A DNA stretch of 64,000 bases. It comes from Omphalotus guepiniiformis. Its lineage: Eukaryota > Basidiomycota > Agaricomycetes > Agaricales > Omphalotaceae. Made by a program: the position numbers and the translations under genes. Below the pieces are notes generated by a model that was not told where the DNA came from, ran no database searches, and was given only the letters and a program-made list of their open reading frames with translations. Location of the stretch: contig JAQOOI010000062.1 of the NCBI GenBank assembly GCA_028554645.1, positions 124,001-188,000 of the forward strand, written 5' to 3'. Shown here piece after piece: positions 1 through 64,000 of the stretch. How positions within the stretch are numbered: the stretch's first letter is position 1; each line of letters opens with the position of its first letter.

Positions 1-1320
1 AATACCAATAATGTGATCATAATATTATACATCAAATTGTAAGGAATTTTAACTCATTACACCTTTGGACTTTTTTTGACAATTATTATACCTCATGAAC
101 AAAACACACAAACTATATCTCGAGACAGCATAATGAGAAATTTATATCTGACATCCTCACATTTAGCCAAGAATGTGTCTTATCCAATGCAATAATAAAT
201 ATATTTCAATAATTTTTGAGCATTCAAATATAAGTATAATGAATTTTTGATTTTATTCCACCAGGTAACATACATGACATGACTATGTAACTACAAGTAC
301 AGTACAAAACAAAACCTGTCCCATCATCGGGTACTTCGTACAAATTTATATTAATTCTTATACTTCCTGTGTAGTTACCTGGGTAAATTCATGAGCATTG
401 AAAACACCATAAGTAGAACAGAAGACGGTACGTACCAGTCATATGATTCTATGTATCAAATACTATAAGGTTAAAAAAATATGTTCATCAGCTAAAATTA
501 CGGGGAAGAACATCAAAGGACATACCTTCATAAATATCTGCCGCCCAGTTTACGGTCCCATACGGCTGTAGTACCTGTGCAGGAACCAGAATGTAAGCGA
601 AGAGAATATTCGAAGCATAAGAAACTGTACCTATCCTGCTGTGAAGGTGGTGGTTGGAGAAAGAACAGAAGATGTAAAGAAATCAACGAAGTCACGGCCT
701 TTAATAATTCTCGGCTGGCAGATCACCTGACCGTGTTTTTGGAGTGCCGAATGCCGCGCGGCGGGTGGTTAACCGGTTAACCGGTAATCATTTCCAGCTC
801 CGACATCTCTGATAGAAAATTTTCGCGAAGTCCTGGCGAAGTCTGAGCTGTGAGTTGATGAACATCGAACACTCATGTATCATGATCTCTCAGGATTAAT
901 CTGGCTAAAGGTTTCTGAGATTTTGTGCTTTGTGGAAGGGTTTTGAGGATATATATGTATTAAGTATGTTCACCAGCTAGGTTTGCTTGTGGTCATCTTG
1001 TATTTTGTAAATAACCCGTGAACTTTATGAGAAATGGTAAGTGTGCACAGTGTTGCAAAATAAATACAGCAGGAATATATAGCAGTATAGATATGTAGAA
1101 TAAATACCACAAATTCTAGCCAATCACGATAATAGAATAAGAATTACTCGCACCTGTAATATTGTACAATGATGACAGCAAAATCATAACATGTCAGAAT
1201 TTCGTGTAATTTTGATGCCATCTATATATGGTATAAAAATCCGTGATCAAGACATATCTTATCTATATCAGACTCAAATTCCCACAACGCCTCACCACGT
1301 TTCCCCTGATTTAGTGATGA
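1..1320. repeat. AT-rich direct repeat, copy 1
   Basis: This stretch matches 1655-2979 in the same orientation at an offset of about 1652-1659 bases. Shared blocks include the start (14-110 against 1666-1755), a GC-richer block at about 690-815 (against 2370-2495) and the 3' end at 1190-1320 (against 2848-2979). The copies have diverged by substitutions and small indels, and no frame in either looks like a protein. The left edge runs off the window, so the true length is unknown. It could be a non-autonomous element or an old segmental duplication. Confidence 0.8.
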
Positions 1321-1654
1321 CTCACTTCTTGTTTTTTTTTCGTTTTTTGCGTCCTCGGTGATCCTTCTGTGCCTCTTCAAAGATGTATCGTATCCCACCG
1401 AACGAGAGACGATTGCGATGATATAAAGGGCATGAGATCCGCTCTTTTCAACTTTGTTTGACTAGACGTGTAGTATGTATTTCAGTTCGTTTCGGCTTAT
1501 TATATGAGAAGACGACGTACAAGGCGGACAAAATATGTGAGAAAAGAGTACTCAAGTTTCGACAGTTTGTCGTAGTCGTGACTCCAGCATCACTAAATCC
1601 AGGGACCTGCCACGACGGATTATAAGTCCGCATAATACGTGTAATCTGATGTAA
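1321..1654. other. Spacer between the two repeat copies
   Basis: About 330 bases separate the direct repeats. They contain a T-rich run near 1331 and no convincing gene on either strand; the short open frames lack family signatures and plausible splice structure. Confidence 0.5.
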
Positions 1655-2979
1655 CACGAATAATCTGACCATAATATTATACATGGAATTGTAAGGAATT
1701 TTAACTCATTACACCTTTGGACTTTTTTCGACAATTATTATACCTCATTTACACAACACACAAAATCTATGTCAAGACAGCACAATTAGAAATTTTTCTC
1801 AGATATCCTCATATTGAGCTAACAAATATATCTTATTCAATACAATAATAAATATATCTTGAGACATTGCACACATTCAAATATAATAAAACTTGTATAT
1901 CATTGCGCAAGGTAGACTACATACAAGACTATCTAACTACATGCGACGCTCCCGTGTAACATGCGAGGCAAGCTAAAAGTAAATATTAAGTGCCGAGCAC
2001 CACCATAAGTAGAATGGTGCACGTACCAGATATTATGTATGTCCTGTTAAGTCTACTTCAGTAATGACAAGGCCAATTAGCAAAAAGAGAGTTGCGAAAG
2101 ATGTTGAATGACATACTCGTCTGCCCACTTCGAAGTCCTACAATATAGTATCTGTGTGAGAAAACAGGATGTGAGGAATAAAGAAATCTGAGACGTAAAA
2201 GCTAACATACTATTTTCAGACTGCCCACTTCACAGTCCTACAATATAGGATCTGGTTGAGGACCAGGATGTCAGAAATAAATAAGTTTGAGATGTAAGAA
2301 CCAACGTACTATTCCCAAAATCGTTGCGGAGGTAGTGGTTGGAGGAAGAGAAGGAGATGGAAATAAATCAACGAAGTCACGGCCTTTTGTAATGCCCGCA
2401 TGTTGCCAGTCACCTGATTGCGTTGCGGAATGCCGGGTGTGCGGTTACTTATCGGGTGGTGCTTATCATTTCCAGCTCCGACATCTTAGAAATTTTTCTA
2501 AGTGCGTGCGCATCACTTGTCACTCGAGCATCGAGCTCGTTCCATTCTCAAGGCTGAGATCCAGCTAGTCTCTGAGTGATGTGCTATAGAAAAGTTTCTT
2601 ACTGTAGGAGCTCTTCACATATGTGCAAATCCTAGGTTAGTGACATATTGGCTGGTGGTCACTTGGTATTTTATAATTAACTCGTAAATTATATGAGGAA
2701 AGGTAAGTGTGTACAATATTGCAAAAATAAGTACAGCAGAAATATACAGCAGTATAGATATGTAAAATAAATCCTTCAAATTCTCACCAATCATGGTAGT
2801 GAAATAATAATTACTGGCACCTGTAATATTGTGGCAGCAAGATTATAACATGTCAAAATTTCGAGTAATTCTGATGCCATCCATATATGGTATAACAATC
2901 CGTGATCATGACATACCTTATCTACATCAAACTCAAATTCCCACAACGCCTCACCATGTTTCCCCCGATTTAGTGATGA
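1655..2979. repeat. AT-rich direct repeat, copy 2
   Basis: This is the second copy of the 1-1320 repeat, same orientation. It differs from copy 1 by an internal exact-register duplication of a 100-bp unit (2121-2220 and 2221-2320); copy 1 holds only one equivalent unit near 540-600. Similarity stops at about 2979, some 24 bases before the left terminal repeat of the pogo-like element at 3003. No coding frame is supported. Confidence 0.8.
2121..2320. repeat. 100-bp tandem duplication (two units)
   Basis: Two adjacent units each start with CTGCCCACTT and are exactly 100 bases apart (2121 and 2221). They share the central block AGTCCTACAATATAG and a GAGATGTAA/GAGACGTAA-type tail. The duplication is private to repeat copy 2, so it arose after the two large copies separated. 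Confidence 0.8.
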
Positions 2980-3002
2980 GGAAGCGCAGGGATCGAAGGA
3001 AT

Positions 3003-3031
3003 TGTCGGAAATCCCCGATCCCCCATATATG
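3003..3031 (+). repeat. Left terminal inverted repeat of the pogo-like element
   Basis: It begins TGTCGGAAATCCCC and ends ATATATG. The reverse complement of 7643-7671 aligns without gaps, matching at 22 of 29 positions, including the first eight and last seven bases. Confidence 0.7.
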
Positions 3032-3122
3032 GCCCGGCACCTGATAATGTCCGGCCATTTGATTAGATAAAGAAAATAAAGAAAATATGCCCCAAATTTG
3101 CCACCAACCGTCAAGCATCGGA

Positions 3123-3149
3123 TTATACTGTCAGGGATCAGGAACTCGG
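3123..3149 (+). repeat. Subterminal inverted repeat, left arm
   Basis: The reverse complement of this stretch reads CCGAGTTCC then TGATCCC and CAGTATAA. The same blocks occur in order at 7484-7527, where 17 extra bases separate the first two. Both arms lie inside the terminal repeats, as expected for transposase-binding or extended-TIR sequence. Confidence 0.6.
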
Positions 3150-3513
3150 ACACGCTAAAGTTTGCGGCTCCCTGTAAACGCTCGAGGGGACTTCAGGGCT
3201 CATATTGGGGTAAGTTCAGTAGCAAAGTGCTTTTAGAGTTATATGTATGAAGTGGTATATTTTTAATCAATGATTTGCTACCGGTATGAATTTTTTTCGT
3301 TGAAGGGTGCCAAAATGAGCAAAAACCGAGAACCTGGGCAAGCGTGAGAATTTTGATGATGGGAACGAGTCACCGCGAAGTTTCGTGTCTGCTCAACAAT
3401 TTCTTTTGCTACCACCACGCTTATGTCCTATTTCTTTGTAGTAGGATGATACAATGGATATTTGGCCCCCTCAAGCTTGCCTATGTTCTCACTACATTCT
3501 AATCTACATCAAA

Positions 3514-6339
3514 TTACGCAGTCAGTGGCATCTCAAACCTCTTCTTTGACAACTGTTTGATCTCCTTAACCCCATGGAAGCACAGATAGTCATCCAGCGC
3601 ACTACAACTCTCTACACTTCTCAACGGCTCCCAAGTCTGGTCATTATCCACCCAGTAGACTTGAAACTGAAGGTACTTTCCTACCCATCTATGGCCAATG
3701 ATTGCTCTGATGACTGTTTCATCTTCAGTGTCAGTGTCTGAATCTGCATCTGAATGCCTGTTCTCGTTGGAGTGGGAGTTAGAGTCACTATCAATGTTAG
3801 CTATACCACCACTGTCATTCAGTCCCAAATGTCGAACTTGAGTTGTTTCTGCAATATCACTTTGTTCTTGTGCTGAAACCTGATGTGGCTGAATTGTTTG
3901 GGGGTGTGGGTGGAAATGGGGATGGGGATGGGGGCGAGGGCGGGGCTGTGGCTGTGGATGAAAAGAAGTAGGATGCATGGGCATCTCAATAGCTTCATAC
4001 TCCACCTCGCTATCTGACTTTGAGGTTTCAGACTCAACATCTCCTAGTGAGTTCTCACTAGCACTAGCACTCTCGATGTCTGACATGCTGCCTAGTTGTT
4101 GCTTCCCTGCCCTAGCTTGGCTGCGAGCACCTCTTCCTCGACTACCTCTCCCTCTACCACTATGTTTTCCCCGTGCCGCTTTAGCCTGTTCTCTCTCTAA
4201 CCTTGCTTTCTCTTTCGCTTTTTCCTTCTCCAGTCTTGCAACCTCCTTTGCTTTCTCTTTCTCTAACCTTGTGACCTCTTTCATTTTTTCCTTCTCTGCT
4301 TTCTTTCACCTCATCTCTTCTGCCTTCCTTTCTTTTTCGACATGTTTTTCGTTCTCCTGAATCTCCTTTCTAATTGCTCGGAAAGTTGGCTGTGCATCTC
4401 TTAGCAGCTCTGTTATTCTCTTCTTCCATACATCATATGCTAAAGCATCAAGAGTTTCTGTTGATGTCATATGACGACTGGTGTGTCCTGCATTAGCAAC
4501 ATTGTGAATTCTTGGCTTCTTGGCAAATAACTGATTGCGTAGTCGGCCGTTTTCAGCATCCATAAGTTTCATTTGAGCAAAATCACGATCAAGCTGCTTT
4601 TCTGATGCCCCAATGATTGCACGAAGGAAAGTGTTCTCCACTTGCAACGCTTGTCGTGATGCTTTAGGTGAGAGTGGTGATGGTAATTTGATTTGATAGC
4701 GAATAATGGTGTCCTCAGCTGCTGTAGATAATGAAGATGTTAGGATTGATGGAAGCTGCACAGGCAATGGCTGAGCGGGCCTTGTTGTATAATTTTTTGC
4801 TGGTTCAAAAGCAGAGCATGGAATAGCCGCACGATCAAGTGGATGGATACCAGTCTTTCGGAATGCAGCTATGATAGTAGAAGGTTTGAAAGCTTCATTG
4901 CGTGCAATGCCATAATGTTCAAGCAGGTTGTATTTGTCAACAACAATGGATTTGCGACTGAGCTGATTGACACGTTCCTATTAGACATACAGCATATGAG
5001 TATCTAATGTACTGTGTAACTATCTAGAGATGTGAACGTGCCTTCCATTTGGATGCAAGTGGTCCAAAGACTCCTACATCACATGGCTGGAGGGCATGAG
5101 TTGTGTGGGGAGGAAGACAAACTACAACAATCTGATTGTCAGCAGCAAACTTGCAGAATTTGAAGGTGCAATGTGAGTTATGCCCATCCAGAATCAGAAG
5201 GCGATGCCCATTTGTTGTGTTTCGAGCATTTGTGGTTGGTTGAAAATTCTTCTCAAGCCAAAGATATCCCAATTCCTGGTCTGTCCATCCATTGTCAGAG
5301 ATGCAGATACTAGAATTAAGAGATAGACATTAGTTTAAGATTTAGAATTGTAAGTAAATACATACCTTGCATTAGCAGAATTATTCTCACCCCATCTGAA
5401 ATCACGCCGCTTTGCCTCGAAAATGACACATGGGCGGAGGGCACTTCCATCAGCGCATACCATCTCTATAATGGTAACAAGATCTCGGCCACCATGCTCA
5501 ATTGAATTTACAGTTTTCTGATTACGGTCCACAAGCACTGCAGTGCGCTTGCCAATGCCAAGTTGAATGCCCTTCTCATCCATATTATAGATGTTTTCAG
5601 GACAAATCTCAAACTTGGTGATTATATCCTTCAACATATCAAAGAAGCCATCTACAGCAGCAGGTGTCAATGCCTTTGCCCAACACTCCTCAAGGCGGGT
5701 TGTGAGTTTCATAGCAAGATCAGGATGACGACTGCGAAAGCACTTCACCCAATTCTTGCCCATTGGTCTTCCTGCAATACTCGCAGCACAATCCATGATA
5801 GCAGAATAAGTCAAAGGAACACCACGACGGCCATGCTCCTTGATCCACTCAACAAGCACCTCCTCCTGAGAAGGCGAAAGATTCTGCAGATGAGCATGAG
5901 CCTCAGCTCGTGTATCAACACCCTTCAGTCGATCATGAAGTGTAGAATTTGGAACCAGAAAAGCCTTCGCAGCAGATCGGGTGGAAAGTGTCTTGCCGCT
6001 AGCTACAGCATGCTGAATAGCTCGAATTGCAGCTTGAATACGTGCCTCCTGATCCAACTCTTCCAGATTATTGACATCAAGATCATCTGCCTGAACAAAA
6101 ACAACAGGAGTTGAATCGGAAGATGCTGCGCCAGAGGTGTCAGGCCCAAGAGAAGTCGAGGTGCAAAAATCAGCACTGATAACAACAGCGCTAAGTGGAG
6201 CAAGAGGAGGGTTGTCGTGTAATCCAATAGAGATGTCATCAAGGAGCTCGTCTGGCTCAACAGGTACGAGATCTGGCATGTCGGTATACATAGAGTCAGA
6301 GACTGTAGAAGGAGACAAGGATAGAGTGCGAGAATTCAT
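3514..6339 (-). pseudogene. pogo/CENP-B-type DDE transposase with C-terminal chromodomain; one internal stop
   Basis: The protein is a DNA transposase that would bind the element ends and catalyse excision and integration. Exons join in frame as 6339-5366, 5309-5042 and 4977-3514 (902 codons). Exon 1 holds a psq-like HTH, a CENP-B-type HTH (segment TRAEAHAHL to RSRHPDLAMK) and the first catalytic Asp in NIYNMDEKG. Exon 2 holds the second Asp in LILDGHNSH and the third in LQPCDVGVFGPL. Intron 2 (5041-4978) must start with GC to keep frame. Exon 3 encodes the usual C-terminal tail, a Lys/Glu-rich coiled coil, an RG-rich patch, a His/Pro-rich run and then a chromodomain (GHRWVGKYLQFQVYWVD, WEPL, LDDYL). 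A TGA at 4308-4306 breaks the coiled coil while the frame continues on both sides. I chose the ATG at 6339; an upstream TTG is not needed. Confidence 0.85.
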
Positions 6340-7483
6340 AGCAGAAGTGGAAAGAGACAACAAAATTACAGAATATTGAGAAGATGTGGGCTATGAGCAA
6401 GAGATGAAGATGGTAAAGATGTTATATACCAACGAAACACCAGGCAACATGGATAGTACCAGGCTGCACTATTACTCTTTGAACTCAAACAAAGTCGTTG
6501 ATCATTGTCTCTGCTACGCCACATCATTGCACACATGAGAAACAAGAGTATTGGCATAATACTACCTAACTGTAGTAACACTTCAGCATCATCTAGACTG
6601 GAGGAAGCAATATGTAGACGTACATGAACCTTGCTCCTGTCATTTGCACACGTTGTATCATACAATATCCCTTGAATTGTGGCAGCGATTACCGGAATTG
6701 TGAAATACTATAAAGAAGATCAGCAGTATCCATGTGAGTGATCAGCGATGTGACACTCACGGATGATGTAGTCTTCTCCAAGCTTGACATTGGGTACTAC
6801 AAAGCTTGAGTACAAGTGACACAGCTGTTGGTTTGAATTGCACCTCTGAAAGCTTTCGTTGGGCAGTACATCACTCAATTAGCAGTGACTCCATATAATA
6901 GAACTCATAGACATACAAGAACCCTTTCATTGCTCACTATTCCTCCCATTCTTGCACCTCTTTGGGTGCAGAGCCTGTTCATACTATCCAGAGTAGATGG
7001 TGAATAGAGCTAGGAAAAAATTCATAAAAAATATGTTGAACAGGGATATTGTTGCAGGATACCACCCTTGAGCTGCTCATTTCGTTATAGTACACGTTGA
7101 ACATGCATGGAGGGGATTCAGAGTCAACCTTGTCTGGACCATCAGACATGCAGCAAAAAGGCAAGAAAGAGTTGAAGGTTTTCTCCACCTTAGAGTCTCT
7201 TGATTCAGGTAGGTGCGTACATTCCTCCGGCTTTCGCGATTCTTTTGAGGGTACAATGAAGGCAAGAAGTGAGGAAATGAAAAGGCGGTGGCCTCTTCGC
7301 TGGCAAGGAGATAAGGAGATTACATAATCTATGACACACTCCTCATGGCTGAACAACTCGAGTGTCCAGTATTCCTAATTATCCATCTACAAATACACTC
7401 AGGGTTCGTATAGATATCATACGACAATTTTAGATTGCAAAGGTATTCTTTACGGCCTCGCTCATGCCGCATTCCTCAAATGA
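6340..7483. other. Non-coding 5' arm of the pogo-like element
   Basis: About 1.1 kb lies between the transposase start and the right subterminal repeat. Short open frames on both strands show no domain signature. It presumably holds the transposase promoter (minus strand), but I could not point to a convincing core element. Confidence 0.5.
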
Positions 7484-7527
7484 CCGAGTTCCCAGTTTGT
7501 CCGGGATCGTGATCCCGCACAGTATAA
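7484..7527 (-). repeat. Subterminal inverted repeat, right arm, with an internal palindrome
   Basis: It matches the reverse complement of 3123-3149 in two blocks (CCGAGTTCC and TGATCCC plus CAGTATAA) separated by 17 extra bases. The extra bases create a perfect hairpin, CGGGATC-GT-GATCCCG, at 7502-7517. Confidence 0.6.
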
Positions 7528-7642
7528 GCTGTGCAGAATTCATATATACTTCTAAATATGGGACCATTTTTGCTGCTTCGTTATTCTGATATGGTCATAT
7601 ATTCCCGGCCGAGCCTGACAGCCTGATATATGCATATATAGT

Positions 7643-7671
7643 CATATATTGTCGGACCGGGAATTCCGACA
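7643..7671 (-). repeat. Right terminal inverted repeat of the pogo-like element
   Basis: It ends GAATTCCGACA and is the inverted partner of 3003-3031. Just beyond it begins the dispersed repeat shared with 23.1 kb. Confidence 0.7.
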
Positions 7672-8040
7672 TGAACATCACAAATTTGCATGAATGAGCA
7701 TCGTATCATCATTTTTTCGCGTAGTCCTCAGGAGACATTATATGCACGGAGGGCATTATCCTCCAGATTTACTGCTTTAGCCACAGCGGGAGGGAGATTG
7801 TGGATGTGGGTGTTTGGCTTCTTTGGCTCACAGGCGCTTACCCAACAGTCAATTTAGCGCTCCCATGTTCCAGCGCTTTCTATTGAACGCTGATGTGCAC
7901 AGGCCTGTGCTGAACGTTAACGATGGCCCTCACATCTGTTGATTAGACAGGCTGCTGCCCAGCGCTCATCTTTCACTCCTTTCTTATCATGGACTTCCGT
8001 GCTCTGATTTCCTCATGCACCGAGGCGGCCTCGCGGTGAA
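7672..8040 (+). repeat. Dispersed 370-bp repeat, copy A
   Basis: This non-coding block matches 23059-23475 in the same orientation. Shared landmarks include TGAATGAGCATCGTAT, TTTGGCTCACAGGCGCTTAC, CTTTCTATTGAACGCTG, CTGAACGTTAACG and CTCATCTTTCACT. The copies differ by substitutions and by short insertions of 20-40 bases. I cannot classify it; a solo LTR or a non-autonomous element are possible. Confidence 0.75.
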
Positions 8041-8143
8041 TTTTTCAACTGCGTTGCTTTAAGGACCATTGAAAGACTACACAAAAGAAGTAAGTGGCCC
8101 ACTGCTACATGGACATAAATATAATTTCATCTGCGGTTTTTCC

Positions 8144-8880
8144 TACATCAGGAAAAATCTTTTTTCTACAGCCAGCTATGTAGTCTACATAGCCATTATA
8201 GCCAAGTTGCCACCCCCCCTGTATATAGCACTGTATAGCTCACTGCATAATCAATATAAAGAAATGTAGCTGGTATATTACCATAGTACAATAGTCTCGT
8301 AGTGCCTTATAGCTCTATGTAGCATATCATACAGAAATAGTAGAGTATTAGACCTCTAAAAGTTTTCCGGACACCGGGAATTGAACCCTCGCACTAATGA
8401 TTACAACTGTTGTGTATGACTAATCATCCCAACATGGCATTACTTTCCACTGAGCCAGGAGGTTCTTTTCCGAACAAGGATGTGTAGAGATGTAATCTGC
8501 ACCGAAGCCGCCTAAATAGACAAAGTTCGTGAACTTCGAAAAATTTTGGCTTTTTCACACAAGCATTTGAGTTGGATATGATGAGTTTGCCATGCTCCTT
8601 GCCGTTCACCCTAAGTATACAATTAAGAAATAGTAAATAATGCTGAAATAGAATGAATACAAGTAAAAAAAATTCTTTTCTTCTACTAAAATGTAACTCA
8701 TAAAGTATATAACTACATAGAACTTGGTTGATGCTATATAGAATACAAGGATGAAGAATACATTTTTTGACTATTATTGTCTACATAGCCTAGACTTGAG
8801 CTATCTAGAGCTACACGTGCTACAGATAACTACATAGCATTGGCTTGGCGCTACAGCTCTGGTACCTTTTTCCTGATGTA
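8144..8880. mobile_element. MITE-like 737-bp element with 14-bp perfect TIRs
   Basis: TACATCAGGAAAAA at 8144-8157 is repeated exactly in inverse at 8867-8880. No protein-coding frame lies between. The outermost TA of each repeat could be a TA target duplication. Similar subterminal words (CTACAG/GCTGTAG and CTATGTAG) occur just inside both ends. On the minus strand the interior carries a tRNA-like pair of A and B boxes. It could be a non-autonomous DNA transposon that captured a tRNA-like unit, or a short element with unrelated ends. Confidence 0.55.
8377..8458 (-). ncRNA. tRNA-like / SINE-like Pol III internal promoter (A and B boxes)
   Basis: On the minus strand TGGCTCAGTGG (8458-8448) fits the A-box consensus and GGTTCAATTCC (8387-8377) fits the B box, with 60 bases between. 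A D-arm-like stem (TGGC with GCCA) and an inner hairpin (TAATCAT with ATGATTA) can be drawn. The T stem is imperfect and I cannot pair an acceptor stem, so this is not a normal tRNA. A tRNA pseudogene or a tRNA-derived SINE head is more likely. Confidence 0.35.
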
Positions 8881-10292
8881 TAGGTTTTACCATGGCTTAG
8901 AGTGGTTTTATCCCAAGACAATGAACAGTGTCAGGACTCGTTGCAGATGAATTGGGTACTAGCCTTGTACACTACATAGAATGCCCCCACCGCTCAAGGG
9001 TGTTCACCAATTTCAATGTAACGACATATATGCGCTCATATCATGTAGGAACAGGGCTCGCCTAACAAAGCTCATCCTTATAAATCATTGCTCCTATCTC
9101 CCCACCTTATACTCTTCCAGAAGAACTCTGTGTTGGCACTTTCGAAACATTTTAGCGGTGACATCAGGTGTATACTCTTCACAACGTCATGGCTATGAAA
9201 ACTCGCTACAGTCACTAGCAAGATTCTTGGTGTTCACTGTCAAGAAGCAAACCTGGAAAGCGAAAAACAGACAACCCGTGCAGGGCGGCTACGGTTCACG
9301 AGCAGTTCCAGGCAGGAATTTGAATATGCCTAACATCCGCACCCGATCGGCTGAATAGAAATCCTTTGCGCTTCGGCATATAATTTCCACACTACGCCAC
9401 ATGCCTGTCCTGTACCTAGATACTACCAATTGGATGTTTGGCCTGTTGTCTCTCATTTTCAATGAATTTCCTGTGTTTTCAATGTTTTTCTCAATTCTTA
9501 CTAGCAATGACCCGGGCCCATGTGATACATGTAAATAGTTGCACAATCACAGCAATGTCTGATGTTTATGGATGTTTGGAGCTTACTTCATTTGCCAGCG
9601 AAGCAAAGTAGCATTGCACAATGCTTTAGCACCCACCACCATTTGGGCAACTCTCTCCGAAATTCTGTAGTGTCCCGCATCTCGGCGAGTGCCGCTCTGC
9701 TACATGAATTGAGGGGAAAGATGACCAGTTGAGAGGTGGCTAGCTATTGCATTATCCGAGTCCCTTCTTCCTCTTATCTTTTGAACCTTTGCAACTTTGT
9801 CAACTGCAGCTAAGGCTCGTGCTGCTGGATTGTGCAGAAGCGATATCCAAACTGCAGATTAGCTATGCAAACGTGGAACAATCAAGGTGTGCACTCTTTC
9901 TCATTCACTTACACAAGAACTGACTCTTTAGCTTCTGCAATTGTGCCCAGTTTAGACTCCACCCATCGTGCTATGATGTTGTTCTTCTGGTCTCTGCACG
10001 CACCTGCCTATCCTCCATATCTCGGTGGTTTCTATCTCTTGGTGGCTGAAAGTTTCGCATTTACAATTGCTACTGCCTACTTCATCTGCTGTCTTGATCT
10101 TTAAAGCCATCTGCCCGCCTGCATTTTGGGGATCTGCCTAGTGCCAATTCAGTGCTGCCTGCCAGTGCCACTTACTTAAACTGTACATATTCTCAATATA
10201 TTTCTGTCTTCACTCTCAGGCTGGAATTTTTCGTGATCCACTTCTCCACCTCTTGTTCTTTCACCGTCTAGTGTTTCTGCTGCAAGCAAGAC
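8881..10292. other. Intergenic region upstream of the alpha-kinase gene
   Basis: Open frames on both strands are short and show no recognisable domain or credible splice set. The last few hundred bases are CT-rich (for example 10201-10292), as is usual just upstream of fungal start codons, and probably hold the kinase promoter. Confidence 0.5.
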
Positions 10293-12612
10293 ATGGGGGT
10301 GTGCATCAAGTGTTCTGAAATCTATCCCAAGCTCGAAGGTGATACTTGCGCGCGGTGCAGAAAAAAAGCCAAGCTGAACTTGACGAAAGTTGAACTTGAC
10401 ATAATCGAGGTACATGGTTTCTCATGTTTTTATTCTCTGTTTGCTCAAGCTGGTAATTCAGGCAGAAGTCGACTGTGTCAAGTGTAGTGTTCTCTATGCC
10501 AGGCTCAAGGATGATCGTATTTGCGGAACCTGTCGACAAGACGATCATGACGACCTCAGTAAGCATGAAACTACTTTTTCAGTTGATTGTTGTTGATGTA
10601 TTGGAAGCTATTTCAGCCAGTAATGTGATTGGTCGGGCCCACCAGTTTGAGAAAGGTGCTTCACAACACCACCTCAGTCAGCCAGCCCCGTCAAAAAGGA
10701 ACAACAATCTTGTGAAGGCAAGCGAGGCGAAGGCGCGCAATGCCTTGATCAAACAACAGGCAAAGCTTGATGGAATAACAATTGATGCACAGCTATGGTT
10801 GTGTACTGCTCATGTAATGGCAAAAAAAAGAAATTCACCCTTCAAGGTAGTGTAGTATTCCTCTCGACTCTGTGAAAGTGTTCGTTAACAGGAATTTAGT
10901 CTCAGCTATCACCTAACCGCCATTTTTATGAATCATCTGAGATGGCCAAAGCAAGTATTCAGGATATCATCACCCCGGTCCGAATTGCGTTCCTCAAATC
11001 TGCATTTAAGAAAGATGATATGTATTACAATTTTGAGAAGTGCGTAAAATATGTACTCATGGATTTTCAAACATTGATTATCATCCGCTAGCCCGCAGCG
11101 TGGTATCGGTGCCTCACAAATATCCACTTTGACCTGGATAGTGACGTTTGGTCTGACCAGTCATTGGGTCAACTCTTCAGACATTTTGAGCAGCAGCACT
11201 ATTTGACAGAAAAAGACAAGAATATGCGGATGATATTCCTGCGCATCACCATCACTGCAAGCGAACTATCTGTATGTTTATCTCTTTGTATGTGCATTGT
11301 TTTGCAATTGACCACGTCTACCTTTAGAGCATTACTGACAATGAGGAAGCTACTTCTAGTAGCCCCATTAAAGTACCTCAGCGAACAAAGCGGGGTGCTT
11401 CTGTTTCGTGTATGGTGATGTCTATTAGCAGTGCGCTTGATATGGCTAATGTGAAATCTTTTAGTAGTGGCTCCGCTTTCAAAAAAACCTGCTCCCGCTC
11501 CACTTTACAGCAGTAACTGGATTGGGGACCGTGCTACACATGAGGTTGTGTATAGCCCACATTTCTTTTTCAAAATCATTGCAGTATGCGATGAACATGG
11601 TTAGCCCAAACTGGTGGAGGAAAAGGAGGAATCATTGATTGAAGCGGCGCAGGGCTGGTACAAGTATGCTTCAGGTGACGAGCCGAAAGGAGGATATATT
11701 GGAAAAGGCTTCACGAAGCTAGTTTTTAAGGTGCATTTTCTATTATTGTTGCTAATTTGTTATTCATTGGCAAAATCATAGGGTAAAAACCAGGGTCAAG
11801 ACGTAGCAATTGCACAATGCAAAATTCAACTTTCCGATGGCCCAGGAAATGAACGATCATTGATGCACGAACTTACCCTCTATGCTGTGGGAGAGTATTT
11901 TGCCACCTCTTTTGCGAAGCGTGCAAGCGTATATCAGACGGTCATTCCTGGTGTGGATATCTATCTACTTTTCAGTTCTTTCAGCTAACATCTCTTCACT
12001 TAGAGATTAAGTGGAGCCATGCCTTTGTGGGCAAACTAAGCCCCGGCAATGAGACCCTGACCTTTGATCCCAACGATAGCGAGGAGGCCAAACACGGTAG
12101 TTTCTTTCACAACATCTTTCTTGCTACTTCCTTTATCTCAAAAAGTGGTGCGCATCAAGAGCGCAAGTTTTCTGGCAACGATCAAGCTGGAGATAATAAA
12201 AACAACTTTGTTGGTCTGGCCATGGATGCCTTTGCGCATCATACTCTAGAGGACTCACAGGGAGACATGGTCTTTGTCGATATTCAAGGTATTGAAGTTC
12301 TCACTAATGATATACTTGTTTGTCTAAACATGTCGAGAATAGGAATTGAAGGACCAGGGGCCTCAATTGTCTTGTTTGACCCACAAGCACACAGGTGGGT
12401 TGTGGTTATTTCCCAATGTCGTGATAGTGCTAATATATATCATCAGTATTACTGGAGATTCAGGCCCATGGGATGGAGGAAAATCTGCTATTGGTAGATT
12501 TTGTAAGCAGCACAAATGCAATCGCATTTGTAAAGTGTTGAGACTATCTCCATTTCAGCGCATTGAGTCTGATTCAACTCAGGCGAAGCATCCTCTTCGA
12601 ATTGGCTTTTAG
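10293..12612 (+). CDS. Alpha-type (MHCK/eEF2K) protein kinase with two N-terminal zinc-finger modules
   Basis: The product is predicted to be a Ser/Thr kinase of the atypical alpha-kinase fold. Exons 10293-10409 and 10462-10558 each encode one Cys4 module of the same design (CxxC, YxxL, CxxC). Exons 10617-10846, 10900-11043 and 11092-11271 encode a linker region. The kinase domain comes from 11605-11730 (GGYIGKGFTKLVFK, nucleotide-loop-like), 11782-11950, 12004-12394 and 12447-12612, which join in frame. Family marks are the AFAHHTLEDSQGDMVFVDIQG segment, DPQAH, a GDSGPWDGG loop, and the zinc-binding FCKQHKCNRIC near the end. The join between about 11330 and 11605 is unresolved: the most kinase-like frame there has a stop just before 11605, so I cannot say whether the gene is intact. 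Basidiomycetes often carry many such kinases, usually lineage-specific. Confidence 0.75.
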
Positions 12613-12719
12613 TCTGGCCGTGAAAACTCCTTGAAACTTTCTTGATATGTTTGCAAAATTTGTGTTGTACTGTAGGCTGCAAACTATAAACAAGTTTTAT
12701 TCTGCAGTAATACGTGGTC

Positions 12720-14307
12720 TTATAACATATGAGGTAACAATGACTGAAATATGTGCCAAATATTTTGCAGAGTCGGATGCGGCAATTCCAGCACTCGGAA
12801 GACTCTTGAGGCTGTAGCATCATACTCTTCGGTCGTGGACCTAAGGAGGTCGTCACCGCCAAGCTCTGTCATCATTGCTTCCACCAAACATCGGTCAACC
12901 GATATTAAGCAGTCTTCGACACCGTACTGACGATGTAGAGTGTAAGCGAGCTCTGCTGAAATTCCCGATGGCAAGATCTTGTTTTTGTCAAAGCAAACTC
13001 GGTGATTATTCAACTTCTCCACCTGTGTGTCTAGCTCAGACTGGATCAAAGGTGGCAATAGCCACTGAATGAGCAGGCTAGAAAAGGGATGTGGTAATTA
13101 GTAAAGATATTAGCATTGAGATAAGTTGGTTTACTATTGTGCATTTTCCGTTCTTGGATCGTCAGGATTGTAAATCCCATTACCACGCTCCCATGCTATC
13201 ATAACATTTTCACCCCACTTAAGTCGCAGTTGAAGCCACCCACGCTCAATAGTAATATTCTGAACGCTCCAAAGAAACTTGTGTGCTGGAAGCTCAGCAT
13301 CATTGGCCGCAAAATCAGGAGCAAACAATTCTCTGAATATCAAATCAAATTTTGAGAGGTCATTACTTTAATGATTGTTGTCAAGGTACTCTCACTGAAG
13401 GGCGTTTCCAAGCCCAAAGACTGTGGTTGTTTCAGACCCGCAGTCTGTTGAAAACTGCAATGGGATACCTAAAAAGATAAGTTGATCAATATATAAGTTG
13501 CGGCAACAGTGCTACATTAACGATAACTCACTGCCCACTCTGCATATCAATCACAGATAGAGATATGCAATGACCACTTTAAGATGATTGTTTGGAACAA
13601 CCCAAAGGCCCATCCATCGTCCCAACCATTTGTCGCGAACACCCCAGATTGGGAAACCAATCTTACAGAGTTTGTCATGGCCATCTCCAGACCACTCATG
13701 GTTTGGTCCCAGAGCAGTTAGTGGCACCCGAGGTATTCTTTTTGCTGTTGGGTCTCGCTTGGCAAATCCCTCAGGGTCTTGTCGTTTCATTTCTGCAGTA
13801 ATATAGTCACTATGAAGTAGCCATATGTCAGCATTCAAGTTCAACAATGTGAATGACTTTCAAAAACTCTACCGTGTAAGATGTATGCCAGTATCAAAGG
13901 CAAGATCCTCCTTGATTCTGGATGGCCCTTTATGGCTACTTGGGTCCTTCGCCATTTAATCTAGCACAAGCTGTCGCTTGATGGTCCTGGAAAGCATTTC
14001 CGTCGTCTTTGCGCTGGCATATAGTCCTAGATTCCTTAGCCGCCTATACACTGATGTTCGCCTGAGCATGAAGTAAGCTGCTAAATGAAATGAGAATAAA
14101 GATCACTAACCCTAAGATGATATTATGTTTCTCTTTGAGATATAGTGAGATTTGCCGGTAATCTGTCATTCCCTTTCGATGACAGTCATGAAGGATTTCA
14201 TTGACATTAGGGTCATCTGGAGGTGCTGTGATACCAGTGACTTTAGTCAGTGGCTCAATTTTGTGAAGCAGAACAGTTGTAATACACACGTCGGTCTTTA
14301 TATTCAT
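12720..14307 (-). pseudogene. Integrase-core (DDE, rve-like) fungal element gene, decayed
   Basis: Minus-strand exons read as a fungal integrase-core-domain protein. The N-terminal part (14307 to about 14114, then about 14063-13873) has an HTH-like segment with RQISLYLKEKHNIIL. The core follows: about 13811-13551 with HEWSGDGHDKL (first Asp) and WVVPNNHLKV, then STDCGSETT (second Asp region), then 13343-13134 and 13058-12720. Introns between these blocks have usable GT-AG ends. A TAA interrupts LVLD-MAKDPSS and a TGA follows AYLYL, so the gene is disabled. It converges on the alpha-kinase gene, whose stop lies only about 100 bases away. The function would have been DNA integration or transposition. 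No terminal repeats were recognised. Confidence 0.7.
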
Positions 14308-15290
14308 TCTTTCCAGTCATGTTATTATTTGACATATGTGAATTGAACACAAAGAGAACGTTGAAGTGCGATAGAGTTGAAAGTGTGTTGGGCTTCAGTC
14401 TGCTGGACAGCTATTCTATTATAAGTCAAGTCCTCGAGGCTCGAGGTACATGGCTCCCAAGCTTACCAGACATTTCCTCGTCATCTACTGGCACCTGTGG
14501 TGGCATGCTGTCACCTAAAAGGCAAATTGTCTCAATGTTCAACTGTCCAATGCAGTACTTAGTAGTGATGCAGCACGTAATTCACATCTTGAACATCCTA
14601 TTACGCTGGCCTGTATATGTGTGTCATGTTCAAAGGATTTAATTGACGTCAAAAGTGCAGCCAGCTGGGTGATAGCAGTCTATCCCGGTGCTAAGAGTAT
14701 AAGTTGACATATGTGATGTGAGCAGCACAGTGAGCTTCAGCCTCCAAGGTCGTGGCTTCCGTGTGCGCTACTCACATATACATGGTCATCGAAGTCTACA
14801 TAGACAGTACGCGAACGAACTCTCTGGCACTAGCACGTGCCTCGGAACCGGCCGGGTACAGAACACTAGGAATGAACTCTATGCTACTCTATGGAAGGTT
14901 CGGGTGATCGGATGCGGACGTTAGGCCTATTGAAAATGCTGCCTGGAACTCCTCGTGAACCGTAGGTGGCGTTTATCGCTAAGAAGTTGATGGTCCCAGA
15001 TATTGATTCGAATCTCGATTCTTTCATGTGTTCATGTCTATGGCATCATCCATTTTGATGCCTCTGGAGTCCAATGCCACCACGGCTGCACCCTGAAGCC
15101 TGAGCTTGCAGAAATCAAAGATCCGAGCGCACTGTTAAACAGCATGCACGGTGTCTCAGAACCTTTGGCATCCTCATTTGTACCCCAATTCAAACTCTCA
15201 AAACACCAATTCTGAGTCCGCTCTCCATTTCTCCCTTCCTCGCTTTCATTTGTCGAAATATCTGATGACCCTCCATTCAACACTCAAACC
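14308..15290. other. Intergenic region, no gene seen
   Basis: Open frames here are short and without signatures. The final 100 bases before 15291 are CT-rich and likely contain the start region of the next gene. Confidence 0.5.
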
Positions 15291-16923
15291 ATGGGTAACG
15301 GCCAATCTCTCTTCTATCCCGATAACCCAAAGCATCGCGATCATGCTCAACAACTTGCAGACGACTGCAACAGCTACGTGAACGAGTATAACACCAAGCA
15401 TGCTGACATTGAGAAGGAGCTCGGAAAGTATAAAGAGAAGCTCGATAAAGTCCTGGCGGCTTTTGGATGCAGTAACTTGCATGAGCTTGATAGAGTCATT
15501 CAAGAGAACGCTACTGGTGCTTCGCTTCAGGACTGGAACAGGGTTAAGAACGAGTACGACCAAGCACAAGTGTATGTTCTCATGCTTGCTTGATACCAAA
15601 ATGCTGACTTGGAAAATCTCAGCGTTGACCAGGTTATTATGGAAGCAATGGGGATGTGAGCTGCTTAAGTTATTGTCTGGTTGATGTTTTGCTCACTCCG
15701 TCTAGTGTTGCTATCGCAGGATTGAGCATCAGTGCTGTTGGTGCTCTTGCGAGAGGGTTTGGTTTCTTCGCAGGCAAGCCCGTCCATAACCGTCCATAAC
15801 CCATCCGACATCTCCCTGACATGTTTTTTCTTTGCATTATAAAGGTGTTGCTGTCACCGGAGATATCCTTCTGGTTCTAGGAATCATTGGTGCTATTTTT
15901 GACGCCATTGAAGGTGCTGTCATTCGAAGCAAGCTATGTGATGCTATCAACAGGGTGAGCCCTCCAACTAGTCTTCATTCTAATTCATCATAATTGAGGA
16001 TATCTTTTAGCTGTTCAAAGACCACATCCAATGCAAACAAGTCCTTGCTCACATTGACAACCTGGCTGTATGGCTTCCTCCCCTCAGAGACATCTACGAG
16101 ACCTATGAGGAACTCGATTACTCTCCTGAGAAAATCATCGAGCGTCTCAAGAGTAAGGGTGTGATGAAGCCGCTTCAGGAGAACCTCAAGTCAGAAACAT
16201 TCTACAAGGCTGCCTCGGACCTTAACGACATAGACAAGTGGCGTGGATCTTGGACAAACGAAGATCCTAATTGGAGGTCTATTGCCAATGAGCTGGATGG
16301 CGCCAATAGCTATCATCTTGTGTCCTATAGCGCTATTTCTTCTCTGGAAGCTCCTCTGGAAGCTCATCCTCCAGTATGTGTTCCTCCTCCTTTTGAGCCT
16401 GTTGTAAGCTAATTCTGTGTTTCGTTTTTATAGCCGTACGAGGAAAACCTGAAGATTTTACTGTCCACTAGCTACCCAATGCCTTCAGCTCTACAGAAAC
16501 CACTTTATTTCACTTTGTGTGACTTTAAAGATGCAATCTCTGCTGACATTGTGATTCAGTGAGCAATGTCTCTTGTACTACTTTTGCACGCTGACTGACT
16601 ATCCTAGAACCAATGAGGGCTATACACTTGGAGTCAATGAGGAGAAGTTAGTCGTCGAATCAATCATAGACGCGGTACGTTTTATGTAACAGTCCCCTAA
16701 CTTACACACCAAATACTCATTTGGAATTCAGGTTAACTGGACTGTCGCTCTCGCTAACGAGAAAGACATCTCTCGCTTTAGCTCGAAGAAGATGGATTTT
16801 GATCCTGCGACTTTGAAGCTTGAGATCGTGCTTTCCTTCAAAGGGAAATTCATTGGTGCAAATGGTAAGCTTGTGGAGGATAGATCTCAGGCTGTGGTCT
16901 ATGTTGGAGAATACGCCCATTAA
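15291..16923 (+). CDS. Helical membrane-segment protein, tandem family member 1 (unnamed)
   Basis: Seven exons join in frame to 401 residues: 15291-15571, 15706-15773, 15845-15954, 16011-16373, 16434-16558, 16608-16674 and 16732-16923. The N-terminal 95 residues are charged and helical, likely coiled coil. Residues about 95-150 are hydrophobic (VAIAGLSISAVGALARG, then GDILLVLGIIGAIFDAIEGA), giving one or two membrane segments, followed by a long helix-rich part. The motif DKWRGSWTNEDPNW resembles DKKRDSWTNSDPTY in the gene at 19348. The C-terminal 100 residues look beta-rich and are absent from the two neighbours. Intron 2 starts with GC (GCAAGC) and must, to keep frame. I do not recognise the family. 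Helices flanking a hydrophobic hairpin recall alpha-helical pore-forming or membrane-remodelling proteins, but that is inference from layout only. Confidence 0.7.
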
Positions 16924-17393
16924 CGAGCACTTGAGCCTCGAGGTTGCAGTTTGCTTTCAGAAAATTGTATGTATATAATTCCGATATCAGTTGTAGTGAA
17001 TATGACAATCTATTTTGAGAAGACGAGCATCAAAAGGGGGCCCTCTTCGGATTCGATGCCACTCACAGGGTCGAGAAGTGGGACGAAGCTTGACCAATTG
17101 TTTAGCAACGGTCAGCTGCCTTTTACAAACTACATACTCCATCAATGGATCAATGCTCGAGTCTTCTATGCACGACCATTACATGAACACTATGGAATCC
17201 GAATAGTACCAGGCACCAAGTTTGGTTCTGACTTCCAGACTGGAAGTACATACATACTCTCCACACCACACTGGCAGTCGTGTAATTCTGAGATACGAGA
17301 AGAGATTGACCGTAAGTTTTATTACCGTTGAATCCCTGTCAAATTCTCCACTGCTAGTCATACACCTACATCAACCTGACTGCTGCGACTCGT
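16924..17393. other. Spacer between tandem family members 1 and 2
   Basis: About 470 bases without a supported gene; it probably contains the promoter of the second member. Confidence 0.5.
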
Positions 17394-18786
17394 GATGGGT
17401 AAGCCTCTCAGAGGATCTAAAATCTCTTTCTACGACTCATTGACTTATTCCGCCGACTATATGCAGTATTTTACCCAGACAACATCAAACGGCGTGACCG
17501 TGCTATGGAGCTTCAGAACGATATTGCTATTCTACAAGCACAAGCCAAGGAACAGAAAGCTGAATTAGACAAGAGCGACAAGAGAGCGTTGGCTTATATG
17601 GACGCTGCTTTAGAGAAAGAGGGCCTGAGAACGTATGATCAACTTAAAGGTTGACTCGATAGTGTTTTATCCACGGCTCAGAAAAAGGCTTTGGAAGATG
17701 TATGTGTTTTGTCTTGAGGTTTTGATTCAACTCGGTACTGATGAGTTGGAAAATGTAGCTTTATAAGAATGCCACTGTAATTCCTCATGATAACAGTGTT
17801 GCGATTGGTGTGTTCGTATTGATTATCATTCTGTCCCTTATTCTCATTCTGTTTGGAAGACTGTATCACCAAGTTTATAACTGTGGTTGGAACGATTAGC
17901 ACTGGTGGGCACTTTATGTTCTCTGGGTTGGCTGTGTACTACGAAAATCTGAAACACTTGTATAGCAATTGACTTGATCATCCTTCTCAACACTGTCAAT
18001 ATGTCCATTGTTTACCGTAACATCCAAGACGCCTTCATCATTCTTACAACAGAAGGAGTAGAAGCTGGCATCAAAGCTTTCAAGGCCATCAGTACTACCG
18101 TGAAATGGGCTGGAGGTGCGCAAGTTCTTTATTTTTATGGATATTTACTGATCATTTGGATGCAGAGGGATTGGAACAAGCCACTCGAACTGCCCAATAC
18201 GCTGCGAACACCAGTAGATTCCTAAAGACGTTGGCTATTATGGGTATATTTATGGATGCTTTTATCCTTGCTTACAATGTACGCTGGTTCACATGGCCTC
18301 GAGATAGCTCTTTGACTGACAGTGCTTATGCGAATTCCAAGGCCTATGAGGAGGGAAAACAGAGAGACAAACTCGAAGCGGCCATCAGAGGTCTATACAC
18401 AGCTCGACTCGTTGCAAAGATCTTCTCGTGCTCGTGCGATGTTATCAAGACGCTTGTGAGCACCGGTTTCGTTTCAGTTTCGTGTACATGTTGAGACTCA
18501 GAGAGAATTCTAGTCAGGATTCGTTTTAAGCTTCTTTATCGTTACGGAGTTGTGCTTCCCATAGCGGTTTGAAAGCGCTTATTTGACTGTTTCTCGTCAT
18601 TTTAAGATCATGAGCAGCTTCGTAGACTATGTCAACACCGCTACAAAAGAGATTACGACGGCAGGAACCTTGGACATGTTAGTTGTGCTGGACAAGCGAA
18701 GGAACAGTTGGACGGAAGCTGATCCAGCTTATGACACTGCTGTAAAGGAGGCGGACAATTACATGGATCATTCAGCTTCAGGGTAG
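17394..18786 (+). pseudogene. Tandem family member 2 (paralogue of the 19348 gene), with internal stop
   Basis: Exon lengths copy those of member 3: 17394-17397 (4 nt), 17467-17699 (233), 17966-18115 (150), 18166-18278 (113) and 18342-18455 (114), with 17759-17882 in place of two small exons. The 4-nt first exon (ATGG) is shared. Conserved segments are PDNIKRRDRAMELQNDI, TEGVEAGIKAF, VKWAGG and LDKRRNSWTEADP. A hydrophobic stretch (VFVLIIILSLILILFG) near residue 97 is a strong membrane segment. A TGA at 17652-17654 cuts the frame after about 61 further codons of exon 2. The exon matching member 3's 81-nt exon is also damaged (about 18514-18566). The copy is therefore probably dead, though most of it is well kept. 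Confidence 0.65.
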
Positions 18787-19347
18787 GTAGATACAATAGG
18801 AATAGCTCACAGAATAGCTCAAGAGATCTTCATAATCCACTACTTACGTAGATGCACAAAGGAGACAAAGGGACATAAGTCTTCTCAACAACTTCTCGAA
18901 AACTTCTTGTGGAACACCTTTTTTGGTGTAGTAATCAAGGTAAGTTAAGCGGTTTTGTAAGTCTCCCAAAGACCGCAATTGACCATCCATCTACCACACG
19001 TACGCAGGATCCTGACAGATTCCTAAGTAACCTCGTGGACCACCCCTACTTCTCCTTACTTCTGCTTGTCCAGAAACATTTTCACCGGAGGCGGATATCA
19101 CTCACGAGACGTTATACGATACCGGTGTTAATGAATCTCCAGAGCTCCAATGTTAATCGAGGAGCGGCCCTGCTTCTAAGCTGTCTGTCACTAAACTACT
19201 GTACTATGTGCTAAACCTCAGGCCTCTATGACACCAATCCGGGACATCTAAAATAAACCAGCAGGAAATCTTATAAGGTCAATCCAAGTATTTGCATTCT
19301 CAATATCTTCCTGATAACTGGTACACTTACCTCTGCAACTTACAATC
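18787..19347. other. Spacer between tandem family members 2 and 3
   Basis: No supported gene. The open frame at 18909-19214 has no signature and is probably chance. Confidence 0.5.
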
Positions 19348-20780
19348 ATGGGTTAGCCTGCTGCACTTCACCGTCTACCATATCTCTTGCACTGACTCTG
19401 TCCTGTCCAGTTTTCTTCCCCGACAATGTTCCACGCCGTGATCGAGCGCTTCAACTCCAGAACGACATCTCTGTCTTGCAGCAAAGTGCAGCTGAAGCCA
19501 AGAATGTGATGGACAAGGAAGACAAGCACATGGTTCCTTATATAAATAATATCCTCAAGAATAACAACATGTCGATGTTCGATGATCTGAAGAAGAAGTT
19601 GGACAATGCTTTAACTGATGAGCAGAAGCAGACTTACCGTGATGTGTGTGGCCTCTGCTTTTGGGGAGCCAAGTTGGTGACTCATACCCGGAATAACACG
19701 CTCTATAGCTTTGTGAAAATGCTTCCAAGCTGACCCAGAGAACCGATATGGCTTTGAGTGAGTCCGAATTCTCTGTGTTCCGGTTTCTTTTTTGCCTTCT
19801 TTTGACAAGTGTGCACATAGTGGCCATGAGTGGAATCCTCCTCACATCCGGTGTTCTTGCTAAGAGTAAGTATCAATATTTCTGCAACGGTAGAGTCCCA
19901 TACTGAATTCTTTACCCACCATTAGCCATTGACATTGGAAACTTCTTGAGAGCTGCCAATATCGTCACAGTATTCCGGTCTTATACTAGAGCCTTCATTA
20001 CTCTTGTGACGGAGGGAACTGAGGCTGGCATCAAGGCTTTTTGTATGGTATCTACAGTCTTTAAATGGGCTGGTGGTATGTTGGTCTCGGTGTCAATGTA
20101 TTTGGGTTTTGTTTTACTTACTACTTGTTCAGAGGGCCTAGTCGAATCCAGTCGTTTAGCCCGATACGCTGCAAATGTCGGACGAATCTTAAAGGTCCTC
20201 GCTATCGTCGGTATCTTTGCTGACACTTTCATCCTGGCCTTCGATGTGAGTCGTTCTGAAAATGAAGTATGCTGTCTTTGACAAATAACATTGACTCATC
20301 GAACAGTATTTCAAGCAGAAGGAGCAGAAGGAGAAACTTGAGAGTGCCATCAAAGAATTGTATACCTCCAGAATCATTGTCAAGATGTTTGCTTCGATGT
20401 GTGATACTATCAAGAGTCAGGTGAGCTCATAATTACTGTCCGAAATCCCTTGCAGGAAAGCTGCTTATGACGATTTTCCCCTAGGATGGAATGATGCTAA
20501 GCTACCTCATCCTTGTCGGCGATGATGGAACCATAGACCCAGACGATCAGCGAGCCGCTGACAAAGTAAGTAAAGAGGAATATTTCTTATTCAAGAATAT
20601 CATCCAACAACCTCTTTGTCGCAGATTGCCGGCAAATTTGTCACATACGTTCAAGAAGGCTGGAACGAGATTACCACCAACTCTTCCCTCGACCTTCTAA
20701 TCGTCATGGACAAGAAACGAGATAGCTGGACCAACAGCGATCCAACTTACGAAGACACTGATGAGAATGAAACAGGGTAA
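19348..20780 (+). CDS. Tandem family member 3, helical membrane-segment protein (unnamed)
   Basis: Nine exons join in frame to 314 residues: 19348-19351, 19411-19643, 19709-19757, 19821-19865, 19926-20075, 20133-20245, 20307-20420, 20485-20565 and 20625-20780. The first exon is only ATGG. Residues 1-90 form a charged helix (FFPDNVPRRDRALQLQND). A short hydrophobic stretch (MAMSGILLTSGVLA) follows, then an amphipathic section (FITLVTEGTEAGIKAF), a second hydrophobic stretch (LKVLAIVGIFADTFILAF) and a long charged helix (QKEQKEKLESAIKELY). It ends with the shared motif MDKKRDSWTNSDPTY and an acidic tail. This is the intact version of member 2 and a diverged relative of member 1. The function is unknown; no enzyme motif is visible. 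Confidence 0.7.
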
Positions 20781-22078
20781 TGAACTGCTAAAGGGCTAAT
20801 GAACAAAAACCCAAAAACAACCAAAACAATCAAGTCACTTGAAAGATGCGAGTCTGAGGGGGAGTTGTCGAAGGTTCTGCACAACCAAACTTATGGCTTC
20901 TTTATTAGAACTTTATATCTTTATCACAAGAACTTTATAGTTGAGCTTTTAAAATGCACTAAGGCAAAAAGTAGCACAAGACGGTTTTGAACAAGACAGA
21001 TGTTCACTGCACAATCACAACCAATTGACCACAAGATCAAACAACCAATTCCAATAACACAACCAGTTCAATTCAACCAACAATGATCTTTATACAATAT
21101 CGCAATAAACACCGGACTATAAACAGACCAGGGCAACTTTATGTTTTTGGTAGGATTTCCCTTCACAGGCACGATTCACGTTATAAAGACAATCCCCAGT
21201 GACCCTGTGACTCTATGGTACTCTCCTGGATTTTCTCTCTCCAAGTTACTGCCCTTTTATACATACTGCCAGTCCAAAATTAATAAAAACGGAAATTATA
21301 GCTAAACTGTCCTGTTTTATATATATACCTATATCTGTGTATGTAGGTTGTAAGTATCTGTGTCAAGTATGTACATTATTACTTGTTATAGATCTATTTT
21401 ATGAGGCAAACCTCAAAAATGCGTTTTAATCCCATTATTTTTATTGTGAGCAATATTCAGCCCCTTTATTTCATTTTTACGGATTTCCTTGACATTTCTC
21501 GGGCATCCGGGTTCCATAGGGTTAATCACCTGATAGAAATTATACCCCTCAAAGTATCACATTGTTTCGTCAAAGGAACTCCTTCAATTCAGTAGTATTC
21601 CGAGAAATTTTACTGATCGAGTTTTTACACCTCCTAACCGGTTTCTTGTCAAGCAATTTTCACCGGACAATTAATCGAAGCAAATTTCCTCGATCAACTT
21701 TTGTTCCTGGTGATTAATTAAGGAGTAAATACCCCAAAACTATTCTAGATCCATTATTTTGACTCTATTTTGCGTTCCATCCATTTTTGGTTTCCGCCGG
21801 GTTTTTATTCTTTATTGACTGGAGGAAGATGTTCCCCTAATAGTTATATGATGCAATTGACGTTGTGATGTCAGAGTTCTCGTTACAAGATTGGGTGAGT
21901 CTGATTCAACAGTGGATGGCTATTGAACACTTCTCTACATCACAACTGTACTGACTAGCCTAGAACCTTGATACACATATTGTACCGTAGGTAATAGAAC
22001 ATGCTTTATTACTCAAATCACAACACATTTTGATTGACAAGGCGGGCATCTTTCAACCCTCTATATCCCTCACTGCAA
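20781..22078. other. Intergenic region, AT-rich, no gene seen
   Basis: About 1.3 kb of low-GC sequence with many stops in all frames. No repeat pairing or RNA gene was recognised. Confidence 0.5.
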
Positions 22079-22415
22079 ATGCCTAAAATGATTAATCACC
22101 TGGCTTTTAATGCAGGTGCCGAAAATCGGCGCATCAACGCTTTGAAAAATGCAAATGACCAACTCAAAGACTCAGACGTGGGTGTTTGCTCAAGTATCGA
22201 GTACTCACTCAACTTTATTCTAAATGCATTGTTCGTAGGTGAGGAAGGTCCGAGTCACAGCTGCGCCAAAGTCCTCCAACAAGATCGCTGAGCTATATGC
22301 AACTGCAGCAGCCAACTTCGATCCTCCACCAACTTACAAAGTCGCTGCTGGACTCATCCATCTTGATGATCTCAACAAGCTTCAGATTCGAGCGCACTTT
22401 GTTCCAAACTTGTAA
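22079..22415 (+). CDS. Possible small two-exon gene, 91 aa, unknown
   Basis: Exons 22079-22177 and 22239-22415 join through a GT-AG intron and keep an open frame to the TAA at 22413. The product starts MPKMINHLAFNA, has a charged middle (RRINALKNANDQLKDSD) and an Ala-rich helical end (KIAELYATAAANF). It may be the 3' remnant of a larger gene, perhaps a distant relative of the helical family upstream, but I see no clear shared motif. Confidence 0.35.
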
Positions 22416-23058
22416 AGCGATGTAACAACAATATTTGTAGTGATGATACTATTAAACCTGTGTTTTCTGCATTGATTATGGATAATAGGAGAGGGTGTAT
22501 GCGCGTACCTTGTATGACAAGTCCTTCCTTTGAGGACTGACATTGGATAAGTGGACTCGGGCGCAATTGTATGGGCGTATTTGGAGTTCATGATACCAGC
22601 TCGAAGCCGCGCTTCTTTGGCAACAAGTCCCAAGTGTTTCGATGTTTTGACGTCCTATTTCTCAGCCCAGCCAGAACACACCTTAAGTCTGAAGCCATCT
22701 CAAATGTGAAGCCTAAATGAATGCGCAGATGAACTTAACGGTCGTTTGGAGATTCATAGACCACTCACTTTTTCTTTGTATCTGTATGATCCTTCGGTGC
22801 GTCTTTGATAGTATGATAAAAATCAGATAGTTCATATCCTTATCAAACGGTACGATTTGAGATGACTTGAAGAGGATGGATGGTATACGCCCATGAACGC
22901 TCTTGACTAGACACGTGACAAATTAGTTGCTTTGACAGGTCAGAATGATAGACAACGTACTTGATCAAGGACTCCCCAAGTCTCGGCAGTGCGTTGTGGT
23001 CGTACTACATGAATTGAACCTGGTCAACGACTCCAGGAAGCGCAGCAGTCGAAGGAGC
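22416..23058. other. Intergenic region, no gene seen
   Basis: No open frame with a signature and no obvious repeats are visible in this 640-base stretch. Confidence 0.5.
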
Positions 23059-23475
23059 ACTACAAATTGAAAAGCCAAAGAGTCTTGCGTGAATGAGCAT
23101 CGTATTGTTGTTCCGTATCGTGAGAGAGACGTTACAAGCACGAATGGTGTTATCCTCAGATTCAGTGCGTTAGCGGGAGGGAGACGTAGATGTTTGGTGT
23201 CAGCATTATTTGGCTCACAGGCGCTTACCCAACAGTCAATTTAGCACTTGCCACGCAGACTCACGTTCACACGTTCACTGCAAGTGCTTTCTATTGAACG
23301 CTGGCTGCATTGAAGCACAGGCCTGCGCTGAACGTTAACGGTGGCACCCTCAGGCTCTAGTGTTCAGTACACAAGCTTCCGCCCAGTGCTTAGCACTCAG
23401 AACCAGTGCTCATCTTTCACTGATCTCTTATCATGGACATCCGGGCTCTGAATTTATGCACCCTCGCGCTGTACT
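23059..23475 (+). repeat. Dispersed 370-bp repeat, copy B
   Basis: Second copy of the block at 7672-8040, same orientation, slightly longer through small insertions such as the segment after TCAATTTAGCAC. It is non-coding, and both copies share the CTCATCTTTCACT and TCTTATCATGGAC words near the right end. Confidence 0.7.
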
Positions 23476-23740
23476 CAATCCCATTGCAACCATGTATTCA
23501 TCACACACGCACTGCTGAGTCGATGTATTTGATGATTGGGTGGACAGCCGGCTCATATCGCGAACCTGAACACCCGCATATTTGACAGTCCTCAAAGGTC
23601 ACTATTACCAGCATGATTTACGCCTTAAAGAACATTGTAGAGACAAAGAGACAAAGATAATGGCCAGTGGAGGGAGATATAGAGATCAGATAAAGCAGAC
23701 ATATTAAAGTTTGATGCAATCAAAACTGATTACATTTCAG

Positions 23741-23748
23741 TATAAAAA
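23741..23748 (+). promoter_or_regulatory. TATA box of the micro-exon gene
   Basis: TATAAAAA lies about 160 bases before the ATG at 23909 and is followed by a strongly pyrimidine-rich tract (CTTTCTTTTCTACCCCC), a common arrangement at fungal transcription starts. Confidence 0.5.
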
Positions 23749-23908
23749 GGTGGTACCCTCCTATCCTTCTTTCTTTTCTACCCCCACCATCTATCCCAAA
23801 TCCACCTTGAATACACTTGCAGTTTCGCACATTTGCTTATGTAAGCAACCTTATTTAAAGCTGCTCCAGGTTGAATAACTTTTTCTTGTAAAAAGACCTG
23901 TTTTTGAG

Positions 23909-26900
23909 ATGTCTCAAGAATCCTTGAACTTTCAACTTGCCCAGGCTCTCAATGAAGTTGTAAGTGCATTATATCAGTTGTTTTGCAAGCTATGTCGACT
24001 GAAATACATTTTCTGTAGATGCATGGAGATAGCAGAATGAAGGAGAACAATGTCTCTCATAATGCTTTGGCAAGTGACTTTCTTATTTAATCTGGGCTAC
24101 AGTTAAATGACATTTTTCCATAGCTTTCCTCAGACAACCAGAAGGCTGAAATGGTGATAATTGTAGCTGATATTGTTGTATAATGTGATTCTGATTGTGA
24201 CTTTCAACTTGCCCAGGCTCTCAATAAAGTTGTAAGTGCATTGTATTATTTGATTTGCAAGCTATGTTGACTAAAACACTTTGTCTGTAGATACATGAAG
24301 GTAGCAGAATGAAGGAGAACAATGCCTTTCATGATGTTTTGGTAAGTGATCTGACCTTATTTAACCTGGGATACACTTTAAATAAGATGTTTTCAAAGCT
24401 TTCCTCTGACAATGAGGATAAAATGGTGAGTGTAATTTATCAACCTTATATTTGTAGCTGGTATTGGTGTATAATGTAACCCTGATTGTGCTATCCACCT
24501 TGCAGAGCTTAAGCCCTGAGGCTGATGACAATGTGAGCTGGTTTTAGGTTTAGCATAGCAATGCATGATCTAATAAAAGATGTTTTCAAGATGTCTCCTC
24601 TCTTCTCAGACATTTCAGATGTAAGTGATTGCTTTTTATCTGAATTTATACTTTAGCCAGAGGAAATGATAAATAACTTTTATAGGTCTGTATGGAGGCT
24701 CGTGCTACAAACAGTCAAGCTAAAAAGATTACTGCTACTTTGGTCAGTTTGCATATTATATGCCGTAGGAGGTTGAGTGCTGATTTTTTTTTGGTTGACT
24801 AGAAGGTTAAGGACATCCAGGTAAGTTATCTCTGAGTTAAGATGAGCATACTAAAACAAGAAAATGTTAGAAAACTAATACTACTTCTGTTGACTCCAAC
24901 AACAAGAAGGTATATTCCAAGTTATTTAACATTGATGTTGGCTAAAATAAGGTGTTTAGAGTGTCTCTGTCATTGACATCACCTCTAGTGATAGTGAGAA
25001 CTATGAGGAGAGTGATCAGGTATGATATTATACATAGTATAATAGTTGTATTTGCTGATTCTGTTTATATTCAGTTATCATATGACACTGGTAATTTGCT
25101 TGTCTTATCTTTTACTGCATATATACTAACTTCTTCTTATAGACTCAAGTGCAAATCATGAGGAATCCAGTCATTCCACTATCTCCTCTCTTGTTGGCAA
25201 TATAAAGGCACACAGCAATTCAGACCCACCCTATCTCTTTCTTAAGCGCTGCATCACTGGATTGCTTAGCTGTCACTCTGACCAAGATCGTGAATTCTTT
25301 ATTAGTAACATCAAGCCTAAAGGTCAACCCAAGACAGTGAAGCTTGTTAATGACCATCTTGAAGCAGTAAAGCTATGGGAGATGCTGTACCAGCTACAGC
25401 ACTTTTCTAGCTACAATATCAAGCCAGAGACCTTGCTTCAGGATTGTCACATTGGCCTTGGATTTCAACAAGCATTTCTAAAGGGTGGCATGGCACAGAT
25501 TTTCTTCCTCTTTGACACCTACCTGGATATTGATCCCACAACTGCAAAGAATGTGCTAGCAGAGCCCAGCAGTGATTTATCCTTGGACTATCTTGCAACA
25601 CTGCACCAGAACATTTTGAAATACAACACTTCCACTTGCATTCCGCAATCTCTTCATGTCATTGCAAACCAGGTTCTGTCCTCACTCAACAGCTCCTTTG
25701 TGGTGCATCTCTCAAAGGTTATTGACCTTCTTGGCCTTGCACCTGAGCCTGTAGAGTGGATGGAGGCATTTACTGTATACAAGCAGGAAGTGCTGGAGAA
25801 GACAGAACAGGTTGTGAAGAACTTGCTTGTTGTTCACAAGGCAGTCCTTAGTGATGCTCAGTGCAAAGTAGTTGCCTCTATCCCAATGTGCTTGCATCTC
25901 ATCCTAGAGACAGACCTTTTCAACATGGATGTCATGCCCACTACTCCACACTGGCCAGTTTTCTGTTTAGATTTTATGTCTTTACTGCTCAAGTCTCTGC
26001 GTCACCTGGATCCTGTCTTCCATATGGTCTCTGCCTGGTTTGTTCCTGGTCTGGTCTTCTTTGAGAAGATGCGCACCCGCAACCACAAGAGGCCTTTTGA
26101 ATCCAGCACAGAGGCTATCAGTGTTGCTTTGCAGCACTTTTACAAAGGCCCATATAGCATTAGTTGGTTGGAAGATCATACACCTGCTGATCACTCAATC
26201 ATTGCAAACACTTTCCACAGTGTCATCATGGCAGTGTATGGGCATAGGCTGGATCTTGTTGACAAGATGATCACAATCACAGATCTCTTCTCAATTGAAG
26301 CTCAAACAGCCACTGCTTTGAAAGCTGTTTCTTTATCAGACAACTTTCTGAAACTTGGCAGAAATTCAAACAAACTGTGGCGCCAGGCTGCCTAGGTTAA
26401 AGCCAAGAATTACAATTGGAAATATGTTATTGGCTGGCTCCACTATCTTGCACCAATGTGTCCCAAGACTGTCATGTCCAGGCTTGATAAAGACAAAAAC
26501 TTTGACCTAGTTGCTGTCTTGTCTATGTGCCAGTGTCTGCCATACAACTGGCTGGCTACAGGACCAAATGTGGAGCAGAAAGAAATTCGGCTTTTGTATA
26601 CTCTTGGACGAGAATATCTTCACAAGCGCAAGCAGCGTGAGGAGTTTCTATCATCTAGCAAGATTCAAGATCTCTTAGCATTGGTACAACACACTGTGCA
26701 GTCAACTCCAGGGCTGGGGGATTTTATGTTTTGGATTGGTCTGTCTAAAGCAGACCTCAAAGACATCTTAGCAAAGAAAGCTAAAGAGTCTCCCAGACAC
26801 TACACTTTTGCAGATATCAATAACACCTCTGTGGAGAGTCAATTCTATGAAGACAAGAAGAAGCTCTTAGAGGCTTTTTCAACAGTTCACAAAGCATTGT

Positions 26901-27337
26901 GTCTTCCACAGAATGGAGGTGTTCTTGTGGAGGTGAACTCAAACTCTGTCTCCAAAACACCTTCTCAGACATATGCTTTGAAACCAGGAGTGGCACAGTG
27001 TTTTGATAGGTTGCTTATTCAAGCTATGACAACAGGCATGCCTTCTAATCTTCATGACTGGAGAGAAAACATGACTGCAAGAAGGGCAAAGATAGCAGAG
27101 GATCTAAAGCTATTGATTGAAGGATGCAACATTTACAGTGGTGTTGTGCCAAAGAGTGCTGATGTTGATAAGTGGAGTGGTAGATTGGGAGGTCAGAATA
27201 GTGGGGACAAGATTGAAGATGATATCAGTGATGATGAAGAGTATGATGAAGAGCCTGCTTATAAGAAGCGTAGAGTCTCTGGCAAAGGCAAGGGAAAGAC
27301 TCGGAAAAGAGCAAGAGTTGAGACAGACTCAGATTGA
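23909..27337 (+). pseudogene. Micro-exon gene with nuclear-type C-terminal tail, internal TAG, unknown family
   Basis: Many tiny exons precede one 2.2-kb exon. Clear ones are 23909-23959 (51 nt), 24019-24069 (51), 24124-24153 (30), their duplicated counterparts to about 24425, several of 9-70 nt, and a 16-nt exon near 25075-25090 that is needed to keep frame into 25143. The large exon encodes a mostly helical, Leu-rich protein with no motif I recognise. It ends in an acidic stretch (DDISDDEEYDEE) and a basic nuclear-localisation-like stretch (KKRRVSGKGKGKTRKRAR). A TAG at 26393-26395 interrupts otherwise continuous coding (RQAA, then VKAKNYNWKYVIGW). The gene may be inactivated, or the stop may be read through. 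An ordinary intron does not explain it. It could belong to a mobile element as cargo, but no transposase motif is present. Confidence 0.6.
23929..24440 (+). repeat. Tandem duplication of a micro-exon block, unit 272 bp
   Basis: The unit beginning CTTTCAACTTGCCCAGGCTC at 23929 recurs at 24201. Both contain matching micro-exons (SRMKENN, LSSDN) and introns, so a whole exon-intron block was duplicated in place. In unit 1 one intron begins GCAAGT where unit 2 has GTAAGT. Confidence 0.8.
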
Positions 27338-27514
27338 AATAGATAGAGTAGAAGTGACCTGTCTTCTTCCAGATAACTTAGCAAACATATCTCATGCTCA
27401 GGCATATGTCATAAGACCCATTCTAATTTGACTTAAAGACATTACAGATATTAGCTAGTGAATATGTACACGAAAGCAAATAATAAGAACGAACTTGACC
27501 TCAAGCACCCAATA

Positions 27515-28802
27515 TCATCTTGTATCGAAGACCCTGACAATAGTCTCGTACTTCACATCCTCCAACACGGCCTTAAGCACACCTCCACGTCTATCCAATG
27601 CCTCTTTACATAGATCAACACCCCACCCAGACACAACGACAACCAAAGCCAGCTTGACGTTTCCCCCGCATCGACGAACCACCGCGTCGAGAAGTTCGTC
27701 GTCGTTCAGTATCCCTTTGTAGGTTGGCGGTAAACCGACTTCGGAAGCGACAGTGCGTATGATGCGTCTTGCGCGATCGACGAGTTTACCGTTGGATGCA
27801 CGGACGTCTACCATCTAGATCGAAAAAGAGAGAAAGACAGAGAAAAGACAGAGTGATTGGAGGAGGAGAGGGATTCGCCAAGTCTAAGGAGGTCACCAAA
27901 CACACAAAACAAATTTGAAAGGAAAAGCAACAAAGAAACTCACAAGATTCCCATACGTCTTCCCTAACCTAACATGTATCCCAGTCGAAATCATATTCAA
28001 CACCATCTTAGTAGCCGTCCCAGCTTTAAGTCTCGTACTACCCGTGATAACTTCAGGTCCCGTAACAGCATCGATGACATACCGGCAATTTCCTTCGCTA
28101 TGCATTGCGCTAGACCGTACACATGTGATACCGACTGTGAGGAGACCGAGTCTACGTGCGAGGGCTAGCGCGCCGAGGACGTAGGGTGTTCGGCCGGAAG
28201 CGGCGATGCCGATTAGGGTATCGGAGGGTGTTGGGAATAGTGATTCGAGGTCTGCATATCCTGCTTCATGGGAATCTTCGACGCCTTGAGAAGAAGTACG
28301 GTATACGCTGTCACCTCCTGCGATCAAGGCAATGAATTGCATTGGGTCTGCGGCGAATGTTGGGGGTAGTTCGGCGGCGTCGAGAACACCGAGTCTGATA
28401 CAGACCAGGAAAGATAAGGAATGATTAGGAAATCATGGAATGTTTTTCCTATCGTTTTCAGGATACGTACCTCCCGCTAGTGCCAGCACCCATGTAGAGT
28501 AATCTGCCACCACCACTGACTCTCTCAACAATCGCGTCGATGACCTCTGCGATTTTAGGTACGACCTCCGCTACAGCTGCGGCGACGAGAGCATCTTGCT
28601 CGTTCATGATCCTGCAAATCTCGAGTGTGCTTGCGCTATCTATATTCGTCGACGCAGGGTTGCGACCTTCGGTAGAGAGTGAGGCCAGTGAGGGCGGTCT
28701 GTGGCCATTTGTGTCGTTCAACAAGTCGGTTAATGTGATGAGCTTGGTCAAGTCAGATAGAGGGCTGTCACTAAGAGGTGTGTTGCCAAGGTTTATTGAC
28801 AT
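27515..28802 (-). CDS. N-acetylmuramic acid 6-phosphate etherase / GCKR-like SIS-domain protein
   Basis: Three exons (28802-28471, 28394-27944, 27814-27515) join in frame to 360 residues. The N-terminal signature [13 protein letters not shown] followed by [13 protein letters not shown] is that of the MurQ family. SIS-type sugar-phosphate binding follows: [15 protein letters not shown], then the exon-2 start [28 protein letters not shown] and [21 protein letters not shown]. In bacteria MurQ cleaves the lactyl ether of MurNAc-6-phosphate; the eukaryotic relative GCKR binds sugar phosphates and regulates hexokinase. Which role applies in a fungus cannot be told from sequence. It is cytosolic by lack of a signal peptide. 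I chose the ATG at 28802 because the open frame upstream shows no family similarity. Confidence 0.85.
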
Positions 28803-29385
28803 TACTTCGACGCGACGTTGGTATGGATGTAGGAGGATGGAGGGTGAAGTGAAGCCAGAGTCGGACGGATTAATGGGTTGGAGAGTAAGTATAATTTGTA
28901 ATTCGGGTAATGCAAGCCTTCTTTCGCCCCGGCCGTCGTTCATGTGAGGTATAAAGTGGCGGCTGATCCTACCTCCCTCCTCGGTGTACGAATTGGGTTC
29001 AGGCTCCTTTTCAGCACGCATATATCTCGAGAAACAGTCACAGCGTAGGAACTTAAAGGTGATGGTGAAAAGAAATCATAACGTCGAGGCATTGCTGGTA
29101 AAATAAAATATAAGTCTACACACTGTAAGTTAGGCATTTAAGGTGCAAACGTCGAATCCGAATCCGATATCTTACTCCGCAAACAGGGACAGGGAAAGGC
29201 ACAAACCTCCTTCCAATACACCCATCCCATCCGTTCACGTGAAAGGCTCAATATGGTAAGATCGTGTCGCTGTCTTCGCCCTTTGGCTTCCAAGTTCGTG
29301 TATGCGGCGTTTGGGGCTACAGTAAAGTCTTTTTACGTCTCAGAGAAAAATTTATCGCACAACGCAAGCATCGCTCACTCACCAT
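28803..29385. other. Intergenic region between the two minus-strand genes
   Basis: This contains the presumed promoter of the etherase gene and the 3' end of the secreted-protein gene. An upstream open frame reaches 29021 but lacks family similarity. Nothing else is supported. Confidence 0.45.
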
Positions 29386-30124
29386 TCAAGAGACAGGTAA
29401 AATATTGATCAAGACGGGATAACACAAAGTTGGGTTGAATTCCGGTCCTTCCTCCTCCACAACACTCCTGTTGAACACGACGTTCGTCTGTCCCCTGGCC
29501 GTTCGTGCCTCTCCTCCGTCCGGAGGGCACAAATGCCATAAATCGGCGATCCCGTATACCGCAAGCACGAGCTGCTCAGAACTAGGAGCGTGAACTGCGG
29601 AAAAGGCTGGTGCGGCTGGGGACGTGTATGATCTGCTCGTAATCCATTCGAGTTGACTCCCGGTCGATGGAGCTGAAGCGTTGGTTATCCATTCGCCGTA
29701 TTTGTTGAATGCTCTGAGGTTGCCATCGACGAGCGCTAAGGCCGGGTAGTCGTTGTATGGATAGGAAAAGTATGTCTGCGTGGACGGATGAAGGGGTAAA
29801 ATTTGAAAAAGAGCGGTGAATGGTTCGTACGGGGTAAAGCTGGCGAAAAAACTCACTGATGTGACTTCGAACGACATTCCTTCTGTAACTCCTACGAACG
29901 AATTCAAAACGTTAGCACAATTCTAATTAAAGAACATGTTACACACCGTTTTGACCCAGAACTAGAGGTGCACCCGTCGAATTCGCATTGGGCAGCGTCA
30001 TATTCACGGTAGCCAGCGTGAAGTTATACGGGACACTGTGCAGAGCTGGTACAGGCGTGCAAGACCCGACAAGAGCCATTTCCAGCAACGAGGCAAGGGC
30101 TACGGTCACAAAAACAGCATACAT
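29386..30124 (-). CDS. Secreted protein, 200 aa, unknown
   Basis: Exons 30124-29947, 29891-29857 and 29775-29386 join in frame. The ATG at 30124 is chosen because it begins a good signal peptide (MYAVFVTVALASLLEMALVGS) followed by a processing-like region; longer open sequence upstream would bury it. The mature part has several N-glycosylation sequons (NFT, NMT, NST, NAS, NRS) and Tyr/Pro-rich text (TYFSYPYNDYPALAL), with two cysteines in the C-terminal half. No catalytic motif is seen. It is probably exported to the wall or the medium. Confidence 0.7.
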
Positions 30125-31403
30125 CCTGACGAGAAACCGACGTGGCCAGCAGCGAGAACCTCGAGTCAATAAGGGCAAGCCAAGGCGATTTCGCTCGACT
30201 TTATAGTTCCTGTCTGTGGACTCCAATTAGAAACTGACAGGAACGTGAACAAAGGGCGTACATAATAAATACCTTAGTCTTGTTACATCGCCGGAACTGT
30301 ATTGTTCATATCCGAGTGGCAAGCATGCTCACGATCAACCTGAGTCACTTGGCAAGCAAGCAGTACTCGACTAGATGCCAGATAGTCAAAAAGTGTTCAG
30401 GAGTGAAGGTAAATGGAGTTAGTCGAAACCCGTGTTAAGTCCTTTGGTAGATTCCGACCAAAAAGTGCCAGTAGTGGTCCTAGTGGAGGTGTTTGGGTGA
30501 AGGCGAAGTCGCGCTGTCCAAAGCGCCAGCGAGGGAGAATAGAGTTGCTTTGTTTGTTCTAAGAGAATAAACCAAAGAAGCGATGCCGTGTTCGGCAGGG
30601 TCTCTAGCTCGTTTCTGCCACCAGCCTGCCGCTGCACAGTCTGAGTGGCCTTCTTCATCCGTTTCTCTATGGGTTGTGATCATGAGGGCTTATTGGAGAT
30701 CCAACCTTGTTTATAGCGTCGAATAGACATCCGTACCACAAAGGTTCAACATTCGTACGCTACGGCCAGGTTACGCCGGCTGCTTTAAATTGTCCCCGCT
30801 GGGCCCGGCGCCTTTCAAGCTTCAGCGCTCAGCTTTCAACCTCTATGACTTCGAGCACTCTTCGAGCTCTGGATAGGGATAGGGTGTATGCGACACAAGC
30901 TAGACTTCAGACTAGAATGTCGTAAGGATGTCTCGAACAGCACCCGTTCAGATCCGTACTCCTTTTCAAGAGCGAAATTACCGGTCGAAAAGTCAGCAAT
31001 AACAGTCAGGACCATTCCGAATCGTCCGACCTTTATTTTCTATTCTATTCTTCATACTGTTCTGACATTTTTGTAGAACCACAAATGCGACCGACACATT
31101 TGGCATCCAGTGCCATCGGAAGTAAAATAACATGTGGCCATCGTGGCCATCAGGAGCTTCTGCTTGCTTTGTAAGGTGAAACGAGTCATCTGCATGCCTT
31201 TTGCTCACAAAGATTCAGAAGGACGAAGAGACAGGACTTTGATCGCCGACACAGGGTTAGAATAGATGCGTGTTCACCAAGCACCTATAAATTCCGCACC
31301 ATTCACCCTTTCCATTTCCTTCCCTCTGGTTCTCCCTCATCAATTATCGGATTCCCTTCATAGACGTGTCAAGCCGCGCCATCGTCTTTTCGAGGACGTA
31401 CTC
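30125..31403. other. Intergenic region between divergent genes
   Basis: This is the shared upstream region of the secreted-protein gene (minus) and the membrane-protein gene (plus). No supported gene lies inside; open frames such as 30419-30658 look accidental. Confidence 0.5.
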
Positions 31404-31958
31404 ATGGCCCCACTACCTACCGTAACATTCTCTGGAAGCACCCCCCTCAGCCTCCACTCAGTGCTTACGCTTCTCTCGGAGTATGTACGAACTCTAGCCC
31501 TGAGCGTCCTCGCACTCTTCGCCCCGATAGGGATTGCACAAGTAGCATTAATCGCCTTGATATCTTCCGCTGTTATCATTCTGGGTTCACTATGGCTCAT
31601 ACGACGAGTTGTGCTTGCCTCAGCACGCTCGTTGGGCTATCGCTATCGTTCAGACGAAGAAAAATCTGATGCCGACGCTGAAGAATCAGATCGTGGGGTC
31701 GATTTTGTACCAGAGTGCGAGATATCGATGCTGGAAGTTGCTGCCCAGTCTGGGGTAAAGCTTCCTTTGTACGTATACGTGGATGAAGTTGGTGGTGATA
31801 AGGATTTCGTCGAGGGCTCGAAGGAGGAAAAGGGACACGAGGCAACTATTGGTCTTGGGATGACTCTGATTCCTGTGATTATTCACTCGGACATCTCGGA
31901 AGATGAGGTTGATTTTAATGACCGTCAGGAGGGCTTATGGTGTGGGTCACTGCATTAA
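31404..31958 (+). CDS. Small membrane protein, 184 aa, unknown
   Basis: A single open frame from the ATG at 31404 to the TAA at 31956. One or two membrane segments are clear at about residues 30-70 (LALSVLALFAPIGIA and VALIALISSAVIILGSLWLI), followed by a basic patch (RRVVLASARSLGYRYR) and then a long acidic soluble tail rich in Asp, Glu and Ser. The stop is followed directly by GGTGAG, so a downstream exon is possible. An in-frame upstream ATG at 31266 would add 46 residues; I prefer the internal one because the hydrophobic region then sits near the N-terminus. No family is recognised. Confidence 0.45.
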   Translation: MAPLPTVTFSGSTPLSLHSVLTLLSEYVRTLALSVLALFAPIGIAQVALIALISSAVIILGSLWLIRRVVLASARSLGYRYRSDEEKSDADAEESDRGVDFVPECEISMLEVAAQSGVKLPLYVYVDEVGGDKDFVEGSKEEKGHEATIGLGMTLIPVIIHSDISEDEVDFNDRQEGLWCGSLH

Positions 31959-33904
31959 GGTGAGTTCTTGGGCTCCTGTCATGTTGTTAAGTATTCACAA
32001 CATCGTATCCAGCATCCCACACCTGTCACCTGGCATACGCGGGGCATTGTGGCCGATCCACGTAATTTCAAGCCAAGCGGTTGGGCTTGCCATTGAAATC
32101 ATGCAGTGGATTCATCCTTCGGCTCTCCATCCCCTTCCCCACCTGACTAGACCTGACCTCACGCCTGAATCTCCAAATGATATATGAATTCACGACACGT
32201 CGAGTGCCTTGACGAAGTCTCGCCAAGATTGTTGCTTTAGTTCAACTTATGTAACGTTAGTCTTTGAATCTTTGTATCCTTCATGCTGTGTCTTTGTATA
32301 TAGGAATGGTACCGCTCTGTCCAATTCGAACGTGTATTGTGAGGCAATAAAGGAGCGTTGTATGTTTCAAAATGCAATGATACTGCGTTTAATTCGTCAC
32401 TACCGCAAGAATACTTCGGTCGGATTTCGGTCTCTCCTCCGTGTTCTTCATAAGACACTTCGATTCTTCCGGTTTAGATGCATGCGGTGCAGGATGCTGT
32501 GCGAGATGATACACGAGTATTTCGCAACACCTGACGAGTTACGACTACCCTCCTCGTACATCGTGACTGAGCCCGGCAACTACAGGTGCTTGCAATTGCA
32601 ACAAGTCTTGTGTTGTGCTCTAGATGTAAACAAGCTCGTAAGATTCAACTACGTTCAAGTTCGACGCTTTGAATCCTATTGACGAACCGAATGAATGAGC
32701 AAAAAAGCATTTTTTGGGATTTTCCGAAATGTAACTCGTCTCAACGCATGGAACCTGATTCAAACAAACAGTTGTTCCCGCATTATAGTTCTTGGTAAGT
32801 ACAGTACCACAACTACTCCCTTTCTAAATTCACAAGACACTTAGACAGTGCGAAGCTAACGAAACTTCATCATGAGCTTTCAACTCTAAAGGAGCGTATC
32901 GATACCACTGAATGTAATTGCTACGACTTGGGCGTGAAGTGAGCCATCGACACACGGACGATGGACCAGCTGAACTCTTTGCTTTACTTGAGTGCTGTTG
33001 TTCGTGGCAAGACCATACCCCGGTCCACTTATCCGTGAAAGGTGAGCCCAGCGACGGATACGTTCAAACCTTTGGCGTCGTTCGCGAGACACTTGAGTGA
33101 TTGTCCATATGCTTATGGCGATAAACGTTTTTGACCTAGGGCCACCCTATGTTTATTCCAATCCTTGTCACTGTCAAACGCTCCAAGTGCCTGTGGGCGA
33201 CTCTGATTCGATGGAATTCAAGTAAGTCAATTCACGATAACAAAGGATTCAAGCCTCTCAGTTTTCTAGTTCACATTCCATATTCCGGAAGGATAGGAGA
33301 AACTTGCAGTATCAGCAATCCTAGGTGCATGCGTTGTGTCAGCTGTATACCGTCTACATATCATTAATATGAAATCACTCACCTTTCCTAATCATAAATC
33401 AGGACCCCAGCGAAATACTTTCCACAAGATACGTATACGCGGTGAGGAGAAACGTACGTCGGTCCCGGGTGCGGATCCGTCGCGACACGCATGCCAGTGG
33501 TCTCTCATGTCGCCTTGATATGTAAGAGAACCATTACACTGAGTTAAGACGGTGCGAGGTGGATCGAATAGCCGTCAATGTCGGGAATTCGATGGGTTGG
33601 TTGCAGGAAGCAATATGTAGGTGAGTGAGGGTGGCTCTGGGTGGCTGCGAGCAGCGAGTGTCATCGCGGCGAACGACTTTTTTCATGCTACAGGCCCTGT
33701 GCTGATCTGCGGTGGTTTGTAGGTAATAGCTAAGGCGATATAATATTGACCAACTTTTGACACGCCCATCGCTCTGATTCATAGAAATTTGTTAAGAATC
33801 TAGTCGGTCACCAGGATGATGTAAACCTCGGAAAAGCCGACGGGAACAATCAACTATAACTGAGACCCAACAACGCGTATAGCTGCTGCTCATTCACATC
33901 CACC
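31959..33904. other. Intergenic region, about 1.9 kb, no supported gene
   Basis: An open frame at 32209-32682 is Cys/Arg-rich and shows no domain; I treat it as chance. The last bases before 33905 (CATTCACATCCACC) give a reasonable start context for the SDR gene. Confidence 0.45.
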
Positions 33905-35006
33905 ATGTCATCTATACTCACCCGCTTCTCTAATTTCTCGAATAGTCAAAACATACTCATTTCAAGCTTAGGGGCCGGAATTACATACCTCATCTTTCAC
34001 TACGGCAAAAAGTGGTCTCTTTTGCGTGCTGCCGTAAATGCCAACAGCTCTTTCACTCCTTCATACCTCCCCGTCGCAGTATTCGTAGGCGGAACAGCAG
34101 GAATAGGTCAGGGAATGGCAGAGGCTTTCGCACGTCACACCAATGGAAACGCACATATCATCATCATCGGTCGGAATCGTGCTGCAGCAGAGTCTATCAT
34201 CTCAAAATTTCCCAAGCCGACCGTACCAGGCGCGAAACACGAGTTCATCTCGTGTGACGCGGTTTCGATGAAAAATGTTGAGGATACGACTAAAGATCTA
34301 CTGGTTCGTCTTCCGAGGATTAACTTTCTGGTCCTTTCAATTGGGTTTGTCACGAAGTTGAGTAGAGAGGATACGGAGGAGGGTATGGATAAGAAGATGG
34401 CGGTGTTTTATTATGGGAGATGGAAGTTTGTCAATGATTTGATACCTCTGATACGGAAAGCCGGTGATTTGGGACAAGCAGCGACGGTATATTCGGTCCT
34501 GGGAGCAGGAAAGGAAAGGAAGATGGATTGGGCTAATTTGGGTCTGAAGAAGAAATACTCGATGATGACCTTGAGACAACAGACTACTGCTTATACCGAT
34601 ATAATGTTCCAGGTATGCGTTGTCGTTGGTCTTCATCAAGTATGCAGCTTCTGAACGTGATTCTGCATTACAGGAATTCTCCGCCCAGAACCCCTCGCTT
34701 TCCTTCATCCACGCATATCCAGGTGCGGTCCGGACAAACCTGCTCAAATCCGTAGAATCAATTCTGCTTCGGTCATTCGTCAATATAATGACCGTGGTAT
34801 CGTACCCGTTCACGCTCTCCTACGTTGAATCGGGTGAGTACATGCTCTCTGCGATGCTTACGATAGGACGGAAGCCAGGCGCGTGGAGAGTTGATTTGGA
34901 TGGGAAGGAGATTGCTAAGAGACCATACGTTGCGACTGAGGCTGAACGTAAAAGGTTGTGGGAGCATACTGTTGAGGAAATAGCTAGCGCGCGTGCTAAG
35001 GCCTAA
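33905..35006 (+). CDS. Short-chain dehydrogenase/reductase (SDR), membrane-anchored type
   Basis: Two exons (33905-34612 and 34674-35006) join in frame to 346 residues. A hydrophobic N-terminal stretch (ILISSLGAGITYLIF, residues 17-31) suggests a membrane anchor. The NAD(P)-binding Rossmann loop is VGGTAGIGQG (residues 61-70), followed by HIIIIGRN and the NxxG-equivalent LVLSIGF. The usual YxxxK catalytic pair is not at its normal spacing: after the TVYSVLGAGKE strand the first exon ends in TAYTDIMFQ, so the active site may be atypical. The HAYPGAVRTNL segment matches the SDR PG motif. The substrate is unknown. Confidence 0.8.
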
Positions 35007-37138
35007 GGGGGTGTGGATCTGCGTTTCTTGTCGGTACTTATGTCCTGCATATAGTGAAGAACGATACTGAAATCAATACAGTGACATGCGGAATTGCATG
35101 TCGTAGATTGGTGATTGCTAGTGAGATACCTGCACAACCGACCACGTTAGACTTCTCCTATATACTTATGACAGCACATTACATACGACCTGGTGAGGCT
35201 TTGATGGGGACCACACCATGCAAACCCTGAAAGCCGGGAAAGCTCAAAGCTCAAAGCTCAAATTCTTCGCAAAAATACCTCCGTCACCTGAAGTACTAGT
35301 GGGTCAGCTTTCCCTGTTCTTGGCAGTGCCCTGACGGTGTCTCCAAGCTAATTTCACGGACAAGGACGGTCGTGGATACGTTGCCTCCTCAAGCTTCCTG
35401 AGGGAACTCCTCGAATACAACACAGACAGGCGCAGTTGCGCCTTGAAGGGACCACGAACAGTACTCCCTCCAATTCTCCGTTTAGGCCAGCGTGCTGACA
35501 CGGACGCACGAGCGCCCGAACACGACTTCGTTCTTCCAAGTGCTGCCGGAGCAAAGTCTTCGGGGGCAATATGAGGAGAAGAGGATAGGTGAAGAATAGG
35601 ACTGGAAGATGATGTTGTAAGAGAAGAGCGCTAGCGAGTATGGCTAGCACAGGGACATGAAGGGCGAGGATGTTTTTAGTCTTGTTAGAGATGCGTAGGA
35701 GATTGAAGGGGTAAAGAACCTCGAGCAAGACGGTATAGATGGTCACCGGTCAATACTGCTAAGACATAGGGTGATTGTTCGCACTGTGATAGCAGTTAGT
35801 AAACGAGTATTCGAGATGCTCATCGAGAGGACCTACATAGGCAATCTAGTGCATCACTAGTGTCCTCGAATTTTCGCTGACACGAACACGCGCCGCTGCA
35901 ACTTCTTTTCTTCCCAGCGAGTTGTTTCGAGAATTGTTCGAGGTAGGATCTAGACCATCATGACGGTCAAGCTGTTGAAAATACACTCTAGAGAATATCC
36001 ACCCTCCTAAAAACGAAACAGCATGCTGGAAGTCGTTGGAGAACTTGTAGCTTGAAGCTTGACTAGGATGAAGGCCAGGTAGAATGGTCCGTGCGAGAAC
36101 AGTCGCGAGCCTGCTTTAGGGCCGGTCGCCCATCCTAATCCTCTTTCCCCGTCATGTCTTTCGGTTGCAGTTTCGTTGGTGGAATAACGTATATCGATCT
36201 GGACCATGAAACTCCTCTTTCGAAGTTCAAAGTGCGGCGCATTTATGATGATGAAGAACGACGAAAGAGAGCAAAAGAGCGCTCTTACAAGGCACACCAT
36301 CTAGGTACGAGGCGCATATGTTGACCGCCGACATTGATCTTGCAGAAATGATGGGATCTTGCAGTACTTATCTTGCAATTTTCTTCTTATCTTGCGTGCT
36401 TCTGAATGATCCGGCACCTTCCGGCACCTCAGTTCTCCGTGCCGGACGACAAAAATTTTCCAGAAGGGCACGTGAGAGGAAATACCACATTTCTGCCAAA
36501 AGAAAAGTATGTACCATACTTTCAGCGAGCCCAACGTCGTCGATTCTCCTCAGCTAGCAATGCCAGCTTGCTAGGTCGAGTCCAGGGACCAGTATCCCAC
36601 ACGCGGTCTGAGGCGGTAAGGCACGCGGGTCATCGCATGAATGAGCACCGGATACGTGTTTGATGTCCATATGCTACGTTGGTGGCAGCTTCGCAATATA
36701 ATCTGGACCCTATCCGCTCGGCCAACAGTGGAAGCTTATCGTTAGCGTCGGTGATGAACGGGCCCATTGGAACGAATCATGTTGTTGGGATTGCCAACGG
36801 TGGATAGCTGGTGGATAGCCAACTGACGACTATCCATCGTTGGAGTGAACGAGGAGTAGATTTGCGAATATGGTTCTCCAAAGCATCGTTATCTATCTGT
36901 CGCGTGCTCACTTCAGATGCGATTCTGTACGTAGATCTTGGTCCTTGGATCCGATGCTGTAGGAATCCAGCCTTGCTCGGACAGCGGTATGTCAGTTTGT
37001 TCCTATGTGATCCACATGATACATCCATTCATTGACGCAGCCATACTTACCCACTAGCATGTGGTAGCATATGGTGGCAAGCCAAGGCAATTGCCAAACG
37101 TCGTCAGTGGAGCCTATCAATCACTATCTCGACGTGTA
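35007..37138. other. Intergenic region, about 2.1 kb
   Basis: No gene is supported. A minus-strand frame at 35746-35354 begins with hydrophobic text (ILALHVPVLAILASALLLQ) that could be a relic of a membrane-protein gene, but the frame then degenerates. Short repeats such as AAGCTCAAAGCTCAAAGCTC occur near 35238. Confidence 0.4.
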
Positions 37139-37153
37139 ATATATATATATAAA
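37139..37153 (+). promoter_or_regulatory. TATA box of the peptide-transporter gene
   Basis: A run of AT dinucleotides ending in TATAAA lies about 120 bases before the ATG at 37270, followed by a CT-rich leader (CTTCTTTCGG). Confidence 0.55.
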
Positions 37154-37269
37154 CCCACCCACTTCTTCGGCACCTGGCCCTTTGCTTCTTTCGGTTTTCA
37201 ACAAGCGCGTCTTCGTCGTTCTCTTGCCCTTGCCCTCACGACCTTTCTGTACCAAGGAAGAAGACAACG

Positions 37270-39933
37270 ATGGCTGGACACCAAGCTGAAGACGACCTAG
37301 TCGCGATCAGCGAGCTCAAGAAAAATGAAGCTGGGTACATCGACAGCGCAGAAGTGGCGTCCAAGGGAGAAGTAGGGTCGGATTTACTGAGCCATGGGTC
37401 TTTCGATGACGAGCATCATGCTGGGCTGGAGTTTCCGACTGAGGAGGAGGTGATGACGCTCAGGAGGATATCAGATACGATCCCTTGGAATGCTTTTCGT
37501 ATGTTTTTTTTCTGTTGCTATTTTGTGTCGTGTGCTCATATATGCGCCTCAGTCATTGCTTTCATTGAAATGGCGGAACGGTTCTCAGTGCGTAACATCC
37601 CCATTCCTAGTTTCTCGTCAAGACTAACGTGCTGATTTAGTTCTACGGGTGTCAACAAGTATTTGTTAGTACCACCCTATCTATCACCCTTTCACTTGTA
37701 TTTCTGACTTGACATCTAAACAGACCAACTTCATTCAACAACCCCTTCCTCCAGGTTCCCATACAGGCGCAGGCTTCAAGAATGGTCAGTCAGGTGCTCT
37801 TGGAATGGGCCAGCGAGCATCAACGGGTCTTACAACGTTCTACCAATTCTGGTACGTGTTTTTGCGTCCTGTATGCGTCGTTGTCCGTTAACATCTTTAC
37901 CCGCACAGGTGCTACGTAACACCCCTATTTGGCGCATACGTTGCCGACGCTCACCTTGGTCGGTTTAACACGATTTGTATCGCTGTTGCAATCACATTCG
38001 TTGGTCACATCATCCTTATCGTCGCGGCTGTACCGGGTGTTATCGAGGAGAAGGGTGCGGTTGGAGCATTCATTGTCGCTTTGGTCGTTACCGGTTTTGG
38101 TGGGTACTTTCCTGATTCGATTTTTTCTGCTGTATCAACCGCTTACGCCGTGTTATCATTCTCCACTAGGCACTGGTTTATTCAAATCTAACATCTCCCC
38201 GCTAATCGCCGAACAGTACAAGAAAACTAAGCTCTTCATTCGAACAACCAAGAGCGGAGAGCGAGTAATCGTTGACCCTGCTCTAACGATCTCGAGGATG
38301 TACATGGTACGTTCCCTAGCCGTTTCTTCAGATCGGCAATTGTTCTGACGACGACTTCCAGTATTTCTACTTGTTCATCAATGTCGGTGCTTTGGTTGGG
38401 CAAATCGGGATGGCATACTCTGAGAAGGTAAACTCTACGCTGCGCGTCCCTTGCTTTTCACACCTCTAACTTCACCCATAGTACGTCGGCTTCTGGCTCG
38501 CCTATACTCTCCCAACAATCGTGTACCTCCTTTGCCCCATCGTCCTCTGGATCGGCCGAACCCGTTACGTCCGAACCCCGCCAACTGGCTCTGTCCTCGC
38601 CACCGCCCTTCGTCTCTGGAAATACGCGATGAAGGGCAAGTGGAGTTTGAACCCTGTGACGACGTTCAAACGGGCTACAGCTGGCGACTTTTGGGAGCAG
38701 GTTAAACCCAGTAGGATCGCGAAGGAGGGTAGGACAAAGCCGACGTGGATGACGTTTGATGATGTCTGGGTTGACGAAGTTAGCAGGGGATTGAAAGCTT
38801 GTGCTGTGTTCCTTTGGTTCCCGCTGTACTGTAAGTTGTTTCTGCGTCTTCGTCCTCGCTCCTTCGTCCTGTATCCTGCTTTCCAATATATGCGTACGCA
38901 AATGCGCATACATCCAACCCCTTTTCACCGCGCTCTGATACAGAGTTGTGTATGCTAATAACTTTTTGGCGCATTGAACAGGGCTCACATATAACCAGCT
39001 TAACAACAACTTGACCTCGCAAGCCGCAACAATGTCCACGCACGGTCTCCCCAATGATGTCCTGTCGAACTTGGATCCGTTCGCGTTGATCATTTTCATT
39101 CCTATTTGTGATCTTTTCGTGAGTATTATTTCCTCGCGTCTCCCGATAATTTCACGTCAATTTATGCTGAGCAAACGCTGACGCACGCCATTGTATTTCT
39201 TAGATCTACCCCGCTCTCCTACGCGCAGGAATCAGATTCACTGCACTGAAGAAGATCACTGGTGGTTTCATTACTGGTGAGCCTGACACGTCAAATTAAA
39301 ATGCCCCTACGATGTTAACTAACGCAAAACAGGTGCCGCGGCAATGGTTTGGGCAGCTGTCCTCCAACACTATATCTACAAGACTAACCCTTGTGGGTAT
39401 CAAGCTGCGACATGTGAAGATGCAGATAAAAATGCGTTAGTCTCGCCGTTGAACGTCTGGATCCAGACCGGATCGTGAGTCTCGTTTTCCCTCACCCTCA
39501 GTTTTCGCGTATTCACACCCCTTTCCCCGCCGTTCATAGGTACGTCCTCATCGCCTTCAGTGAAATTTTCGCCTCCATCACAGGTCTCGAATACGCCTTC
39601 ACGAAAGCGCCCAAGAATATGCGATCCCTAGTCATGGCTGTGTTTTTGTTCATGTCTGCTATTGCTTCAGCGCTCGGCGAGGCCTTTGTCCGTGAGTTTT
39701 CGCTCGTCCTTGTTATTCTCTGTCGATGGTCGTACTAACACAATACACTTCAACTTTTAGCCCTTGCCACCGATCCTCTCCTTGTATGGAACTACAGCGT
39801 TATGGCCGTCATCGCTGCCATCTCAGCCGTATTGCTCTGGGCATCGGTGTACAAGCTTGATAGGCAAGAGGATAAACTAAATAACCTCGGTGAGGGGAAA
39901 CTGGTCGTTTCGAAGGAGGAGGTTGGTGCATGA
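37270..39933 (+). CDS. POT/PTR2-family proton-coupled oligopeptide transporter
   Basis: Thirteen exons join in frame to 611 residues: 37270-37498, 37553-37587, 37641-37664, 37724-37851, 37909-38099, 38170-38306, 38362-38427, 38482-38830, 38982-39118, 39204-39276, 39333-39474, 39540-39691 and 39761-39933. The protein imports di- and tripeptides at the plasma membrane using the proton gradient. POT signatures are FIEMAERFSFYG in TM1, TTFYQFWCYVTPLFGAYVAD, and FYLFINVGALVGQ; the NFIQQPLPPGSHTGAG loop is typical of fungal PTR2. The central cytosolic linker (about residues 300-370) and the C-terminal TM helices are present. The cytosolic N-terminal tail is about 70 residues and rich in Glu/Asp/Ser. 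In yeasts PTR2 is induced by peptides through N-end-rule control; nothing in this sequence tests that. Confidence 0.93.
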
Positions 39934-40375
39934 GGTTGTGGCTTGACAAAGTGGTTAATGTCCGTCCTGTAAAGAATGGGATGAAGTTACGAGAAAAAGA
40001 GATTGTTCATGATGGATATCTATACAGTACATAAAATTTCGTGTTTAGTTGGTTGTTGGTTGTATATGCGTATTGTTTGGGTTATGACTGTTAGCCTTAG
40101 TATTAGGTTGTAACGTGCTGTTTTTTTCTTCTCTTTCAACCGACAATGAATGGTGAAAAAAAATTGAATTATATAGGACAATTACTCATGCAGATCAGTA
40201 CGACAATGCAGGCCCGTTCAAAACCAGCAAAAAATTCTATCATGGAGGTAACAGGGAGAGGTGAGCGAGATAGCATGAAAAATCAATAGCAACTGTTGGA
40301 TTAGTGAACCTCCTTGAACGCATGGTCTATACATCTTAGTAGTCTTACACCGACACCCAAAGACATTTACTTCCC
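39934..40375. other. Convergent 3' region
   Basis: This short AT-rich spacer separates the ends of the transporter (plus) and the methyltransferase (minus) and probably holds both poly(A) sites. No gene is seen. Confidence 0.5.
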
Positions 40376-41810
40376 TCACTTCTTCTTCGCCAACACCAGC
40401 GCCACAGGCCACTCCACCAACAAATCATCTTCCCCCTTCAACACTACCCCATTCCCCTCCGCTTGCTCAGCACTCTGCTTCAAACTCTTCCAAATGCGCT
40501 CTGCGATGTTCCCATCCTCTCGCTCCGCATCACCCGGGTGTTTCTCTAGGTACGTATGCAGCGAGCTGAACGTGCGGAGGTAACCCATGAGACCGTTCCA
40601 TGTTGTTTGGGTGTTGAGAATGACGGGAAGGGTTTGAGAGGTTGGGAGGGAGGGGTGGTAAGAGCCTGGATGGGAGGAAGGGAAGGAAGGGACGTTAATA
40701 CACCCAATATTTCGAAGGAATTAAAAACTCTACGTACCAGCGAAATATACCCTGTCCGTACCGTCACCTACGAACAACCCTTCTGCTCCCTTGATATTCG
40801 CAGGCTCGGGGACATCCACAAGGTGACGCTCGAGGATTGTACGTCCTGGTCTCTGCCAGTACGGTCCGAGAGATTCGTCGAGGGATGTTCCTTGGAGGTA
40901 GTCCGTAATGAGAGGTGTGAGGGTTGGGTATCGGGCAAGTCGGAATTCTGAGTAGACCTATGTAGGTGTGCGTGTCCGAGAGGAGGGAAATGGTGGTGAG
41001 GGGCACAGAAATAGAGAGAGTGATTGTATGCGTACCCAAAATGCCACCGTCCCGTTTGGTCGAAGAACTCTACCGAGTTCAGGCCATAACTTATCCCAGT
41101 CGAACCAATGGGCGGCTTGCGCTGTGATACTGATAGTCAGCTCGACATCTCGACAGCGAATGTTTTCGGAAGGGGAAGAAGAATATGACACGCACCAGCA
41201 ATAACCAAATCTACACTGTCATTCTCTAAGAATCCTAGTTCCTCGGCTGGTGATTGCACGAATTCAAATCGAGAAGAGTTGACACCATCTGTTACGAAAG
41301 AGAAATCAACGACCAAAGGTAAGTCAAGCTGAGTTCAAGAACGAAAAGTCAGCGGTATCGATGTCTATCAATGAAGTATACATCGTTGAACCGCTAGGAC
41401 ACACGCACTTTTCGGTGAAGAAGGTTCTCCAAATCGTTCTTGAACGTATTTCCTAGCCTGACCAATCATACCAGAACTAGGCTCGACACCAATGATGCGC
41501 TTGAAAGGAAGTAGCTCAGTCGTTGCTTGGCCTGTTACAAGTCAGAGTCAGCTAATACTACACCAGAAATCAACCTTGAACGACGAAACGCACCTGTACC
41601 ACATCCTAAATCAACAGCAACGTCCCATACTGGCCTCGGAAGGTTCACGTCGGTGAGCTTGCCACGCTCACGCTCACGCAAAGGCAGTGGCAAAGATGTT
41701 GGCCCGTCTCTGTGGTAGTTGAAGATAAGCTCGAACAGGTATTTCGGGTATGTTGGTCTACATGCTGCGTATACTGCTGAGTCGAAAGTCGTTTTGGCGA
41801 AAGTAGACAT
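40376..41810 (-). CDS. Class I SAM-dependent methyltransferase, CRG1/TMT1-like
   Basis: Six exons join in frame to 342 residues: 41810-41594, 41531-41409, 41288-41196, 41121-41036, 40957-40738 and 40665-40376. The start MSTFAKTTFDSAVYAACRPT is the hallmark of the fungal trans-aconitate/CRG1-type group. SAM-binding motif I is VDLGCGTGQAT (residues 66-76); the acidic residue after beta-2 is in GVEPSSGMI; motif IV-like VDLVIA and the AQAAHWFDW segment follow. Members methylate small carboxylates or give resistance to small toxic molecules such as cantharidin. The actual substrate cannot be inferred. It is cytosolic by lack of targeting signals. Confidence 0.85.
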
Positions 41811-42414
41811 GGCTTTTACCTTCGAAGCTTACACCAAGCCACGACACCGTCCATGACTCGACATTAGCATAACTCCGAGTCAAGAGTCACACGCCAACGG
41901 CTCAAGGCAGCAAAAACACCAATTGCTTTACGGAAGCAGTTCTGCTCAGGCTAGACTAGGTTGAGACTATGTAGCTAGCACTGAAATTGTACTTCAATGC
42001 ACCAGATCTGTCCCGGGAAGAAGCGGAAAAAAAGCTCGCTTTGTCTGCAGAAGGGGCCATAAGGAAGATGGAAACTGAGGAGCCCAGAGGACGGTAATTT
42101 TACAATGATGAATCAAAGCTGCTGCTTTTCTCAGTTCTGGTGCAGTGGTAAATACTTTCTTAGGATGTTTCACTGTCATGATGGTCAAAGATCAATACAT
42201 ATGACTCTTTCCAAGTTATATCTGCACTCAAGAACACACTTCACAAATCTGATCAACACTGATTCAAGAATTGACAGTACAATTTATAAATACCCATTCC
42301 TTCCACAGCAATCATGTCACAGACATTGCGGGAAACACATAGAGCACCTCACATACTTGTATCAGTGGCACATATACATGAATATCATGCCAGCTTGGTT
42401 CATTTAATGTGACT
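41811..42414. other. Intergenic region, no gene seen
   Basis: The promoter side of the methyltransferase gene and the 3' side of the seven-TM gene. Open frames at 42105-42407 have no signature. Confidence 0.5.
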
Positions 42415-44063
42415 TTAGCTCAATACCATTTCCCTGCAAAACAAATGAACTTCAATTGACTGTTTAGGTTTGGCTGATTCACCATTTCCCGATTCACCAT
42501 CAGTCTCAGTGGCATGGGTAACAGTAATTACCCCCTGAAGCTGGTTGTTGAGATGAATACCATTTGCACTTAGAGTACTTGTGAATTCAGCTCCAGTGTG
42601 TCTGTGTGGTGTTCGAGAATTCAATGTAGCCATAAGACTGTTGCTATATCTGTATATAAGTTAGTCGCTATTTCAGGTAAGCTTACTGAAGAAAAAGCTC
42701 ACAGCTTTCCAAGGATGTATGTCCTTATCAAAAAGGATTAATCAGAGTTTTACTTCATCCGGCAACCACTCACGGAACCATATAGTATGTAGCAAGAGTA
42801 TACTTTGCAATAAGAAAGATATCAACCCCAGTTGCAATTGAGGTTAACATTCCTGTTTGCAAAGTATTCTGAATCAGCTGGATAAAGATAGTGTCTGTCT
42901 TAGCCCAGGTATTCTTCTTTTTTTGCACGTAAAGCTAAACAGAGCAACCAGCTAGTCAATATCTCAACCATGTGGTACAAGAAGAGACATCTTACAATCC
43001 AAATCATAGAGGTTGTGATTATAACATCAGCAGCAAAGCAGCAGCCTAACCATCCTAAAGCATATTAGCATATTTTAATTTATCACATATCAACAATACA
43101 TTGTATACTCACTAAAAACAGAGGTCTCAGAGCAACATAATGACCTTGCACAGGATTGATCATAAACTTATAACCTTGTGTCACTCGTTTTCAATGCAGC
43201 ATGGTAATAGAACTTACAGAGATGCTAGCAACCATGGCTAAGACAGTTTGTGTGATGGCAAGCTATTAGAAAATTTAGTAGGGACTGCTGGAGAAGTCTA
43301 GTAACTTACAAGTACAATGAGAAGGCAGATACATGAAACAATCCTTATATTCTGGATTCTATGAATGCGCCTGTGAATCACAGGTTAGTAAGCCATGAAG
43401 TTACTTATGATAAAACTATACTCACCAAGCATAAAATATCTGAATAATCAAGGCCACTGATAGCAGAGAAAATAATTATTCAGAATATAGACAAATAATT
43501 ACTGCATGCAGCTCACCCAATGCATCCCAAATAACACAAGCAGATGCAGACCAGGGAGATGTTTGTAATGATGAGATATTATCCCAATTTTGTACCAGCC
43601 AATACCATGCATTATTAGCCCCTGTAAATGTACTGGCAGCATCCAAGATCATCACTCCATAAACTTTGAGAAGTTTGTTAGTTCAATCTAAATGTAGAAC
43701 TTGAAATTATACCTAGCATTTTCAGGATCAGAGAATCCTTATTGTATCTCTGATAGTACACATCTTTGAACAATGCCATAGTTAGAAGACATATTAGTAG
43801 ATGTTTGTGATAGTACACATATACTTGCACAACCAAAACACCCATCAAGAACCAGTTCAGTACATCACCAATGTACTGTTGTATAATTCAAAGATTATAC
43901 TTTACAAAGAATAATAATAGCACATACATGTGGACCAAGTCTAATAGTATAGCACATCAGTTACTAGATTGTATAGAAATACACATGCTACTTACCCTGT
44001 CTCTGTATTATTGACCAAGACAGGAGGTATTGCATCCAGGCTCTGTGATGCAGATGTCAACAT
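42415..44063 (-). CDS. DUF6534-like seven-transmembrane protein
   Basis: Twelve exons join in frame to 353 residues: 44063-43996, 43940-43928 (13 nt), 43875-43713, 43663-43517, 43456-43426, 43370-43310, 43262-43218, 43166-43109, 43054-42996, 42934-42774, 42723-42703 (21 nt) and 42649-42415. Family marks of this Agaricomycete group are LGPHYIGDVLNWFLMGVLV at the start, YGVMILDAASTFTGANNAWYWL, the HYVALRPLFLVRWLG segment, KTDTIFIQLIQNTLQTGMLTS, and LGKLYSNSLMATLNSR before the soluble tail. Seven hydrophobic segments are expected across exons 3-10. The tail is Thr/Glu/Ser-rich and cytosolic in the usual model. The function is unknown; a receptor-like role is often supposed. The gene appears intact. 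Confidence 0.8.
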
Positions 44064-44906
44064 TGCCACTTTATGAAGAAATATGAGAGTTTGAGATTTG
44101 AGTGAAGTAGTTAAAAATAGAGACACCGATGAGATGGAAACCCAACACAAGAATTACAATAAAAGTGGATCTCTACCTATTAAATACTCATATTTGTGGG
44201 TGTGTGTGGTAATAATCTGAATAGCTAGATCAATATGGCTGTCCATATTACTGATGATCATAGATGAATAAATACAATTGAACTTCCCATATGTTCATCT
44301 TTATCTGATATTGATGCCATTGCTAGCTTATTGGTTTGGTGAGAAGATAATAAGAGCATAATATCACCATGCAATCATATGTCTGTATCTCAATCTTTTA
44401 GTGGATACAAATCAGACACTTCTGATTTTACTATTTTTAAGAATATGAAACTTGATTATTGGAACACAGCAAGTTCTGATTTTACCATTGTTGAGAATTT
44501 GAAACTTGACCATTGGAACACAGCACAGAACATCAGTTCAATGATTGATGTGGGGAACATTAGCCTAATAACAAATGTGAGAACCGTCAGAAGGCTTTGG
44601 GAGATATGTGCTACAAATATCAGATGTCTTCTGATCACACATACATGAAGCATCAATAAGTGTGGAAAGCATCAGATATCTTAAGTTCATACATATCATT
44701 CTACTGATATATTTGATGCATGCCCGTAACATGAGATGTCAGTTACATATACAAGAGGTATAAATGAATAAGTCTAATAAATGTGTGAGATGTTTTGGAA
44801 TTTTTAGGAAACACACAATTGATACATCAGTCTAATAATATCTGAGGAACATCAGATGTCTTCTGATATAGAATGAAAGATTATATAACTGAAACGGTTG
44901 CCTTCA
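44064..44906. other. Divergent intergenic region, AT-rich
   Basis: The shared upstream region of the seven-TM gene (minus) and the esterase (plus). It holds a 54-bp tandem repeat and several copies of the word AGATGTCTTCTGAT near 44620 and 44857. The open frame at 44379 only reads through the repeat. Confidence 0.5.
44420..44527 (+). repeat. 54-bp tandem repeat, two units
   Basis: Units at 44420-44473 and 44474-44527 share TTCTGATTTTAC, GAAACTTGA and ATTGGAACACAGCA at the same positions. They lie in the divergent promoter region, so they could carry duplicated regulatory sites. Confidence 0.7.
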
Positions 44907-46287
44907 ATGAATTTCAGACTTTTGCTCTTCTTGGTGTCTCCCATCATGAAGGCATGCTCTTTCCAGTTCCGTAGCCAGCCATTCAAACTATGCTTCACTA
45001 TCTACACAGTAACATTGGGTCTTCTTCAACTTCCTTGGCATCTTCTGTTATATGCTTTTCCTTCTCGGCGTCCTCACTCATCATGGACTTTATCTCGCTC
45101 ATTGTATATGAAAACCATCCAACACCTTGTGGCATTTTGGGGTCAAACAGAAATGCCTTCTATACTCACTGCAGAGAAGGGACAGAAAATTGCACACAAG
45201 TCTGGTTATGGCTTTTCATTTGTTGATCCTGCACCATCAGAGGTGATAGTTGGTGATCTCCGTGAAGCAGCTGACTTCAATCATGTGGAATCTGTAAAAG
45301 TACATGGGTATTGGTACAGTTCCAGAGCACTAGATAAGAGTTTGGGCAGACCACCACTTGGCTCTCAAGTTATTTACTATTTGCATGGTAAGCAATACTA
45401 TTTAGAGTTGGCATGTATCTAATTCTTACTTTATGTTTTCCTTTCTAAATTTTGAATCAAATCTAGGTGGTGCATTTATTGTATGTTTTCTCTATTTTTC
45501 TGAGACTTCATGTGCTGATAGATCACCTGTTTAGTTCTGTTCCGCACATCCCTCAGACCCTGTCACCTCAGTAATCTGCAATGGACTTGCCAGAAGTTGC
45601 TCTAATGCCAATGTCTTTGCCTTGGAATATCGGCTCTCTAGTGCTAAGCCTCACACTCCACAGAATCCATTCCCTACAGCCATCCTGGATGCACTTGCTG
45701 GCTATTACTATCTCATCCACACTCTTTCCATTAAGCCTGCGAACATTATACTTGCTGGAGACTCTGCAGGGGCTAATATCATTACTGCAATGATGCTGTA
45801 TCTCACCAGGCATGATATTCCGGCACTTCCTGTTCCAGCTGGAATGATTCTCTTATCACCTGCTGTTGATTGGGGCACCTCTCATCTTGGTGGCCCGGAG
45901 TGTTCTATGTCCAAGGGACAGCCATTAGACATGGTTCTAGCAGTTCTTCCACCGGTTGAATATCCTGTCCGTGCCATTTTGGGAAAGATGTCACTTGAGG
46001 AAGCAAGTACAAACCTCTACATCTCTCCAGCCTCTCGGGACTTGCCAAACCCTTCTGGGATCTTCTCCAAATTTCCAAAAGTCTTTGTGGTGTATGGAAC
46101 TGTGGAAATGCTGGCAGATAGCATTCTTACTTTTTGTCGAAGGCTTGTTGCAGATTTAGGGGAGGACAACGTAACGATTCATAAAGGTCAGAATTGTTGT
46201 CATAATTATCTGGGATTTGCACCTTTTCAGGAAGAGAGAGAGCAAGCTCTAGTAGCTGACATCTCAACCTGGGTCGAATCACTTTAA
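44907..46287 (+). CDS. Alpha/beta-hydrolase, HSL-type esterase/lipase
   Basis: Three exons (44907-45387, 45467-45480 and 45535-46287) join in frame to 415 residues; the middle exon is only 14 nt and completes the oxyanion motif HGGAFI. The N-terminal 60 residues include a hydrophobic stretch (FTIYTVTLGLLQLPWHLLLYAF), likely a signal anchor. The nucleophile elbow is GDSAGAN, with Ser at about 241. An acidic residue in GTVEMLADSI and the His in GQNCCHNYLGF complete a plausible triad. It would hydrolyse carboxylic esters, perhaps lipids or xenobiotics, at the ER or another membrane. The ATG at 44907 fits the anchor. Confidence 0.85.
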
Positions 46288-46659
46288 TTTTTTACATACT
46301 TAGGGTACTACTTTTGTAAATCAGTGATGGAATCGAAGATCGTGTGCAGTGACAGAATTCGTATTTCAGCACGCGACGTTCATGTACAGGACCGTCTCGC
46401 GCGATTGTGACTAGCATCGTCAATTTCAGGTCCTACTCTCCGGCGAGTCAATTTCATTATTGCCAATCAGAAAGACGCTAGCCGGAATTACTCTACTGGT
46501 ACATACAACAACACGCAGATCAAATCAGATCAAACTCCTCATTTGCATCGCTGTCACGAATAACAACTAGGTTTCCGACTATAATTGTACGAACATTGAG
46601 TGAAGTCCAAGTAGTAATCAGTTCAGAGGAATTCACCTCTCGACTCAACGGCTAGGAAT

Positions 46660-47111
46660 TCAGAGCGAAGCCGTACAGAACCCGCTGGTTTGCGTTACGA
46701 GCGCCGCGAATGAAGGACACGCAGAACCGGCATTAGTGAAGAGCAGTTCCCCATCGACATTCTACATCGCATACTTCATTAGTACAGGACATCATTTACT
46801 CGTCGCACAAGGCTTACCGCGTAGAGACACCCAGGAGAAAAACCAGGAATTGCTGGCGTGTCGTAGCTACGTAGGGAGTAGGTCAATTAAGTATCTAGTA
46901 TAAGGTCGAGAGATGTTGATATATTGACTTACTTGCACTGTAACGTATTAGACTCCTCTTCTCTAGCCAAAGTAAGCGTTCGAGTGACGCCTTCGAAGAC
47001 GATAGACGGGCTGCACACTGCACAAGTAGCCAGCGGTGCCGCAAAAGCAGTGCCTCCACTGAACGCAGCTGCGACAGCGAGGATAGCGAGTTTAGAGAAA
47101 GCACTGAACAT
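46660..47111 (-). CDS. Small secreted cysteine-containing protein, 109 aa
   Basis: Exons 47111-46933, 46866-46818 and 46761-46660 join in frame. The first 24 or so residues form a signal peptide (FSKLAILAVAAAFSGGTAFA). The mature part has six cysteines (TCAVC, LQC, PGC, SAC, GFC), enough for three disulfides. No known effector or hydrophobin spacing is seen, since hydrophobins have eight cysteines. It is probably an extracellular protein expressed during growth or interaction, but its function is unknown. Confidence 0.7.
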
Positions 47112-48251
47112 GGTGAAGACGCGTAAGACGATTGCAGTGGAGTGGGATCTACTGTAGCGATGGATCGCTTGACGAGGATCCCCAATGAACTCGAGCTTTT
47201 ATACCATTTTGATTTTAAGTTCAGGTGTTAGTTAAGTCAAGGTGAAAATAGGACTTGACAGTGACCCACGATGTTCATGAAGCGTACTAAGCCTTAGCCT
47301 GAGGGCTCCGATGTCAAAGTCAACGCCAGTGAATCTGATGAGCCCTTGCGAATTGTGCCTAGTGCTTGAATAATAGTTCGAACACCTTGGGCAAAGAATG
47401 TACGTGTCAAGGTATCGAATTTAAACCTGCCAACTATGAATGCCAAGACGAAGATGAAAGACATACGAAGATTAAAAAGAACCTTTCATCACCAGCCTCT
47501 ACGGCGTTCGACTGAAATTTGAGAACATGTGACAACAAGGTTCTCCCTCAATCCCCAGTGGCAGTTCCGAATCGTCAGCCGTGCGTTAAAACGGTATTGA
47601 TCTTGCCCTTCGGAGTCAATATATGCTTTACAATCCACGTAAAGTCGATGTATGCCGAACGGCTGAACTGGCATTCCTAGGAAGAAGAAACGAGGGCAGC
47701 ATCCAATGTTATCCGAGGTCTAGTTATAGAGATTCGAATGGAAACAAGTCTCCGGTTTCTGCCAGCTTCGAAATAAGCCGTAGGCAATTGGAACGAATGA
47801 ATGAGTGCAACGCAGCCAAAGCAAGGACACATCATCGGTTTAATGTGAGGAAAAGCTCTGCAAAGAGAGAATCGAATGAAAACGGACGAGTGAACTCAAT
47901 CAATGAGCACATCTCCCTTCCAGTGCACCGAAATCCCTTACAGCCGCAGCTCAGTCCCAAAATCGAAAACGAAAATCCATTCTATTAAATATGTTGAAGG
48001 TTAGCTAATGAGTCATGACTTTCGGGAATAGTAATCAAGAAAGAATTGATGATACAAAAGAAAGCACTGGCATATAAAAATCGTACAACTCTTCCAAATT
48101 CTTCTGTCGTCTCATTTACAACCAACCGCGGTCGTAACATGCTGCCTACATGACCCCTCCCGTGAAGAAGAGTGCATTCCGCGAGACAGTCGGCCGTGTC
48201 TACTTGGGTGGCGGTGTGGGAGGACCTGGGGAGGATATTGTAGCGACTCTT
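47112..48251. other. Intergenic region, no supported gene
   Basis: An open frame at 47623-47988 is polar and lacks a signature; I treat it as non-coding. Otherwise this is upstream DNA of the secreted-protein gene and the 3' side of the proline-rich gene. Confidence 0.45.
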
Positions 48252-49090
48252 TCACAGAGCAGGTGGGGGCGATGGCTCACCGAACAGACCACTCCTAGAA
48301 GGTGGCGCAGGGGAACCAGGTACAGGAGATGCAGCTGTAGCGCGAACAGGAGCAGGCGACATTAACGGATTGGCTGTAATAGAAAAAAAGGCTTGGTCAG
48401 CACGGACGTTTCTGCCCTAATATTCTTCAAAATAGACGTACGTCTCCATTGCGCCCAAGCAGGCATGTTTGGCCGAGGAGGTTCAAGGGGTGGAATGAGA
48501 GACGGTGACGGTGGTGGGGGCGGAGCAATCTTTCCTAGCGACTTTTCCCTGCGCTCTGCTCGTTTGTTTACTGTACGCCAAGCTGGACGAGCAGGTGCCG
48601 GAGGCTCTTCAGGTGGAGGTGGGGCAGCAATTGCCATAGCTTCAGGACCAGGTGGAGGTGGTTCAATCTGACCGAAGGCATATTTTGTTACGAAGATGAG
48701 ACTAGCTCGTCGGCTTCGTTATAGAAGATGCTGATGTACCTTTGGAGTCCATTCCGGAGAATATTCACCACCTGCACCATGTTTCGATTTGACGCTCATG
48801 AGCTCCGCAATTTCGCTGGAGATATTCGAAATTGAGGTGGCAACATCAGGGATCAGAGTGGATAAACAAAAACGAGCAAAACATACTATTGTAGTTGCCG
48901 TCTTTCATCTCTGAGCTTTCCTACTTCAGCTAAAAGTATGCGAACTTCTCCAGCTAGAGCTTTACTGAAATCGTTGAGATATCTAGAGGCGATACACGCA
49001 GTTACAGAAACATGAAATGACAAAGAGATAAACAACCTACTTGGGAGGAGCACCGTTATAACCTGCTTTTCCACCGTTATTCGGGTTCAT
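48252..49090 (-). CDS. Proline-rich protein with N-terminal coiled coil, 189 aa, unknown
   Basis: Five exons (49090-49041, 48982-48887, 48815-48740, 48667-48442 and 48373-48252) join in frame. The start MNPNNGGKAGYNGAPPK is followed by a coiled-coil segment (YLNDFSKALAGEVRILLAEVGKLRDERR, cited in part) and EYSPEWTPK. A long Pro-rich half follows, with two PPPPP-type blocks around a basic stretch (WRTVNKRAERREKSLGK). Such Pro-rich tails often bind SH3, WW or profilin-type partners. I recall no named family. Even codon phase across all four introns argues that it is real. Confidence 0.65.
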
Positions 49091-49943
49091 CACAGGAAGA
49101 AAGAGAAAGAGAAGAAAGATATTCGTCGATGATAGGAGTAGCTGGCTGTAGAAGCTTCAAGGTAGCCTCAAGGACGGGGAGTCGAGGACAACGTTGACCT
49201 GAATAATTATCTGTAGATCGGCCACGAGGCTGACCATAATTAGAAGGAGCCGGAGATACTCTCACGGGACCGGCCGATGCCGTCTGGCATTTGCCGCTTT
49301 GCTTTCAAATTGGCGCTTCAAGCTGAGAGTCTCCTAAGTTAGTTATTATCATCCTGCAGTTCTTGATGCTTGAGAACATAAAACCACCCCTCGCTTCTGT
49401 TATCGTCCCCCAACCAACAAATAGATGCTACGCAGAACTCAGTCGACAAGTGCCTCTCACCGAGCCACCTTCCGACCTCCCACTGAACCATTTCTTGATT
49501 GGTTCTTGACGCGCTTGAAACCGCTTGTATGCGCTTGAAATGCTACACAACGTCAAAAGGACAAGCTCTTACTGCTGAAGTGCGTGTCGTTCATCTCTAA
49601 ATCCTCATATTCTCTAACTAAAATTACAGCAGCACTTTTTGGATATGCCTCTCACCGCTTACTTTGCTGCCCGGTAAACATTTGCGCCTCTGACGCGCTT
49701 GTATGCGCGCGAGATGCTAGAGGAATGCAAATAGGCTCCACTGGCGTCTCCCTGAGCAAGCGAATATCTCAAATTGACATTGGCCGAAGCTTGGAATACG
49801 CGTCTGTGAGTTCATATTTGGCTTCAAGTCTCACACAGGCAACTAGTTCTCGTTTTTTACCAGATGTACGCGTCCCTTTCCACTTGATTCCTTGAGACCA
49901 GATTCATTCCTCACAGCGGTCATAGAACCTCTCTCCGTGGACT
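49091..49943. other. Intergenic region carrying a short repeated motif
   Basis: The word CGCTTGTATGCGC or a close variant with TTGAAA recurs at about 49507-49545 and 49690-49722, and again at about 53652-53680, on the 3' side of both HET genes. No gene is supported. Confidence 0.45.
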
Positions 49944-52236
49944 TCATCCCAGAATTATTTCCTTCCACACAGCTCCATCTCCAAGTGCCTCCTTCAAGTC
50001 TTCCTTCCCAATGGACCCAACTGCTACCCGCTCAGCATATCCATCATGCCAGTCAATAAGCATTGCCATATACCTCCACCCTTCCTCCTCATCGATCCTC
50101 CCATCTTTTGCTCTCTCATCCCTGCCCTCGCAAAGAAGGATGAATTCTCGCTCTAACGGAACCGCATTCTTCTCGACCCAGGCCTTCTGAACTGAAATGG
50201 TTCCTAATTCATGACCCCCTCGGCCGAATATCCCTAGACGGCACCTTGTATGCTTCGGGCCAACGTCCGCTGCCTGACTTGTCGGTGTGTCTAGTCGTAG
50301 CGTCAAGGCGACGGTCCAAAACTGCAAGAATCCTGACCCAGGCTGCTTTGATAGTATATCAACCTCATACTTGGGCGTGCCTTCCTCTAATGTTTTCAAA
50401 GTAGGCTCTGTACGCGAACAATCAAGATCTCCAAACCTTTGCTGCTTTTCGGCTGCCAAATGCTCATAGGTATGAACGAGGATACAATCGCTCGAGTCAT
50501 GGCTGAGCCGATGATACCAGATGACCCATGTCCTCTTTTGAATTGCCTTCTCGATTCGGCGAATGCTGCGGCTGTACCAATCCCATATTCGGGGGAACGA
50601 GCCTCCTTCCCAGCCAGCCCAAGACCAGCTTGGGGAATTAGGCCGCCGAGCCTGGTTAGCGAACGGGCCCCAAAGGAGGAACCAGTCGAAGTATGCTGTT
50701 GGGACTCCATGATATAGATCAGTCTTCAATTTAAAAGAGATTTCCTTCGCGATTCCAGCGAAGGCATTGTATATGTCCGAGTTGAAGGAGAGCGCGCGGG
50801 CAGAGTAGGATTGAACATGACCCTCAAACTCCCCGATGTCATCTGTATTGGGGTTCATGCTGCCCTCACCATCTGCATCTGCGTTGATCTCGAAAGTGTG
50901 CTCTTGCCACTCGCTAGCTTGGCATCGAAAAACCACTTGCCCGCCAATAAACACGAGGGATTTGGTAGCGAAATGCGTCTCTTGATACCTAGAAACGTGT
51001 TAACCATGTTGCATGAGCAAGTGATAGTGGTGGTGAGCGAAGGTTTTCTCACGTCCAACCTCGTTTTTCATAAACTGCATCCTGAAGATAATCCTGCCAT
51101 CTGGTATTGAAAGCCAGCCGAAATCCGGGAGCTATCTCCTCGATAGGCTGGCGTCGTCCTCTAGTCCCTGGATGGACACCAGCAATACCGGCAAAGGCAT
51201 CTGTACTACCTGCCGCAATAATCGCTAGGTATGACGCACTGAATACCAGATCCATCATCTTCATAGTCTGTATTCTTCTGCCTGTATTGTCCGAGTCGTC
51301 CAGGACAATACACAGACTGTCCACCCACATGTACCGCACGCCAACCTCTCTAGTTACCTGCATAGCATCCTTTATCGTCTGGGGTATCTGATTGAAGATC
51401 TCAGGCTTGTACAATGATCCAGGTTCCTCGAGCTCGCCGATGTTCGTGATAGTAGTATTGAAAAATGGTTTCCTACCCCAGACGTAACTCAAAGTCGTGT
51501 ACTGACAACCACTTGGTGGTTTGACGATACAGTTATGCTCCACGTCAATGCATCGGAAATCAGGGACTGCATTTGAATCTGTTGGATGCTGCAATCCCTG
51601 CTCCATTATGAATGGGTTCTTCCCACAAGCATTTTTGTGGTGTGTTGAACAGATTGTCAACCATCTCCGAACGAGGTCGAAGTTAATTCGATCTTCTAAG
51701 ATGGGACGGATGAAGTAGGATGTTGAAGGGATAGGGGAGTCGTTTGCGAGAAGGGTAATCTCTGGAAAGAGGTTGAGGGTACTTGATACGACAAAGCCAC
51801 CCGTGAGCTTTTTCGCATATGGTCTCAGTACTCGAATCTCTGGTACATGGTTCCAAGGTGCTTTTGGATCAGGCTTTGGACCATCGGTATTCCAGCTCAA
51901 CTGAACGAACACAGGCTCACCGTCCTCCAATTCCGGCACCTTATCGCCTCCGAGTGCCTCCAAGATTAAGCGACACAGTGGGCATTTCTCTCTTTTCACG
52001 ATGATGTCTGAAACATTGCCGAAGGAGATGCTGAGCTCGTCGGGCTTGTTTGGCTTATTCCATTCATTGTCGCCTGGTAGAACGACAAATCGCCTTGGAG
52101 TGAGGTTTAACTGCTTGCAGGTGCTGCATAACTCGTTATCGGGATGGGAAACGTCTGCAGGAATAGGAAGTAAAGGGATTGCCTCGGGAACGGGATGAAG
52201 ATTTTGTAAACTCTTCGAATCGCTGCTGAGTTCCAT
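49944..52236 (-). CDS. HET-domain (heterokaryon incompatibility) protein, copy 1
   Basis: Exons 52236-51053 and 50988-49944 join in frame to 742 residues. The N-terminal part has two Cys pairs (CSTCKQL, CPLCRL) and RRFVVLPGD. The HET domain begins at YTTLSYVWG (residues 246-254), continues through QTIKDAMQVTREVGVRYMWVDSLCI (cited in part, about 286-310), and ends near SASYLAIIAAGSTDAFAGI. The C-terminal part carries RRPNSPSWSWAGWEGG, standard in this group. HET proteins trigger cell death on self/non-self contact in ascomycetes; in basidiomycetes the role is less certain. This gene is a tandem paralogue of the one at 54509. Confidence 0.88.
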
Positions 52237-53089
52237 GGGCGCTTTGTATCGAGAGTTGTGATGAGCTCTTGAGAAGGTGAATTATTGACACTGCCAATTT
52301 ATATGAAGATCGACTCTGACATAATTATTGGTCCTGCCACGGACTAGTGACACTCATTGCAGATACAGATAAAGGTCTGATCAATGTCAGGAAGCTAAGT
52401 GACATGTTCAACGCCATGCTATTTATACTTGGTACATACATCATTGTTCCCGGCATCATTTGGAATCGCTCCTTCCGGTTTACAAAACATCTTCCAGAGT
52501 ACGGGTATCCTTTACGAATGGAAGATGCTGGGCAAGAAGAAAATATTCTAGCTTCGCAAGAGCGTTCCTTCTGGATCGACAGAGTTAGGTACATATACAT
52601 TCCTTCCATAGATCATTTCACCATTTATACGGAAACCAAATGCTGAATCAAGGTGACATCCATGTCATCGGACATCCCGTCGAGGCGGTAAATGAGACTC
52701 GTGTTGACCAGGATGCATGATAGCACGGAGTTTACCATCCCCCGACTTGCCTGAGACTTCACGATGCAATCTTCCGGAAAACGCGTTTGAAGCAACATGC
52801 ACTATCTCATTTGATGTCTATCAATCTAATAGTTAGGTCAAGATCTAACGGGGGAAACTCGAACATTTACTTACTCAGCTAGCTTCGTTGAGTAAAGTTG
52901 TTAGACAGCAGCCACGACTCGATTAGAGTTACGGGACAAATAACGGTTGAATCGAGTCTAAGGGTGTATGCGTTACACTGCAAACACAGCTGGGCCACTG
53001 CGATAAGCTTCTCAGGCTCGGTCTGCATGCGCAAGCATTGAAATGTGCCACGGACCGTTGGGGTTGAGGCTTTGAGTCATATAGATTTA
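52237..53089. other. Intergenic region between the HET genes, left part
   Basis: No gene is supported. The open frames (52325-52646 on both strands) are uninformative. This region includes the upstream DNA of HET copy 1. Confidence 0.45.
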
Positions 53090-53340
53090 TCGTTGATCCT
53101 ATCTCGGACAGTCTGAAATCGACCGTAGCTTGGGCTTGACGTCTCGCAGCTTCGGTATGTGCATGTAGTCTGACAAACAAGATGTTCATTCGCTCGAATA
53201 TAGACACAGAATAGTGGGGGAAAACCCGTACCTTCCAATCCTTTCTTCGTACTCCCACCCATACCAGTAGCCATTCCTGCTCCAATTCCTGCAGCACGAC
53301 CCCTCTAGACAGGCTCAGAAGCCCACAGCAACGGAAATAT
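53090..53340 (-). pseudogene. Degraded fragment of the RNI-like LRR gene
   Basis: Two blocks match the LRR gene at the right end of the window. Plus-strand 53225-53340 (GGGAAAACC, CCCACCCATACCAG, TTCCTGCAG, CCACAGCAA) matches 62490-62610 with a run of differences. Plus-strand 53105-53165 (CGTAGCTTGGGCTTGACG, CGCAGCTTCGGTAT) matches 62035-62085. On the minus strand these read TEAARRQAQAT and GAGMATGMGG, against TEAAERQAQAT and TSAGMGGG. The sequence between is mostly gone, so this is a small internal-deletion copy without function. Confidence 0.65.
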
Positions 53341-54508
53341 TGGTGCAATAGTTGCGAGGTTCATGCATTGCCGCGGCATTCATACTCCAAGTGTGTCGGA
53401 GGAAGATACTGCTTGTCGGAAATGCGAATCAGATATGCTGTATTCTCACTGGGAAATGGGCAAAGAACGTACCAATGTACCAGGTGCTTTCATTATAGTT
53501 ACAGGTAAACCCTTGAGCCTCTCAACCGCTATTTCAGATGTTGAGCCTGCCGCCAAACCAGAAATGGAAGGAGCCGCTCACCTCAGCGCTTCTCACTAAA
53601 CCAACACTAAACCTTTGCCCTCCTGCTCAACTATTCAGCGATTCGAGTATCTGACCCGCTTATATACGCTTGAAAAGATGGAGAATATAAAGAAGGTCCT
53701 CTGGTGTCAAGAAAATCTCCCGGCGTGATTGAAGCTTGAAGCTTGAACGCTGATTCGAGGGTCAGAATGACATCTAGGTACGCTATCTTTGCTCAGTGAC
53801 AACGCCAGCAACTAATTATCTTTTGCTACAGAAGTGCTACTATTCTTGAGTAAAGTCATGCTGGTTCTATATTTCCTAAATCTGTAGGCTTGAAAGGCCT
53901 CAAGATAATTGAAGACGGAGTGGATTCCGAACTGGGAAACATGGATGCACTGTATACGTTCGCGGCGAAGTTAGCAGCATTGGTACACCAACCTGAACAT
54001 ATGTCTTCGTGAAGTTGTTCCCAATTTCTTTCCGATCCTCGACGACGCCTCGATCGAGGCAAATTCTTCAAATCATTCTGAGCAATTGTGCCAATGTTTG
54101 GGAATGCATTTCTCAAGTACTTTCGTTATGAATGGATATAAGGGCGCTCTAGGAGGCACGACTTCTTCTCAGATGGCAGCAATACTTTCCGACCTAGGCT
54201 TTGCGCGAGTGTCGCCTCTACAGGTCTCAACGCTTATACTGCTGCTATCCTACGTTCAGACGGAACCTGGAAAGACCTTCTTCAATTAAAATTGGGTGAG
54301 CCACGGTTTTTAACGCTCAAGTCAGCTGCTCATCTACTGATATTGTTCCTGCTGCTCAAGCAGACTTCCTCATCAAACGGTGCGATATATTCTCCTCATA
54401 TTCGGACGGTCATTCACGACACATGGACTGTACTGCTTTCCCTAGACGCATTCGGTCTGGTTCAGGGACAATGCATGCATCCCTTCTCCGCCTGCTATTA
54501 CGACTTTT
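53341..54508. other. Intergenic region between the HET genes, right part
   Basis: It contains the third copy of the CGCTT-ATA-CGCTTGAAA-type motif (about 53652-53680) and no supported gene. Open frames near 54100-54500 lack signatures. Confidence 0.45.
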
Positions 54509-56838
54509 TCATCCCAATATGAATTCCTTCCACACAGCTCCACCCCCAAGTGCCTCCTTCAAGTCCTTCTTCCCAATAGACCCCACTGCTACACGTTCAG
54601 CGTATCCCTCATGCCAGTCAATAAGCATTGCCATATATCTCCACCCCTCCTTATCGTCAATTCTCCCATCCTTTGCCCTCTCATCCCTACCTTCGCACAG
54701 AAGGATGAATTCTCTCTCCACCGGAACCGGATTCTTCTCAATCCAGGTTTTCTGAACTGCAACGGTCCCTAACTCATTCCCGCTTCGGCCGAATATCCCC
54801 AGAGCCCGTTGGTTGCCGCGTAAAAGATGCCGTGAATGCAATTTGCCAAAGTCGTCGGCATTACTTGTCGGGATGTCTAGTCGCAGGCTCAGTGCGATTG
54901 TCCAAAACTGCAAGAATCCGGACCCAGGCTGTTTTGACAGTATGTCAATCTCGTACTCAGGGGTGTCCTTCAAAGTCCTCAAAGAAGGCTCTGTGCGCGA
55001 ACAATCAAGATTTCTGAACTTGCGCTTCTTTTCGGATGTCAAACGCACCAAGCGTTGTGGATCATACTTATGCACAAGGACACAAGAACTCGTCTCGTGG
55101 CTACGCCGATGATACCAGATGACCCATGTCCTCTTCTGAATTGCCTTCTCGATTCGGTGAATGCTGCGATTATACCAATCCCATATTCGGGGAAACGAGC
55201 CTCCTTCCCAGCCGGCCCAAGACCAGCTTGGTGCATTAGGCCGCCGAACCTGGTTGGCAAGCGGGCCCCAAAGGAGGAACCAGTCGAAGTAGGCTGTTGG
55301 AACACCATGGCATAGATCAGTCTTCATTTTGAGTGAAATTTCCTTCGCGATTCCGGCGAATGCATTGTATATGTCAGAGTTTTTGGAAAGCGTTCGCTCA
55401 GAATAGGATTGGATATGACCCTCAAACTCGCCAATGTCATCTAGACCGCGCTGACTCATGCGGCCCTCACCAATTATCTCTGCTTTGGTTTCGAAAGTGT
55501 GCTCTTGCCACTCGCTAGCTTGGCACCGGAAAACGACTTGCCCGCCAATAAATATGAGGGATCGGGTAGCGAAATGCATCTCTTGGTACCTAAACAATGT
55601 GTTAGCTATGAGCTAGAATCACGTGGCGAGAAGCAAGGGGTTTCTCACGTCCAACCCCGTTTATCATAAACTGCGTCCTTGAGAAAATGCTGCCATCTGG
55701 TATTGAAGGCCAGCCGAAATCCAGGGGCTATCTCCTCGATAGGCTGACGTCGTCCTCTCGTCCCTGGACGGACACCAGCGATACCAGCAAATGCATCTGT
55801 ACTACCTGCCGCAATAATCACTAGGTATGCCGCACTGTACACCAGATCCATCATCTTGATTGCTTTCAATTTGTTCTCTTTGTTCTCTTCGTCGTTCTGA
55901 ACAATGCAAAGGCTGTCCACCCACAAATATTGGACACCAACCTCCCTAGTAACTTGCATGGCATCCTTTATCGTCTGGGGTAGTTGGTTTAAAATTTCGG
56001 CCTTGCCCAAGGATTTAGGTTCCTTGAGCTCGCCGATGTTCTCGGCAGTAGTAGTGAAGAATGATCTGCTACCCCAGACGTAACTCAAAGCCGTGTAACG
56101 ACTTCCACTGGGCGGCTCGACAACACAATTCTGATCCACGTCAATGCAACGGAAGTCAGGAACTGCATCTGGGTCTGCTGGATGATGCGATTCATGGTCC
56201 GTTATGAATGGATTTTTCCTACAAACATTTCTGTGGTGCGATGAACAAATTGTCAACCATCTCCGAACAAGGTCGAAATCAACTCGATCTTCTAAAATAG
56301 GACGAACGAAGTAGGATGTTGAAGGGACAGGTGAATCATTTGCGAGAAGGGTAATCTCTGGAAAGAGGTTGATTGATTTGACGTATCCGCCATTTAGCTT
56401 ACTCGCATATGGCACCAACATTCGGATCTCTGGTATGCGGTTCCAAGGTGCTTGTGGATCAGGATTTGGGCCATTGGTACTCCAGCTCAACTCGACATCC
56501 TCCGACTTCGGGACTTTATCTCCTCCTAGCGCCTCCAAGACCAAGCGACACAGCGGGCATGATTTTTTCCTTACAATAATGTCTGTGACATTGCCGAAGG
56601 GAATGCTCGACTCGTCAGTCTGGTTAGGCTTGTTCCCTTCCTTATCGCCTGGTAGAACGACAAATCGCCTCGGATTGAGCTTCAACTGCTTGCAGGTGCT
56701 GCAGAGCTCGTTATCAGGACGGGAAACGTCCGCAGGGACAGGAAGCAAAGCAAGTGGCTTGGGAATGTCATGGAGACTGTCAAGCGAGCTGTGGGAAGAT
56801 GATGATACTGTCTCCCAACTCTCGCTCTCGGATGCCAT
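54509..56838 (-). CDS. HET-domain (heterokaryon incompatibility) protein, copy 2
   Basis: Exons 56838-55649 and 55589-54509 join in frame to 756 residues. The layout and most residues match copy 1: CSTCKQL, CPLCRL, YTALSYVWGSRSFF, VQYLWVDSLCI, STDAFAGIAG and PSWSWAGWEGG. Differences concentrate in the N-terminal leader and in a 10-15-residue insertion before the C-terminal GIFGRSGNELG strand. The intron lies at the identical site (after RGWT). Both copies look intact, so the pair could encode different specificities. Confidence 0.88.
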
Positions 56839-57639
56839 ATTGAATACGTCTTCAAGCTGTTTCCGTTCGAGATGATATGTTCAGGTGCGTCGTCTTTTAG
56901 TGAGCTCTCGAGTTAGCGTATGCAGGTAAAATCGATGCTAACAACATGATATATCATACAACTCTCATTCACATGGAATGCATAATCATTGGTCCTGTCA
57001 AACGTCAAACTCTTATCTGATCAATGTCAGGCGTGAATGCGCTGAGAAATATCTTCGTGTCTCGTATATGCATCTACAGGGAGGATGGAAGGTTGCAGGA
57101 TGCAATATGGGTATAGAACTTCTACCTGGAACCACAGATGGCTTCTGTGGACCAGACCTAATCTGTATGTTCCTATCACAGGTCTTATTAGACTTGAGTT
57201 AGTCTGGGTCTACGGCTATATAATTGATACTACACATTCATTCTCGAGATAGCCGTCCTTCCTATTTCCCTAGACACTGAATGTTGATGCTACCAACTCA
57301 CCCACTTCCTCTTTACCAAGTCAGCGACGAGATGCGTTTTATCACATGCACGACAGCATAGTCTATCTAGCAATCTTTTTTCTACTCGATCGGATTTAGC
57401 CCAAAGAGCGAGTTGAAGTGCACCAATGCGCTTTCCATACACTCAGATTCCTGGGAAGCAACTTTCCGAATATGAAGTAAGACGCGGCTCGTCAGAACAG
57501 AATGGATCACCCTCTCAAACCTGTCTCGCACAAATGAATGTCAAGTTGGCCATAGGAAGAATCAACAATAAACACTTACGAGGCTAAAAGGTTTATTAGA
57601 TCGGGCTTAGTACTAGGAGTAAGTGATAATAATTACTGA
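56839..57639. other. Intergenic region, no gene seen
   Basis: Upstream DNA of HET copy 2 and 3' flank of the DUF6533-like gene; no open frame with a signature. Confidence 0.45.
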
Positions 57640-58973
57640 ATGATGGGGAAAGTCTCACCGTAAGGTGGAGGATGATCAATATATTGAGAAGCGAAAGCCC
57701 TAAGAGGACCATGCACCTTACTCAGGATACAGCACTCTGAATTTAACGGTACAGGGCTCGTACCGAAGAGATATACATAATAGATCATTCCTATGAGAGA
57801 GCACAGTGATACGGAGAGAGTATCATGAGTCCATAGATTAAATCAATAGAGCAGCATGTGTGACATTCCTTCACGGTAAACAGTTCTAGTGAGCTCGGGC
57901 ATACCACCTGAACGGTCTGGACACCATTCTTCTCAGTAAGAGTACAACGCGACGAAAGGTGCAGACATACAGACAGAGATACCCGGAATGAGTATGAGCA
58001 ACAATGAGCCTGCATATGGTGATATAAGTGTACATCCTTCGACGAGAAGAGTGATAGACGCACCGGTGTCAAAGATCATCAGCAGGGCCCAGCAGGCAAG
58101 CAATATACGACTTCCAGCAGCGATGAAGCAACCAAAATGTGGGGCATCAATCGACAGTGGTTGTTTAACTAGAAGAAAAATGGAGTTAGCATACTTATGA
58201 AGTAATACAGGTCAACATACATCTCAATGATCGCAAGAAAATCCCCATAAACACAAAATCAGGTATCCAACAGCTCGCATAGAACATCCATAATCCCAGT
58301 CTTACGGAGAAGGAGTTGTTCCAGATGGCCCATAGCCTGATTGCCAAGATTGCTGGTCAAATGCAGCGTTCACGTGAGGATTCAGCCAACAACAACTTTG
58401 ATCTGGCACTAACTCTCTGAAATTGCGGTACCAATTGCGAAGCCCCCTGTCCAGACGCTGGTAAGCTATGATATTTCGCCGAAGAGTTCTTACATGACGT
58501 CTCACATCCGCTGATTATGTAGTTGACTGAGCAATACGAGACGCTAGGGACGGTTGCGAACTGATCTGGACAGTATTCAGTATTACGGTTCTATGGGGGA
58601 ATATGAAGTCTTAAGCACATACGATAGAGAACCAGACCGACAGTATCAAAAAATGGTAGATATCGCTGAACGATATACAACACCTTCACGACGGTCCACC
58701 TGGAATTCCAAATGAATTCGATTTCAAGACTGAATGTAAGGAAAAAGTCAAAGAGAAAGAGTGTTGCGCTGACGGCTGCAAGCCATGTTAATCGCCAGTG
58801 TCCTTGGTTGCAAGCACTACACACCATCGAAATACTGCAGAAGATGGATATCAGAACCTCGAAGAATGACTGGGGGTTTATAGCTGACTTACTGCTACCA
58901 GCTGGTGGTGTTCCAGTGCTTGCACTAGAGCATCAGTTGCCGCTGCAGGGGTGCCCGCCGTAGTACTGGCCAT
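57640..58973 (-). CDS. DUF6533-like seven-transmembrane protein (ends uncertain)
   Basis: The ATG at 58973 starts MASTTAGTPAAATDAL. Exon 2 (about 58790-58622) carries the DUF6533 core: LAAVSATLFLFDFFLTF, EIEFIW, RWTVVKVLYIVQRYLPFFD. Exon 3 (58565-58494) gives HQFATVPSVSYC. Exon 4 (58352-58221) gives ILAIRLWAIWNN and the membrane segment MFYASCWIPDFVFMGIFL. Exon 5 (58168-58064) gives GSRILLACWALLMIF. The later part includes RTVYREGMSHMLL. The join of exon 1 to exon 2 needs a weak donor (GTCAGC), and the 3' end is not resolved, so coordinates are approximate and the gene might be damaged. These proteins are abundant in Agaricomycetes and have no known function. Confidence 0.6.
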
Positions 58974-60043
58974 TTTACTTCTCGAGGGAGCGCCGCGCTC
59001 TGCGGGGGCGGCGACATGCGTAACACAATATTTTACAGTATTTAAGGTCGCTGGAGATCTTTTCACCCCTGACTGTGCGCCTTGAAATCAACGTTGACGT
59101 CAATCTGTTGTGCTCAGATTGCCGGTCGCCAGTGAGCCCCTATGTATATGGATGGGGATCTAGTCTATTGCATACGTCTATTCGAAGTCATGGGAAGTGG
59201 TGCATAGACAGGGTAAACCACATAAATCGATATTACTTACTCGTGGTTACCGCCATAGTCAAGACATATACTGTCATGTGGATGACTTTTTCAATTTCGC
59301 CGCCATACTATACCATCACAAGGGTCCATAAGTACTATGTAGCTCAACGTTCAATGAAAGGCAAATGCCAAAGGTCTGATACAGATCCCGAATCAGCGCA
59401 CATCCCTTTGAAGTAATTGCCGACTCACATGCCTGACTTGATATATTTTTGTCTTTATTGCGGAAGGTTGCAGTTCTGAATTCATGAACATTTATGAGTG
59501 TAATGGCACCATTGAACTCCGTGAAAATTTAAAGCTCTGAAGGAGCAATGTAACGGCAGCAAGTGTGATGTCTTCCTAAGTTAACCAGAACTTGAACGAA
59601 AACCTCATGAGGAGCCTCTGTCATGAAGGAAATAGTGCAGATTCGTGTGGTAAGCGGTAAGTGAAATAGAGAATGAGAAACGACCGCGAAAGTATTCAAG
59701 GTTATGTTTTAAGTTGAAAGGCGAATGAATGCAGCGGCACGACAGCTGAAGCAAGGAGGGGTAGCACACGGACATATACACGATAGCGTGAAGGAGGTGG
59801 CAAAGAGACAGGGTATGCACGAGATGAATGGTACATTGAAATCTGAACAGAACACAAAGTTCAAGGTCTAGCCCAGCAGCAGCTGTCAAATGAATGATGA
59901 AATGAAGAAATGTAATCCGAAGAATCCTAGTTTTTGATTGTAATGTAGTCTGGCGAAGAGAAAATGATGACGGAATTTGTACTGTATGAGGAGGCGTTGC
60001 GTGGATGGAATACATCGTAAGACAGTAGCTTCACCTGCGACAT
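58974..60043. other. Intergenic region, no gene seen
   Basis: Upstream of the DUF6533-like gene and 3' flank of the LRR gene. The minus-strand frame at 60015-59605 is His/Leu-rich and probably lies in the LRR gene's 3' UTR. Confidence 0.45.
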
Positions 60044-63000
60044 CTAATGCCCCTGAGCTTGCTTCTGAGCCTGCGTGCGCAACCCCTCAATGCTCGAGCT
60101 CGACCTTGCCCGTGAAACGTACGGCCGAGATGGAGTTGATGTTTGGGGTCCCTCTGGCACACTAGGAAGCGCAGGAGAAGAAGGCACTGCTTGGCCTTCA
60201 GGAATTGGTGATACCAGGCTCATGATAGATGTCATCGAGCTCGATGATGCAGTGGAAGTGGACGACGCGGACCGCGAACGAGCAATGTATGGTCTAGGAG
60301 CTTTGGCGGGTTCCACTGTTGGAGAGGCAAGGGGAGTCGGCGTTTGCGACGTGGTAGGGGACGAGACCTTTGGCGACTTAGGTGACAAGGGTTCAGCAAA
60401 AGTGGGTGCTGGAGAGGTAACATAGCTATCTCCACTTGGCGACGAGAGCTCGACGCCATACTCGTCGACGACGGCACGTGGGGCTGGCCTCTCAACCATG
60501 GCTTCAAGAAGCTGTATGTGGGAGAAACATGAGTAAGATTTCCATCAAATACCAGCCCACGAACATACCTCTCGTCTCAACTCCTCGCCGGCATACTCGC
60601 CTTCCATCTCCTCCGGTCCAAGTAACACGTTTCCTTTCCTGAACACCTCACCTTCCTCTTCAACCCAGCTTCGCGACCTACAAAGCCCCAATACGACGAT
60701 AATATGAATAAGGAACCGAACAGGCAATTGTGAAGATAAAAAAAAAGCAAAGCCATTAATCAGTAACCATTGACAACCAGTAACAGATAATAGATAAAAG
60801 GAAGCGTTCATTCAGGTATTGAGCCCAGAAGGAAGCTAGACACTAGCTTCCGCGGCAACAATCGAAGAATCGATCTTGGGAAATAGAGACTCACCGAACA
60901 GTTGGTGAATTTACCGTCCCTTCTTCCAGCTCACCCTCCTCACCCTCACTATCCGCAACAAACCTCGGGAACTTGGCTGCCTCCTCATCTTCATCCTCCG
61001 TGTCCTCGTCATGCATCAAGAACGCTGACGTTGGGCTAAGCACTTTCTCGTACTCTATTGGCTGGGGAGGAGCGCGCGCCTTGCCTTTATCGATACGAGG
61101 CGTCGTGGGGGTTTCATCTTGGTCGGGATTCACTGGCACTGACAATGTTGCCCCAGAATCGAGTGACGTCAAAGAGGCTGAGGTACCAAGCGGAGTGGTA
61201 GGGGGAGACGCAGTATTGCTATTCCCATTGCTCAACGCTTTAACCCTATCTTCTTTGACCTCTTCTCCCCAAGCCTTCTTCGCATCAATAGGCGATCGAG
61301 ATTTAATCGCTTCATCCAGCTTCACGCCAAGTCCTTTCAGTCCTTTAAGGCCTCCTTGTATACCGTGCAGCGTGAGCGTAGGTCGATTATTTCGCCCATG
61401 TGGAAGGGTTGACTGGCCCGCACCAGGTAAAGGTGACACACTGCCAGTAGAAGGTGATTCTTCAGGAGATGGAGACACGCTAGCAGGTGTAGGCGTCTTT
61501 GCTCTATCCTCCACCCGCTCGACTTTTTCCAGTAACCCAGTCAACTCATCATTGAGACCCAATAGCTCCTCCACCCTTCCATTAACGTCCTTTCCACCAC
61601 CTTCAAGAGTGCGAGCGATGAGCGATGCAAGCTCCGTACTCATCGCCTTCGAGCGTGCAACAATATCTTCCGGCAGACGCTCCGGCGTTTCCTTCGGCGG
61701 TGAGAAGGGCGATTCCGTAGCCGTCGGTGAAGCCATCTGCTCCCCAAGCGTATTCTTTGCATCATCGGCCAGAAGACTTTTCAGCTGTCGAATACACCCT
61801 CTTGATTGCACAACAACATCGGTATCAAACTGCCAAGACAGAAAATGAAAAACCCCGAACGGTAATTGAGGAATCTTACACGCTTGCATAAGGCGTCAGA
61901 AACACTCACGATACTCTCACTCAACTCTCCATTCGCGACAGCAAGACCGATAGTCCGTGCAAGCTCACTCTCTTCAATCATACCCCACAACGCTTTACTC
62001 TTTCCTTGCGCAGCAGCTTCCGCCTCTGCCGCTGCCGTAGCTTGAGCTTGACGTTCCGCAGCTTCGGTGTTTCGTATGCATGTATTAAGGATCTCGCGGC
62101 ATAATCTAACACACAAAAATGAGTATATGCTCAGTTGCAAACCTGGAAAGGCTGGAACTATTCAAACTGACCTCGCATACGCCTCATCACCCGGAGGTAC
62201 CTCCAAATCCAAACACCTCACAACCCCATTCGCTTTCAGACCCTCATTCAACGCCATCACACCCGCCAATCCAACGCCCTCGTTCCTCGTCAGGTCCAAA
62301 TGCAACAAACTGCGTGACTCTGGCAGAAACTCCGCAAGAGAAATAGCACCGAGGGTAGTGAGGTGGGTTGAGGAAAGGAAAAGGCGTTTGAGGGATGTAT
62401 TCAGGGAGAGAGCTAGACGGAGGGATTGGACCTGTGGATAGAACAAAAAAGAAACATTTAGATAGCTGATTCAAACAATGAATAGAAGGGGAAAACCTAA
62501 CGTACACCTTCTAATCCTCTCGATTCCTCACCCCCACCCATACCAGCACTTGTTCCTCCTGCTCCGTTTCCTGCAGTCCCAGGACCACCTCCAAGAGGTC
62601 CACAGCAAGGATTTCTACTAAGATCCAACGTCTCCAAGCACCCATTATACTTCAGACCCTCAGCGAGTACAACAAGTGCAGTGCCATCCAATCTGCATTC
62701 AGCCAAGTTAAGAACCTTGAGGGTCCTATTACGCTTGAGAACCTAGTTCACCAACAAATCAGATACACATGACCAAAATATCAAAGGGCCAAATTCGAGA
62801 CCGGCACCTACCTGAGCGATATACGCAATCCCCGAACTCCTAGACGACCCTCCCGTCCCAAACGACGGAGTCCTCAAATCATTCCCCTTCAAATCCAACG
62901 TCTGCAACGCTCCCAACCGCGGAAGCAACGACAGCGCACGGACTTGAGATAGCAAAGCTTGCGAAGGAGCCGCATTCGCAGCATGTGCAGCAAGCGAAGA

Positions 63001-64000
63001 AGAATACGCAGTACTCGCACTAACAGTAGCATTTTTACCACCATACCCGAACCCAGCAGCAGTAGGTGATCCTTTCGCACCAACACCAACACCGAACCGC
63101 GCACCAATACCGCTCATTCCATTTGCTTTCGTACCACCAGAACCAGAGCCAACCGGGTAGGACGTAGCTGTCGTCACACCCCCCTGTGAACTTGTCGTTA
63201 AGATCGGTAGAGTGGGTGTACCAGGAACACTACCCGTTCCCCAACCTGTTGCGGTACGAGGTGTATACGTTGCCCTAGATGAATACGGCGCTGTAGCCGT
63301 TCCAGGCGTTCGCGCAGAGTATGGTATCGCTGACGCAGTGTTCATTGTTGGTGTCGAGGGTGTAGTAGGCATACCCAACGCCGCTGGCTTCCGTTTCGAA
63401 CGCGGAACATACGGCGTGTAAGTCGTTTGCATGCCTGTACTCGGGGAGTTGGTGGCACCTTGTGCAGTGACAGTGGCTGAAGCAGTGGTGGCGGCGGAAG
63501 GTGTGATATGCGAGGGATGGGATGAAGATGCAGGATGAGAAGCGGAATGGGTAGCACCGGTGAATGAGGTTGAGAGAGGTGTTCCAGGTGCAGGATGGCG
63601 CGGTGGAGGGGGAGGTAACCCAGGGGAATGTGGATGTATGGGTATCTGTGCAACTTCTGGATGTTGTGGTGGCGGCAGCATAGAGTTAGGAGGAGAAGAA
63701 GCGGGAAGCGCAGTCAATGGCAGACTCGTCACACTCGACGCAGGAGATGGCGTGAGGCTCGAGGAAGGGGTGGTTCCTGTTGATCCTGAGACAGAGTTCG
63801 TTACAGTAGCTGACGAGTTTGTTGATGTGGGGAATAGAGAAGACGACAGGCTCGAAACAGAAAGGGCTGGCGAACCAGGCATGACAGGAGTGGACGGTAA
63901 AGAAGGGGAGTTGGGTGCTGGATTGGAGGTGCTGAACCCAATAGGCACAACGTCGGGATAGTCTCTGATCATAAGTGACAGTGCGATGGCGCCCGTAGCA
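60044..64000 (-). CDS. RNI-like leucine-rich-repeat protein, 3' part (PPP1R37/Mhp1-like layout); 5' end outside window
   Basis: Coding exons seen: 64000-62812 (open to the edge), 62742-62508, 62431-62172, 62105-61920, 61829-60895, 60677-60569 and 60511-60044. The edge reads GAIALSLMIRDYPDVVP, itself LRR-like, so earlier exons lie beyond 64000. A 300-residue Ser/Thr/Pro-rich low-complexity insert precedes more LRR units (LGALQTLDLKGNDLR, LETLDLSRNPC, SLLHLDLTRNEGVG). Then come an Ala/Gln coiled coil (TEAAERQAQATAAAEAE), a disordered Ser/Pro region with acidic blocks, and a conserved tail (RSWVEEEGEVFRKGNVLLGPEE, cited in part; VERPAPRAVVDEYG). This layout resembles LRR regulators of protein phosphatase 1; orthology is inference. 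It is probably cytosolic. Confidence 0.75.

What the first reader, a model, noticed from the sequence alone, without database searches (positions are those of the whole stretch)
15291..20780. Three tandem genes of an unnamed helical membrane-segment family
Three same-strand genes share a design: a charged N-terminal helix, one or two hydrophobic segments, a second hydrophobic segment, a long amphipathic helix and the motif DK-[KRW]-R-x-SWT-x-x-DP. Members 2 and 3 keep identical exon lengths (4, 233, 150, 113 and 114 nt) and a 4-nt first exon; member 1 adds a C-terminal beta-rich part. No enzyme motif is visible. Helices around a hydrophobic hairpin suggest membrane insertion or pore-like behaviour, which would fit a defence or competition role, but this rests on layout alone.
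Basis: partly seen in the sequence, partly recalled or inferred. Interest (0 to 1): 0.75.

Follow-up and report, generated by a model that had tools for sequence, protein, structure and literature searches.

The report
Paired membrane-anchored mushroom proteins, partly broken
This stretch of a mushroom-forming fungus's genome carries one intact and two damaged genes of an unnamed two-gene family whose proteins look built to sit in or pierce cell membranes, perhaps for defence or cell death; what they do is not yet known.

Summary
The family is real, but the window holds one intact gene, not three. Gene 1 (A type, 15291-16923, 412 aa) is intact. Genes 2 and 3 are B type. Gene 2 has an in-frame stop and lacks recognisable exons. 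A and B are homologous, each one side of a tree branch (100/99). They bear consecutive locus tags in Pleurotus ostreatus and Antrodiella citrinella, apparently share a contig in P. eryngii, and sit in one gene model in Tephrocybe rancida: a conserved two-gene module without a Pfam family. All 22 A proteins begin M-G-x-x-x-S, the N-myristoylation consensus; none of 16 B proteins does. In A the hydrophobic hairpin is well conserved (67% mean identity), the C-terminal part, predicted as a beta-trefoil, far less (24%). Best reading: a myristate-anchored A protein and its homologous partner B insert helices into membranes from the cytosol, with the trefoil as variable recognition part. Lipidation, assembly, permeabilisation and defence are inferred, not shown.

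The parts
15291..16923 (+). Gene 1, A type, intact, 412 aa; exons 15291-15571, 15623-15655, 15706-15773, 15845-15954, 16011-16373, 16434-16558, 16608-16674, 16732-16923; third intron is GC-AG
   Evidence: Splice model; 49% identity over 100% of its length to P0001; the same GC donor is present in the own-genome paralogue (by reading)
15291..15308 (+). N-myristoylation consensus M-G-N-G-Q-S of gene 1
   Evidence: M-G-x-x-x-S in 22 of 22 A proteins, 0 of 16 B proteins
15623..15927 (+). Gene 1 glycine-rich hydrophobic stretch (about residues 94-155, introns included)
   Evidence: Hydropathy; conservation; in the model of P0003 helices 94-108, 114-120, 124-150, with pLDDT under 50 at 114-153
16434..16923 (+). 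Gene 1 C-terminal part, beta-trefoil by alignment with the modelled homologue
17395..18786 (+). Gene 2, B type, broken: in-frame TGA at 17652-17654; stretches matching residues 82-110 and 236-262 of P0022 not found
19348..20758 (+). Gene 3, B type, 307 codons up to the insertion; exons 19348-19351, 19411-19643, 19709-19757, 19821-19865, 19926-20075, 20133-20245, 20307-20420, 20485-20565, 20625-20758
20759..22136 (.). Solo LTR (TGATG...CATCA ends) inside gene 3; supplies the stop codon at 20778-20780
   Evidence: 1261-base probe: 42 rows in the genome with 40 of 135 candidates scored; 36 other copies cover the whole probe at 93-98% identity; five same-strand pairs 13.3-13.4 kb apart and one 14.9 kb; ends from comparison with three copies
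22137..22412 (+). Remnant of gene 3's C-terminal end beyond the LTR, with a PPPxY motif
   Evidence: tblastn of P0022 residues 344-376 at 22293-22391, E 1.5e-4; B profile hit in open frame 22239-22412, E 3.8e-4; 22137-22238 by eye only

Best explanation
Genes 1 and 3 (with the decayed gene 2) are the two halves, A and B, of a conserved two-gene module of mushroom-forming fungi. The A protein is probably N-myristoylated and held on the cytosolic face of a membrane; its glycine-rich hydrophobic hairpin inserts; its fast-diverging C-terminal beta-trefoil serves as recognition or trigger part. The B protein has the same helical core, with one strong and one weaker hydrophobic segment, and lacks the anchor; it probably joins A in a hetero-oligomer. 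The likeliest outcome is regulated permeabilisation of a membrane of the fungus's own cell (defence or cell death). Shown by computation: homology of A and B, pairing in several genomes, the motif, the conservation pattern. Supported by a model of middling confidence: the trefoil. Inferred: myristoylation itself, the hetero-oligomer, permeabilisation, defence.
For: A and B profiles match over 250 columns, hhalign probability 99.4%, E 1.1e-21; each is one side of a branch, 100/99. Pairing: of 4 named assemblies that gave both an A and a B hit, P. ostreatus (PTI98_006813/006812) and A. citrinella (EUX98_g49/g50) have consecutive locus tags; P. eryngii has both on contigs of the same length (828,723), taken as one contig; P. 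djamor has them on contigs of different lengths. T. rancida P0037 holds A plus a divergent B half (hhalign 98.4%, E 7e-15). M-G-x-x-x-S in 22 of 22 A, 0 of 16 B. Mean pairwise identity of 21 A proteins: hairpin 67%, helical part 53%, trefoil 24%. PPxY in 7 of 22 A and 9 of 16 B, shuffle means 0.43 and 0.15 (relatedness not controlled).
Against: No Foldseek match at E <= 0.001 for the A model in PDB or BFVD; most of the hairpin (114-153) has pLDDT under 50 and the model pTM 0.47; the B model failed, pLDDT 35. Only 8 of 16 B proteins show two hydrophobic segments, and gene 3 shows one above 1.6. No biochemical, expression or localisation data were found. Some genomes gave A but no B (four Infundibulicybe gibba A proteins, for example), so A may act alone; the word-based searches miss distant B proteins, though. 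In this genome both B loci are broken while gene 1 is intact.
Confidence: 0.34

Rival explanations
1. A defence toxin of the mushroom-lectin kind: made without signal peptide, stored in the cytosol and released when the hypha is eaten; the beta-trefoil binds a target of the predator and the helical part pierces its membrane.
For: C-terminal part predicted as beta-trefoil, the fold of mushroom defence lectins and protease inhibitors (search listing with abstract starts of PMC3355094 and PMC9104457); an Agaricomycete toxin with four trefoils plus an effector domain exists (PMC13324453, abstract and passages). The trefoil diverges much faster than the helical part.
Against: An invariant N-myristoylation consensus has no obvious role in an ingested toxin. 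No QxW lectin repeat in the trefoil. The trefoil is single and no such part is seen in B.
Confidence: 0.24
2. A resident membrane scaffold or membrane-shaping pair of mushroom hyphae (for example at septa or vesicles) without toxic action.
For: The named hits are mushroom-forming fungi; a conserved hydrophobic hairpin plus myristoyl anchor would suit a scaffold; weak PADLOC LeoBC matches (6 of 10 A proteins, E 5.8e-5 to 4.5e-3) align with the later part of that profile (that LeoBC is a dynamin-like protein is recalled), though no P-loop is present in the 38 fetched proteins, gene 1 or gene 3.
Against: Copy decay here: two B loci and a second A locus are broken, which is unexpected for a structural component. 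Fast trefoil divergence.
Confidence: 0.26
3. A remote branch of the ClyA-like two-component alpha-pore-forming proteins (XaxAB/YaxAB type).
For: Two adjacent homologous helical components with a hydrophobic element inside a helical part; in YaxAB only A binds membranes and then recruits B (PMC6162564, passages).
Against: No convincing sequence match to solved structures: joint A+B profile one row, lysozyme, E 0.061; B profile none; gene 1 and gene 3 products best E 0.55 and 0.065, to unrelated proteins. No structural match at E 0.001 for A. A trefoil and a myristoyl motif are not mentioned for that family in the passages read.
Confidence: 0.1

Closest known systems
ClyA-like two-component alpha-pore-forming toxins (XaxAB/YaxAB)
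   Same: Two homologous, adjacent helical components; hydrophobic element between helices; asymmetry in membrane binding is plausible
   Different: No sequence or significant fold match found; here an N-myristoylation motif and a C-terminal beta-trefoil; no hydrophobic N-terminal signal by hydropathy; named hits all fungal
HeLo / MLKL-like fungal cell-death domains (PMC9815663, passages)
   Same: An intracellular helical bundle that acts on a membrane of the own cell would be the same logic
   Different: No Pfam match in the proteins scanned one by one; mid-protein hydrophobic hairpin instead of an expelled N-terminal helix; amyloid motifs were not looked for
Mushroom beta-trefoil proteins (lectins, cocaprins, CCTX chimerolectins)
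   Different: No QxW repeats in the trefoil; trefoil joined to a helical membrane part; a homologous partner gene
Pleurotolysin / ostreolysin (aegerolysin plus MACPF; recalled)
   Same: Two-component membrane-attacking pair in Pleurotus
   Different: Beta-structured (recalled); no aegerolysin or MACPF match in the proteins scanned one by one

Membership tests
ClyA-like alpha-PFT (XaxAB/YaxAB) | Five-helix bundle core with membrane-active part between helices 4 and 5 (PMC6162564, passages) | tested here: inconclusive
   The A model is helical over 13-275 with a hydrophobic hairpin, but pTM 0.47 and no significant match; the VIA-align rows cover mainly the trefoil
ClyA-like alpha-PFT (XaxAB/YaxAB) | Two separate components that assemble together | tested here: inconclusive
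   Homologous genes, adjacent in several genomes; assembly not testable here
ClyA-like alpha-PFT (XaxAB/YaxAB) | Forms pores in target membranes | not testable with these tools
   Needs protein
HeLo/MLKL-like | Match to HeLo or Helo-like Pfam profiles | tested here: not met
   Absent at E <= 1 for gene 1 and gene 3 products and ten homologues, and at E <= 0.1 for ten, eight of them new; not in the 25 of 46 families shown for 22 members
Aegerolysin/MACPF | Match to the Pfam profiles | tested here: not met
   Same; 25 of 46 families shown
Ricin-type beta-trefoil lectin | QxW repeats in the trefoil (recalled) | tested here: not met
   Of 38 fetched proteins 6 hold any QxW; the one nearest a trefoil is P0017 at 286, just ahead of it; gene 1 has one at 80, in the helical part, gene 3 none
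Beta-trefoil fold | Three-fold beta-trefoil | tested here: met
N-myristoylated protein | M-G-x-x-x-S/T N-terminal consensus (recalled) | tested here: met
   22 of 22 A, 0 of 16 B
N-myristoylated protein | Myristate actually attached | not testable with these tools
   Needs mass spectrometry or labelling

The most novel reading that the evidence does not exclude
A eukaryotic, self-directed two-component alpha-helical membrane-permeabilising system: a lipid-anchored sensor subunit with a fast-evolving beta-trefoil and a co-assembling partner from the next gene, acting as a cell-death or antiviral/anti-predator executioner across mushroom-forming fungi, and no branch of HeLo/MLKL or aegerolysin/MACPF.
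Probability: 0.15. Interest if true: 0.85.

Novelty: new variant of a known kind. Interest (0 to 1): 0.5.

Why it matters
An uncatalogued gene pair found in Agaricales and Polyporales (orders recalled), with a lipid-anchor motif, a well conserved hydrophobic hairpin and a variable recognition-like domain, is a testable candidate for a fungal membrane-acting defence or cell-death system. Pairs in Pleurotus ostreatus make it testable in a laboratory strain. For this genome the lesson is caution: two of the three 'tandem genes' are broken, one by a retrotransposon end.

Tried and rejected
Rejected: three functional tandem genes (gene 2 has a stop and missing stretches, gene 3 an LTR). Rejected as support: two HET-domain genes about 30 kb away need not be connected. 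Not found: a prokaryotic relative of the A type; 591 stretches of genome contigs matched one of two peptide patterns but none encodes a relative by tblastn (the B type was not scanned). Set aside as hydrophobic-composition matches: Pfam DUF92 (8 of 22 members, best E 2.9e-4, 20.7 bits against a cut-off of 27.5), DUF6861, SseC, DUF2304 and others; every Pfam match listed with its cut-off for a family member lies below it. LeoBC matches in PADLOC (7 of 22 members, 6 of 10) are kept only as a lead.

Foldseek against PDB and BFVD: no match with E <= 0.001; ClyA-like, HeLo and other pore-formers are absent from the VIA-align list, which says nothing about them. Paper searches for nine protein or locus names and the motifs FYPDNP and SWTNEDP returned no paper, so within that library nothing was found in print under those terms; searches gave background only. 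A first codon count between gene 1 and the paralogue (dN/dS 0.32) included frame-shifted codons and was replaced (0.23 over 374 codons).
Full report
What is there. The window lies in a 42.5-Mb genome (G000:C60:124001-188000). Splice-site inspection and homologues give gene 1 (15291-16923) eight exons and 412 aa. Its third intron has a GC donor, seen also in a paralogue in the same genome (by reading). The DK-x-R-x-SWT-x-x-DP motif is present in all three.

Only gene 1 is intact. Gene 2 has an in-frame TGA at 17652-17654, and tblastn with the P. ostreatus B protein P0022 finds residues 2-81, 111-159, 148-235 and 263-314 there but not 82-110 or 236-262; gene 3 gives 2-80, 95-198 and 199-311. Gene 3 runs at 20759 into a repeat that ends at 22136. 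A 1261-base probe from it gives 42 rows in the genome, its own included; 40 of 135 candidates were scored, so this is a lower bound. Besides its own, 36 rows cover the whole probe at 93-98% identity, five are partial; five same-strand pairs lie 13.3-13.4 kb apart and one 14.9 kb, the pattern of LTR-retrotransposon ends. Here it is a solo LTR; the 4 bases on either side differ at one position, fitting a slightly worn target duplication (by eye). The LTR supplies the last codons and stop of the '314-aa product'. A C-terminal piece with a PPPxY motif lies beyond it (tblastn 22293-22391, E 1.5e-4; profile hit in frame 22239-22412, E 3.8e-4). Splicing around the LTR cannot be excluded without RNA.

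Other copies in the genome. Searches with gene 1, gene 3, P0001, P0033 and P0019 found four family loci, all on contig 60: the three here and an A-type copy at C60:47.17-48.77 kb; one further row, C67 at E 0.77, I count as chance. The copy lacks the first 15-20 codons and has a one-base frame shift. Over 374 codons it and gene 1 show dS 0.56, dN 0.13, ratio 0.23, so coding constraint acted during much of their divergence.

Relatives. Gene 1 found 20 proteins, gene 3 found 16 (all with E below 1e-50), none with a precomputed Pfam domain. Named A hits come from Antrodiella, Pleurotus, Infundibulicybe, Coprinopsis, Hohenbuehelia, Mycena, Flagelloscypha, Punctularia, Gyrodon, Arthromyces, Asterophora and Tephrocybe; named B hits from Pleurotus, Antrodiella, Gelatoporia and Gautieria; P0008, P0034 and P0036 are unnamed JGI contigs. 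That these genera are Agaricomycetes is recalled. A third search with a joint profile gave 15 rows and added P0037 and P0038. These searches go by shared words, and only the candidates sharing most words were scored, so the numbers are lower bounds. A pattern scan of bacterial and archaeal genomes for the A type gave no relative.

Two types, one module. The A and B profiles align over 250 columns at 99.4% probability. In a tree of 33 rows A (20) and B (12) are each one side of a branch, support 100/99; P0037's second half and P0038 are long branches and unsure; I left out P0006 and P0012 of A and P0024, P0025, P0027, P0029, P0032 and P0036 of B as fragments, near-copies or odd models. In P. 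ostreatus the types bear consecutive locus tags (PTI98_006813, PTI98_006812), in A. citrinella too (EUX98_g49, g50); in P. eryngii they lie on contigs of equal length, taken as one; in P. djamor on contigs of different lengths. In T. rancida one 847-aa model holds an A protein followed by a divergent B, either a fusion or two neighbours merged by annotation.

Anatomy. All 22 A proteins (gene 1, P0001-P0020, P0037) begin M-G-x-x-x-S and fit the myristoylation pattern, which I recalled; none of 16 B proteins does, though 6 of these do not begin at the usual start (P0027, P0029, P0032, P0034, P0035, P0036). Hydropathy peaks at 2.13-2.60 in each of the 22 A proteins, around residues 94-159; of the 16 B proteins 8 show two separate stretches at 1.6 or more and 8 show one; gene 3 has one at 2.27 and a weaker one at 1.57. 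Mean pairwise identity in 21 A proteins is 67% in the hairpin and 53% in the whole helical part (210 of 210 pairs each), 24% in the C-terminal part (136 of 210 pairs with 40 or more shared columns) and 14% in the linker (22 of 210 pairs). A hairpin more conserved than the rest is not what a mere anchor would need. PPxY motifs occur in 7 of 22 A and 9 of 16 B proteins against shuffle means of 0.43 and 0.15; eight of the nine B proteins are from Pleurotus ostreatus, pulmonarius, djamor, cornucopiae or eryngii and the ninth, P0029, is a second model of P0022's locus, so these are few independent events.

Mechanism. I commit to an intracellular, membrane-inserting A-B pair, with A lipid-anchored and bearing a variable recognition-like trefoil, and permeabilisation as the likeliest act. 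The pairing, homology, motif and conservation are computed; lipidation, assembly, permeabilisation and a defence or cell-death role are inference. YaxAB, where only A binds the membrane and then recruits B (PMC6162564, passages read), is the closest working analogy. Membership in that family is untested in the decisive respect. A stored anti-predator toxin and a harmless membrane scaffold remain serious rivals.

Novelty. No Pfam match above cut-off among the proteins shown, no convincing solved relative by sequence, no paper in the library under the names or motifs tried. The family seems undescribed; what kind of machine it is stays open.

Noticed in passing
window 20759-22136: Solo LTR of a high-copy element; 36 other full-probe copies at 93-98% identity, five same-strand pairs 13.3-13.4 kb apart.
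   Followed up: partly
window 51049-52281 and 55645-56880, minus strand (open frames continue at 49944-50999 and 54509-55612): Two neighbouring, similar genes with HET (heterokaryon incompatibility) domains, PF06985 E 3.2e-23 and 2.4e-28.
   Followed up: no
G000:C60:47170-48769 (L028:4171-5770): Second A-type copy, 5'-truncated with unrelated sequence upstream and a one-base frame shift.
   Followed up: yes
P0037 (Tephrocybe rancida, 847 aa): A and a divergent B in one gene model: a real fusion or merged neighbours.
   Followed up: partly
tree: The Pleurotus A and B proteins group with those of Antrodiella and this genome, away from Hohenbuehelia (recalled as the same family as Pleurotus): transfer between lineages or old paralogy.
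   Followed up: no
A proteins P0008, P0010, P0013, P0015, P0016, P0019: Weak PADLOC LeoBC matches (best E 5.8e-5) over the helical stretch and hairpin, 6 of 10 scanned; no P-loop.
   Followed up: partly
window 5335-6390, minus strand: Remains of a Tc5/DDE-type transposase gene (HTH_psq, HTH_Tnp_Tc5).
   Followed up: no
P0005, P0006, P0007, P0012: Infundibulicybe gibba has at least four A proteins, two on contigs of the same length, and no B among the hits.
   Followed up: no
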